Of a stretch of 64,000 nucleotides of DNA, positions 1 through 64,000 are shown in pieces. Source of the stretch: Aphrocallistes beatrix (lineage: Eukaryota; Porifera; Hexactinellida; Sceptrulophora; Aphrocallistidae); assembly GCA_963281255.1 (NCBI GenBank), contig OY725488.1, positions 2,455,986-2,519,985 on the forward strand, written 5' to 3'. The position numbers were made by a program, and so were the translations under genes. The notes under the pieces are model-generated. The model had not been told where the DNA came from and did not search any database. It saw nothing but the letters and a program-made list of their open reading frames with translations. Position 1 is the first letter of the stretch; every line of letters begins with the position of its first letter.

Positions 1-765
1 GGCTGCTGGAGTTAGTTCATAATGAACGAATGTTCATATTAAGCGGGTTCATAATAAGCCACCCTGATTGTATATTTGATAGGGAGAGGTGTTAAAGGAA
101 TCGAACACTTATGGCGTAACCATTCATTATCCCATTATGGACAAATATGTGTTCAATCATTTATATTAGATTGAACTTTATTCGCATAATGATGTGTGCC
201 TAATAGATCATTATGTATTGCAGATTTCATTATATATTAGGAATATGTACCCTCTTGACATACAGTAAATCATAATGTTTATACGATTTTCTGAGATATG
301 GAAAATACCTCTTGCGAATAATACAATATAAAATACATTCACCAAATTCGAGGTAAACCATATCTCGAAAAACGAAGACGTATAACGTATGACGTAACGA
401 TCAAGCATTGGAAATGTAGATAGCGATGTTTTAAATGAGCCAGAACAGCAGCATTGGCACTAAAAGAGCATATTGTACAATCACTTGATGACATATCAAA
501 TTTTAGACAGTTGAAAGGAATACTCTGATATGATGTTTGCATATGGTAATAATACCTTTCAAAGGTCTATTATGTACGGTTTTTGATCTATCGGCCTAAT
601 TAAATTTGGATTCTGTTAAAACTGGCGTTCCATTTTTCGGACCTTCTCGGTGACATACACGGCCGTGTATTAAGTAGAGCATGAATGCGTTATTTCAGAT
701 CTTCTTCGACAAGGGTGTTCAATACCGCTTTGCAACTTTGTTTCATTGCTATAAACAAATGCGGT
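1..765. repeat. Gene-free start of window: half of an iterated-motif MITE and a dispersed repeat
   Basis: No coding region seen. Bases 1-60 iterate a GTTCATAATGAAC/GTTCATATTAAGCGG motif like the internal repeats of the TA-flanked MITEs elsewhere in the window, so this is probably the right half of one whose left half is outside. About 441-675 (ending near TACACGGCCGTGTA, a 14-bp palindrome) resembles 27460-27705, including the stretch ending CTCGGTGACATACACGG, so it is a dispersed repeat of unknown type. Confidence 0.4.
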
Positions 766-946
766 CAGCTCGGTTTGATCGGGAACACAATGATCCCGGA
801 TATTTGTCCCGATTAAGCAGAGTTCGTCAATTAAATGATAAAATTTAGTTTAGCTTCCATGAATGGGATCCATTCTGTTCTTGGAGACCTGTCACCATTA
901 AATGGTTTTCCGAAAAACGAGTACCCCTATTAAGCAGAGTTGACAG
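766..946. mobile_element. Decayed pogo-like MITE (Rep-C type)
   Basis: The right end reads CCCCTATTAAGCAGAGTTGA then CAG followed by TA, closely matching the right end of the clean element at 19204-19394. The putative left end near 766 (CAGCTCGGTTTGATCGGG) is diverged. Internal CCCGATTAAGCAGAG and ATGATCCCGG repeat the terminal motif. The exact left boundary is uncertain. Confidence 0.4.
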
Positions 947-971
947 TATAATGATCATGACGTCAAGTAGC

Positions 972-1260
972 ACAATTTGACACAAGTGATGATATTTACG
1001 CTTTAGAAATGAATAAATGGTTAAGAAAGGTTTTAAACGATGTATTCGAATGTGATAATCTGAGATTAATATCAGATTTATCAGCTATAAGTACATACCT
1101 AAATTATTCAACAGGAATATACCAAACCTTGACAATTGATAGCTTAAGAGATAGTGGTGAACAAGAAACATTGTCGAGGCAGTTAATGGATATCCTAACT
1201 AAAAGTCCCCAAAGGGAACTTTGGGAGTGTAAAATAGTCATATGGTACAACAATATGTAA
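972..1260 (+). CDS. Unrecognised candidate exon or ORF remnant
   Basis: I do not recognise this protein. The frame is open from just after a TGA at about 962 to TAA at 1258-1260 (about 95 codons, with a Met at 1009). Its composition looks like real protein: it is acidic, with few low-complexity runs, a Trp-Leu-Arg-Lys segment near the start and a Trp-Glu-Cys segment near the end. Possible splice acceptors (AAG, TAG) lie at 970-978, directly after the decayed MITE ending at 946. The stop is followed by a short GGGCGGTT...AACCGCC inverted repeat (1262-1289). It could be a terminal host exon, or the C-terminus of a lost transposon protein. There is no domain evidence. Confidence 0.3.
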
Positions 1261-1378
1261 TGGGCGGTTAATGCAAAATTTTCAACCGCCAAACCTTTAT
1301 CTCAGGCAAACTCAGCGGTTTCAAGCAATCGTAATTCTTTCGACACAATCGATGCAAATGGTCCAAGCTTTCATATCA

Positions 1379-1905
1379 CAAGCGCGCTTCGCTTGCTTAC
1401 AATACGGGGCTAACGGAGGCGGACACAAAGTGTCCGCCAGAGGCGTCCTTTGGGCACCAAGGAACACATTGATTAATTATAAGGTAGAATCATCTTTAAA
1501 TACGCGTCTTACTTTTATAATCGGTATCACTGACGACTTACTATTATAATCGAATTCACTGGAAAAATGGACAAAATTTGTCAATTTTTCGATTGTTGAT
1601 ACTTAATGAAGACGTTATAACAGTGATGATTCATTTTTTATGAGGGTTAAGACATATGTGAAGAATATTAATATACACATTCCTTTGAAATTTCAGGCTC
1701 TTATCATTCCAAATAGCTGAGTTATAGTCGAAAAACAAATTTCTAATTCTAAAAAAAGTGACAATGACGTCATAATTCCATGATGAGTCGACATTTTCGT
1801 AAGAGGTCAGAAATTAGTGGAGCCATAACTAAATGACTCCAACATGCCAAAAATCATCCTTCTTGCAAGGTAGTTTCTCCAATCAATTCGTTACAGATCT
1901 ATATA
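1379..1905 (-). repeat. Rep-A copy 1 (left part), interrupted by mariner-1
   Basis: Rep-A in inverse orientation. It starts with CAAGCGCGCTTCGCTTGC, then the GGCGGACAC/GTGTCCGCC hairpin, one TGACGTCA, GTCGACATTTTCG, and ends at CAATTCGTTACAGATC plus a TA run. The missing terminal part (ACATTAATTGAG...AAGGATAT) is found at 5537-5578, on the far side of mariner-1. No terminal repeat is found left of 1379. Confidence 0.75.
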
Positions 1906-1984
1906 CTACGGGCATTCAATAAGTTCTGTTCAATACACTGCAAAACATTTAAAATACACAATGAACAAGTAATTAATGTTTTAC

Positions 1985-2814
1985 TTTTTCAAAATACTAC
2001 CCACGATTATCGATACAGCGTTGTAAACGTTCCAACCATTGTACAAAAACTTTTTCATAGTCCTCAGGAGGTATAAGGTTTAGATACTGGAAAAATAGCC
2101 GAACCCAGTCCTGCATTTGTGTCGAAATGACGACCAGAAAGGTACTCTTTTAGCTTCGGGAAAAAATAAAAGTCACAAGGAGCTAGGCCTGGACTGTAGG
2201 GTGGATGCTCAAGCTCAATCATCCCCATGCTTGCAATTTTGGCTTTGACCTGTTTGGTTTTGTGAGGGCGTGCATTATCGTGCAATTGCTTCAGTACTAG
2301 GTCTTAGGTACCCACGTTCATCACCAGTCTCTACTTCAAATAAACGGCGAGGGTCAGCTCCTTTATACAATTTTAAGAGGTTTCGGCAACATCTAACTCT
2401 GGTTGCTATTTGGGCCTTAGTTAAGCAATGGGAGAACCATCGGGCACAAACCTCTGATAAATTTAGTTTTGACTTTAGAATATGTCCAACACTTCCCGTT
2501 GAGATCCCAATAACATGAGCTAACTCTTTAACAGCGATATGAGGATCTGAATCAACGAGCTCCTTAATAGCACTGGAATACTTGAGGACAACCGCTGTAA
2601 AGGGTGCTCCAGCCCGAGGGTCATCTTCTACAGAGTCTCTACCTACTATAAAGCGCTGGGCCCATCGTCTGACTTCAGGATAAGATAGAACACCTTCCAT
2701 ACCGTAGACTTGCACCAAGTCAACATGTATATCGTGTGCAGATTTCCCGAGCAGAGTACGAATCTTGACATATGATCTCTGCTCAATATTAGAATTCTTC
2801 TTTGATGACGCCAT
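1985..2814 (-). pseudogene. Mariner (DD34D) transposase, broken by frameshift and internal deletion
   Basis: Mariner transposases cut and paste the element through an RNase H-like DDD centre after binding the terminal repeats by an N-terminal paired helix-turn-helix domain. Reading leftward from ATG at 2814, about 179 codons give the DNA-binding region (WAQRF, EDDPRAGAP, IGISTGSVGHIL) and reach the first catalytic Asp zone (ETGDE). The frame then breaks at about 2278, and the other frame resumes at LHDNARPH. Some 70 residues usually found between these blocks are missing. The second and third Asp (HDNARPH, LAPCDF) are 34 residues apart, which defines the mariner DD34D class. The C-terminal LERLQRCIDNRG block ends near 1990. 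It is clearly inactive, and distinct in sequence from mariner-2 and mariner-3. Confidence 0.85.
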
Positions 2815-3700
2815 AATTGATTAGGATGCAAAATAGGTTTTACAAAATTAAGTGTAAATCATAAGAATATTAAATATCAAGATGAAATAAAAAATGCTTT
2901 CAGGTAATTGATAAAATAAACCATGGCCTACTTAACTCAGGCCTCACAGTAGAATGGAAATATTGTACCAGGGATGCAGTCGAAGCCGGTAATTGTTAAT
3001 TAACCACAATATTTTATTCATGTTTATGTATTCACAATTACCCATAACATTTTCATTTAATCATGTTCGTATATACTTTAATTTGTAAAAATAGTATTCA
3101 TATATAATTTAATCATAATAATAAATATTTACATACATTTCTTTTTTGCTCTAGCTACGTACTTACATTTGAAATGCCGACCAGTTGCTCGGCACCTGGC
3201 TGCAAGTGTAACTACAAGTCTGAAGATCGTGTGACTCTTTTCAAGATGCCGCAGAAACCAGATCAACTTATAAGACACGCTTGGGTTCGGGCACTCCGCA
3301 GAGATGATATAGACGAGTTAAAGGCTGTTTACGTCTGCGCGAAGCACTTTAGGACTGAAGATATCGAGTACACGCACAAGGTTCCCAACGGGGAAAGTAC
3401 TTTCGCGAAATCCCTAGAGCGTACCCAAAGCTGAGGGATGATGCTGTACCAGTCTTTCTACCAAGATGTCCCTCATACTACTCCCAATCTGCAGCTAAGC
3501 GAAGTCGTCGGTCTCTCGACTCAAAAGATGACGAGTTCCTCAATCAAGCTTGGACACTTAGCGTGAGATCTGATGCAGAAGAAAAAGAGAGATTCAAGGT
3601 TAGCTGCTTCCAGGAAATGCAAGGTAAGTTATCACTTATTTCTTTACCTAAAACCTGGTCATTATGGAACCCAGATGAACATTTTATTTTTATGCGTCCT

Positions 3701-3844
3701 CAGGGTTTCATACAGAGGGTAGTAGGGGGGGTACTTGCCCCCCTAGAAATAAAATGCATAACATGAAGAGATGTGATTTAGTACATGCCCCCCTTAGATA
3801 TCCCATATTGCCCCCCTTGCATGCAAATCCTGTATGAAACACTG
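3701..3844. mobile_element. 144-bp MITE in the P-element intron
   Basis: Termini CAGGGTTTCATACAG and CTGTATGAAACACTG are near-perfect inverted repeats, flanked on both sides by GTCCT (3696-3700 and 3845-3849). The interior is C/G-run rich (CCCCCC blocks), unlike the surroundings. The termini look hAT-like, but hAT duplications are normally 8 bp, so the superfamily is uncertain. Confidence 0.6.
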
Positions 3845-4440
3845 GTCCTAGTTTAGAGAGTTCTAGTATATTAGTTGATGTTTATTTGGTAATAACGTTC
3901 GATCTTTCTATCAAGGCCTTTTGTAAAAATGTGATTTTTCCACATTCGCTCAGTTGCCTAAGTGATATTCGACAACTTGAATCACTTGTGAATGAAATTT
4001 CTAGTGCGCCTTATCGATGTGAGCCATCTAAGAATTCTGAATCTACTACTTCCCATATATCATCAGCGAATATCCATATCCAACAAGCCATTGATATTAT
4101 GCATACCAGTTCGGATGTGGAAACATCTGAGCATCCAGAAATTTGTCGAATTCATTCAATGCCAGTTAGAAAACAGCCTTGTTCCCAAAAATAGACGTAG
4201 ATACAACATACTCACACAAATATTATCTCTTAAAACACATCTGATCTCGCCAGCTTGTTATAGTATCTCCAGCACATGCCTTGCCTATCACTTCCTCACT
4301 TCAATACTTTAGAAAAATTGTACTCTTCATTTGGGCTCGAAAATGAATTATTTCCATTCCTGAGCCAAGCAACGTGTTCTTTTTCGAATGAACAAAAACA
4401 TGTCATCCTTCAAATGGATGAAATTCACGTAAACCCGGTA

Positions 4441-4597
4441 CAGTAGAACTCGGGATACAACGTACTTCGGTTTAGTACGTACTCATTTCTCTGAACCAGA
4501 ATTCATTTATTATATAGATTTCTATGTAATATCAACTCGGTTAGTACGTGCTTTTTTTCCGCTTCCTGGAGGGGTACGTACTAACCGAGTTCTACTG
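4441..4597. mobile_element. Rep-C MITE (pogo-like), 157 bp, in the P transposase
   Basis: The element runs from CAGTAGAACTCGG to CCGAGTTCTACTG with TA on both sides (4439-4440 and 4598-4599). The motif GTACGTACT/AGTACGTAC is repeated inside. A TA duplication with CAG...CTG ends is the pogo/Tigger branch signature. It disrupts the transposase reading frame just after QMDEIHV. Confidence 0.8.
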
Positions 4598-5536
4598 TAT
4601 ATCATACAAGGGAGGCAAAATTATAGGATCCAATATACGTGTATGTCCAGATATCCTACGAAAACTGTAATTGCTATCATGGTCTCTAGCCTTCAGAAAA
4701 AATGGTCCTGTATTGTTCGTCTGTTACCATGAAGGGCCAGCGAGGAAAATTCTAGTCGAGCTTGCTTTAAACTCAATAGTAGATAACAATGATTGTGATG
4801 TCTGGGAAAATACATGTCCTTCCTGCAATATTCCTTATTTTTCGATTCTACGTAGGTTGTTATTTGTTTCAGGAAATTGTACAAGTATGATAGCTAATAA
4901 AGTAAAACAATATAATTCCATGGTAGTAAGTAGAGGAATTGAAAAACGTAAATTGAAAAAATTTAACTCTTAATATCCTTATATTTTAATATAGTATGTG
5001 TTTAACTTTATTTAGTTCAGCTGTAAGCGCGGCCAACCTTTCTCACATGCCAGTAACTCAACCCTCAATTTGTTAATCGGAGACAACAACAGCGCTAAAA
5101 TGATCGAAAGAAAGTTTATGTATTGTAAAACTGTTTTAATACATTATTAATTGTGATTGTAATAGTATTGTCTTGTTTATTTCAATTATTTAAATGAAAT
5201 ATATGATATGATATCACTTCAATACTCAATATAGTATAGATGATGGAGACATTTAAAATAGAAATTAATGAGGGTTAGATCAAATGTGAACGCTCAAGGC
5301 TATCACTCAAATCATTATGTACTTAAATTACCACGAAATATTGAAAAGTTGGTATTTCATTGTTCGGCATCGATCGCATCCCTGGTCCAAATTTCACATT
5401 CTACTGTGAGGCCTGAGTTAAGTAGGCCATGAATAAACATATTCTATGAGCGAATTAAGGTACTAGTAAAATCTAGTTATGTTATCTAATAATGATCAGA
5501 ACTTATTGAACGAGAACTTATTGAACGAAGGAGATA

Positions 5537-5578
5537 CATATATAAACATTAATTGAGTTATAATACTAGTAAGGATAT
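5537..5578 (-). repeat. Rep-A copy 1 (right part)
   Basis: ACATTAATTGAG...AGTAAGGATAT is the terminal segment of Rep-A, separated from 1379-1905 by the mariner-1 insertion. Confidence 0.7.
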
Positions 5579-5879
5579 AATTTAGAATCAAAATACAAGA
5601 ACATATTTGATTGTTATGTTGTTTTAGAGTTCAAACACTGACAAAATAGGAAAGACATTTTACAATTCTCAAAAACGCGATTCAATACGATTAGAGAATC
5701 ACGAGAGCATGAAACACGCTGAGGTAGAATGACAAAATGGTTTGACAGTTGAAGAATTACAAGTTGTCGCTCAGTTTGTCGATTTTGCTACCTCAATAGC
5801 CCCATTTGGGACTATTTTGTCAAACCAAGGCTTTTTGGAAATTTTCAACTCAACACAATTGTCCTAAAATATCCCTTTA

Positions 5880-6600
5880 ATAAACAGAAGCTTTCACTAC
5901 AGCCCTCGATCAAGGTTGAACATAGCCCGTCGGTATAAAGATAGGAAATGACGAAAAAATCCCCCATTTGGATAGAAAATCTTGAAATTTGGTATTCTAC
6001 ACCAAAAGGCATCCCAGATCACATTCTTGGACTATTCCTCACTCAAAAAACTGATCGCTCTATTTTGAAGTTTAATTTTTTTCAAATTAAACTAAAATAA
6101 TTGTTAGTCACACTTTTCCTCCAAAGTTATTCATTGTATTAAAAAATCAAAAATGAAGCAAAGCGACACAAAATTGTCTTCTCTATAAATGACATGTTTA
6201 GAATCTCAAGTGAGCATTTACACAGTATTGATCTTTTAAATTCAATTGTTTCCCAATGATAGTTTTTTTTGTTATTTGTAGGTTACATTTGTGTAAAATG
6301 TTGCTAAATTGTAAATCAGTCATCTTTCAAGAGGAGACAACTTTTCGGCGTTTATATAGGATATTTGATACAATTAATAACTTTCGAGTTAAAGTGAATA
6401 ACAATGATCTTAGGTTGGAATATTTTTGGGGAATTTTTGCGTCAAGAATAGTACAAGAAAGGCATATTTGAAGTCTTTGGGATACAATACAAAATTTTAA
6501 TATTCTTCCTATTTCAAATTGGTGCTTTTCACAATTTCCTATATTTGAATAGACTGGAGATGTTGAAATTTGATCGAGGGCTTACTTATTGGAAACTTTT
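5880..6600. repeat. Fold-back (long inverted repeat) element
   Basis: The two halves are imperfect inverse copies: GCCCTCGATCAA (about 5899) pairs with TTGATCGAGGGC (about 6571), and CTTGGACTATTCCTCACTC (about 6027) with its inverse near 6440. No coding potential is convincing inside. It is probably a non-autonomous DNA element, with unclear boundaries. The rest of 5579-6745 holds nothing I can name. Confidence 0.5.
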
Positions 6601-6745
6601 TCATTTTCAACGAGGTTTAATCATAAGCTAATATTGTTATTGTTTTGTCGCAGTATTGGATACACTGTCAATACAGAATAGTATTATAATTATTAATGTA
6701 GTAATGAATAAAAAGGCTCACTAATCATTTTTAAAAATTCTATAC

Positions 6746-7135
6746 CGATTTTCTATATAACGACGATGGAGTATCTGAGCAGCAGCATGTGCGGATTGAT
6801 GAGACACCATTTGAACATAGCATTCTCCAGTCGGGTGTCCTTTCTGATTAAATACAAAGTGAATACCCCTAGGAATGATTGCATCAGAAAGATTACAAAA
6901 GAAATCTAATATATCATCCACAGTGGCAGAAAATGGAAGTCCTCTTAAACGTACGCAGTCGTCCTCACTCCTGACGATTTCATTAGAAAGTTCAGAACAC
7001 AAATCATTTGGAAATCCTTTACTTGATTTCGCATTTGTATCCAATCCAATAATATTTCCAAAAGAATTTGGCACTTCTTGTCTGTAAGTTACTTGAAGTA
7101 ATTCCCCAATATTTGATTTGAATATTTCAATATAT
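6746..7135 (-). CDS. fus/ESRP-like: ESRP/Fusilli-type splicing regulator, exon with RRM3
   Basis: This is an internal exon of 390 nt (130 codons). ESRP/Fusilli proteins bind GU-rich pre-mRNA through three quasi-RRMs and control alternative splicing in the nucleus. The acceptor TTTTTAAATTAG precedes an exon that starts A|TAT ATT GAA (Tyr-Ile-Glu), completing the end of RRM2. A 50-residue linker follows, then RRM3 with RNP2-like RLRGLPF, SATVDDILDFF, and RNP1-like PTGECYVQM. The block matches ESRP RRM3 more closely than other quasi-RRM families (hnRNP F/H, GRSF1). The donor CG|GTATAG at 6746/6745 interrupts an Arg codon at the same place as in the RRM2 exon. Reading past this donor would hit a stop after nine residues, so a splice here is inferred. 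No following exon is recognised between 1 and 6745. This is the most host-like coding sequence in the window, with no damage. Confidence 0.85.
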
Positions 7136-7170
7136 CTAATTTAAAAATGTAATATAAACTAATCATAAAA

Positions 7171-8048
7171 CAAGCCTACTTCACATAAGGCCTCACAGTA
7201 ACTTAGAGCTTAGGAATATATTACCAGCAAATATAGATATGGTGTCAAAGTACTCAAATCCGTTGTTAAAATTTAGAATTGTAGCCATATTATTGCAGAA
7301 TAGGTTAAATTTGTGTTAAATTTTGTGATTTTCAGTGGTCGTGTAAGCTTCGAAGTGTTTTTATTATAATTTTTTTCGTTTTTTGGTCCGTTGGTGTCAT
7401 ATCTTAAAAGCAGCGATAGCTAGACATCCAAATGTAATTCCATTAGATAGCGAATAGACTACTTCCTATTAAGCGATGATATGACTTTGATGTCTAAATT
7501 CAATGGTTTACGAGATATTCGACAGATTAGTAAATGTGACCAATATGATAAATTGTCTAATAACTAGTAAACCATTAAATTTAGACAAATAAAATATACT
7601 ATCGCTTAACAGGAAATAGTATATTCGCTATCAAATAGAATTACATTTGAATGTCTAGCTCTTGCGGTTTTCAAGATATGACCCCAACTGACCAAACCGT
7701 TTCCATAGTAACACTGGAATTAAGCAGCATTCCATGAAAAAATTCCAAATTTTTCGTATTAACACATTCACAATAAAAATTTTATATCAAAAATACTTAG
7801 GTGTGTCCTTAAACGACTACTGAAAATCACTAAATATGTTACAAATATAACCTATTGAGCAATATTATGGAGACTAATCGAAATTTTAACAAAGAATATG
7901 GGTACTTTGACACCATATTTATATTTGCTGGTCTATTGTGCTTTGTTCATGATTTAAGACTTATCATGTATTAGTTTAACCATCTTTGACCGCATCCCTA
8001 GTCCCAAATCCACAAGTTACTGTGGGTCCTTATATGTAGTAGGCTATG
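7171..8048. mobile_element. Non-autonomous P-like element with fold-back arms
   Basis: The left end CAAGCCTACTTCACATAAGG continues to CCTCACAGTAAC. The inverse at the right ends GTAGTAGGCTATG. The termini share the GCCTAC and CCTCACAGTA core with the P element at 2922. Interior arms are inverse copies: a block around 7420-7480 (AGCGATAGCTAGACATCC, ATTCCATTAGATAGCGAATA) matches 7600-7670 inverted. The outer arms GGTGTCAAAGTACTCA/GGGTACTTTGACACC also pair. No ORF. It lies 35 bp upstream of the RRM3 exon (in gene orientation), just inside the intron. No clean 8-bp duplication is seen. Confidence 0.65.
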
Positions 8049-8959
8049 AATAAACTAAAATTGTAAAAACAAAATTAATAAAAACATATTCAGCAAATTA
8101 TATCAAAAATGAAAAATAACAATGTCAAAATGGAGATAATACATTTTTAAATTATATTTTCTCTTAAGTAGCAAAAACAAAGTAAAAGATTGCACTTAAG
8201 ATGTGTAGTTAACTCAAATTGGAAGATTTTAGATAGGCAGCCATTTCAAAAATTCAGCGAATTAAGCAAAGTTTGTGGGGTAATTGGAATTTGGGGTCAG
8301 ATATTATGAAAAGACCTGCGAATGAGGGTATAAATAAATTAAATAAAATATATTTCCGACCTACATGAGGAGAAAAGAATTAATAAATTTAATTAAAATG
8401 TCTGCTAAAACCGGAAGGATGCCAGGATTACAAGATTTTTTGGTTTAGTGCATACTATTTCAAAAAATGCTTGTCATAGTCAGTTTATAAACCATTATCC
8501 TTATTCATATTCTGTGCTTAGATATAGTGCTTTAGATATTAATTGTTTATCATAACTAATCCCATTTGTGCCACCTTTTTTACACTAGTTGTTATCAAAT
8601 TTAACGGTCATGCGAGATGGCTAGTGGTATAATGTTTCTCTGGTGATGGAAATTGCATTTTGAAACGGATTTTACTATAGAAAAATATAAATTCCGATAT
8701 TTAATAAAGGTATATAATCCGAATTTGTAATAAGATATTTAAAAACAATCCCAGAATTGTTTCCAACAAGGATGTATCAATTAAAGCGAAACCTATCAGT
8801 CAAAAAGGAGCGTCCAAACTTTCAATCTAAAAAGCAAATCTAAAAAATAGAAACATTAAAAATAACTCATCCCACTAGTCGGTGATAAATGTTCTAGTTT
8901 AAGGTTTTAGTCCGATTCTGGTTAATCTCGGTCGTTTCGAGCGTCATGGCCCGGTCCTG
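8049..8959. other. Gene-free intronic stretch
   Basis: AT-rich sequence with no ORF, repeat termini or RNA gene that I can support. Confidence 0.5.
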
Positions 8960-9430
8960 TCCTTACATATAAAACTCAATTGCCAGGCAGATAAAGCTGA
9001 CTTTTGGCATGTCGTATTTTGGCGATGGCTCCACTAAGTTCTGAGCTCAGATGAAAATGTCGACTCATCATGGAATGATGACGTCATTGTCACCATTTTT
9101 ATTATTAGAAATTTCAGTTTTTCGACCATAACTCAGCCATTTTAGGAGATAGGGGCTGAAATTTTAATAGAATGTGTATATTAATATACCTCACATATGA
9201 TTTAACAATCATCAAAAATAATGACTCATCACTACGAATCAAAATTGAAAAATTGAAAAACTTCGTGAATTTTTCGTGCGATATCGATTATAACAGGAGG
9301 ACAGATGTATTTAGATATGTTTTTCTCCCTTATATTTTATCAATGTGACCACAGGGCGCCTCTGGCGGACACAAAGTATCTGCCATCCGCGCAGCGCAAG
9401 CAAGCGAAGCGCGCTTGTATATATATAAAT
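8960..9430 (+). repeat. Rep-A copy 2, missing its 5' terminus
   Basis: It contains the full body from GCCAGGCAGATAAAGCTGA through ATGTCGACTCATCATGG, TGACGTCA, ATGACTCATCAC and the CGCAGCGCAAGCAAGCGAAG end to GCGCGCTTGTATATATAT. The second TGACGTCA has decayed. Confidence 0.75.
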
Positions 9431-9910
9431 TTCCACCCGTGATAAACCTAATGTCAACCGTTGAAAGCAAGTTTCTAGCATATTTTTGATAATAGTTTAC
9501 TTTTCGTTTCTTTTGTAAGCAAATAATTTATCATATACGTAGACCTTGAAAATATTTTAATACGAAATAGAATCGTGTGATTCGCATTTTAAAGTCTGAT
9601 AATTGATTGGTTCTCACATGAGCAAATGAATTTCAATCCCAAATAGTCCATTTGATTGTATACATAAGTCACAACTGTTTGATCCCAATGTATTTGCATT
9701 ACACAAGAAACGAATTTGATTGGTCTGCACAATTTGTCACCTATCTCGGTGAGGTGTGAAGATTCCGCTTAGATTTTCGAACTTAATCGTAGACTCATTA
9801 TTATTTACATGTGCCAAATTTCACATTTCTAGCACCTCCCAGTTACACAATCAAATTCTGCACAAACAAAAAAAACCCATTGCGTTTTAATATAAAAGAT
9901 GCATACATAG
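9431..9910. other. Gene-free intronic stretch between Rep-A copies
   Basis: No ORF or repeat terminus seen. Confidence 0.4.
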
Positions 9911-10290
9911 GTATATTATTATTCTTCACATATGATCCAACTACGTACCATCAATAAATGATGACTCATCATTCTATAACGACGTCATCATTACGCATAA
10001 AAAATGAAAAATTATTCAATTTTCTTGTTATATCGATTATCTTATTGTTATAATCGAAATGAGTAGAAAATCACATAATTTTTCAATTTTTGAGGCACAA
10101 TGATGATATTATGATAGAATCAATAGAATTACAGTTCTTTTTCAAGATGTTATCCACATTATAATTAATCAATTTTGCCTAGGTACCTAAAAGTACCTCT
10201 GGCTGACACAAAGTGCCCGCCAGCCCCGCTGCGCAAGCAAGCAAAGTGCGCTTATAAACAAATAAACACATATTAATCGAGTTTTAATAG
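9911..10290 (+). repeat. Rep-A copy 3 (3' half)
   Basis: It begins in CTTCACATATGATCCAACTA, carries ATGACTCATCATTC and a GACGTCATCATTACGC, and ends with ATTAATCGAGTTTTAATAG. The first bZIP module is absent. Confidence 0.7.
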
Positions 10291-10292
10291 TG

Positions 10293-10732
10293 ACAAGTGC
10301 GTTTCGATTGCTTGTGCTGCGGGGATGGCGAACACTTGGTGGGCGCCGGAGGCGCCTTTTGGGCGCAGGGGTTAAATTGATTAATTATAAGGGAGATAGC
10401 ATCTCTAAATACGTCTGTCTTACTGTTATAATTGATATCCCACGAAAAATCACCGATTGTCAAATTTTTAAATTTTAATGCGTAATGATGACGTCATACA
10501 GAGTGATGAGTGATCATTTTTTGATGATAGCCGTAACATATGTGAAGTAGCATATTAATATACATATTCTATTAAAATTTCAGCCTTCTATCCACTAAAA
10601 TGGATGAATGATAGTCGAAAGACTGAAATTTATAGCCAAAAGACTCCCAATGCCAAACCAAAAGACTCCCAAATGCCAAAAATCAGCATTCTGTGCATGG
10701 CAGTTTCTTCAAATCAATTCGTTATATATATA
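10293..10732 (-). repeat. Rep-A copy 4
   Basis: Inverse orientation, running from ACAAGTGCGTTTCGATTGC to CAATTCGTTATATATATA. It contains ATGATGACGTCATAC; the GTCGACTCAT segment is lost. Confidence 0.7.
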
Positions 10733-11202
10733 TACAAGCGTGCTTCGCTTGCTTCCGCTGCGCGGCTGGCATACACTATGTGTCCGCCGGATGCGGCCAT
10801 TGGCAGATGGGGTCACATTGATTAATCACAAGGGATATAGCACCTCTAAATAGGTCTGTGTTACTGCAATAATCGATGTCGCAAGAAAATTACAAAATTT
10901 GTCAATTTGTAAAATTTTAATGCAAAACGATAACGTCATAACAGAGTGATGAGTAATCATTTTTGATGATAGTTGCAACACAAGTGAAATATATTAATAT
11001 ACACATTTTATAGTCGAAAAACTGAAATTTCTAATTATAAAAAAGGTGGCAATTACGTCATAATTCCATGATGAGTCGACAATTTCGTCTGAGCTCAGAA
11101 CTTAGTGGAGCCATAAGGAAAATACCCCACATGCCAAAAATCAGCATTCTGTCCATGGCAGTTTCTTTAATCAATTCATTTTAGATATAAATATATATAA
11201 AT
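10733..11202 (-). repeat. Rep-A copy 5
   Basis: Inverse orientation, directly following copy 4: CAAGCGTGCTTCGCTTGC to CAATTCATTTTAGATATAA. It contains ATGATGAGTCGACAATTTCG and two CRE-like sites with base changes. Confidence 0.7.
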
Positions 11203-11243
11203 ATATCCTTACTACTAAAACTCCATTAATGTATATACTAGTA

Positions 11244-11283
<40 letters not shown>

Positions 11284-11808
11284 GTAACGAATTGATTGAA
11301 GAAACTGCAAGCCGAAGAAAGCAAATTTTTAGCATATGGGAGTCGTTTGGCAATGGCTCCAGTAAGCTCTGAGCTCAGCCGAAAATGTCGACTCATCATG
11401 GAATTATGACGTCAATTGTCACCTTTTTTATAATTAGAAATTTCAGATTTCGACTATAACTCAGCCATTTAAGGTGATAGAAGGCTGAAATTTTAATATA
11501 ATATGCATATTAATATAGCTCACATCCGATCTAACGATTATCAAAAAAAGATGACTCATCACTCTCTTATGACGTCATCATCACGCTTAAAAAAAATTTA
11601 AAATTAACAAATTTTGTGATTTCTAGAGTGATATCGATTATAAATTAGATAGACATATTTAGAGATGTTATCTCCATTATAATTGACCAATGTTACCCCA
11701 GGCGACCGAAAGGAGCCTCCGGCAGACACAAAGTGTCCGCCAGCCGCGCAACGCAATCAAGCGAACGCGGTTGTACACATTAATCCAGTGTTAATAGAAA
11801 GGATGTGT
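11203..11808 (+). repeat. Rep-A copy 6 (both terminal repeats)
   Basis: It starts ATATCCTTACTACTAAAACT, then a (TA)n run, CTGTAACGAATTGATTGAAG and both bZIP modules, and ends ACATTAATCCAGTGTTAATAG then AAAGGAT. Together with copies 9 and 14 it defines the terminal inverted repeats of the family. Confidence 0.8.
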
Positions 11809-12112
11809 ATATATATATATATATCTGTAACGAATTGATTGAAGAAACTGCCGGGCGCAGAAAGCTGATTTTTGGCATGTGGGAGTCTTTTGGCTATGGC
11901 TCCAGTAAGTTCTGAGTTAAGAGCAAAATGTCAACTCATCATGGAATTATGACGTCATTGTCACATTTTTAAAAGTTAAGCAACACAGTTATTCGGGCAT
12001 AACTCAGCCACTATAGGAGATAGAAGGCAGAGATTTTGATAGAATCTGTATACTAACATATCTCACATATGGTGCAACTGTCATCAAAAATGATGACTCA
12101 TCACTCTGTTAT
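11809..12112 (+). repeat. Rep-A copy 7 (5' half), cut by a retrotransposon
   Basis: It runs from the TA microsatellite and CTGTAACGAATTGATTGAAG to ATGACTCATCACTCTGTTAT, then switches to the (AAT)n tail of the retrotransposon. The terminal part reappears at 14746-14780. About 220 bp of the repeat between the two is missing. Confidence 0.75.
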
Positions 12113-14745
12113 AATAATAATAATAATAATATTAAATTTATAAAGCGAATTCCATCCGGAGATGTTAAAATGCGCTGTACAGGAGTGCAATCTGGTGTGT
12201 TCATGTGTGTAGGTATTGTAGTTATGTATTGAACCCGTTGATGAAGAGGAGTGTTTTCAGCAGTCTTTTGAAGATAGCAAGTGATGACGAGTTCCGGATG
12301 TTAGCAGGGAGTCGATTCCATTCAGATTGGAGCTGCAAGGAAGAATGATCTATCACCTAGGGTATTTGATGACTTAATAGAGGGGTGTTCAAGAGATGTT
12401 GCTGATGCGGATCTGAGTACACGAGACTGATGTTGCACTTTTACGAGATCTTGGATGTATGATGGAGCAAGACCATGGATGGCTTTAAAGGTAATCAAGA
12501 GGATTTTGAAGATGCATCGATATTTGATAGGCAGCCAGTGAAGATGGTAGAGAAGAGGAGAGGATGGAGAGTACCGAGTTGAAAGATAGATGAGTCTAGC
12601 CGCACTATTCTGGACACGTTGGAGACGAGAAAGAAGCTTGGAAGGATGACCATAGAGAAGACTATTGCAGTAGTCTAGGCGAGATACAACCAGTGCGTTG
12701 TCGAGGGTCTCACAGACACTTTGGGATAAGTATTTCCTAATCCGACGAAGGTTGTATAGGAAATAGTAGCAGGAGGAAGCAAGTCTGGTGACATGTTCAG
12801 ACATAGAAAGTTGATTATTTAACCAGACGCCAAGATCCCTCACCACATAAGATGGCGCAATGTCCGAGTCTCCAATGGAGATACCATCTATATTGATCTT
12901 AGAGAGCTGGTGTCGCGTTTCAATGATCTGAAATTCTGTTTTTGAGTTGTTGATCAGAAGTTTGTTGGCAAGGAACCAGTTGCGGATGTCCGAGACGCAT
13001 GCCTCGATGGCTGTAAGGGCAGATCTTTCAGATGCTCGAGATTCAGGTTTGAAAGAGAGATAGAGTTGCGTATCATCAGGGTGGAGTTTGAGGAGTTCGA
13101 AGAGAGGGCTAGTGTAAAGGGTGAAAAGAAGAGGGCCAAGACAAGACCCTTGGGGTACACCATATTTCACTTGTTGGTCAGAAGAAGAAACTCCATTAAC
13201 AGAGACGTACTGCTTTCGATCAGACAGATAGGATGCGAACCAGGAAAGTGCTGTTCCAGAGATGCCGAAAAGTGCTTCAAGGCGATTGAGAAGTGTTGTA
13301 TGGTCAACAGTGTCAAACGCAGAACTGAGATCAAGAAAGACCAGTAGAGCTACATGCTGACGGTTCATGTTTAGGAGTAGATCGTTTTTCACCTTTAAGA
13401 GCGCAGTCTCCGAGCTGTGGTGCTGACGGTAGGCTGACTGCGTGATGGGAAGTAGATCGTGAGTGTTGAGATGGTCAACCAGCTGGGTGACAGAGGCTTT
13501 TTCAACCAGTTTCGAGACAAAGGAGAGATTGGAAAGAGTGCGGTGGTTGGCGAGAGTTGGTTCAAGATTTTGTTTTTTCAACTTAGGTCGAATGATCGCG
13601 CATTTCCATGAGTAAATTGACCGGTTTCAAGAGAGGTGTTGATGAGTTTCTTTAAGACGGGTGCAAGGGTGTGAATGGAGGATTTCAGCAGCGTAGTAGG
13701 GATGGGATCGGCTTCACACGTCTTACATGTAGCCGATTTCACCATACTGATGATGTCTTGATCAGATAGCTTGCGAAACTCTGTAAAAGTAGAACAGGAA
13801 GCCTTCTTGTGATCTAGGTGGGAGGGTGTCTGTGAAGGATGTAGAGAATCAATTTTAGAGATGATATTGTCTACCTTCATTGTGAAGAAATCTGCGAACT
13901 CCTGAGCGGTAATAGCCCCGCTGGAAGGCGTTGATGTGCATTGTTTGAGTCCAAGCAGTTTCTGAGCCTTCTGGAAAAGGAGCCGTTTATCTTCACAGTT
14001 CTCACTAACCCACTTGGAGTAGAACTGACAACGCTCATGGTTCATCAAGGAGGTGGCAAGGTTTCTTTTTCTGTGGTAGTCGGCTAGAGCGTCAGGATCA
14101 CGCATGAGGCGCCACTTCCTTTCTGATTTTCTCTTCACTTGGTTGGACTGTTTGGTGGCTTAAACCAAGGGACTAGGCAGCGAGTAATGATGGTTTTCTT
14201 TTTTGGTGGAGCATGTTTCTCGTAGATAGCCTTTAACGTGGTGTTGTACGAGTCAAGCAGTGCGTAGGGATCATCAGAAGGATTGCAAAAAATGATGAAG
14301 CAAGATCGTCAAGAAAGGGTTGTAGATCAAAAGTCTTGGGGTGGATAGTGATTTCCTTGGCTTCATGATTGGGTTTTTGAAAAGTCAATGAACATGAGAT
14401 GGAGAAATGGTCGGAGAAGAGTTCGTCAGAGACAGGATTAGATGAGCGGGTGATGATGAGGTCTAATGTGTGTCCCTTTTCATGTGTAGGGTTTGCGAAC
14501 ATGTTGAACAAGAGAAAAGGTCTCCAGAAAGTCTCTGAACTGTGTTGAATCAGATTGAATGTCCATATGGATGTTGAAATCCCCGGTAATAATGAGTGGT
14601 TCGGAACAGATGACCACTGATTCGAGAAAGGAGGAGAATTCACTGATGAAAGTAGAGTTGGTAACAGGGTGATTCGCTGAAAAGGGAGGTCTGTAGATGA
14701 CGATGATACGGATCCGAGTATTGTTTCTACATAGAGTCCAATTAT
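12113..14745 (-). mobile_element. CR1/L2-like non-LTR retrotransposon, 5' truncated
   Basis: The sense strand is minus. The 3' end is an (ATT)n tract at 12113-12135, as in CR1/L2-type elements. It is 5' truncated inside the endonuclease near 14745. The protein remains are described separately (12322-14700). It sits inside Rep-A copy 7. Confidence 0.8.
12322..14700 (-). pseudogene. Endonuclease-reverse transcriptase ORF2 relic (CR1/L2-like)
   Basis: This ORF2 would nick the target with an APE-type endonuclease and copy the RNA there. In transcription order: APE endonuclease remains at 14700-14233 (VIYRPPFSANHP, TGDFNIHMD, HTLDLIITRSS, SDHFSISCSL) with at least one frame change; a linker at 14138-13578 (ADPIPTTLLK); then the reverse transcriptase at 13581-12322 with LVFLDLSSAFDTVDH (motif A), GVPQGSCLGPLLF (motif B) and a motif C reading HPDDTQLYLSF, where families have YADD. 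The two residues before DD and some preceding residues look deleted or replaced. The thumb-like tail NSAARLIY, HWLPIKYR is intact. Frames shift near 13580 and 14200. The copy is dead but fairly young, as the RT frame is open for 419 codons. Confidence 0.85.
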
Positions 14746-14780
14746 TAAATATACATTAATCGAGTTTTAATAGTAAGGAT
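14746..14780 (+). repeat. Rep-A copy 7 (terminal piece)
   Basis: ATACATTAATCGAGTTTTAA then TAGTAAGGATA is the right terminal repeat belonging to 11809-12112, beyond the retrotransposon. Confidence 0.65.
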
Positions 14781-14781
14781 A

Positions 14782-15239
14782 CACTAACCGGATAAAGGCA
14801 TTTGTACACTCTATTATTCTACTAAATTGGCTCTTTTCATGAAGGGAAAAGTATTTAAACTCTAAGAGCAATTAAAAGTCTGATTTAAGATTCGTAATCT
14901 TCACATTCGAATTAGTAATAGTTGAAGATTTCGAATAAATTGCTCAACTCAATGATTAAAATTATCAACTATGGCACAGTACACCATCATGTATAGTGAT
15001 AAAAAGGGTCATATGTGGCACAAAGTGGCAGTGATTAATAATTTGAAAACATTGGGAATTAATAATAAATTAGAAATTTCCTGCAATAACCAATTCGAAT
15101 GCGAAGATTTCGAAATATTTCGAATTCGAATTTAGTTAGCATTTACTGTTTCTGAGTTTTTATCTTCATGAATAGATTCATTTCAGTATTAAATGCACTT
15201 TAGATAATGAAGTGTGCAAATACTTTTGTCCGGGTAGTG
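14782..15239. mobile_element. Rep-B MITE (Tc1-type ends), 458 bp
   Basis: The ends are CACTAACCGGATAAAGGCAT and CAAATACTTTTGTCCGGGTAGTG, with TA on both sides (14780-14781 and 15240-15241). The interior is a long imperfect palindrome with a TGTGGCACAAAGTGGCA centre shared by the family. No ORF. Confidence 0.75.
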
Positions 15240-15257
15240 TATATATATATATATATA

Positions 15258-15748
15258 TACAAGCGCGATTCGCTAGATTGTGATGCGGGGTTGGCTGAAA
15301 CTTTGTGTCCGCTGGAGGCGCCTGGGGTCACATTGATTAATTATAAGAGAGATAACATCTCTATATACGTCTGTCCTACTGTTATAATCGATTTCGCACG
15401 AAAAATCACCAAATTTGTCAATTTTTTTAATTTTGATGCGTAATGATGACGTCATGATAAAATGTTGAGTCATCATTTTTTATGATAGTTGCTTCATATG
15501 TGAGATATGTTAGTATACAGATTCTATTAAAATTTCAGCCTTCTATATCCTATAATGGCTGAGTTATTCTCGAATAACTGTATTACTTAACTTTTAAAAA
15601 TGCGACAATGACGTCATTATTCCATGATGAGTCGACATTTTCGTCTGAGCTCAGAACTTAGTGGAGCCATAGCCAAAAGACTCCCACATGCCAAAAATCA
15701 GCTTTCTCTGCCTGGCAGTTTTTCAAATCAATTCGTTGCAGAGCTATA
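15258..15748 (-). repeat. Rep-A copy 8
   Basis: Inverse orientation, from ACAAGCGCGATTCGCTAG to CAATTCGTTGCAGAGC. Both TGACGTCA sites and ATGATGAGTCGACATT are present. It abuts copy 9 head to head. Confidence 0.75.
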
Positions 15749-16358
15749 TATCCTTACTATTAAAACTCGATTGTTATTTGTGTATATATATATATATATA
15801 TATATCTGTAACGAATTGATTGAAGAAACTGCCGGGCTCAGAAAGCTGATTATTGGCATGTGGGAGTCTTTTGGCTATGGCTCCAGTAAGTTCTGAGTTC
15901 AGAGCAAAATGTCGACTCATCATGGAATTATGACGTCATTGTCACATTTTTAAAAGTTAAGCAACACAGTTATTCGGGCATAACTCAGCCATTATAGGAG
16001 ATAGAAGGCTGAAATTTTAATAGAATCTGTGTACTAACATATCTCACATATGATGCAACTATTATCAAAAAATGATGACTCATCACTTTGTTATGACGTC
16101 ATCATTACGCATCAAAAATTTTACATTCACAAATTTGGTGATTTTTCGAGTGATATCGATTAGCACAGTAGGACAGACATATTTAGAAATGTTATCTCCC
16201 TTATAATTAACCAATGTGACTCCAGGCGACCGAAGGGAGCCTCCGGCGGACACAAAGTGTCGGCTTGCCGCTCAGCGCAAGCAAGCGCGAAGCGCGCTTG
16301 TACATATAAATACACAAACAAACAAACAAACATTAATCGAGTTTTAATAGTAAGGATA
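15749..16358 (+). repeat. Rep-A copy 9 (near complete)
   Basis: It starts with TCCTTACTATTAAAACTCGA, then (TA)n, CTGTAACGAATTGATTGAAG and both bZIP modules (GACTCATCATGG...TTATGACGTCA and GACTCATCACTT...TTATGACGTCA, each 25 bp). The GC-rich part and GCGCGCTTGTA follow, and it ends ATTAATCGAGTTTTAATAG then TAAGGATA. It is one of the best reference copies. Confidence 0.8.
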
Positions 16359-16379
16359 TATATATATATATAGTATATA

Positions 16380-16803
16380 CAGGGTGTTTCAGCGATTGTA
16401 TCACGAAAATAATTTGAAATTACTAGGTAAATATTTTACTAATCATCTTCCCCTTTTACGATGTTGTTTAGCACCTTTTGACATTTGTGTGACAGCAAAA
16501 TGGACAAGCTAAATGACAAACAAAAGAAGATCAAGATGGTGGAATTATACCATAAAAATCAGTCCCATTCAAGACTACCCCACACTTCTAAGGTTTACCC
16601 GCCCAAAATGACTTTATCGGAAATGAGTTATCCCATATTAATGATGTTTTAAAATAATTTACTTTTATTTCAACGGTTTGCTTCATTGTTTTTCATAAAT
16701 GTCAAAGGATTTCCTTTCAAAAGCAACCAAAATAACTAAATTATCTCAATCACAAATGAAATGAAAGCAATTTACTTTTGTGTGTAATCAATGAAACACC
16801 CTG
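16380..16803 (+). mobile_element. Deletion-derived Tc1/mariner-type element, 424 bp
   Basis: The ends CAGGGTGTTTCA... and ...TGAAACACCCTG are inverted repeats (about 12 bp) flanked by TA. It lies in the TA run at the end of Rep-A copy 9, and a Rep-A terminal remnant (AATTAATCGAGTTTTTTAG) follows it at 16815-16845. It keeps a short N-terminal coding remnant at 16500. Confidence 0.7.
16500..16652 (+). pseudogene. N-terminal remnant of a mariner/IS630-type transposase
   Basis: A 50-codon frame begins MDKLNDKQKKIKMVELYHKN, which resembles the first helix of the helix-turn-helix domain of mariner-like transposases (start Met, then a KxKMVELY segment). After about 20 residues the similarity ends and the frame runs out at a TAA. 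The rest of the transposase is deleted, which fits the element being only 424 bp. The assignment is by motif resemblance only. Confidence 0.4.
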
Positions 16804-17157
16804 TATAAACAAACAAAAATTAATCGAGTTTTTTAGTATGGATTATATATATATATATATCTTTCAAAATAATTGAATTGAATTACAAACACAAAAGTGA
16901 GGAATAATACTAGGATTGTTTGATATAAGAAATCTCATACCTAATGAAGCTTGGAACAGAGTTATGAGCCACCCTTTTGAGCAAGTATGGTGTTGCCGTA
17001 AACCAGGTATGATGCATAAAATCAGCATTCTTCAAGGAAGTTGGGTATCATGTTCTTGGACTGTTTAACGTTGAAAATGAATGCCTGAAGTTGAAAAATG
17101 TGACAATGAAATCAATCATTCTTCTGGAAATGGAAATAGTCTAAGACTATAAATTGA

Positions 17158-17302
17158 TCAAGCCAGCGTCAAAATACTTCGATGTGTCAAAAATCAGGTT
17201 CACAAATTCATAGCAGCGGCAGGAATGCGACAACAACCAGATCTCAATACTGTTTTTCAGGCGTTCACTGAGTTCGGATTTGATGACATAAACACTCAAT
17301 AA
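17158..17302 (+). other. Short unrecognised coding-like stretch
   Basis: About 47 codons are open to TAA at 17302, including KNQVHKFIAAAGM and FQAFTEFGFDDINTQ. The sequence looks protein-like but I cannot assign it. It may be the tail of a lost transposon protein. The rest of 16850-17810 shows nothing I can name. Confidence 0.2.
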
Positions 17303-17814
17303 TGAGATGCATATTTTTAGTAACTAGAATATTATTTTACAAACAAATTTCCAAATGAGGAATTAACCGTTTAATATCCAGAAAATTTTAAAAAAATGTA
17401 TGTGATATGAGGGTTGCATTTATTAACCCGCCCCTATCAATAATTAAACATATACATATATAATTGCAGGTTTGATTGCTATAAGCAGTGTGATAAACAG
17501 TAAAATATATCATCTAATATATTAGAAAATCAAAAACCCTAAAATGGGTAGGTTTCTAATCTTTTGGTTAGCATAATCATTTTGAAATCTAAATGCAAGG
17601 CCTGAGGAAGCGGTTTGGGAGATACAACATCTAGCACTTTTTGGTAGAATTTGTATTACATGTATTGCAAAACCAATATTTTATCTTACCACTTTTCAAA
17701 AGTTATTTTCACTAAATAAGCCCTTAGTTTGCTTCTGCCGAATCCGAATTGAGAGCAAAATCTAACTTCCTTTCAGAGGAAAATGACAAAAATTATTTTG
17801 CGGTCGACAAATAT

Positions 17815-18015
17815 AAGTGAACAAGTCTACTCGTACAAACGACAAAAATGAAATGTACGATCTTTGTAGCATTTTGGATGTGATATAATATGTAAGAACA
17901 CAGCGACAGCTGGATTTTCTGTTGATCTGGTATGACTTAGTACTAGTTGACTTGGTACGAGTTGACTTTTGTGAGTGTATGTGGTACGAGTTGGCATATG
18001 ATACGAGCTGACTGG
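17815..18015. repeat. MITE fragment with iterated GGTACGAGTTG motif
   Basis: The motif TGGTACGAGTTG and variants (ATACGAGCTG, AGTACTAGTTG, TCTACTCGTACAA in inverse) recur at least five times. A related, better-preserved copy lies at 50319-50540. Both contain a shared core (TAGCATTTTGGATG...AAGAACACAGCGA). Ends are not clean here. Confidence 0.45.
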
Positions 18016-18171
18016 AATTCCAAATATAAGTGTCGCCAAAAGATTTAATAGATAAACTAATCCTGGGTGAGATAACTTTAAAGCAAATGAGTTATGTTTA
18101 AACTCAGTATATTTTAGAACAATGTTTACCTTTAATATGAACAAGCGCTATATATATATATATTTATATAT

Positions 18172-18464
18172 ATATATGACACATATGATACAACTATCAT
18201 CAAAAAATGATGACTCATCACTCTGTTATGACGTCATCATTAAGCATCAAAAATTAAAAAATTTGAATACGATTTTTAGAGTGATATCGATTATATATCA
18301 GTAAGACATATGTATTTAGAGATGTTATCTATCTTAAAGTTAATCAATGTGAGCCTAGGCCCCTCTGATGGACACTTTGTGTCCGCCAGCCGCGCAACAC
18401 AAGCAAGCGAAGAGCTTGTATATATATAAATGTACATTAATCGAGTTTTAATAGCAAGGATATG
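18172..18464 (+). repeat. Rep-A copy 10 (3' half)
   Basis: From the TA microsatellite and CACATATGATACAACTATCA through ATGACTCATCAC and TTATGACGTCATCATTAAGC to GAGCTTGTATATATAT and ATTAATCGAGTTTTAATAGC. Confidence 0.75.
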
Positions 18465-18684
18465 GAACTCATTGTAAATATTTTCTAGCTAAAAGCAAAA
18501 ATTGTAAATTAAAAATCCGAATAATTATGCTAAAAAATTGGATGCTTATTTGTAAATTTACAATAACTACCTGGCCATTAAAAAGTGTGTTTATCTCACA
18601 TCCCTTTGTTACGGGGAATAATTGTGGTGAACAGGGTAAATACTATTATATAAGATCAGTGATTCAAAATATAGTTTTGAAAAC

Positions 18685-20083
18685 ACATTAAGGACACCGC
18701 CCTCGAAAAAGAAAACGGAAAATAAATTATTGCTAATTCAATTGTATTACTGAGTGTACTACCATCTAATCGTACTAGTTGGATGGTACTTATTTAAATT
18801 TTTATGAGTTAGCAACCTAAAATTGAGCGTTACTAAAATTGAAAATTATTGGAGGTTTTATGACGCTTTTATCAATTAGTTTTTTACTTATTTGATATTT
18901 TGATAGTGATATGGACCTCAACTTTGTTTAGGCCCCTTTGGAGATTATATAAAACAAAGATTTAGAAGAAAGGCCAATAGAATCCAATCAAAATAGCTCT
19001 AAAAGGATTTCAATTCGACGTATAATCTTCGGGAAAAAGCTAGTTTGAAATCAGATATATAGCGATAAGTGTATCAGGAAAAAAAAGATCAGATCCAACT
19101 ATTTGTTCGTGAGTTATCGCTTATTATAGGTAATGTTCGGGCATATTACCACTCTATGGTCCCGAAAGAGGAAACTGTCATATCTTTAAAACTATTGAAG
19201 ATACAGTCGACTCCGCTTAATAGGGTCACATCGGTCAGAGGACAGTTTTGCCCGATTAAGCGGAGAACCCTATTAACCGAAAATATTTTGTACTAGCTTC
19301 TACTATGTGTAAGAGCTATTCCGGTCCTACCAAAAGTGACCCGATTAAACGGTTGACCCAATTAAACAGTGGCCCTATTAAGCGGAGTCGACTGTATATA
19401 ATCTATTATAATTTGAATGAAAGGATATATAGGATAATATATAGGTTCCTCAACCATCTCTTTGTCAAAAACTAAATATTTCTCGACTTATCATAGACTG
19501 TATTGTATTACAAATTATATGGAGAACTTTAAATATGTTAGAAAATGGCGAACCAAATCATAAAATATGTGTCCAAATGTGGCTATCATGCTAACCAATA
19601 ATACAATTGTCATTAATAATCTGTACAGAATTGGAGCAATTTTCATAATTATTTTGGAAGTTCTGGCTTTTGAACTCCCAGATTCGGGCAAATAACCCAT
19701 AAGGGTCCAAAAAGAGATATCTCTCTGTCTCTGTAAATATAAGCCCAAATTCTTAGTTCCTAACTCCCAATATTATTTTTATAACGGTACATATATGATT
19801 CTTCGATTTTCGATATCTTATAATTTAGTGATATTATTGCAGATTAACCAAATAAAATTTTATCAGACCCATGTACAATTTACAATTTTTGTCATTTCAA
19901 CTTTATTTTGGTCCTATGAGGTGGCAAATATGATAGACTATCTATGATTCGATTTTGGAAGCATTGTTTTCCTTAACAATTTCCAAAATTTATTTTTAGT
20001 ACCCGGGGGTCTACTATTAGGATGTGCAAACGATAAAATGAAAAAAAAAGACTGTGAGGCATTATTAGAGTAGGCTATGCTCA
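18685..20083. repeat. Rep-D copy 1 (long non-coding repeat)
   Basis: Shares long collinear similarity with 23085-25400 and 33005-34800: ATTAAGGACACCGCCCTCG at the left, then blocks such as GGTCCCGAAAGAGG, TAGGTTCCTCAACCATC, GGGTCCAAAAAGAGATATCT and CTACTATTAGGATGTGCAA. No ORF. At its right end ACTGTGAGGCATTATTAGAG then TAGGCTATG (20052-20083) is a P-like terminus, whose inverse stands at 32891-32920 left of copy 3. Rep-D may therefore belong to large P-like elements. It is interrupted by a MITE at 19204. Confidence 0.6.
19204..19394. mobile_element. Rep-C MITE (pogo-like), 191 bp
   Basis: Perfect 22-bp inverted repeats (CAGTCGACTCCGCTTAATAG then GG, and its inverse) are flanked by TA at 19202-19203 and 19395-19396. 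Inside, CCCGATTAAGCGGAG, CCCTATTAACCG, CCCGATTAAACGG and CCCAATTAAACAG iterate the terminal motif in both orientations. Confidence 0.85.
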
Positions 20084-20089
20084 AACAAA

Positions 20090-20725
20090 TTTAGTCATTA
20101 TGGTCTTTAGAGATTGTAACTCGAATACCTCAATGATGTTAAAAGATACATTCAATGATGTTAAAAGAGTCTATGACTTAGAACTTTGTTTTGTAGGGTG
20201 ATTTTTGAAAAAGAAACACAGCCAAAAATCGCGAGTCAGGAGGGCCCAATGCCTTTAAAATTTACTTTCCAGGATCTTCAAATTCTAGGAAAAAGTGAGG
20301 TAAAAAGCTCACACATTTCTTCGAACACTCTAAATTTGTAGAAACATAGGATGTTCAGATAAGTGCATTTTGAGAACCAGTTGGGTCAGATCTTTCGATG
20401 ATGAAAATAGTGCTATTTTGGGTTATTTTGCAAAATGTACTTAATTTGAATGGTGAATAAATAACTTTTTCTCATTTCAGATAATAAATTCAGGGGATTG
20501 GTGGGATATTTCCAAGGTAAATTAAAGGTATCTGCTGCTAAATAGTCGAGGAACATCGATTATGAAGACATTTTTTACAGAAGCATTGGGCCCTAATTCG
20601 AGATTTTGGATGTGAGTCAGAATACATTTTCTTCAAAAATTTCACTCTACAAAACACAGTTCTAAGTCTTCAAATTACGATCTATAAAGAGCATAATAAC
20701 TAAGATTATTTTTTCAATTTTATAC
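20090..20725. repeat. Fold-back element
   Basis: The left arm (TTAGTCATTATGGTCTTTAG, TTAGAACTTTGTTTTGTAG) is the imperfect inverse of the right arm (about 20630-20720: CTACAAAACACAGTTCTAAG, CTATAAAGAGCATAATAACT). No coding. Boundaries are approximate. Confidence 0.5.
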
Positions 20726-21996
20726 CTAATCAAGCTTGTAGCTTATTTGTACTTATTTGTCACCCTGTAGGAGTGTACTGACTCCACTATATCCAATTTT
20801 AAGTTTCCAAAATAAAAAAATTTGAAACTAAAGTTAAATAAAGGTATAGAGGTTAAAATTGAAACATTATTTGAAAAGCCCACTTTCACAGGTTATTATG
20901 GTCAAATTTGTAGTTTTTGCAGAAAAAAGCCTGCCAAGAACCATTTGGGATTTTTCTTCGTCTGGAAATGGCAAATTGGCTAAAAAATAATTCTAATTTT
21001 GACAATATTTAGAACCACAGGTATATAATCTCAAAAGAGAGGCAGAATTGTCTGCTCAACAAAATGACTGGCTTTGATGTTGAAATAAATGCTATTTAAA
21101 GTAGGTCAGATGTTTTACTAAATTCAAAAGAGTAGAGTTTTGGGAACTTTTGATCTGACACGACCTAACTACCTGCTTCCCATAGATTACTCCTCTCCAA
21201 AGATAATTACTAGCACCTTCATCGCATTGTACCACTTGCTACTTGCCACTTTTCATGACCATTATATATAATGAATACAAGTGAATCAATGTGGAGCAAG
21301 CGACATAAATAGCTTTTAGATATAATTGAACAAATTCAAAATTTTCAGGTACGAAACCGAGCATCTACTTAAATCCTCGTTGACTATTCAGCGAAATTTC
21401 AGTTTTAGGAATGATAACATACACTGCAATCGCTCCAAATCTTATTGGGGGAGGGTCCTTACACTGAATTAATATGGAAATAGTCTCAAGTAAAAGTGTT
21501 GGCACTTGTCAGATAAGAATGTGGTTTATCTTGAAAAGAATTTAGTACTTTGTACTTTGATATTAACTATTAGCATACTGAGAAACGAAAATGTAGTCTT
21601 AAACGTTAATGTGTCCCAAAGGGTATAAACAAAAAAAAAGTGCCAATTCTTAGAAAATATTATATGTTGAAACAAGATGCATGAAACATAACATAATAGA
21701 ATGCAAGTGAAAATATTAAAAAGCTGTTAGTCATCATATGATTGTGGAATAGGCACTTTTTAGAGCGAAAATACTGCTATTCTTGCTAATTTTAATGATC
21801 ATTATCTGCATCTTTAATGCTTGATTTTTTTAATAGCACGACAATAGGAAGGCTTTAATCACAAAAATTGTATTCTCTGACTTATCGAAGATTTTGGACA
21901 TCCCACTACTTCTCTATAGATTGTGACAAAATCCTTTATAGTAACTCAGTGACTATTGAAATTTAACACGTGAACAGTATTATGCACAATCTTTCA
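20726..21996. other. Gene-free intronic stretch
   Basis: No ORF of interest. A Rep-B-like centre (CTTGCCACTTTTCATGACC) occurs near 21238, but no termini are found. Confidence 0.4.
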
Positions 21997-22275
21997 TTAA
22001 CCAGTATCTGAACTCAAATCCGAAAATATAATTTCATTATTTTCAAACTTGATATTCATTTTCTCTGCCAGCCAATAGAGAAGTGAATGGACTTTCGCAA
22101 TTGGATATAAGACATTATTTTCAACAACTCCTCTTTGAATGGTCATTTCAGCCAAACGAAAACTATTTGTATTTGGTCTATGTAAAGAATCATTACTCAT
22201 TAGTATAAAAGGTTGTCGATACTGCATGTATATTGTAAACCAATACCTTTGTGACAACTTTCTTAAGTAATACAA
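21997..22275 (-). CDS. Unrecognised candidate exon
   Basis: I do not recognise this product. The minus-strand frame is open for about 93 codons, bounded by a TGA just upstream and TAA at 21999. It reads as ordinary globular protein (RQPFILMSNDSLHRPN, FRLAEMTIQRGVVEN, VHSLLYWLAEKMNI), with no low complexity and no repeat character. A possible acceptor CAG lies just upstream at about 22287, and the end GATACTG|GTTAAT could serve as a donor. It is on the same strand as the ESRP-like exons and inside their intron. The two flanking ESRP exons already join in frame through one Arg codon, so this is unlikely to be an ESRP exon. Nested host gene, retrocopy or transposon piece all remain possible. Confidence 0.35.
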   Translation of the reverse strand: MYYLRKLSQRYWFTIYMQYRQPFILMSNDSLHRPNTNSFRLAEMTIQRGVVENNVLYPIAKVHSLLYWLAEKMNIKFENNEIIFSDLSSDTG

Positions 22276-22524
22276 AATTGTTCTGGTTCAGAGAAACTAG
22301 CAACAATCCAAATTGCATCGAAAATGCAACTTTTTCTGAACTTTTACCTTAAAGTTCTTAAAACAACACAATGAGTTAAGTGATCTTGTTAATTTAGTAT
22401 CCATTTGAAATCGCCATCCGGAATAGTACGCATATATTTGGGCACGTACCCAGCTAGAATCTAGGGGAAGCTTTATGCCCTCTTATGAGGGGTCAAAGTG
22501 CAAAGCCTCCGGAAGCTGAATATG

Positions 22525-22921
22525 TACTCAAACTATAATAAATATTCCATTTTTGATTTCTAATCCGCAATCTACCACATATTCTAATGAATTGAGAGCC
22601 TCAACTCAATTACTTACTAATTGTTTTTTTAAAATGTTTAAAAATATCTACCTTTGATACCTGATGCTATTTGTTCCTAGTCTCGATCATTATATATGAT
22701 GGCGATTAGTGACACAAATGGCACAGGCTGATAATTTTCGAAAAGAGAATAAGTAGTTGTTTTAAAAATTTCAAAAATTACTAATTCGGATGTGTAGTTT
22801 ACTAATTTGAAAAAAAAAGTGCATTTCTAACATTTTGAGTACATATTGTTTCATGAGTAGATCGACTTTAATACTATTTGTAAGGAAGTTTTGCGGTGGT
22901 CGAATACATTTTTCTGGGTAG
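22525..22921. mobile_element. Rep-B MITE copy, worn
   Basis: The right side (ACTTTAATACTATTTGTAAG, GTGGTCGAATACATTTTTC, GGGTAG then TA) matches the right end of the clean copy at 45875-46346. The left half is its imperfect inverse. The left terminus is decayed, so the start is approximate. Confidence 0.5.
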
Positions 22922-23084
22922 TATATAAACGATTTTTATTTTCGAGGGGTCAAGGTCTCCCGGGCTCCCATTTACACATATGTGGTAAGGAGAATTAGTA
23001 TTGGAGAACAATTAGTTAGATAAAGCTACACGTGCACTTTGTAAATGGGGAATTTCGTGCAATGGAAAGGACCTCTGACGACTT

Positions 23085-25400
23085 TTAAGGATACCGCCTT
23101 CTAAAAACTTTGCATGGCGTAAAAAAAAGCTTTTTTTATTGTTGATTTCATTGATTACTAAGTGGTCAACCATCTAATAATACCAGTAAGGTATCTAATT
23201 TTAGTTTTACGATTTTACCCCCAAGGGTTTAGTGCAACTAAAATTGAGAATATTTGGAATGCTAAAGAGGTTATACAATGAAAATATAAAGAAGAAAGGA
23301 GATTAATATTCCAGTAATAGAGATCTAAAAGAGAGTTTTTTTGTAAAATACTGGGAGAATTGCTGGTTTAATAGCAGATATCTAGCGATAACTGCATCAG
23401 AAATAAAATTTAAATTTTTAAAAATATTTGTTCAGATCTGACCATTGGTACAAGAGTTATGGCTTATTTTAGATAAAGTTCTGGCAAAAACCCTCTATAG
23501 GTCTCGAAAGAGGCCAAAGTCATATTTTAAAAACAATTGAAGATATAACATCCAGTAAAATCTTAAATGAAAGGATATGGTGTACATACGATAATCAAAT
23601 AAAGAAATAAGTGTTCAAGTTAGTTATTAATGAAACAATCAATGCAGTTATTGTTAATAATGTGTAAAGAATAATTTGCACTTTTCAAAATTATTTTGAA
23701 GGTTCTGGCCTTGAACCTTCTATATTCGGTCAAAACCACCACTTAGGGCCAAAAAGGAGATATACCTCTGTAAATATAACCCCAAATTCTTAGTTCTAAA
23801 TGGTAATTATACCTTTTATAACGATATATATATGATTCATTAATAATAATTGCTCTACACAGTATATAATAATGTATTTAAATATAGTCGTGTGATGACG
23901 TAGCATTGTTCGAAAATCCTAATTTGAAAAGTAAAAGTCGTAGACTCTTGTTCCAATTTCGTAATATACTTTTTAGAAGCTCCATTTACATTGAAAATGG
24001 ATAGATTTCATTTTGTAGCAGTAGTAATATGAATTATTAATCAGAATTAGCTGAAATTATTCGTGATTAGAAGGCCTCTAAGAAATTATGTATTTTTAGC
24101 GAAGTTTTGATATTTTTCCCCAAATATGGTCCGAATATGTAATTTCATTAGTACAAATGCGAATATATGATGTAAATGCTTCCATTTTATCATTAATGAT
24201 TCAATTTACACTGTTTTCAATTTTTGAATTAAAAATCTCTATATCTCGGGATAATAAAATTTAAAATTGATCATCTTTCAAATAAAAAAAATAGAAATTG
24301 CCTTGGGATCGAGGGATGAAAATTTCAAAAGTTGTTCCATATCATTATGCGATAAACATTGGACCATTCGATTTTCGATTTTAAAACAATCAATACAATT
24401 GTCGTCAATAATGTGTACTGAAAAATTAGAGCACTTTTCATAATTATTTTAGAAGTTCTGGTTTTGGAACTCCCAGATTCGGTGAAAAATCACCCATTTA
24501 GGGTCCAAAAAGAGATATCTCTTCATTTCTATAAATATAAGCACAAATTATTAGTTCTCAATTCCTAATATACTTTTTATAAGGGTATATATATGATTCA
24601 TTGATAATAATTGGACTACTTCATATGGAATGTTAAGTTTTAGAGCTGTATCATATGATGACGAAGCATTTTTTGAAATCTTAACTTGGAAACTAAAAGT
24701 CGTAGACTCTCGTTCTAACTTCCAAATATATTTTAGAAGCTCTTTATTCATTCTAAACTGATGGATTAAACTTTATAGTTCTAGGGATATGAACTATTAT
24801 TCACAATTTTCTCAAAATATTTTGAGGTTAGGGCCCTCAAGGAAATTTGTGGATTTTCAGAGTACTTTTGCTATTTTCCCCAAAGTTCTTTTGGAATATA
24901 TCTAAAGCATCAATATAAATTCGAATAAATACCTGTAAATGCATTACATATCCCTAATAACTCATTTTACATTGTTCTTGACATTTAAATCAAAATCCAT
25001 AAACCTCGGGGCATTAAAATATCAAAATTGGACGTCTTTAAAATTAAAAAAGTCAATATTGGTTTGAGATAGCGGGTTGAAATTTTCTAGAGTTGTTACA
25101 TATCATTATGTAATTAACGTACGACCACTTTTCGATATCTTATAACTTAGCGATATTTTTGCTGATTTACCAAAAAACTGACGTCTATCAGAGAGTTTTT
25201 GTAATTTAATCTCAGACCAATATAATTTACAATTTTTGTCATTTTAACTTTCTTTTTGTCCTCGGAGGTGGCGAATATGATAGACTATCTATGATTAGAT
25301 TTTGGAACCATTGTTTTCCTTAACATTTTCCAAAATTTATTTTGAGTGGCCGGGGGTCTACTATTAGGATGTGCAAGCGGAAAATGAAAAAAACAGACTT
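23085..25400. repeat. Rep-D copy 2, with internal tandem duplication
   Basis: Homologous to 18685-20083 and 33005-34800. The block starting CAATCAAT.CA.TT.T..T.AATAATGTGTA occurs twice (about 23635 and 24390), each followed by the same roughly 700 bp (TTCTGG...TTGGAACTCCCAGATTCGG, then AAAAGAGATATCTC, then ATATATGATTCATT). The copy therefore contains a tandem duplication of about 750 bp. No ORF. Confidence 0.55.
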
Positions 25401-27183
25401 TGAGACCTTGTACTCAAAAGTTAGAAATGAGAATCTAAACCGGTTTGGAATGCGTAAGTATTTTAGAAGGAAATAAGTACCCACCATTAAGGGTTATAAT
25501 GTGATGGCTAAATGCAGCACAAATATTGTTGAAAGAGATCTAGAATAGTCTAATTCGTTCAAAAATATCTAATTTGGGTAAAGTTGCGATGTCGAACCGA
25601 AATTGTCCTCATATTATGTCATTTAAGCTTGTTTACTAAAATATATTGTGGAGTGTAACAGATAATACAAATCATATATGAATTTAACAAGCTAGGGCCT
25701 CATTATTGGACCAAATATCGATACTACCGTAAGGCCAGATTGAATACGAGGCCATTGGGTAGGTTCTATTTTTAGAATTGATCCCGCATTTTATGACTTC
25801 ACAGCCGAAAATGATTTATAATGAAATGAGTTGGCAAATCCATTATCAATCGAGAATTTTTAGGGAGGATATTCCTAAATTTATCAATATAACCTGGCCT
25901 AATTTATTAATATATCATAAGTGAAAAAACAATCACAGGAAATTTAAATTAGCTGAACTTAATTGAACGTAAATGGTAATATAAATTTAAGAATTAAACA
26001 AATCAAGGTTAATTAACTAACTGAAGAATTACGATTCAAATCCAAATCTGTCCTTAATGCTTGTTAGCATGATTATATACAATGAAATAAGATTAATAGT
26101 TGAGTTAATCCATTATTTTTCCCAAGGTAACTCCAAAACGAACAAACCACCCACTTTTCCTCATAACAGAGGCATAAACCCATATATCCATTCTTTAAAT
26201 TAAAGAAATTGATATGAAATATCCCCCATATACATACACAGAGTTTGTACAATGAATATTATATATCATAATAGAAACCTTTGATATTCCAATAAAAGAG
26301 GTTAACAAAATAATTGCTTGAGATATGGAATTATTTCGACACCTTTTTTGGTTTAAAATATCATCAAGAATGAGATTTCTAATTTTAATGCCGACAACGG
26401 GAAATAATATCTACCAAAATAAAATTTGTAGAGAGTAGACACTTTTCATGAGAAAGAAACTAACTCTGATTAGTACTTCTTTGAATATCTTAGAATATTT
26501 CGGTATGGAAAAAATTTTTCCGATTGACAATTTCTTAAATGTTCTAATTTGCTGAATGTATTAAATGTATAGAAAGGTACATATGAGTCAATATTACTCC
26601 GTCTGAATAATATCTACAAGGTAATAAACAAGTAAAGTCAACCTCGATATACTGAACAAACATTTCGGGCAAGAAAGGGTTAACACAGAGGTTTGACTGC
26701 TTTGTTACCATCGTTTTAAAGAAAATAAATAAAATAGTACTAATACTTATAACAAGTAGATATTGATTAGAGCATGATCAGTTTTTCCTATTTATGATTT
26801 TAGTACCTATTTTCTAAAATGGCATCGCTGGCAAGATTATAGAACTTTCAGCGGGGAATAAATAATTGCATAATAAAGATTTGACACAATTTCAAACTTA
26901 CTTTTAGATCGTCCTCAGGATAAAAGAGCAGTTATGTAGGTTCAATGTGAAATTCGACTATTTCAAGATAAATATAAAAGAAGCATTGTCACTCTTGAGC
27001 TGCTTTTGGATTTAAGAATAGGTACAGAGCTCTGTTGGAAGGTCAACACTTCCTTTGAAATGTTTCTGTAGTCAAGGTTTCAAACTCTTACAAAAATAGT
27101 TTACAGTATCACATCATTGTATATTACACTTTAGTGGTATAAATATCAATTATACCACTTCTATTACCTTGATTTTTTGAAAA
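25401..27183. other. Gene-free intronic stretch
   Basis: No ORF or RNA gene seen. At 26634-26705, GTCAACCTCGATATACTG pairs loosely with CAGAGGTTTGACTG and may be a worn Rep-C MITE. Confidence 0.4.
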
Positions 27184-27185
27184 GA

Positions 27186-27350
27186 CAAACACGCTTCGCT
27201 TGCTTGGGCTGCGCTGTAGGCGCACACTTTGTGTCTCCTCAAGGCGCGCTTTAGAAGCCTTAGCTCACATTGCTTAATTACAAGGTAAATAAGATCCACA
27301 AATACGTCTGACTTGTTATTAAAATCGATTTCACTGGAAAAATCACGTCT
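27186..27350 (-). repeat. Rep-A copy 11 (fragment)
   Basis: ACAAACACGCTTCGCTTGCT, GCACACTTTGTGTC, CAAATACGTCTGACTTG and AAAATCGATTTCACTGG match the 3' third of Rep-A, inverse orientation. It is joined at about 27460-27705 by the same unknown repeat as 441-675. Confidence 0.65.
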
Positions 27351-28026
27351 TTAAATAAAAAATCTAAAAATATTTATTGGAATGTCTATGTATTCCTCTG
27401 TTGATATGGGAACGAAAAATTTCATGTTTAACTATAACTCAAAAAATGCAGACAACAATGTTTAAAATAAGCTAGAAAGCGGCATTTTTCGCCCTAAAAA
27501 GAGCCTATAGCGCAATCACATGGTGATATATCAACTTTTTGATAGCTGAATTGCATCCCCTGATATGACGTCTGGATATAGTATTAATACATTTCAACGA
27601 TCATTGTATACAGATTTTGATTTATCGACTTAAATAAACTTTTAATCGTGTTAAAACTGGCCTTTTCAGGCATTCTCGGTGACATACACGGTTGTATATT
27701 AGTAAGTCATTGACTGAACATTGGGAATGCTTAATGGACAAAATTGATTCTTTTCATTTTGGTCACTGTAAAGACAATGTTTAAAAAACAATCCTCAAAC
27801 CTTACATGAATTGAAAACAGAGATTGAGAATTTTGTCTCGGCAATAACACATCCTACTTGCAGAAAAGTCATGCACAACTTTATATTACGCTAAAATCAC
27901 GTTATAGCAAAAAAGATCCAATATTGTGCACGAGTTGGAATAAATTAATACTTAATCTAATTGCTTATTCCATTATTTTTCAAAAATGACAGAGGTTTTC
28001 CTTTTAAATTTGACTAAACTATTATA

Positions 28027-28874
28027 CTCTAACCCAGTGGTTCTCAACAGAGGTGCCGCGGCACCCTGGGGTGCCATTTACTTCCTCTAGGGGGTGCCGC
28101 AGGCCTTACCACACTTGCATACTGCTTTATTTTATTTTCTATTGATACCATTGTCAATGTTGAATTTGATTATTGTCCTCTGACAATCCTCTGGAATAAT
28201 GTAATACGCAATATTCACAATAATTTCCTAGTTTATTAATTAGTTATCCTATAATAAAGTCGTAATAATTCAAATCAATCTCCACTTTAATATCATTTGT
28301 TCATTGGCCTGCCCCTAAGTCAAATTAAGGGGTGGCGCTGAAAGGTATAAGTTTAGAAAGGGTGCCGCGAGAAGAAAAAGGTTGAGAAACACTGCTCTAA
28401 CCGGACAAAAGTATTTGAAATTCTTACAATTTTCCATCATAACTAGTTATAAAGTGGATCTATTCGTGGAGAGAAATGTAACCAAACTGTAACAGATACT
28501 GTAATTTCGATTTCAAATTCATATTCTACACATACGAATCACTCAGGTTTGAAGCATTCTATTACTATATTCATTCATAAGTTGAATTATTATCAATCTA
28601 TGTAACTTTGTGCCACTTTTCACTCCCATTACCATTAGACATGATGACGAGTAATGGCACAAAGTGGCATAGTTTGATGAGTCTTAACCTTGGAAGTAAA
28701 TTAATCAATATAAGGCATCTAACCTGAGTAATTTGAATGTGTAGAATATGAATTTGAAATCGAAATTATAATATCTATAACAGTTTGATTACATTTTACT
28801 CATGAATAGACCCACTTTATCACTAATTATGATGGAAGATAGTAAGGATTTCAAATACTTATGTCCGGTTAGAG
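28027..28874. mobile_element. Rep-B MITE, split by a hAT MITE
   Basis: TA (28025-28026), CTCTAACC, then (after the nested insert) GGACAAAAGTATTTGAAATT...; the right end inverse ...TTCAAATACTTATGTCCGG then TTAGAG and TA (28875-28876). Without the insert and its duplicated 8 bp it is about 480 bp, matching the 458- and 472-bp copies. The arms pair almost along their whole length, and the centre is TTTGTGCCACTTTTC...GGCACAAAGTGGCA. Confidence 0.8.
28035..28394. mobile_element. hAT-type MITE, 360 bp, with perfect 8-bp duplication
   Basis: The ends are CAGTGGTTCTCAAC and GTTGAGAAACACTG, typical hAT termini. CTCTAACC stands directly before (28027-28034) and directly after (28395-28402). The interior contains GGTGCCGC blocks in both orientations. 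No ORF. Confidence 0.9.
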
Positions 28875-29074
28875 TATATTATCCCTATCCAGTTGGAGTA
28901 AAAATATTTTCGTGCATGATTTATGAAACACGTTGTATACGATGCCAGATAGAGTTCAATTTGGATATTTCTCAACATATGTACAATGGGGCCGACTAGT
29001 GATAAAAGGAATGATTTACACATGATATTAATGGTTTAGCAACAATTATGCAAAGGTTGGTCTCAAAAATAGGC

Positions 29075-29390
29075 TATGTATTGACTGCAGGACTGCAAAG
29101 CCATTGCTTAGCATGTGAATTTGGAATCTACAGGCAGTTAACGGGGGTTTCAAAGCATCAAGTTATCTCATAAACTTGAAGTTGAAAAAGGAGTGCACAT
29201 GAAAATGATGCTGTAGTACTATGGATAACAGATCCAGAACTTGATGAGATAGATGCGTATTTTCAAGATGCCCCCGAATTAAATGTGATCGAGCGGTCAT
29301 CACTATATTATATCGCTGGCTAAATAACATGCAAGGAAAAAAATTGATGTCGATACCGCAAATCTAGAATATGCTCAGGGGTAAACTCTG
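29075..29390 (+). pseudogene. Possible P-like transposase C-terminal relic
   Basis: Translated pieces TAGLQSHCLACEFGIYRQL (about 29082) and ELNVIERSSLYYIAG then a stop then ITCKE (about 29275-29335) resemble the C-terminal part of P-element/THAP9-type transposases, where a YxxGYxxxK segment is typical. The frame is broken by several stops. A piece at 30031 (GLTYPNVLVVLGKSW) might belong to the same relic. The assignment rests on short motifs only, and I see no termini around it. Confidence 0.3.
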
Positions 29391-31448
29391 CCCCCCAAGT
29401 GAAAAACGTTTTGATCTTACATTGTATCTGTGCACATATTACAAGTCACAAGAGGATAAATCTTTTTCTACTAGATTGCTGTGGGCATTTGAAAGAATTT
29501 TTGAATTCACTTCTAATTGCTTACTTGTACATAATTCAGTCCTCTACCGATCATAAAATTGCTTGGGAAGGCATTCTCTAAGAAGGCAAGTCAAAAACTG
29601 CGGATTGACATGGACTCCATAAACATAAAAATGCTACGCCTATTAAACAGATTATGTCCTAGTAGATGACCATTTCGAAAAACTATATTTTCTAATAATT
29701 TATTCATTTGGTGGTTGATAAATCTCTAAAAATGTCTATTTTGTCAAACTTTGTTACTTATTTGTGCAGATTGTGATGTTGAACCGCAAGGTTGCAATCA
29801 CTACTTATAGTCTTTCGTGAAGGAAGGATTCAGTGCCCAAAATTTGTGCTAGGGATCAAATTACGTGATTATACACAAAAATAAAGTTGACTAAATTATG
29901 GTGTGGCTGCGCCTTATTGCCAAAGTTAGGGTAGGGAGTGAGCATTTGAACCATTAAATTGTCACTTTTGAATTCAGCACCCAAAAATTAAGTTTGTTAC
30001 AAAATTCAGCCTATCCATTTTTACTGTGGTTTGGGATTAACATATCCGAATGTTCTAGTAGTCCTTGGCAAAAGCTGGATTACTAATGGTGCGAAAAGAT
30101 CAGGACTTGGTCGACTTGTCCATTGTGTTCCACAGGTAAAAAGAAAAATTTTAGAGTATGATAGGTTTAGGTTTGTTTTCAGGAGTTTGATCAGAATCAA
30201 CCACTGTAGGGAGAAATGACGGATTTTCGCTTGAATCTCCTTAAATAAAACACCCCTATGTGCCCTTTGTCACCATCATTATTCACGATAACAAAGTGGC
30301 ACAAGTTGGTAGTAGTGAAGTAATTTTCATTTGGGCAATAGTAACGGATGAAAAGCTGTAAACAAGGTGAATCAAATGAGTGAGCAAGAAATATTCATGA
30401 TTTATAAGTTAATGTTGTTTGAATAAACTTTCACCTAGGATACACAATTCATACTGAATTTACTATTAGGGATAACATTGGAATAAAAAAAGTGCATTGA
30501 TGAATATGATAAACCCCAATAGTCAAACATGCAGGATAGTGCTTAATATTGTATCATAACTTTATATAGTAAATACGTTATCTAAGTGCATAAAGTCGTT
30601 AGAAAAGTTAGTAGTAATCATATCTTTGGGGAAAAGGTTATATTAAGATTTGAAAGTTATAATATTCCATTTACAATTTTGAAACAAAACCCTATTTTGG
30701 GTATATAGAAAATCATATCCATATAATGATTTAAAGTGTGGATAAACAAATGAGTCATTAGATGATTATCAATATTGGTTACATTATAGATAATTCGTCT
30801 AATAGCTTGTAACATTGAAATTAGATCTGGAGCTTACTCTCAGAACGACTTAAACTTAAAACTAACTTTGTAGCCACTTAGTATTTAACTATTTTTTCCT
30901 GTGCTTAATTTATTATTTATTCCTCTACTTAGTATTAATAATCACATACTAATTTTCGGATCATTTTGAAAAAGAAACTAAGTATTCAATAGTTTGGTAT
31001 TCAATAGTAAGGGTATTTAGAGATAGGTCAAAAGACTCAAATCAAATCGACTCATTCAATGATATTGAATTCATAATAACTATTATAATGCTATTCGTAA
31101 CATATTCATTATTTAGCAGCTTCACATTTACGTAAGATATTGAGTGAAGACATTTTGTGTGTAAACCAAATCAATGTTACAAAAACATACTACAGGAAAC
31201 TACAAATGAATAGAGTTCTAATTGCGATAAAATTGAATCGTATTTTTCTTACCAATAATTAATATTATATTTATTTTACATCTTTCCCTTTGCAAGGACA
31301 GAAAAAAATATATTATATACAAAATTGTGAATAAAATCTCCTTCGAAGTCGACTTAAAAATTATATTGATTTAAATACTAAGTACTCTACAAAAACCAAG
31401 TTCTGTGTACATATACCAACTTAGTTTAGGGTCTCAAATAGTATTGCT
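29391..31448. other. Gene-free intronic stretch
   Basis: Only short ORFs without protein character are present. A Rep-B-like centre (GCCCTTTGTCACCATCATTA...AACAAAGTGGCACA) lies at 30260-30305. Nothing else is supported. Confidence 0.4.
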
Positions 31449-32188
31449 CATAGCTTAATATATAAGGCCTCAGTCACTTGGAGGTTTAGACTAAGGTGCG
31501 GTAGAAGATGGTTTAACAAATACATGAAATGCCTTAAATCATTAACCAGGAACAATAGAGCTTAGGAATGTATTACTAGCATATAATAATACGGTGTCAA
31601 AGTACCCATATCCGTTGTTAAAACTTTATGTCCCATGCCCCAAATTGATCAATATCCATTCCATAGCAATACTGGAGTGTAGCAAAATTCAATGAAAAAA
31701 ATCCAATCTTTTAGCATCCACCCATTCACAGGTCAGTTCAATGCAAAAAAGTATAATAAAAACACTTAGAAGTGCCCATAAACAGCTTCTGAAAATCACT
31801 GAATCTGAAATGTAACCCATTGCGCAATCATATGATCTCTAATCTAATTTTAACGGATATGGGTACCTTGACACTATATTTATATATGCTGGTAATACAT
31901 TCCTAAGCTCTATTGTGCGTGGGTAATGATTTAAGGCAGTTTATGCATGGCCGGCGCCATGTTCTATTGGCAATGGGTGTCCAAAGAGGGATTCTTCTGA
32001 AGCTGGGTGTCCATTTATGAAAGGATACATACTGTATAATTAGATAAAATAGGAGGCAGTGGGTGTCCGGACAACCAGGACACCCCCGGTGGCGCCGGCC
32101 CTGGCATTCATTAGTTCAACAATCTTCTACCGCATCCTTAGACCAAAATCCGGAAGTTACAGTGAGGCCGTATATGTAGTAAGCTTTG
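31449..32188. mobile_element. Non-autonomous P-like element, second copy
   Basis: The left end CATAGCTTAATATATAAGGC then CTCAGTCAC, and the right inverse (ACCGCATCCTTAGACC, GTTACAGTGAGGCC, GTAGTAAGCTTTG). The inner arms ACGGTGTCAAAGTACCCATA and its inverse match those of 7171-8048, so both belong to one family. It contains an insertion at 31946-32103. Confidence 0.6.
31946..32103. mobile_element. GC-rich MITE (hAT-like ends), 158 bp
   Basis: CATGGCCGGCGCCA at the left and TGGCGCCGGCCCTG at the right are inverted repeats. The insert is absent from the homologous position of the P-like copy at 7171-8048. It contains GGGTGTCC and its inverse twice. No exact flanking duplication. Confidence 0.55.
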
Positions 32189-32194
32189 GAAATT

Positions 32195-32565
32195 TGAATT
32201 TTTCGACTATAACTCAGTTATTTTAGGGGATAGAAGGATGAAATTTTAATAGAATGTGTAAATTAATCTTTCTCACATATGTTGCAACTATGATCAAAAA
32301 GATTACTCATCATTCTGTTATTATGTCACCATTACGCATCAAAAAGGTTAAAATTGACAAATTTTGTGATTTTTTGAGTGATGTCGAATATATAACAGTG
32401 TAAGTCAAACGTGTTTAGAGATATTTATCTACCTTATAATTAATCAACGTGAGCCCAGGGACTCAAAGGATGCCGAAGCGCGCTTGTAATATATCAAAAT
32501 TTCAGCCTTCTATCACCTAAAATGGCTGAGTTATAGTTGAAAAACTAAAATTTCTAAAACCAAGT
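32195..32565 (+). repeat. Rep-A copy 12 (two opposed fragments)
   Basis: TTTTTCGACTATAACTCAGT to GAAGCGCGCTTGTAATATA (32195-32492) is a worn 3' part in which the CRE sites are mutated. AAAATTTCAGCCTTCTATCA to 32565 is the matching segment in inverse orientation. Confidence 0.6.
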
Positions 32566-33004
32566 CTGTTTTACCTTTATGTAATGGAGTGGCACAGCAC
32601 CTTACCCTAGAAGAACACATGAATAACTAAGAAACGTTCCCAACCTTTGGCACAAAGATATTTGACCTGGGAACTCTCTGAACCTGAACAGTGAGAAAAT
32701 CAACGGACAATCATAAAACACACTGTTAATTCATTGCAACGTGCAACTTTTCATAAACCCCGAAATTGACTAATTTCAGTGTGAGAGATTTTTCATCAAA
32801 TATCTTGGATAAAAATACTCCCTGGAATCTTTCTAATCAAAGTAGAAAAACATTATTTTTTCCCAAAAATTAATTTTCACAACACTGCACAAGCCTTAAG
32901 CATAGCCTACTCTAATAATGCCTCACAGTAAAATAACCAAGGATGCGGTAATAGCCGAAAGATTAATACACGATTAGCCTAAAGTCGTCAACCATGTAGG
33001 ATAG

Positions 33005-34800
33005 GCATTAAGGATACCGCCCTCGAAAAATCTTGCCTGGCGGAAAAAAAAACAGCAAAATGTTTTATTGCTAATTTCATTGTATTACTGATCGGTCTAC
33101 CATCTATCTGATAGCACTATTTGGACGGCATTTTCTTTTATTTTTTGCGAAATAACCCCCTAGAGTTTAGCGTTAATAAAAATTGAAAAATTATTAGAGG
33201 ATTTTAACTCATTTACCAATTAGTTTTTAACTTATTTGATATTTTTTTTAATGATATGAACCTTAACATTGTTTTAGCACCTTTGGAGATTATAAAACAC
33301 AAAGATTTAAAAGAATGGGCAAATAAAATCCAAACAAAATAGCTCTATATAGGAGTTCATTTATATAATCCTCGGGAAATCGCAAGTTTGATCTCAGATA
33401 TTTAGCGATCCCTGGGTCAGAAATAAAATTCTGATCGTTTAAAAAAAAAATTTGTTCAGATCCGACCATTTGTTCTTGAGATATCGCATATTATAGGTAA
33501 AGTTCGGCCATAATATCCCTCTAAGGTCCCGAAAGAGGCCGATGTCATATCTTAAAAACTATTGTAGATATATAATATATTATATCCTTAAATAAAAGGA
33601 TATATGCGAAAATATATAGGTTCCTCGACCATTCCTTTGTCAAAAAATAAATAATTCTCGGCTTATCATTGATTTAATTGTAATACAAATTCTATGGAGA
33701 ACTTTGAATCTATTAGAAAATGGCGAATCTAATCATTAAATATGTGTCCAAATTTAGCTATTATGCTAAATAGTGAATACAATTGCCGTTAATAATATGT
33801 ACAGAAAAATTGGAGAACATTTGATAATTATTTTGAAAGTTCTGGCCTTGGACCACGCAGATTCGGTCAAAAACCCCCATTTAGGGTCCAAAAAGAGATA
33901 TCTCTCTATCTTTATAAATACAAGTCCAAATTCTTAGTTCTCACTTCCTAATATACTTTTTATGAGTGTACATATATGATTCTTTGATAATAATTGCACT
34001 ACACCCTATGGAATGTTGAGTTTTAAATTTTTGTCATATGATGACGTAGCATTTTTCGAAAATCCTAACTTCGAAACTAAAAGTCGTAGACTTTCGCTCT
34101 AACTTCCTAATATACTTTTTGGAAGCTTTTTATTCATTCTAAACTGATAGATTATACTTCGCAGTGCCAGGAATATGAAATATTATCTACAATTATCTCA
34201 AAATATTCGGAGTTTGGGGCCTCAAGGAAATTTGTGGATTTTCAGGGTACTTTTGCTATTTTTGATAAATATTTGGCTTTAATATACCTAAATCAGCAGT
34301 ATGGATGCGAATAAATGTCTGTGGATGCTTATGTGCATTATTAATAACTCATTTTACATTCTTCTTAACACCTAAACTTAAAATCTCTATATCTCGGGAC
34401 TTTAAAATTTCAAAATTGACCGTCTTTACAGAATTATTTCTCAAATTTGGTTTGAGATAGAAGTTTGAAAATTTCAAGAGTTGTTTCATAAAATTAGGCG
34501 ATGAACGTAGGACCACCATTTTGGATATATTCTAACTCGGTGATTTTATTCATGATTTCCCAAAAAAAACAGACTTTTTTCGCCGTTTTTTGGACATTTT
34601 TTTTCGGACCCCGATAAAATTTACAATATTTGTCATTTTAACTTTCTTCTGGTCCTATAAAGTTGCAAATATGCTAGACTATCTATGATTCGATTTTGGA
34701 AGCGTTTGATTCCTTGGTATGTCTTAAACAATTCATTGAGTGCCTAAATTTCTACCATTAAGATGTGCTAGCGGAAAATTTAAAAAACAGACTTTGAGAC
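33005..34800. repeat. Rep-D copy 3
   Basis: Collinear with 18685-20083 and 23085-25400, from ATTAAGGATACCGCCCTCG to AAACAGACTTTGAGACACTG. A P-like terminus (CATAGCCTACTCTAATAATG then CCTCACAGTAAAATAACC) lies just left, at 32891-32935. No ORF. Confidence 0.55.
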
Positions 34801-35744
34801 ACTGTAGCTCAAAATATTAGTTGGATAAATAGGATAGAATTCTTGACCTTAGTTACTAGTTAATTAATCTTTTTATGAACTGTGTAAAACGTAAATATCG
34901 GAATAGTAGCACGGTTCCAAATTGACAAGACATCTAAAACTACAATTTAAGCTGTATCCGAAATTTTCGAAGGTTTCATCCCACTTATTGCATCCGTAGT
35001 TTCGAGCATAAACAACTCATAAGTATAGGAACACTTCTTTTGAATCGGAAGATGTCCAGATGGAAGTTCCAGCAGTTTGCCAAATATGGGATAAATGGTT
35101 TGACTACGTGTAGTAGATACCATGAAAATATTCAATTGTTTAAGGAGTTAATATTTCAAATAGAAATTCTTGATATAAAGTATTTATATCCGTACTATTC
35201 GTATTTTACAACTTTCAAAAGTGAAACGTGCATTCCAAAAGTAATCTATAAGGTAATAAATTACCACAAATTCCTTATCCACTATAATTGAATAATTATT
35301 CGTGCATTCCAAAAGTAATCTATATTCGATAATGTAATACAATAACACCAAATTCCATAACCACTGTAACTGAATAATAACTAAGGTAAGAAGATCAAAT
35401 AGCAAATATAATACCTATAACATACTCGGGAGTTGATGTGATCCGATATCATACTTATTCTAAATATTTTAAGGAACATAAAACTAAATTTATTAAAAAA
35501 ATTCAAAAAAAGTCTAATTTTAGTAATATAGAGGTGCAAAATCCATATTTTATGGGTCTATATTAATTCACTGATTTTATAAATTCGACGGTTTATACAA
35601 GTCGATTGTGGCAGGGTTAAACATCAATATATCTTGCTCACATTTGCAGGAGTACATCTTAAAAAAAGCCTCCCAAACCTTAAGGGAGCTATAAGATAGC
35701 TTGGAAAAGTGAAATTCACTCCACCCTAATATACACACACATAC
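34801..35744. other. Gene-free intronic stretch
   Basis: AT-rich. A short direct repeat (CGTGCATTCCAAAAGTAATC at about 35228 and 35300) is the only structure noted. The ORFs here lack protein character. Confidence 0.4.
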
Positions 35745-35789
35745 ACAAACATTTATTGAGTTTTAATAGCAAGGATATATACATATACA

Positions 35790-35829
<40 letters not shown>

Positions 35830-36090
35830 CTGAACGAATTGCTTGAAGAAAATACGGGCACAGATGCTGATTTGTGCATGTGGGAGTATTTTGCCTATGG
35901 CTCCACTAAGTACTGACCTCAAAAGAAAATGGCAACTCATCATGGAATGATTGTCACCTGTTTTAATATTAGAAATTTCAGTTTTTCGACTATAACAAAT
36001 ATTATACAACTCTCGTCAAAAAATGATCACTGTGTTACGACGTCATCACGCAAAAATTTATCAATTAATATAGATTATAACAGTAGTAAC
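35745..36090 (+). repeat. Rep-A copy 13
   Basis: A right-terminal piece (AACATTTATTGAGTTTTAAT then AGCAAGGATAT, 35745-35785), a long (TA)n run, then the body from CTGAACGAATTGCTTGAAG to ATTAATATAGATTATAACAG. The TGACGTCA modules are partly deleted. Confidence 0.65.
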
Positions 36091-36218
36091 ACAAGGCTTT
36101 AAGACCATCCCCATCGAATACAGCGAATCAATGTTGTAGTATCTAGGAATTCATTTCAACAGTTTATTAGGCGAGTCTTGGATTATTCGAGTGACATTAA
36201 TTTTTAGTGTGCTTCATA

Positions 36219-36255
36219 TATTATTATATTGGATCTATGATCCAATATAATAATA
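36219..36255. repeat. Perfect 17-bp inverted repeat with 3-base loop
   Basis: TATTATTATATTGGATC, loop TAT, then the exact inverse. A (GGCC)n run (GGCCGGCCGGCC...) follows at about 36290-36307. Function unknown; cruciform potential. Confidence 0.6.
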
Positions 36256-36717
36256 TAGTAGCACAGTACTAAATGAGTGCTGGTGTATGGCCGGCCGGCC
36301 GGCCGGCGGTAAGTGGTGCACAGACCAGAGTTTAAAAGATATCGCCCTGAAATTTTGTGAAGCTGCGGACATATATATATATGTAGATGTGCACCTACTC
36401 ATATGATTTTCAATATATGCTAAATCATCATCATTACGTAGCATTTTGTGATTTCATTCTTTTGCTTATTGCACAAAAACTAGAAAAGCTAGAAACTTGA
36501 GATTGGTACACTGGTGAAATATGAGGCTCTCTAAAACCCATTTCATTCCTAGATCCATCGGACATAGGACCTCCGAACAATTTGAAGTTAAAAATTTTGT
36601 CGCGTCATCATCGCCTAATTTTAATGAGAAATGCCTATTAGAGCTCAAATTTTAATAGTTTGAGATAAACAATTGTTCAATAAAGTGTCAAATATAGATG
36701 TCTCAACAAAATTATCT

Positions 36718-36884
36718 TAATTAATTATGCTTACGTCATCATGATGACAAAGCAATAATTATAAATCGCTAAGAGTTAAAATGATAAGAAATAGAAACAA
36801 ACATATGTTGTAGAAAGTGTTCAGTGTATATGACTATACAAAACTATGCTAATTAATTATGCAGAGTCATCATGATGACACAGC
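36718..36884. repeat. Direct repeat carrying palindrome GTCATCATGATGAC
   Basis: AATTAATTATGC followed by the palindrome GTCATCATGATGACA occurs at about 36718-36750 and again at 36849-36882. The spacer between shows no ORF. Confidence 0.5.
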
Positions 36885-36927
36885 CAAAATTTACTTCACA
36901 ATTATAATCTTACAAACTTCAATTGAT

Positions 36928-37055
36928 GCTAGAAAAGCCCCTCACAGACGGACTAGAAGTGTGATTCCAAATTCCTTGGATTACATGTATTGTGTCATCA
37001 TTCAAGGAATGTGGAAGCACACTTCTGGCCCATTTGTGAGGGGCATTTTTTTAGC
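36928..37055. ncRNA. Long imperfect hairpin (pre-miRNA-like or MITE)
   Basis: GCTAGAAAAGCCCCTCACAG... to ...ATTCCTTGG pairs with TCAAGGAATGTGGAAGCACA... to ...GTGAGGGGCATTTTTTTAGC, giving about 50 bp of stem around a loop of about 20 bases. The size fits a microRNA precursor or a small MITE. Expression cannot be seen from sequence. Confidence 0.4.
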
Positions 37056-37419
37056 TTAAAACTAACTTATAAATAGAGCTAAGAATAGCCAACTGAACCG
37101 TCTACAAAGAAGTAGAAAATAAGCTATCATATATTCCACTATGCATCGAAGGCATACCTACGCGCACATTTACGTATATTAATTATTCATTCCGTTTTAC
37201 TAGTACAATCTGTAAAGACCATCCAGCTAGTGATAATTGATGGGGTTTCTATAGGCACTGTTAAGAATCTACTTGAGCTTTCTACTGAGTTAGACACTAA
37301 TCAAAGACTACCATTGATTAATCAGGAAACTCAGAATATTCAGAAAAAGAACTCTCCACTACCCTATTTCATGAAATGATTCAGTCTATAAGCGAAAGTT
37401 CCCAGTATGACTATTTAGT

Positions 37420-37780
37420 CCAATGTTTCCCAAACTTTCCTTTGTAACGCCCTCTAAGGTATTGAGACTTTCATAAGGCCCCTACTTCATTACCCCTACT
37501 TCATTATTTATTAAGTCAGTTTTTAATTAGAAAGTTTATGTAATTATAAAAGAATATTATGGAATAATGATGTTTTATCGTATGTTTAATAATATTCTAA
37601 GTACTTGTATTAATGTAAGTTTGAACTTGAGACCCTTGACATTGGTGGCTCTTTGCTAGTTTGACTACAACAGGTTCTAAATGAGTTAGAAAGAGTCGTA
37701 CGTCGCGCTTTGTAGCTATTTCTAGGGGATTTCTTTGCTTTGTGAGGAGATTAAAAACTGTACTAAAACCCTTTTCGACA
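37420..37780. mobile_element. hAT-like MITE fragment
   Basis: CAATGTTTCCCAAACTTTCC at 37421 is close to common hAT termini. TGAGACTTTCATAAGGCCCC follows, and a related fragment (TGTTCCCAAACCTTTCCC... GAAACTTTCACAAGGCCC) lies at 38765-38845. Right boundary unclear. Confidence 0.45.
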
Positions 37781-37782
37781 AG

Positions 37783-38341
37783 ATATCCTTACTATTAAAA
37801 CTCGATTAATCTATATGTGTGTATATACTATATCTATATATATATCTGTAACGAATTGATTGAAGAAACTGCCAGGCGTAGAAGGCTGATTTTTGGCATG
37901 TGGGAGTCTTTTGGCTATGGCTCCAGTAAGTTCTGAGCTCAGAGCAAAATGTCGACTCATCATGGAATTATGACGTCATTGTCACATTTTTAAAAGTTAA
38001 GCAACACAGTTATTCGAGTAAAACTCAGCAATTAAAGGAGATAGAAGGCTGAAACTTTAATAGAATATGTATACTAACATACCTAACATATGATGCAACT
38101 ATCATAAAAAATGATGACTCATCACTTTGTTATGACGTCATCATTACGCATCAAAAATTTTTAAATTGACAAATTTGGTGATTTTTCGAGTAATATCGAT
38201 TATAACAGTAGGACAGACATATTTAGAGATGCTATCTCCCTTATAATTAACCAATGTGACCCCAGGCGACCGAAGGGAGCCTCCGGCGGACACAAAGTGT
38301 CCGCCAACAGCGCAGCGCAAGCAAGCGAAGCGCGCTTGTGA
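37783..38341 (+). repeat. Rep-A copy 14 (near complete)
   Basis: ATATCCTTACTATTAAAACT, TA run, CTGTAACGAATTGATTGAAG, two complete bZIP modules, GGACAGACATATTTAGAGAT and the hairpin with stem GGCGGACAC and loop AAA (38285-38305). It ends at GCGAAGCGCGCTTGT without the last terminal repeat. Confidence 0.8.
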
Positions 38342-38519
38342 TTAAAAAAATGCGACAAACATCAACTTTACTGCATGGCATATGTAGGGATAGCGTTCAA
38401 ATACTTTGTTCTTCATCCAGAATGCGTTTTATCTGCATTGGGTGAATATGGTGTTACATTCTATGTCATTCTGCAAATTGAGATAATATAAACGTGTCTA
38501 CTATTCAGGATATTTTATT

Positions 38520-39310
38520 CAAATGAACCTTCATATAATCCATTACTAGGAAGCGATCTATAACTGTTGATTCAAAATAGAGAAATACGTACCATTGATA
38601 GATTCTAATTGGTTAATACTAAGTTCTTCTCGGGCAAATTGAGTAACAAAACAATTATACAATGATTTGTGCTACAATAAATTCTCATTTAGCGCCACAA
38701 ACGACAATTTCTTCTTAGCGACCCCATGAGGCAAGCCTCCATTGGGAGCCATTGCCTTAGTTGATGACTATCATGGTGTTCCCAAACCTTTCCCTTTCCA
38801 GCGGCGCCTCCCAATGTACTTGAAACTTTCACAAGGCCCTCTACTGCATCATTTAATAGAATGTGTATATTAATATTCTTCACATATGATACAATATCAT
38901 CCAAAAATGTTGACACACCATTTTGTTATGATGTTATCATTACGTATCAAAAATTGAAAAATTGACGAATTTGGTTATATTTCGAGCGATATCGATTCTA
39001 ACATTTAAGGCGTATTTAGATATGTTATCTACCTTATAATTACTCAATGTGAGCCTAGGCTCCCAAAAATATGCCTCTGGATGACAAAAGTGTCCGCCAG
39101 CAGCGCAGGGTAAGCAAACTAAGCGCGGTTGTTATTCTTGAAAGGACATGGTATAATCTCTTTTCATTATTCCTTGCTAAGAAGCCATCTGTAACTATTG
39201 ATTCAAAACTGAGACATAATACAATGGATATATTCTGATTGGTGGATATGTTTTTTTGTGGGCAGCGTGTTATCATAGGCAAATAGAGCAACAGAATAAT
39301 GATTGAATTA
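38520..39310. repeat. Direct duplication flanking a Rep-A fragment
   Basis: 38521-38660 (GCGATCTATAACTGTTGATT, AATTGAGTAACAAAACAAT) recurs diverged at 39150-39310 (GCCATCTGTAACTATTGATT, AATAGAGCAACAGAATAAT). Between them lie a hAT-like scrap and Rep-A copy 15 (38853-39133, TTAATAGAATGTGTATATTA to TAAGCGCGGTTGTTATTC). Confidence 0.5.
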
Positions 39311-39414
39311 TTCCATAATATTTACAATTGCTAAAAAGGTTTTACTCAGTATCCAAACTCATAGTACTATTTCGTATCAATCAAATGGGACAAAGATACT
39401 AAGTTTGAAATACC

Positions 39415-40790
39415 TTCTCTAAAAAAAGTGAAGTGGTCAAATCTTTACAAGATCTAGACGAAACCAAAGCTACTGCTCCAGATTTTATCTCCACAAGAAT
39501 ACAAAAATTTAAGCAGAAACAATGTTTGAAAAAATATGTAACCGCTGTCTGAAAAAATATGTAGCCGCTCTATATTAAAGGGGACCTTTCCAACGAGATG
39601 GAAAGAAGCAAATATTTGCGTTAAACACGAGGGTGAAGACATGGAAAATCCAAGAATCATAGACTTTTAACAATTTTATGTAATATTTCCAAGATTCTCA
39701 AAAAAAACGTACATAGTCACTTACTATACGCATATTATAATTTGAACAATTTACTTAGCCGTGCTGAGTCAGGCTTTCAAAATTTTCATTCATGTGAAAC
39801 TTAAGTGATTAGTTTACTGGATTGTTTGACAAACTTAATTGAAGATATTCTCTTCCAAGGATTGTTATTTATTGATCTAAAGAAGGCTTTTGACTACAGA
39901 AATTGATCGCTGTAATGATCCAACTTTTAAGTGGTTTCAACCATATCTCACGAAACATACCCAAAGAACTATCTACAAAAGAACGAGATCAAATTCTAAG
40001 TGGATAACATTAGGAGTTCCTCAAGTCCTATTCTAGGCCTGCTACTTTTTATGGCATTCATTACTTATCACTCCTCGAAAATTTCAAGTTGAAAGAGGCG
40101 ATAAAATGTATAAAACAAGGTCATGCTGGTATCGATAAGCAAAGGACTATCACTTTTACTTAGCACAAATCAGCACACCAATATAGGCGATGTTTACGTA
40201 TATCAAAATGCATGCCATAAAAAAATTCTAGGTGTAACTGTAGATAAATCTTCCCTGACAAGTTCATTGAGATGTGTATGTCTCTATTTGTAGTATCTTG
40301 ATCTTTTCAAAAGAATAAGGCATTTTCTAATTAACAAATATGAATTACATATTAGAATGTCTTATCCAGAGCTATATATTGAATATCATTTTGGGAAAAT
40401 TCTCTATATCTCGAACGATTTTTCAAACTACAGAAGAGATCCATAAGAATCATATTAAATATTTCAGACACATGGATATCGACAAAATCGTTGTTCAAAA
40501 AATTAAAATGGCACCCCATGGAATATGTGGTGAAAATGAGAACACTAAAAAAATATGGTGAACCGATACCTCGCCTCTGATAACCTAAGAATACGGCACA
40601 AGACCATCTAAGAAAAAGAATTATTGTATATTCCAAATCGTGTATGTCTCAGTTTAACCGATTTTCTTTCATGCACTCGGAGGCAGTACAGTGGAACACT
40701 CTGCCTGAACTTGTCAGGAAGTCTAATTCTTTAGCTACATTCACTACAATAAGATGAAATATTTTTCAGCAACTTACTATCCCAGTCCTG
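39415..40790 (+). pseudogene. Second CR1/jockey-like reverse transcriptase relic
   Basis: A heavily decayed non-LTR ORF2 on the plus strand. Recognisable in order: the region before RT (LDETKATAPDFISTRI, FPTRWKEANICV, about 39445-39620), motif A LFIDLKKAFD (about 39868-39897), motif B remnant LGVPQ (about 40010), KKILGVTVDKSSLTSSLR (about 40220-40275), and the typical C-terminal AVQWNTLPELVRKSNSL (about 40685-40735). Stops and frame changes separate almost every block. Motif C (YADD) is not found. It differs from the retrotransposon at 12-14.7 kb. Confidence 0.7.
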
Positions 40791-41231
40791 CAAATGAATA
40801 AACTTTGAACTTTTGAACAATGAGTAAATAAGAACTTTTTCTTATATTTTCTTGAATATTATGCGGTTACCTTTTTTGATTGTATTATTCGAGTCAGAGC
40901 GTGCAGAAGAATACAAGCTAAACAGGTTTATCCATTGAAGGAAAAATTATTCGTTTCATTTGTTTATTGATACATAATAAAAAATTTCAAATAGTTTAGC
41001 GATAGTGCTACCTGCATATTTAGGCAGCCTGCATACACAAATTAAAGGAACTGTAAATGAAGATGATGGAGTTTTTTTCGTTTTCATCCTAGTTCTGATT
41101 GGTTCGCAAGAAAATTGAGTAAATACTCCATTTCCATTCTGACTCCATCTTATTATGGTTGGATCATTGCAGAGAACAAATGTGACGCAAACGACTGCAG
41201 AGGCATTCCATCGCATTTAGACCACTCAAAA
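40791..41231. other. Gene-free stretch
   Basis: No ORF with protein character and no repeat termini recognised. Confidence 0.35.
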
Positions 41232-41734
41232 TTTTGACATCACCGATTGTTTTGATTTTTTGCACATTCAAACAACTCTATAATGTAGGATTAAACTGAA
41301 ATTTTTAGCGCCAAATTTTTCAGGAAATCATAATATGACCTGTAGAAAAATTATGAAAACCCGCCCTCATCCGACATTTAGATAAAAGTGCCAACATTTT
41401 TTTAGTTCTACTAGATTTTATTTACTTTTTCCACTTTCTACATGGATTTAATGTCGTAAAATTATTTTAACATTATCTAAGCTCCAAACTGTCAGAAAAC
41501 GTCTCATATTTTGCTTTCAATTAAAAAACTGGACATTTTAGTACCAAATATTTTATCGCCGAAAACAAAATCTTTCTGTTATGAGTTGTCTGAGATTTGC
41601 AGCACATGCAGTAAACGGGTTGACATTATATATATATAATAACTGGAGGTGCGTTTTTTGTTATTGTTCTATTAAAGTAAAAGATGTAAGTTTTATATTT
41701 TCAGAAATATTCACTCAATAGTAACATTTATTTA

Positions 41735-43071
41735 CTACGGGCGTTCAATAAGTAGTCGTTATTGCAATTTATCTTGGTTGTTCCATTTGATTCAGAATTG
41801 GGTTAGCATATCTAATGTAGCCCTACCGATGCTCTTTCAAATGATACTTTACTTTTTTAATTCTGAGCTTTGGTTTTAATACTGTGACTATTCTTAGTTT
41901 GGTATTTTTATATACTGGCATTTATTATGGCTTCCGAGAGTGCAGGTTTCAAAATTGAGCAGCGAGCCTATGTATAGATTCGTACACTGCTCCAAGTTTC
42001 TTCAACCGACATCCACAAGGATTTGATTGAGGTTTATAATGATAGAACTCTTCCATATTCCACGATAGTTGACTGGACCCGACGTTTTCGTGAGGGAAGA
42101 GAGTCGATAGAAGATAAGCCCAGAGCAGGGAGGCCGATTTCCGGCGCCAGTGGCAATTTTTTCCTCGAGGTTTCTGAATTACTTGAAGAAGACCCTCATA
42201 TTTCATTGATGGAGATAGCTAATGTAGTTGGGGTCTCAACGGGAACCGCTCATACCATTGTGCATGACAATTTGCAATTTATGTGAATCTGCGCTCGGTG
42301 GGTCCCGCATGCACTAACACAGGCCCAGAAAGCTACGAGGGTTCAATGTACTCAAAAGTTGCTTTCTGACTTCGATAGAACCGACTCCAGGAGTCTATTC
42401 GAGATCGTGACTGGTAATGAGACTTAGGTGCGTTATAGCGAGCCTTTGTCAAAGGAAGCTAACAAAGTATGGGTAGCTAAAGGCCAGGACCCAACAATAA
42501 TCCCTCGATATGACTTCGGGAACCCCAAGGTTATGACTGCATATTTTTTGATTCTTATGGTCCAGTGTGCCAGATTTGTGTCCCCAAGAATGCCACTATT
42601 ACTGGATCATTTTACATGAGTGAGTGCCTATTTGAGGTTGAGAAATTCTATCACAATCGACGGCCAAGGACTGGAACGCGAGGATTGAGATAATTGCATG
42701 ATAATGCTCGACCCCACTAGACCGAGCTGGTAAGGGAAAAGTTGGAAAGTCTGAGAGTTGTAGAGCTAGATCATCCTCCCTACTCACCAGACCTCGCTCC
42801 ATGCGACTTTTGGCTCTTCCCTAAGCTGAAGGAACACCTGTCATGAGGGAATTCGAAAGTCGGCCTCACCTCGGATCGGCGATTTTTCAGTATATGAAAG
42901 GTATACCACGTGAAGACTTCAAATAAGTTTTTTTGCATTGGATTAAGAGGCTAATACTAGTTATACAGCATCAAGGAGAGTTGTTCGAGAAACTGCAGCA
43001 TTGATATCAATTATATTACTTGTTTTGAGGAAAGTATACTATGATAACGACTACTTATTGAATGCCCGTAG
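41735..43071 (+). mobile_element. Mariner-2 element, 1337 bp, complete ends
   Basis: CTACGGGCGTTCAATAAGTA... and its inverse at the right match over 28 bp with one mismatch. TA flanks at 41733-41734 and 43072-43073. The other arm of the host transposon shows the uninterrupted site. Confidence 0.9.
41927..43035 (+). pseudogene. Mariner-2 transposase, many stops
   Basis: The ATG at 41927 opens MASESAGFKIEQRAYV, then a stop (TAG) at codon 17, then the helix-turn-helix region (WTRRFREGRESIEDKPRAGR, VVGVSTGTAHTIV) and another stop. The first catalytic Asp in the TGDETW motif is changed here to IVTGNET followed by a stop. The second and third Asp survive (LHDNARPH then stop; LAPCDFWLFPKLKEHL). The layout is that of a DD34D mariner of normal length. 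At least five disabling changes and the Asp-to-Asn change show it is long dead, although its ends are intact. Confidence 0.9.
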
Positions 43072-43096
43072 TATTTTTAATTGTCTCGAAGTTATA

Positions 43097-44448
43097 CAGT
43101 CTGTTTCATAATTATTTACAATTTTTGAGTTGATTTTGAATGACTATAACTTACTATGTAATCTGTTATGCAGTACTTCAATGCAATTTTTCTCAACTAT
43201 ACACTCATTCTAACGATTTCTATTGATACCTTTCCAACTGTCTGATACCCAACTTTTTTTTAAAAATTTATTCACTTCCGGCTGGCATTTTTCTCTCTTT
43301 TTGGTCTCGAAGTTAATTCTGACAGCTAGTTAAGGTAATTCAACTAATTTTCAGCGAATAATGCAGAAACAACGTAGAGAAGATGTGGCTAAGCTCATTG
43401 AAACTTCAAAACTTCCAATGAAGGACATTGCTTCTATGTCTGGTGTCACCCTGAAGACGTCTTATAATGTTAAGCAACGGATTTCAGCGGGCGAAAGCAT
43501 TGAGCACATGGGTGGAGCTGGGCCTAAAAGGTGCCTCAACAGAGGAGACAGGTTCTCACTCTCTCTAAATATTAAAAACAATCCCCGAATTTCTTTGCGG
43601 ACTATGCAGAGTAGTCTAAAGGTTTCACGAGGAGTTGATGTGTCGTATTCAACGGTGAGGAGATGCATCAAAGAGATGTCCTATTCCAAGAGAATTGCCA
43701 TCAAAGGACCAAATAATACTCCCTCCTATGAAGCATTGATAGTTTTATGGGCTAAGAAGCACAAGTTCATCAATTGGAACATGATCTTCTTTACGGATGA
43801 GTGTGCCATTTAAGTCCAGATGTGGACCAAGGGTACTCAAAAGCCCGTCATCAACATTTCGAGACATTCACCCAAGATCCATATTTGGGGAGGGATATCT
43901 ACTAGAGGAACTACTCCTGTGCATATTTTTAGAGAGAATTTCAATTCTATCGCATATTGTAATGTGATAAATGAATGTTTGATAGAGACAGCAGACCTAC
44001 TCTATCCAGACGGTTGGAAACTCCAGGAGGATAATTCAAGTATTCATAAATCCAAGCTCTCTGTCTCATACAAAGAGGAACGCGCCATTAAATGCCTAGA
44101 TTGGCCATCCTGCAGCCCTGATTTGAATCCTATAGATAATTTATGGGCTGCCCTGAAGAAAAAGATTCTAAACAGAGCTCCTAAGACGATCGAATATGTC
44201 AAAAACTATGTGGATATAGAGTGGGGAACCTTTGATCCTGAATTCATTGGCAACTTCACAAAATCTATGCGAAAGCGGTGCGACCTTGTGATTGCTGCTC
44301 AAGGCAAAAGATTAACTATTAAACCATATCCTATTTAATTGTTACTAAGGGGCCATAGAACCAAAATAAAACTTGAATGAGTATATATCAACTTGAGTTA
44401 TCAAGTTGCATTGGGTATAATAATTGTAAATAATTATGAAAAAGACTG
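43097..44448 (+). mobile_element. Tc1-like element, 1352 bp
   Basis: CAGTCTGTTTCATAATTATT... and its inverse ending ...AATTATGAAAAAGACTG are about 27-bp inverted repeats with one mismatch. TA on both sides (43095-43096 and 44449-44450). It carries a single long transposase frame. Confidence 0.9.
43361..44338 (+). pseudogene. Tc1-like transposase with one in-frame stop
   Basis: Tc1-type transposases bind the terminal repeats with a bipartite paired-like domain and cut with a DDE centre. The frame from ATG at 43361 to TAA at 44338 is 325 codons, a normal length, with a single stop (TAA, 43811-43813) just after FFTDECAI, where the Asp is the first catalytic residue. N-terminal helix-turn-helix regions cover about residues 1-110. 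The second Asp is in LQEDNSSIH. The third position reads NPIDNLW with Asp where Tc1 relatives usually have NPIENLW, and 34 residues lie between the two, so the signature here is DD34D. No frameshifts. It is the least damaged transposase in the window. The Glu-to-Asp change may be a decay mutation or a lineage trait. Confidence 0.9.
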
Positions 44449-44620
44449 TAATTCTACATCAGTTTCATTGAACTGTATACATGAAAACAGAAATACTTTC
44501 TAGAAACATTTGGAAAGTACATCCTGTTTCTTAAAATAGTAACTACTACAAATCAGATTTTTGTAGCCAATTTGAAACTTGAAACTACACACTGGTCTTG
44601 TGGTATGGTATGTACGTAAT

Positions 44621-44858
44621 ATATCCCTACTATTAAAACTCGATTAATGTGTATGTGTGTATATATATACTATATATATATATATCTGTAACGAATTGAT
44701 TGAAGAAACTGCCATGGACAGAAAGCTGATTTTTGGCATGTGGGATCTTTTTGGCTATGGCTCCACTAAGTTCTGAGCTCAGACGAAAATGTCGACTCAT
44801 CATGGAATTATGACGTCATTGTCACCTTTTTTATAATTAGAAATTTCAGTTTTTCATA
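44621..44858 (+). repeat. Rep-A copy 16 (5' part)
   Basis: ATATCCCTACTATTAAAACT to GAAATTTCAGTTTTTC, with one bZIP module. It is truncated where the core of the host transposon resumes. Confidence 0.75.
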
Positions 44859-44859
44859 T

Positions 44860-45558
44860 CACCAGTGGATTGGAACAGATCGGTCAACGCTCAGTTCTGA
44901 TGCAACTTCTGTCCATAACTTGATAGATATGGTCGTTAATTCAATTGATGAACTTACATCGCACCATATATCGCCAAAGCACAATCCAAATATCTTAAGA
45001 CACGTAAAGAAAATCTTGATGACAGAACAATTATTATTCTGGCTGACTTTACTGAAATAGATTTCTTTTATACCACTAAGAGAGTGAAATCGAAAATGAT
45101 CGTGAATTTTTAAAGATTAGATTTGATAAAGCGAAGAGAATCCCAGGAACACGTAGTTTCCATCGATTAAGACCAATTATTGGCTCATCTGTACTTGAAG
45201 TTATGCGATCAAGCGATCAGGGAAGAGATTCAATTAAATTTGATATCGATTTCTCAGATATGAAAGTTATCGTCATTCTTTATTGGAGACTATGCTGCTT
45301 TCAAAAAAGAATAATTGATGGATTGGAGTAATTTTACAACTATTTGACGAAGAAGGCGAAGCAGAAATAAAACTGATGCATTTTAATCCAAAATTGAAAA
45401 AGTTTAGATGGCCTAGTAGGGAAGATAGATGTTTGATTCAAATATGGAATATCCTATGTAAGATAATTCCACCGTCAACTACATCATCGTCAGGCCGTCA
45501 ATACGTTCTTCCTTCAGAAGATTTCAAACTGATTGTAGAAAAGTTTGTATGTTAACTT
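44860..45558 (+). pseudogene. Unrecognised DDE-like transposase relic in the long-TIR transposon
   Basis: Coding blocks in shifting frames: QWIGTDRSTL (about 44867), YIAKAQSKYLKTRKENL then LADFTEIDFFYTT (about 44968-45075), RIPGTRSFHRLRPIIG (about 45120-45190), IKLMHFNPKLKKFRWPSRED (about 45370-45430) and PPSTTSSSGRQYVLPSEDFK (about 45470-45530), to TAA at about 45556. The LADFTE block looks like the DFAEN-type motif of some uncharacterised animal transposon proteins, and the MHxxP...WPxRED...SGRQY order also recurs in such proteins. This resemblance is from memory and no superfamily is claimed. Two or more frameshifts and a stop after LTLLK make it non-functional. Its place between long inverted repeats suggests it encoded the element's own transposase. 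Confidence 0.5.
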
Positions 45559-45874
45559 TCTGGGTTTTATGTTTCCATTATTATGTATTACATACCATAG
45601 TACAGTCTCAAGATTCAAATTGGTTACACACATCTGATTTGCGGTAGTTACTATTTTAAGAAACAGGATGTACTTTCCAAATGTTTCTCGAAAGTTTATC
45701 TGTTTCCATGTATACAGTACAATGAATCTGATGTAGGATTATAACTTAGAAACAATTAAAAATAAATTAATGTTAGCATTGATTGAATATTTCTGAAAAA
45801 TAAAAAACTTACATCTTCTACTTTAATAGAACAATAGCAAAAACGCTCCTCCAGTTTATATATATATATATATA

Positions 45875-46346
45875 CACTACCCGGACAAAAGTATTTACCA
45901 CCACGAAAACTTCCATACAAATAGTATTAAATTGGAACTATTCAAAAAATGTCCTCAAAACAGTAGAAAATAGTCTATTTTTTATTTCAAATTCGTATGC
46001 TACACATTCGAATTACTCGTAATTCAGGGTCTCAACTCAAATACTTATTCTTATGTAGAAAATTATCAACCTCAGCCACTTTGTGTCACTAATCACCATC
46101 ATATATAATGGCTGTGACTTGGGACAAGTAGTATCAAGTATCAAATATTGATATTTATTAACTTGAAAGTTAATAATTGAGTTGAGGCTATCAATTATGA
46201 GTAATTAGAAAGTGTAGTTTACGAATTTGAAAGGAAAAAAGAGTATTCTTCAAAGTTTGAGTACATATTCCTTTATGATTATACCCACTTTAATACTATT
46301 TGTATGGAGGTTTCTGTGGTGGTCGAATACTTTTGTGCGGGTACTG
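45875..46346. mobile_element. Rep-B MITE, 472 bp
   Basis: CACTACCCGGACAAAAGTAT... and ...ATACTTTTGTGCGGGTACTG, flanked by TA. It is inserted in the right arm of the long-TIR transposon; the left arm (41625-41650, GACATTATATATATATAATA) is its empty site. Confidence 0.85.
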
Positions 46347-46765
46347 TATATAATGTCAACCCATTTACTGCATGTACAGCAAATCTCAGGCAAATCGTAC
46401 CAGAAAGATTTTGTTTTCGGTGGAAAAAGATTTGGTACTAAAATGTCCGTTTGTTTTTTTTGAAAGCAAAATATGAGACGTTTTATGACAGTTTGGAGCT
46501 TAGAGAATGTCAAAATCTAATTCTACGACATTAAATCCTTATAGAAAGTGGAAAAGTAAATTAAATCTAGTAGAACTAAACAAATGTTGGCACTTTTATC
46601 TCAATGTCGGATGAGGGCGGGTTTTCATAATTGGAAAAAGTTAATTTTTTCTACAGATCATATTATGACTCCCTGAAGAGTTTTGGCGCTAAAGATTTCA
46701 AGTTAATCTTACATTATAGATATTTTTTAATGTGCAAAAAATCAAAACAATCGGTGACGTCAAAA

Positions 46766-47322
46766 ACTGAATAGGTCCGAATTGATTAAGTCCGACTGGA
46801 ATAAGTGTGACCAAATTCCATAGCTGGATTGAGTCCGACTGGAATAAGTCCTAATTTCACTCAATGGAAAATGTCGGAGTGGAATAGGTCCGGCCAAATT
46901 CCACTTCATCGAGTTCAGAAGGCCTCAGTTCAAGTTAAGAGAGCCGGGCTATTCACAGACAGCCCAGTGCTCAACTTATTAAGGGAAAGAGGAATAAGGC
47001 CGAATGATCTATTTGGATGTAGGGAAGAATGGAGTTTATTTTGTGAAATAAAAAAATGGGGGTCAATTGGAGGCATTTTTTGGTTTGTTAGGAACCAGGG
47101 GAGATTCTATGGGTTTTTGGTACGGAATGTTTTCAAAATTCGCTTGTTAAGGCGATTTTTAAGTAAAATATATATCTAACTTGTTAGCCACTTCTTTATT
47201 CCAGTATTATGTACATATCATTCGGCTCTTTCCAGTTTCGAAAATACGGACTTACTCCAGTCTGACTTATTCCTGTAAGGGAAAAACAGCATTCGGACTT
47301 ATTCCAGTCGGACCAATTCAGT
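46766..47322. mobile_element. MITE with iterated TCCGACTGGAATAAGTC motif, 557 bp
   Basis: The left ACTGAATAGGTCCGAATTG... and the right ...CGGACCAATTCAGT are inverted. TCCGACTGGAATAAG recurs at 46792 and 46829, related AATGTCGGAGTGGAATAGG at 46868, and inverse copies (CTTACTCCAGTCTGAC, CGGACTTATTCCAGTCGG) at the right. It abuts the long-TIR transposon exactly. The open frame at 46829-47179 lies over these repeats and is not supported as a gene. Confidence 0.55.
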
Positions 47323-49393
47323 CAACTCAAGGAAAGGTATATATATATAAATCAAATGATACGCCTATTTTTATCTAAGTCAAATTTGAGAACCACTGTC
47401 TTCAATGATAAAACTTGAGTAGCATAAAATATTATAACTCGCCAATCGTTTGCTGTGTAATCCAAACTGTTAACTGACTAAGGGTAAATACGGGCAGGTA
47501 AGAAAAATATCCTACAGCTATAATAATTTGAGGTTGTTCCTGTCTTTGTCTGGCTGAAATATTAGTTAATCTGAAGTGACACCACGTCAATAAATCGAAT
47601 ATATCAGTGAAAGCTATACTTCGTCTTTATATATAGCAGTGAAGTCCTTATAATGTTGATTTCAAAAATTCTGAACATCCACTCCAGGTAAAGGTAGTCC
47701 AACTAGCTTCTCCAATAATTTGGGCAAATATTTTAGGGAATTTTTAAATCTTCCTAAGCATTTCCATTAGTTATTTTAGACATTGCGCGAAATTTAAGAT
47801 CATACTTACATTTACGGAACCTAGTTATGTACTTTCTAGCAAGCATGCCATATGTACCTTAGGAGCATGTTCTCGGTACTTTGGAAGAATGCTCTATGTC
47901 CCTTAGGAGCATACTCCTTGTACGTTTTGTTACCTTTGATAATATTTCATTAAGCTCAATTTGATGTGCAGGGCTAAGCAAAACCATACTTACCAATTAA
48001 AGCAGGTCTTATCTTGTTTGTAACAATCGCAAATCTCTCACTAGGGCATTCATTCCTACTTTGTTACAGTGTGTGATATCTTTGAAATTTCTGGGTGTAT
48101 ATCAAGATAAAGTTCATTAAAATCGTTATCAAATGATGTTGAATCATCATCGGGTAAAGGAATATGTTTGGTGCAGGAATAATCATCTAAGTAGGCAATG
48201 GATCAAATAACAGGAGGAACTAATGTAATGTTATTTTCAATATTAAATCCTTCAAATAAAGTCATGCAAAAGTAGCAATCAGTTGAATGATCTCGTTGTT
48301 CAAGCGATATGATTAGTGCTCAAAAACTAAGCATGAATATGTTTAGTAAACTACTGTAACATACTAGAGGTACATTCCAAGCACCAATAAGTCACCAAGC
48401 CAAAAAATAAGAAATCACCGGATTTGCACAACAAGACATGAGAAATTTCAAAAGTTATTGAATTTTTGCAAAAATATATAATTCTATTTCCACTATCATG
48501 AAAGCTTCCTGTCATACATCATTATTCAATATTACTCCGGGAACAGTAATCTTCAATAAATGATTTATTGGACTGTAGTTATGAAGTTCGGGGATGTATA
48601 TTTATACTAAGAGATAATTTAGAAAGTTTGAAGAAGCCCTTCTATAACATAGTTTTCTTGAGTCGTTATATAACTGTTCTTTTTTACCAATTATTCTAAC
48701 GATTTATTAAATAAGCGCTTTTCAAAAAGAGCTGAAACCGTAGTGCTGGGCATCTAAAACGAATATCGTATCAAAGCAATTAAATCTGTCAAAACCTATA
48801 ATTTCGCTGCAGTTTGCTCTCCGAAATGACTATTTTAGTCAATATAAAAAAATATCCTTATTTAGAAAAAAGTCTCGAGGAAATTGATGTGAGTTAGTAT
48901 ATAGCCATTTTCAGAATAATTTAGTTTCCAAGTAATACAATAGCAACCGTGGGATGTTAACTTTCATCATTATATCACTTCATTCCACTTTGCAAGATTA
49001 TTTCAGTTAAACTTGATGTCTCAAAAGCAAAAAAGATTGTAAAATATATTTGCCAAAATTGGCTTTCATCCAAATAGTTCGGCAGATATTGACGAATATA
49101 GTTTATCTTTTCACAATAAGATATGTGGCTGCTATTTCCAACAAACTTTATCAGGAATTGTCCTGCTAACAAAGTTCTAAGTGTGAATCTTAGTGTGAAA
49201 AGGTAAAAGTATATTCGTGAAGCTCGTCGGTAAATTTTACAGTTTAGCGGTTATTGACTTATGCAAATAAATAAGTGCGTACAAACCCACGGCCAGAACA
49301 GGCCAATAATATATCTAGGGAAACATCAAGAAATAGAAATAGATTTACAACAAAGGAATAGTCAGTTATTTAAATAATTTTGGCATATCTTAC
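47323..49393. other. Gene-free intronic stretch
   Basis: No ORF or repeat termini. A short local repeat of CCTTAGGAGCAT (47858-47925) is present. Confidence 0.45.
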
Positions 49394-49696
49394 CTATCTT
49401 GTAGATTCGTTCTATCAAGTAAAAGTGCATCTTCGAGGTCTTTTTCATCTTTAAATAAGACAAATGCATCACCAGATGGAAGAAAATTCTCATTCTCTAT
49501 AATTAAAACTCCTTTACTGCCTTGTAAAACTTGAGAATGTTTGCATATAAATTCTGAAATATCATCTGCAGTACATCTAAAAGGCAGCCCTCTTAAACGG
49601 GCAACAGATTTAAAGAAGTTCTCAGCTTTATCTGGAAAATATTGATGAGAAAGTTGTTTAAAAAGATTAGCATTGGCTGGAAGAACCTCTATATAT
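49394..49696 (-). CDS. fus/ESRP-like: ESRP/Fusilli-type splicing regulator, exon with RRM2
   Basis: This is an internal exon of 303 nt (101 codons), upstream of the RRM3 exon at 6746-7135. The acceptor TTTCTTTATCGCTTAG is followed by A|TAT ATA GAG (Tyr-Ile-Glu-Val), completing RRM1. A linker of about 30 residues leads into RRM2: VARLRGLPF (RNP2-like), CTADDISEF, VLIIEN and PSGDAFVLF (RNP1-like). It ends LQDAG... at donor GATAG|GTAAGA inside an Arg codon (last full residues Leu-Gln-Asp). Joined to the RRM3 exon this restores Arg-Tyr-Ile-Glu in frame, which strongly supports both splice sites. PSGDAFVLF is the RNP1 typical of ESRP RRM2. The intron to the next exon is 42,258 bp. No RRM1 exon is recognised between 49.7 and 64 kb. 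Confidence 0.85.
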
Positions 49697-50318
49697 CTAA
49701 GCGATAAAGAAATAAAAGTTAGCTATAATAATTAAAATTTGCATTCTTGAAGGAATTGAAAGCATATTACAATTATAATTAGAGGATTTTAGTTAAAAAT
49801 AAATAATGTCATCATTGAATGATAAATCATTGCCTACTCTACATAAGAGTCGCCATCGGGATGAATAATTTTCGATATCATTCAGAACAACAATATTTTG
49901 CTTCATTTTTAACAAACTATGTTAAAATAACAGTAAATAGACGTTCGTGATAGCTCGCTCTCATTTGTTTCTATCCTCGTAATCTACTCTTAAACTCTTA
50001 GTCTTCATCAATGTTTTATTTTCAACTCTTTCGCGGGTATGACGGCCTCAAACAATTTTTTAAAAAACCTCTGTGCAAACAAGCGAAGCGCGCTTGTGAT
50101 ATATGAAACAGGGTAATAAGTCCTTTAACTATATTCCAAATAATAGATACTTTACCACATGTCTTACTATGTTTTTTCTCTATTTATCACCCTGTATGCT
50201 TGAAGACAATCGAAATATACGAGATATCGTAGTTATTTCTAGAGGGTATATCATCAATTGTTATGACTTCATCAGGCACAATCCTCTCGAAGTAAATTAT
50301 TTCAGTGGTTTCCAAGGG
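49697..50318. other. Intronic stretch with a P-like terminus and a Rep-A scrap
   Basis: CATTGCCTACTCTACATAAG (about 49829) resembles the P-like termini. ACAAGCGAAGCGCGCTTGTG (50080-50101) is the 3' scrap of Rep-A. No supported gene. Confidence 0.4.
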
Positions 50319-50540
50319 AACCAGTCAACTCGTACCAACCACTACTAACTCATCCAATAGCAATAGTCAATTCGTACTAAATAACCAAAATGTAATGAAC
50401 GATTTCTACAGCATTTTGGATGAGATATCTGTAGTAAGAACACAGCGAAAAGCAGGAACTCTGTTGACTTGGTACGAGTTGGTATGTGGTACGAGTTGGC
50501 ATGTTGTACGAGTTTGCATGTTGTATGAGTTGAGTGGCAT
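50319..50540. mobile_element. MITE with iterated GTACGAGTTGG motif
   Basis: Left CCAGTCAACTCGTACCAACC and right ...GTATGAGTTGAGTGG are inverted. GGTACGAGTTGG, TGTACGAGTTTG and GGTATGTGG follow one another at 50470-50530. A related copy is at 17815-18015, with a shared core GCATTTTGGATG. Confidence 0.55.
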
Positions 50541-51127
50541 TCGTTTCCAAGGTATGTTTGAAGGCTTCATTCATTATCATCAGAATCATCAATTTGTTAA
50601 AATATAATATCTCGTTTGACCACTGAATCAGGTTCAAAATTTACACGATCTGGGGAATATTCGCTCTACATCCAGAAAGGGAACAGTGTAAAGTTGAATG
50701 AAATATAGCTTTTTGAACAATTGCAATTCTATGATTGAATGATTGACTTTGTATCAAGATCAATTTGAAATCAGCGCTCCGGATCTGAGCGGGTTTACTG
50801 TAATGTGAATTAGTTTTTAAAATAAAGTGAAAACTGGACATAACCAGATTAATATCAACTTGAAAAAGTCCTTTGAAATCCAAAAATTATGACTTGCTTT
50901 AGAAGGCAAATATTAATTGGAAACTTGTTAGTTGCTTCATGGCATGATCATATAAATTGCCACTCAAATGCCGCCCGCCCCTTATCGATTTATAAAAGTG
51001 GTTAATTTGGGACTGAAACAAGAAATTTCTTAAGATTGGACAAATGTACATGAGACTATGCTACCGTAGGATATTTGTAAACTCGGTGAGCCTTATAGAT
51101 ATTATATGGGAGTAGGCATCTCAGGTT

Positions 51128-51298
51128 AAATAGTGATTTTTCGAGTGCTATCGATTATAACAGTAAGACAGACGTATTTAAAGTTGTTTTCGACCATATA
51201 ATTAATCAATGTGAGCCTATGCGCCGAAGTACCCCTCTGAGGAACACTTTGTGTCCGCCAGCCGCGCTTCGCAAGCAAGCATGCGCGCTTGTATTTAA
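51128..51298 (+). repeat. Rep-A copy 18 (3' part)
   Basis: GTGATTTTTCGAGTGCTATC to ATGCGCGCTTGTATTTAAT. Terminal pieces (TATATCCTTACTATGAAAAC, TATATATCCTTACTATTAAT) follow at 51455-51530 before a TA run. Confidence 0.65.
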
Positions 51299-51717
51299 TA
51301 ATAAATGTGTTTTAATTGCGAAACTATCAGTTTATGCTTGTACTCTCATCGGTTAGTTTCATGAGAGGAAAGGGATGGTTCGAGGGGAGGAGGAAGCAAT
51401 AAACCTGTTTTTACAGGTTAATTTTTATTGAATCGTCAATTACTTGTACACTATGTATATCCTTACTATGAAAACTTGATTAATGTTTGTTTGTTTGTGT
51501 ATATATCCTTACTATTAATGTATATTTATATATATATATACGTATATATATATATATAAGAAGATGATATAGGATCAATAATACTTTAATGATAGTAAAG
51601 CACATACATAGAGGTTGCTTTCGCCTAATACGGCTCCTCAGTACATGAGTTATGGGTAAATAAAATAGATTGAGTGCCCTATAAGGTATACATATTATTT
51701 TTGCGAAGTGATTTATG

Positions 51718-51873
51718 CTAAGGGTCGTCTTCCTCAGTTGAAATGGGTGGGAGGGGAGCAAGTGCATTTTTCAATGCATCATAAAAGCGATTTGGGTGGT
51801 CTAGATGAACTGAAAGATCTAGGCGATGTTTTCGAATGATGTTCGCAACTTGAACTTCCAATGAGGTCTCCAT
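51718..51873 (-). CDS. Small unrecognised ORF, 51 residues
   Basis: The minus-strand ATG at 51873 to TAG at 51718 encodes a product beginning METSLEVQVANII and ending in an acidic PPISTEEDDP tail, with HRLDLSVHLDHPNRFYDALK between. A TGA lies four codons upstream. Composition and lack of low complexity suggest a real or recently real C-terminus, perhaps of a retroelement, since a TA run and Rep-A scraps lie on its 3' side. I cannot assign a family. Confidence 0.3.
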   Translation of the reverse strand: METSLEVQVANIIRKHRLDLSVHLDHPNRFYDALKNALAPLPPISTEEDDP

Positions 51874-52021
51874 ACTTGCTCTTATGTATCACTCAGTAGT
51901 GACTAGTAGTGAGTATATTACTTAAGTAGGTACCATCTACTAGCTATTTATCTTTCATGAATGTGTATACAGTATACATTTATCAATTCTGCAATTATTA
52001 ATCATGTTAAATTAAAGGCTA

Positions 52022-52150
52022 CAGGAGCGAGAAAACCTCTATAATCCGACATTTTCCTGATTTTCCACAAATGTTGGATTATGGATGTTATTCGATAATC
52101 CGACATTTTTTTCGTCTCCCATTGAATGTCAGATTATGGAGGTTCCACTG
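52022..52150. mobile_element. Rep-C MITE, 129 bp
   Basis: CAG...CCTCTATAATCCGACATT and AATGTCAGATTATGGAGG...CTG are inverted repeats, with TA at both sides. The motif ATAATCCGACATT occurs in both orientations four times (ATGTTGGATTATGG, CGATAATCCGACATT). Confidence 0.75.
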
Positions 52151-52187
52151 TAGTTGAATCATATTTGTGGTATATGAATATACATAT

Positions 52188-52400
52188 TCTATTGGCTATG
52201 GCTCTACTATGTTCTGAGTTCAGATCAAAATGCTGACTCATCATGGAATTATGACATCATTGTCACCTTTTTCAGATTTAGAAATTTCAGTTTTTCGACT
52301 ATAACTCAGCCATTTTATGTGATAGAAGGCTAAACTTTTAATAGAATGTGTATATTAATATTCTTCACATGTGATACAACTATCATCAAAAAATGATGAC
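52188..52400 (+). repeat. Rep-A copy 19 (middle part)
   Basis: TATTGGCTATGGCTCTACTA to AAAAATGATGACTTACTTT. One module reads GACTCATCATGG...TTATGACATCA, with the CRE site mutated. Confidence 0.65.
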
Positions 52401-52416
52401 TTACTTTACGACATTT

Positions 52417-52582
52417 TATGACATTCGGATGCCATCACTCACACTTTGTCACGATTAAGGAAAGAATATTGTATACGTCAAGGTAAACTAAAGGTGGAAA
52501 AGTGCTAATGTCGAAAATGTCGTCATTTTAATGGAGGAACATTACGGATTACTGCTGCCTCCACCAAAAGAAAAAGTATCGC
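52417..52582 (+). pseudogene. Possible BEL/Pao integrase zinc-binding scrap
   Basis: Translation THTLSRLRKEYCIRQGKLKV, then Cys, stop, CRKCRHFNGG resembles the HHCC zinc-binding N-terminus of BEL/Pao LTR-retrotransposon integrases (His, a Leu-Ser-x-Leu-Arg stretch, then a KCxxC segment and an NGG motif). One in-frame stop. Only about 55 codons remain, ending where the hAT element is inserted. It is a fragment and codes for nothing functional. Confidence 0.4.
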
Positions 52583-52683
52583 AGTGGGCACAGTGGCGTC
52601 AGGTTGACCAAAAAAGCGGGGGGGCCAGCCGGCCAGGCCGTTGTACTAGTACTTGTATACTAAGTGCACTCAATATGTCAATA

Positions 52684-52851
52684 CAGTAAAACCTTGCTAA
52701 TCAGAAGTCCGAACGGAGGAGTTCCGATTCAAAAGATATCTGTTACGATTATGGTATATATTCCAAGTTATTTTAATATGAATTTGAGAATGAGATGTTC
52801 GGATTTGCGAGGGATCGGAGTGCCAATGTTCTGAAAAGCGGGGGGCTACTG
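52684..52851. mobile_element. Rep-C MITE inside the hAT element, 168 bp
   Basis: TA, CAGTAAAACCTTGCTAATC...GGGGGGCTACTG, TA. GTCCGAAC/GTTCGGATTTGCGAG and GGAGTTCCGATTC/GGATCGGAGTGCC repeat inside in both orientations. The extreme ends pair weakly beyond CAGTA. Confidence 0.65.
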
Positions 52852-53114
52852 TACATAAAAAAATGAATAATTGTATCAATTTTATATTCAATACTTTCAG
52901 GTTGGTATTTCATAATTGATCAATTAAAGAATCATTATTTCACGTTGTTTTTTAATTGAACAATGGAGTGTCTATACTCTATAGTGCTAATAATATACTA
53001 CACTGAATGTGTTTCCAACCATAAATAACAAACAAATCAAGATTCTAGTAATTCAATAAATTTTAAAATTACCAATTTCTGATTCCGATCTACATTTATT
53101 CTTGAAAATAATAA

Positions 53115-55462
53115 ATGTCTTCTTCTGAGAGTTCAGCTAAAAAGCCTAAGTTTGCACAGCCGATATTAAGCCATTTTCTCCAAGCACAATCAAGTCTATC
53201 AACACTCACTTCACCTGACTGTGATCCAGGTTCTCAGTCCCCTGAGAGCCCAAATGAATGCATTACCCTCTCACAACAGGAATCTGCAGAACTACACCAA
53301 ATTACGCCACAACCACCAGTCCAAGTCGGACAAGATTTTAACCCATATCTAGTAGATAAAGAAACACACTGTCATGGCAATCAGAAGTTTAATAAAGCTT
53401 GGCTTGCCGAAATTCCCTGGCTACGTTACCATACAAATTTGGATTTGTGCTGGTGCTCTGTTTGTGTCTGGGGTTTGAATGCTGACATGTTACCAGTTAG
53501 TGAGAACAAACACAGGTCTGCAGAGAGCAGCTTTATCACTGGATGGAATAATTGGCATGGTGGTAAGTCGAAGCTTCAGAGACATACAAGGAGCTGATGC
53601 CGGTACGCTTAAATTTGGCAGGTGTCAAGGCTGCTCACGAGAATCAGCTAACGATTTGGGCCCAAGTAAGCAGCACGAAGAAACGGGAAATGCAAAGGAA
53701 TAGGATTGGCCTTGATGCTGTTATTTCTAGCATACAACTCTTGGCTAGACAAGGAATGCCGCTACGAGGCCATGGCGAAGAAAAAGATACAGCAAATATC
53801 TGGCAGGAAGTTAAACTAATTTCAAATTTCAATGAGGATGTAAAATCATACTTTATTTCGTCTGGATACAAGTTTATGTCAGTACCAATACAGAATGAGT
53901 GTCTCAAGATGTTAGGTGTACTGGATATAATTGTTGAGAAGATCAAGAGGTCCGTTTGGTTTACATGTATCATGGATGAGACTCAAGACATCTCAACACT
54001 TGAGCAAGTTTGCATCTGTATGAGATATGTAGACGATTCAGATCTTAGTGTGCGGGAAGATTTTTTAGGATTTCATAACATAGTTGGTACTACAGCAGTA
54101 TAACTCCACAAGATACTTACCAAGACGATAAAAACTCTTGGTCTTGACATGGAGAATTGCCGAGGTCAGAATGTTTCTGGTCATGTTTCTGGTTTGCTAA
54201 CATTATTTAGGAATCATCATCCAAAAGCCCTGTATTCCCACTGCGCTGGCCATAATCTTAATTTAGTGCTGAATGATGTTGCAAAGGAAGTTCGCCAGTG
54301 TTATCATATCGTGACTCTCGTAGGTAAGATCGGGATATATGTGAAGGATTCAGCGAAAAGAAAATCATATTTCGATCAGATACGAGTTGCAAACTCAGAA
54401 GACGGTAAGATAAGCAACTCAAATATCCGTTCCATATGTCCAACAAGATGGATTCTAGGATACCCTGCAGTCAATGCTATTTTAGAAAATTACGAGGATC
54501 TTCTTGACTTCCTGTGCTCCTCAATTGATAACGAAAACAAGGCTCAAGGATATGTTAGAGAACTTCAACGCTTTGAAGTCTATTTTGGAGTACGCATTCT
54601 ACATCGTATCTTTGGTCAAGTTCACCCAGTTCACAATGCAATCCAATCAGAATCTATGTCACTGCGGGAGTGTTCAAGTATAGTAACTGCACTCACTGCT
54701 GCATTGAGAATAGACGGAGAATCTGTGGACATTTTTAGCGTTTTCATGACTAGCTGTAAGTCTTCGGCATTGGCTATGGGTATTGATTTTCCTGTAGTTC
54801 CTCGAGGTCTCGCGAAAATGGTGAATAGAGGAAATAGGGTTGAATGGGAAATTGATGACATCGTTGTCAATAACTATTATTATGGTATTTGGACAAAGAT
54901 GTATAGCTCTTCAGTAGGTTCGCTGACAAAGCGTTTTCAAGGAAAGGCAATTGACATTGCACGGGATTTTCAAGACATGTTGTCCAATATGAGCGAAGAT
55001 TCTATTTATGAATTCTCTAGCATGAACTCGCTCATGGAGCTCTACAATACTGACATTAATTGGAAACTGTTGAAGTTGGAGATGATACAATGGGATCGTG
55101 TTAGTAAGATATCCAACCCTACCAAACACACGACTGATATGAAGTACCTTCACAAGTATCTTTCTGAGAAGTCTGATCATCGTCTAATGTGGCCTAATTT
55201 GGAGTTATTTCTTAAGCTCCACCTTCTTCTTCCTTGTACATCTTGCTCTGCCGAACGTGGATTTAGCTGTTTAAGACGAATAAAAACATATCTGCGCAGT
55301 ACAATGACAGAAGACAGACTAAATGCATGTGCATTATGCAATGTACATCATGAAATATTGGACAAATTGGATATTGGCAAAATTACTGACGGTTGGATTA
55401 AGATGAGTGAGGTCAGGATGAATAGATTTGTGCTAAGTAAAGACAGCTTAAGGGATTACTAG
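53115..55462 (+). pseudogene. hAT transposase (TTF zinc finger, DUF4371, C-terminal dimer domain), ZMYM-like
   Basis: hAT transposases of this ZMYM1-like group insert with 8-bp duplications. Order: a Ser/Pro-rich start (53115), WHYH-like TTF zinc finger with LCWCSVC (about residue 115), then a frameshift near 53593, after HTRS; DUF4371-like region VKAAHENQLTIW, and IMDETQDIS with the first catalytic Asp; a TAA at 54101-54103; then LDMENCRGQ joined straight to NVSGHVSG. Relatives have a short Tyr-Asp-Gly-Ala-type block here bearing a catalytic Asp, which seems deleted. HCAGHNLNL, TRW and the dimerisation block CSAERGFSCLRRIKTYLRST are intact, to TAG at 55462. Three lesions in about 780 codons, so it is a fairly young but dead copy. 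Confidence 0.85.
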
Positions 55463-55742
55463 AATAAAATTTATGACATTTCTTTGCTTATAATTTACCT
55501 ATAATATCGTACAATAGCAATAAAACAATAAAATGTCATAGAATCAATAATATTTAGGATTAAAATTTCACACAGCATATTATTTACAGGTACATTGAGA
55601 AACTAGTATCAAAATACCTTCAAAATGAGCATCATTTTTGAGAAAACCGGGGGGGCGGCCCCCCAGGTTATTGGCTTTTTTCAAAACCGGGGGGGCGAGC
55701 CCCCCCGCCCCCCTGAACCTGACGCCATTGAGTGGGCACCAT

Positions 55743-56752
55743 TTATATACTGGCATTTACTATGGCTTGAGAGAGTGCAGATTTCAAAATTGTGCAGCGA
55801 GCCTATGTAAAGATTCGTACACTGCTCCAAGTTTCTTCAACCGGCATCCAAAAGGATTCAATAGAGGTTTATAATGATAGAACTCTTCCATATTCCATGA
55901 TATTTGACTGGGCAGTGAGGGAAGAGAGTCAATAGAAGATAAGCCCAGAGCAGGGAGGCCGATTTCCGGCGCCAGTGACAAATGTGTCCTCGAGGTTACC
56001 GAATTACTTGAACAAGACCCTAATATTTCATTGGAGATAGCTAATGCAGTTGGGGTCTCAACGGGAACCGCTCATACAATTGTGCATGACAATTTGCTAT
56101 TTAGGGAAATCTGCGCTCGGTGGGTCCCGCATGCACTAACACAGGCCCAGAAAACTAAGAGGGTTCAATGTACTTAAAAGTTGCTTTCTGACTTCGATAG
56201 TACCGAAGACTATTCGAGATCGTGACTGGTGATGAGACTTGGGTACGTTATAGCGAGCATTTATCAAAGGAAGCTAACAAAGTATGGGGAGCTAAAGGCC
56301 AGGACCCACCAATAATCTCTCGACATGACCTCCGGAACCCCAAGGTTATGTACTGTATATTTTTGATTCTTATGGTCCAGTGTGCCAGATTTGCGTCCCC
56401 AATAATACCACTATTACTGAATCATTTTACACGAATGAGTGCCAATCTTAGGTTGAGAAATTATACCACAATGGACGGCAAAGGACTGGGACTCGAGGAT
56501 TGAGATTATTGCATGATAATTCCCGACCCCAAAAGACTAAGCTGGTAAGGGAAAGGTTGGATCGTATGAGAGTTGTAGAGCTAGATCATCCTCCTTACTC
56601 ATCAGACCTCGCTCCATGCGACTTTTGGCTCTTCCCTAAGCGGAAAAACACCTATCAGGGACGGAATTCGAAAGTCGGGCTCACCTCGGATCTTCGATTT
56701 TTCAGTATATGAAAGGTATACCACGTGAAATATTTCAATTTTTCTACTACAA
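55743..56752 (+). pseudogene. Mariner-3 transposase relic, both ends missing
   Basis: Close relative of mariner-2 (same leader TATATACTGGCATTTA before ATG at 55762) but without inverted repeats. The left break is next to the hAT insertion point. Stop at codon 3; frame changes in the helix-turn-helix region. The first Asp survives here (TGDETWVRYSEHLSKEANK, 56222), as do the second and third (LLHDNSRPQKTK; LAPCDFWLFPK) in other frames. Similarity ends near 56730, after CCACGTGAAAT. Since mariner-2 lacks the first Asp and this copy keeps it, both descend independently from an active parent. Confidence 0.8.
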
Positions 56753-57163
56753 CGAGGTTAATCCTTAGTCGAATACAAGGGTACATAGGAGAGCAAGCTA
56801 TTTGTAACATCTGTGAGATGCTCGATACAGAGATGATATCTGCGAAAAGTATATTAAAATTATAGATCAGAATATACAGCGTATTTTAATAATGGAAACA
56901 ATGATACAGAGTAAATTTTATATACACATACCATGCTAATAGACACATTCTAAACATTCTGATAGATTTCACTTACTACAAAGGAGTAGTATAAATATGT
57001 ACTAATTAGTTTTTCTGCAATTATATTCAAATTCTCAAAAAATCCGACTCTAAATTCAATCAACTCACAAATAATAAAAACAGCTTTCATGCAAATACTT
57101 CAGAATACAACCTATTATAACACATCTTAATCCATGATTTCGTGTCGGGATGAACCCACGGAT
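56753..57163. other. Gene-free stretch
   Basis: Nothing recognised. Confidence 0.35.
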
Positions 57164-57953
57164 CCTCTTACTTAGGTCATTTCATTAGTACTGAGCCGTT
57201 ATCTGTAGTCAAAAGTTAGTAGAATTATCCTATTTTCGATTTGTCCATTGTATAGCTCAGGAGATCAGCATTCGATTTGCATACAGAATTACTGTGATAG
57301 GACAATTATTGTGGTTCATACATCCGATGTAAGTACATCGGTTTAGGATACTGCCTTCAAACGTGATTTTTGAGTTTCCTAAGGCTGTATTTCATTTCTA
57401 AGCTAATTTAGAAAAAAAAAGATCCTTCCATTAAATTCTACATATAAAAAAGCAACATAAATATCTATTTATTTGTAGCATTATGGTTTTAGGTTGGGGA
57501 ATAAATTGTTTATGAAATGGTACACTATCACTTTTGTCCCATTTTTAGGGGAAGAAAATTGGAAAAAATCCACGCAAAGTTGCATATTTACTTTTTATCA
57601 AAGGTTATTGTACTGAACACCTCCCGTTTACTTCATTACACATATGTTCTTAATTATTTGACCTTGTAATGATCTTATTCCACGAATTCAAAAAATATAT
57701 CACCAAATTCATTTTTAAGCAATTTTCAATGGGGAGATTCCAATTTTTCAACAGTCACCTAAACCATGTATATAAATCGAACGTACCAATCACCATAATT
57801 GTTCTATCGCAACAATCCTATATGCATTTCGAAAGCTGATTCCATGAGCTATACAATGGACAAATAGAAAATGGTATATTTTCACTAACTTCTGAATACA
57901 GATCACGGCTCACTACTGAAATGACCTATTGAAATGACCTAAGTATCTACCGA
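57164..57953. repeat. Fold-back element, about 790 bp
   Basis: Left arm 57164-57320 (ACTTAGGTCATTTCATTAGT, TTTGTCCATTGTATAGCTCA) pairs with the inverse arm 57770-57953 (TGAGCTATACAATGGACAAA, GAAATGACCTAAGT). AGGTCATTTCA is doubled at the right end. The central loop of about 450 bp has no ORF. Superfamily unknown. Confidence 0.6.
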
Positions 57954-58739
57954 GAAGGAATCAAGTAAATATTAACTTTTATCGATCACTTTACAAAGTG
58001 GGTAGAAACCCACCAGCTCTGATCAAAAGAAGCGAATGAAGTGGCTTAGTGGGGGTAAATATAATCAGACCCCAGAGTAGTAGTAATATATTATTTTGTC
58101 GAATTAATGTTTGGATAATACACTACTAGATATTGTGTCAAAATATATTTTCTCTTTGATTACATAAAGCAAACATGCACTGAACCAGGATATCCTTTGG
58201 GAGGGGCTATAAACTGTGGCTACAAACAAAGGGTCAACGAATGTAGCAAGCTTTCAGTGGGGTTTGAGAGCTTGCCTTCAGATTTTCTTGAATATTACAA
58301 CAGTCAGACAAAGGATACCTAGATCATAGCTCCGAGAGAAAATATTTTACCAAACTACCTGCATTTTATCGAGATGAGTTCAGAAAGGTTCCAAAAGATA
58401 AAGTAATAATTGATCAAAATTTCCACATCTCCACTGTATTATGACCGATGTGAAATCATAGAGCGCTTATTTCTACAACTTTTCAGGTAATCAATTTGGA
58501 ACGGAAATTAGTATTTTATGCACTATAGCAAATGAAAGTGAGGTTCAAGATGAATGCTTCTAGTCGTGTTTCATCACAAAAAGAAGCTCCAGACGTCTAA
58601 TCATGAAGCCAAATTCAATTGATTCATATTATTGGTACTAATGATCCTACTCGTAACTTTACCTTCATGTATTAAGTATTAAATCAGATTATACTAGTAT
58701 TATATATTACTTAAGTATATTATCCAAACTTATACATTT

Positions 58740-59180
58740 AAATGAAGATGAAAAGTACGTACTTTCGTCTTACTACAGTTCAGGTTGAAAAATTCCAGGA
58801 AGATTTAGACAAGGTTTTTCAACAAAAGTTCTCTGAAACGATGGCTTAGATAATATACATACTTGGCTTAGCTATTAAAATAGCGAAGGAAAAGAAGGTG
58901 GTAGGTGAATGTTATGCGTGTTATTTCTAACAGAAAATGGAATAAAAACACAAAAATCATTGTAAGAACGTTTCAGGAGGTGAATCACTTTTTGTGCATA
59001 TTAGCAGTACTTCCGATGGGTAGTTGTGAAGCTAAGTGGTCATTCTTTTGCTTGAGACATAATACATACTTGGATTCAATCAACTGTGACTGAGGAGGGA
59101 CTTTAGAGTTTCGGTTTCACACTGAATCAGTGTTCCTATAAACTCAGATTATATATGTACAATAGTATCTTTGTCAAGAA
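58740..59180 (+). pseudogene. Second hAT transposase relic, C-terminal part
   Basis: Pieces: TTVQVEKFQEDLDKVFQQKF (about 58781) and, after stops, VNHFLCILAVLPMGSCEAKW then SFFCLRHNTYLDS (58979-59085), which matches the hAT dimerisation block (LPxGSxEAERSFS.LRR..TYLRS), with the Glu-Arg changed to Lys-Trp. Several stops and a frame change. No termini found. It is unrelated in detail to the hAT at 53-55 kb. Confidence 0.55.
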
Positions 59181-59546
59181 AATATCCAAGAAAAATGCAC
59201 GAAATTTCACTCCTATTTGACATTCATATTTAAAATTAAAATAGAACATCACTTGCAATTTAAAAACATTACAATTACATGATAAATTATAGTTTTGGAG
59301 AGGAGCGGCTAGATAAACCAGCCACCTCTCTCGAATCAGCCAGTGACTAATTGGTACTTTTCATTAGAAATACATTAATAACTGCTAGAAAGGAATAGAA
59401 AATGATGAATAGCAGTATTTCTTAAAGTTAACAAAGTAAAAAAAAATTTTTTTAAGACTCCCAAAGATTGGAAAACAAGTTGGCCCAGAGGATTTTGAAA
59501 ATTTCCAATTTTTAAAATACTTTCAAAAGAGTATTTAATGTTAATA

Positions 59547-59994
59547 CAGCGGAAACAGGTTATAAGAACATCGTTGGGAATTGAAAAAAATGTTCTTATA
59601 ACCGATATGTTCTTATAACAGTATTTCGGTTATAAGAACATGTTCTTATAACCGACATAAGAAGTCAGATATTTCGGTGAACATATTTTGTTCTTTTTAT
59701 CGGCTATAAGATTGGTCCGTAACCTAATAAATAGCAGTAAGCTCGAAAAAGTAAGTGAGGTAGAAGATGCAGGAGTCAGAAACTACAAAATTGGTTGTGT
59801 ATGAATGAAAAAATGAGAACTTGACTACTAATAGTTCTAGATTATTGATAGAATGTTCTTATAACCGATATTAGATGTTCTTATAACCGGTTCTGTTTGA
59901 ATAGTAATGAATAGAAAAGAATCCGTTCCCAAATAAATGGTTCTTATAACCGACATGTTCTTATAACCGGTGTTCTTATAACCGATATCCACTG
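59547..59994. mobile_element. Rep-C MITE built from an iterated 14-bp motif, 448 bp
   Basis: TA, CAGCGGAAACAGGTTATAAG... and ...TTCTTATAACCGATATCCACTG, TA. TGTTCTTATAACCG occurs at least seven times, plus inverse GGTTATAAGAACA copies (for example 59563, 59630, 59643, 59852, 59875, 59954 and 59970). It is the richest array of the terminal motif among the Rep-C elements here. Confidence 0.8.
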
Positions 59995-60027
59995 TATTTA
60001 TTTAAACAGAGTATTTTAAAACTAGAA

Positions 60028-62262
60028 AATGCACGTTGTCGGTTTGGAACTTGATAACTATGTCATTCGCTCCACCCAAAGGTTGTTTGAAGTGCAATTT
60101 TTGGAAAGTTATCAACCTATTGAGGTATGCATAACTGAACAAGTTTCGAAGAAATCGTGATTATCTAGACGCAAATTATCGAGATAAAGTTGCATCTTAT
60201 TGAGCAGATTTCATATAGGAAAGAATGAATATGAACCTATTCGACATAAATTCAATATTCTCAAATCGACCAGAGATTCTTATAGAAAGGTAAAGAAATT
60301 GGAAGAATGGGAGAACAATACAAATTTTTCGATACCATCAGCACATCCCACAAAGAAGCGAATTCTGGCGGAAAAGGTCATCATTGAATCTGATCTATCA
60401 ATGGAAACAAAAAAGCCTTTATCTCAATTAACCTTAAAAGCCTTATGGGGAAGGATTAATCCGCTTTTAAATTTAATCGACTCTTTCGCTGTCAAAGAAG
60501 AAGTTGTTCCGAAAATAATTGTTACCTAAGCTCTAATGCCCATCCATATCTAATTTTTTAAAAGATTTAGTTACTTCTAGTGTTTGCAAACAAAACATAG
60601 CCAAGGGGTCATTTGCAAATGAAATCAATCCCATGCCTATTGATAAGTTAGCATTCATTGATAAGTCAGCATTCATTGATAAGTCAGCATTCAAGAAAAT
60701 ATACCAACTTTGAACATCTTCGTAAATCAGAAAACATCATATTCCCATCCTATTCTAAACTAGCACAATATCGCCATAATGTCAGTCTAACTAATGAGTT
60801 AGTATTCGTGCATAATGAGATTAATGTAGCGATCGGCATTGCGGTATCTCATAAAAGCATCCTACATAATAGTTTAATACGCATGTTCGAAACACTGCCT
60901 CCACTTTCGGATTCCCAATATCCTTTAACCATCAAAATTGCCGACGGTCTTGATGGTTCAGGGTGTCATCAAATTTACAATCAATATGAATTAAACTCAA
61001 CATCCAGCACAAAAAACTACATCCTATCCTATTCGCGCTTAAATTACTCTCCATTTTGGATTCAGATAACAGTCAAGTGTGGATAAATAATATCCCGAAT
61101 TCACAATTTAGAGTTAGGCCTGTTCTATCAGCGGTCCAGAAAGAGTCTATCGATAACGCCAAGTTCATTATGGAAATATCATCAACCCAGAAGTGAATAC
61201 CATTGAACAATTGGGTTTACAGTTCCCACAAGGTTACGTCCATGTAAAAATCATTCGTAGCATGCTCGATGGGAAAATGAGTGGGATTTTAAGTGGTGCT
61301 GGAGGTGCGCACCGTCAATTATGTACGGTAAGCATCAAAGACCTTAAAGACATCGAAATGCTTAGGGCTGGATTTCCGATTAACAGATATTTTTCTGACG
61401 CATGGGAACTGTTTGGATACGTTGACAAAGATGAGTACCTTAGCCTTACTTCTAGCGAAAGGTTGGGAATAACGCACGAACCAATTTCAGAAATAAGCAT
61501 CATGGCTGCTTCACCGCTTCACAGCTATACATGTGTTTTTCGATTATATATGCTATTAATATATCATTTACAAGCTGGAAGATCGATATGGTCACCAACA
61601 TCGAAACATACTGAGATTTCGAGAAGATTTTGCAGTGAATTCCTTTTTGAGAAAGGATTGATCAACATTCGAGTGATGGTGGAACAAACAACCGAAAGTG
61701 TCGCTAGACAGTGTTTTTTAAATAAAAACAATTTCATATTCCATGCATCCACACTTATTCCAGCGAAATTAGAGTTGAGCTGGGTCTCATTCAAAATAAT
61801 CTCCCGGCAAATTTTAAGGATTTACAACAGCAGCCACGGAATCGATACTGAGAAATTGGAAACTCTAGCCAAAGAAACTCACGAAATCATTCTTACCACC
61901 TTTCCATGGGCCAGCATAACACCTCTACACAAGCTACTAGCCCAATGTGTTGAATTGATACAGGACTGTAACAATGGCTACGGTTTAAAGGAATATTCAG
62001 AAGAAGGCTTGTCATTAGCTAATTCGACGATTCAGAGAGCATCTCTCCCGAAGAAATTCATTCACATCTAACATCAAAGATGTATTTATACGTCTTCTTA
62101 GCCAGAGAGACCAGACCCTTCAGCTACCGAAGAACTTTAGTTTGTAAGCATTGTGGTCAAATAGGAAATATCAGGAATATGCAATGTAAAGGTAACCGAG
62201 TGCAATCTTTAGAACAGGAAAAACTAGTTGAATCTCTCATGCTCCAAATTATTAATATTTAA
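60028..62262 (+). pseudogene. RAG1/Transib-like DDE transposase relic
   Basis: Coding blocks run through changing frames: 60028-60159; 60190-60529; 60658-61065; about 61050-61185; 61188-62071; 62073-62262. They follow the order of the RAG1 catalytic core. First Asp: KIADGLDGSGCHQIYNQ (about 60945), compare RAG1 D600. Second: SMLDGKMSGILSGAGG (about 61265), with a Cys 18 residues later, compare D708 and C727 (19 apart); the partner Cys is Ser here. Near the end PLHKLLAQCVELIQD compares with the zinc His pair H937/H942 (second His is Gln). YSEEGLSLAN compares with SEGNE bearing E962. A CKHCGQIGNIRNMQC-type Cys tail closes the protein. At least five frameshifts make it inactive. Transib, RAG-like and Chapaev-type families cannot be separated here. 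No RSS-like ends or 5-bp duplication found. Confidence 0.65.
60636..60693 (+). repeat. 18-bp tandem repeat (3 copies) in the RAG1-like relic
   Basis: ATTGATAAGTCAGCATTC is repeated three times (the first with one change), filling the break between the N-terminal and core blocks. Confidence 0.7.
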
Positions 62263-62488
62263 CTCAGTATAAAACCTTAGTATGGCACTTATAAGTCGTA
62301 ATTTAGTTAAATAACTCTTAACTCTGAAGCCATACAAGTATTTTGAGTTCACTAATTAATTACTAGGTATGAATAACCCAGAGGTAAATAATAGATTTTA
62401 TAGGTCTATCTGGTCAGGAAATAGCAACTCCCTATGAATGGCTCAAATAAACCACTGTGCAATGAATCATAGTATATATATATATATA

Positions 62489-62780
62489 CACTAAGCGAAC
62501 AAAACTATTTCAACACTTGATTCTTTCCCAAACAAATAATACTGAATCGGATTTTTGTTCACAAAGGACAATACGTTCAAATTCAAAGAGATACTAAAAT
62601 CTGATTTCAGATTCGAATTAGTAGTAATAGTTGAACATAACTAATAAATTAATCAACTCAATGAACAATCTTATCAGCCTGAGTCACCATAGGTAATTTA
62701 CTGCCATCATGTATAGTGGTCAAAATGGGTGTATGTGGCATAAGGTGGCACTGATTGAGAATTACAAAAAGTTCCCAGTT
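62489..62780. mobile_element. Rep-B MITE, truncated
   Basis: Starts CACTAAGCGAACAAAACTAT after a TA run. The family centre GTGTATGTGGCATAAGGTGG is present at about 62725. The right half is replaced by Rep-A copy 20. Confidence 0.6.
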
Positions 62781-62782
62781 TA

Positions 62783-63232
62783 GTTTAACTTTGTGTCCGC
62801 TGGAGGCACCATTTGAGCGGCTAGGTACATATAGATTAATTACGGGGTAGATAACATCTCTAAAAACTAAGTACTTCTGTCTGACTTAGTGTTATAATCG
62901 ATATCACACGAAAAATCAAAAATCACTTTTTAATGCATAATGATGACGTCATAACAGAGATGAGTAATCATTTTTTGATGTTTGCTGTGATATTAGTGAA
63001 AAATTTTAATATACATAGTCTATAAAAATTTCAGCCCTCTATCACCTAAAATGGCTGATTTAAAGTCGAAAACAGAAATTTCAAAAAATAAAATAGGTGA
63101 CAATGACGTCATAATTCAATGATGAGTCGACATTCATTCAAGTCAGAACCTAGTGGAGCCATAGCCAAAAGACCCGCAAATGCCAAAAATGACCCTTCTG
63201 TACCAGGCAATTTTTCAATCAATTCGTTACAT
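62783..63232 (-). repeat. Rep-A copy 20
   Basis: Inverse orientation, from AACTTTGTGTCCGCTGGAGG to CAATTCGTTACATATATATG. Two TGACGTCA sites present; the GC-rich terminal part is missing. Confidence 0.7.
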
Positions 63233-63253
63233 ATATATGTATAGTATTAGTAG

Positions 63254-63717
63254 TATATCCTTATTATTAAAACTCGATTAATGTGTATGTGTGTATGTGT
63301 GTATATATCTATCTATCTGTACGAATTGATTGAAGAAACTGCCAAGTACAGAAAGCTGATTTTTTGGCAACTGGGGGTCTTTTGATTATGGCTCCACTAA
63401 GTTCTGAGCTCAGAGTAAAATGTCGACTCATCATGGAATTATGACATCATTGTCACATTTTTAAAAGTTAAGCAATACAGTTATTCGAGCATAACTCAGC
63501 CATTATAGGAGATAGAAGGCTGAAATTTTAATGGAATCTGTATACTAACATACCTCACATATGATGCAACTATAATAAAAAATGATGACTCATCACTTTG
63601 TTATGACGTCATCATTACTCATCAAAATTTTAAAATTTGATAAATTTGGTGATTTTTCGTGCGATATAGATTATAACAGTTGGACAGACGTATTTAGAGA
63701 TGTTATCTCCCTTATAT
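63254..63717 (+). repeat. Rep-A copy 21, cut by another element
   Basis: TATCCTTATTATTAAAACTC, CTGTACGAATTGATTGAAG, both modules (the first TTATGACATCA, the second intact), to GATGTTATCTCCCTTATA. Confidence 0.75.
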
Positions 63718-64000
63718 AGGGTGTCTCAAAAGTTCTGCAACAACCAATTTTACTTTGTTAATTTGACTAAGATCACTTGATTGTATTCCAAATTAGCCTC
63801 CATAGATGAAATCTAACACCCTTCTAGCATAGAAATGAGCGCAACTCATTACGCAAAAAACATTTCTTATAAAATTTTAAATAATTACATACCATTTACT
63901 CCAAAATTTAGAGCTCAAAAGTGTCAAGTTTGAAGATCACTATTTTTCTGATGAAATATTACATTAATCACTTTTATATTCTGTAATTGATTCATAATAC
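63718..64000. mobile_element. Start of a mariner/Tc1-type element, cut by window end
   Basis: TATA then GGGTGTCTCAAAAGTTCTGC resembles the AGGGTGTCTCA-type ends of mariner-like elements. It breaks Rep-A copy 21 in its CTCCCTTATA segment. The rest lies outside the window. No coding seen in the 280 bp available. Confidence 0.45.

Follow-up and report, generated by a model that had tools for sequence, protein, structure and literature searches.

Transibs are single-gene transposons with CAC ends and a 5-bp target duplication (excerpts of PMC7204232 and PMC4411706). They have been described in protostomes, cnidarians and fungi (excerpts of PMC7204232) and in bacteria, plants, ctenophores and other animals (PMC9435367). 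In RAG1 the alpha11-alpha12 region binds RAG2; Subgroup I Transibs retain this region and those of Subgroup II have lost it (PMC9435367). Some Transibs have unequal, two-block, 12/23-like ends without RAG2 (excerpts of PMC8355894). Invertebrate RAG1L proteins bear a CCGHC tail (excerpts of PMC7204232). Each end of AanRAGL has a 13-bp and a 10-bp element, with a spacer of 4 at one end and 13 at the other between them, so that the second element falls at 18 and 27 (PMC9435367). Titles retrieved in literature searches included none on a Transib from a sponge, although such work may still exist.

Here we describe a transposon relic in the hexactinellid sponge Aphrocallistes beatrix. The window, that is, the whole 64,000-nucleotide stretch analysed, is C1:2455986-2519985 of a genome of 100,537,919 bases in 28 contigs, which was searched for relatives. 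The feature is almost certainly the dead remnant of an autonomous DNA transposon that moved by cut and paste and belonged to the Transib superfamily, whose features recur in its family: a RAG1-core-like DDE transposase, CAC heptamer-like ends, a 5-bp duplication and a single transposase gene without RAG2L. The original prediction of a RAG1/Transib-like transposase relic is supported by sequence, by predicted fold and by the CAC-type ends and 5-bp duplications of intact relatives.

The decayed copy and its surroundings

DNA comparison with the intact copy L038 (2624-5688) defines the extent of the relic (Table 1), with 90% identity over 60208-62309 and 93% over 62311-62459; 123 bases of L038 are absent at the join near the right end. 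The first 684 bases of the L038 element are also absent, which means that the 5' end is lost, and 60028-60207 are without a match to L038 in this comparison. The span first proposed, 60028-62262, does contain the acidic blocks, but homology starts only at 60208 and the right end at 62459 lies outside that span. The main block differs from L038 by 14 indels, 13 of which are not multiples of three and break the frame. The window copy is a dead copy; with its left end gone and its frame broken by shifts, it should be inert.

Table 1. Features of the relic, in window coordinates
Feature	Position	Strand	Basis or remark
Transib-type DNA transposon relic, subfamily F2	60208-62459	+	5' end missing, right end kept; identity to L038
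Broken transposase coding region	60208-62262	+	ORF list; indels relative to L038
ORF pieces	60188-60529, 60537-60713, 60652-61086, 60990-61196, 61157-62071, 62023-62262	+	ORF list
Predicted first catalytic Asp block, DGLDGSG	ORF 60652-61086	+	Register with HzTransib and BbRAG1L (D287 of L032)
Predicted second Asp (MLDGKM), remaining zinc Cys, LHKLLAQ...SEEG	304-aa ORF 61157-62071	+	Longest piece
Remains of Cys-Cys-His-Cys tail	ORF 62023-62262	+	ORF list; comparison with L038
Right terminal inverted repeat	62410-62459	+	Reverse complement CACAGTGGTTTATTTGAGCC...

Three acidic blocks had been reported in order on the plus strand (DGLDGSG, MLDGKM and LHKLLAQ...YSEEG), followed by a Cys-rich tail, and all are present: the blocks in the third and fifth ORF pieces of Table 1, the tail in the last. 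The tail motif of L038, CKHCGQIGHI, appears as CKHCGQIGNI in the relic, where Asn has replaced the knuckle His. The spacing from the second Asp to the zinc Cys had been likened to that of RAG1 (almost 708 to 727). This is a coincidence of register, because the relic has lost its first zinc Cys (now Arg) and kept the second; intact copies have D-x14-C-x2-C. Loss of the second zinc His (now Gln) was read correctly, but the lost Cys is the first and not the second. The same Gln occurs in the open frame L042. Within the coding region, an 18-base unit is repeated three times in tandem at 60639-60693; the L038 protein has the matching residues once. The right end reads CCACTGTG at 62459 and is followed by CAATG. 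The second end block AGGGAGTTG is kept at base 27 of this end, and L038 has the same block at the same position.

Several other features occur in the window. RRM frames at 6724-7140 (-) and 49393-49722 (-) resemble epithelial splicing regulatory protein (ESRP) and are separated by about 42 kb with several transposon remains. Placement of the relic in an intron had been asserted; the two ESRP-like RRM exons lie at 6.7-7.1 and 49.4-49.7 kb (-), the part from 49.7 to 64 kb yielded no exon, and an intron location is no more than plausible. A 434-aa reverse transcriptase frame at 12325-13626 (-; PF00078, 1.8e-22), which we take to be part of a non-LTR element, lies in a GC-richer, G-skewed patch. 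There are also a THAP domain frame at 3108-3431 (+; PF05485, 2.8e-11), a Tc-type transposase in two adjoining frames at 43334-44335 (+; PF01498 at 43334-43810) and a hAT-type transposase split between two or more frames at 53115-55459 (+; PF05699 at 54104-55459). To the left of the relic, 456 bases at 59543-59998 have inverted ends (AATACAG...CTGTATT) and ATGTTCTTATAACCG repeats in both directions. To its right, 62879-63689 is an 811-base fold-back of nested inverted repeats, perhaps a non-autonomous element, and similar DNA occurs near other loci examined.

Intact relatives, their ends and their transposase

A protein search of the genome with the 304-aa piece gave at least 136 matched stretches, several of which may belong to one copy. 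The nearest relative, L002 (inside L038, on another contig), is 79% identical over residues 6-294 of the 304-aa ORF (E 1.2e-145) and is part of an open 761-aa frame, so that the blocks are more than a chance pattern; further relatives occur in open frames of 734 and 727 aa with 43-44% identity to the piece. This genome has at least eight subfamilies (F1-F8, labels of this analysis), and open frames and near-identical copies occur in some of them. Elements are about 3.4 kb long in F1, 3.06 kb in F2, 3.0 kb in F3 and 3.3 kb in F7. F2 and F1 share only about 50% identity in the protein core. Five F1 copies differ by 0.15-0.79%, so their movement is recent on an evolutionary time scale. Two perfect F1 left ends stand face to face 5.6 kb apart on another contig (G000:C13:1098915 and 1104537), perhaps a nested or paired element. 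As a genome-wide side observation, profile searches matched 19 homeodomains (E <=0.001) and 151 RRMs (E <=1); homeodomains look few for a bilaterian. The ten of the 19 that were examined are, in our reading, Msx, NK, Islet, Six1/2, three POU, two paired-like and one unsure, with no Hox. Together with the many RRMs, this may point to a sponge. A search for mir-10 gave no match, and its control was silent too.

Intact copies, CAC ends and 5-bp duplications, all proposed as checks of the original prediction, were found. The motif CACAGTGG, the RSS heptamer plus G, occurs at element ends and is present at both ends in F1, F2, F3, F4 and F7, with CACAATGG at one F3 end; the end consensus is CACARTGG and the heptamer CACAGTG. 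Both-end pairs were not found for F5, F6 and F8. Both ends were identified in five of the seven F1 loci examined, and the 5-bp duplication is exact in four of these five and one base off in the other. L027 (F7) has an exact duplication, CAAGA, on both sides. Exact 5-bp duplications also flank L038, L039, L042 and L046, which were selected by a script that required duplications; the ends of L038 and L039 also coincide with the points where homology stops. The relic is without a left end, and the duplications are known from its intact relatives.

In F1 a second block, AAAGAATAGG, recurs at both ends, at base 18 in one and base 27 in the other. F2 has a different second block, AGGGAGTTG, in the same places, with one change in L039, the second F2 copy. 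Measured from the heptamer, these places are 10 and 19 bases on, and we presume that the block is not the RSS nonamer. The 18/27 match extends over 10 of 10 bases in F1 and 9 of 9 in F2 (0 of 2000 shuffles reach this in either), the pattern having first been noticed in these two subfamilies. F4 matches at 6 of 9 bases (reached by 32 of 2000 shuffles) and F3 at 5 of 9 (167 of 2000). F7, represented by L027, served as a test of the expected 18/27 positions and does not conform: it matches at 4 of 9 (471 of 2000) and has no clear second block. For the best 10-base match at any place past base 12, the number of 2000 shuffles reaching the observed value was 7 in F1, 48 in F2, 1884 in F3, 629 in F4 and 707 in F7. 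The maximum falls at an offset of 9 only in F1 and F4; in F2 it is 9 only in L038, with a tie of 9 and -22 in L039; F3 has ties of 9, -3 and -18, and F7 has 17 and -1.

Sequence alignment predicts D287, D390 and E641 (L032 numbering) as catalytic residues. Pfam RAG1 (PF12940), a profile of the kind that the original prediction proposed for checking, does match L032, but below threshold (18.3 bits; cut-off 25), and it has no match in L038; its three matches in the whole genome are all below the cut-off. Pfam gave no match above cut-off on the six relic pieces, and phmmer of the relic ORF against the PDB gave one unrelated match only (E 0.52). The Pfam results count against the Transib reading, and the relic is linked to Transib through its intact relatives. 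A C-x2-C-x4-H-x5-C tail occurs in three of the eight subfamilies (F1, F2 and F7) and is absent from F3, F4, F5, F6 and F8. In L038 it gives a zinc-knuckle match of 14.5 bits, below the threshold of 20.8, and its apparent likeness to CTT1 rests on the motif.

Transposition is known here from its traces alone, namely duplications and the occurrence of near-identical copies in different places. Judging from the homologous HzTransib and RAG1, intact members would encode one RAG1-core-like transposase that binds both element ends and, as a dimer, pairs them. A nick next to CAC, followed by hairpin formation on the flanking DNA, would free the element, which would join a new site with a 5-bp stagger. 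The enzyme may prefer to pair a short end with a long end, an NBD-like region may bind the second end block, and the zinc-knuckle-like tail may contact DNA. The window copy, without a left end and an open frame, should perform none of these steps.

Classification and competing readings

The family might alternatively consist of RAG1L-type transposons related to ProtoRAG, which has two genes, and have lost RAG2L, and would then not be a Transib. We consider this unlikely, although three traits point towards it: the Cys-Cys-His-Cys tail that follows the core in F1, F2 and F7, which resembles the CCGHC of invertebrate RAG1L (excerpts of PMC7204232); the 18/27 end geometry, as implied for the two-gene AanRAGL (PMC9435367); and the distance from the second zinc Cys to the aligned His, which at 66-67 residues is nearer to 61 in BbRAG1L than to 31 in HzTransib, in the zinc segment, where the L032 model is poor (pLDDT <50 over most of residues 388-472). 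The core argues otherwise. Three open copies are 26.8-27.4% identical to HzTransib and 21.6-23.1% to BbRAG1L, with bit scores of 86-98 and 26-42, respectively, and HzTransib is both their best sequence match and the best fold match of the L032 model. Pfam found no N-terminal domain in the transposase. Five open elements (three F1, one F2 and one F3) have one long frame each and no second long frame as a RAG2L candidate; among eight other frames of >=90 aa, seven are antisense within the long frame and one (91 aa, in L034) lies beyond it. The RAG2 profile PF03089 had no match in the whole genome, and its control was also silent. Having no RAG2-like gene in its elements, the family falls outside the RAGL definition and is not a RAG1-RAG2 transposon.

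Domestication of the window copy as a host gene, in place of a dead transposon, is very improbable: exons of an RNA-binding gene are nearby and one 304-aa frame is still open, but 13 frame-breaking indels relative to an intact relative, the missing 5' end, the replacement of a zinc Cys and a zinc His and the 136 related genomic stretches count against it. Chance matching of the acidic blocks in an unrelated DDE family (P element, hAT or Chapaev) is scarcely credible, even though P element and Hermes (hAT) are among the fold matches of the L032 model; Chapaev target duplications are 4 bp.

In a tree of 14 rows and 169 columns, the family forms one group (97) to the exclusion of HzTransib and the RAG pair, and the relic groups with L038 (92); deeper supports within the family are 49-72. 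A tree with RAG1-like proteins had been envisaged from the start, and this one, which has no outside root, groups the family and cannot order Transib relative to RAG. Relatives were not found in prokaryote genomes, viral contigs or plasmids, with search patterns that came largely from the A. beatrix family and thus test for bacterial Transibs poorly. The suggestion that the relic adds a lineage outside deuterostomes is weak, because Transibs are already described in many non-deuterostome groups and the family is without a RAG2-like gene.

Comparison with known systems

The relic is one more Transib fossil, ordinary in kind, and its intact relatives are of greater interest because the family mixes RAG1L-like and insect-Transib-like traits. 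Tentatively, we suggest that a Transib family that is free of RAG2 and has recently been mobile in one genome may share with AanRAGL its unequal spacing (18/27, or 10 and 19 bases from an exact RSS heptamer) and also have a RAG1L-type zinc-knuckle tail. If this is true, the exact short/long end design and the tail would predate the joining of RAG2 and would later have been lost in some subfamilies of that genome. Unequal Transib ends as such are already in print (excerpts of PMC8355894; PMC9435367). The family offers working material on the order in which unequal ends, the zinc-knuckle tail and RAG2 entered the descent of V(D)J recombination.

HzTransib (PDB 6pqn/6pqx) is the closest known system by sequence and fold, and has a single gene, CAC ends and a 5-bp duplication in common with the A. 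beatrix elements. Its core is about 27% identical, its second zinc Cys and His are 31 residues apart instead of 66-67, its chain has about 180 fewer N-terminal residues, and the zinc-knuckle-like tail of three A. beatrix subfamilies is extra. Subgroup I Transibs (Tao et al. 2022, PMC9435367), compared by description only, suggest parallels in a RAG1-length alpha11-alpha12 region, a Cys-Cys-His-Cys tail and asymmetric ends, each of which is seen in some family members only; five of the eight A. beatrix subfamilies are without the tail and F7 is without a clear second block. The 12/23-like Transibs have spacers of 12 and 23 +/- 1 after the heptamer (excerpts of PMC8355894), compared with 10 and 19 here. 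AanRAGL and ProtoRAG share 5-bp duplications and CAC ends with the A. beatrix elements, and the published layout of AanRAGL implies a second block at 18/27 there too, but both have RAG2L, which the A. beatrix elements are without. Heptamers also differ, with CACAGTG here, CACACCC in AanRAGL and CACTATG in ProtoRAG (excerpts of PMC8289069). In vertebrate RAG1 and its RSS, end blocks lie 12 and 23 bases after the heptamer rather than 10 and 19, and RAG1 is a host recombinase, whereas the A. beatrix family is a mobile element.
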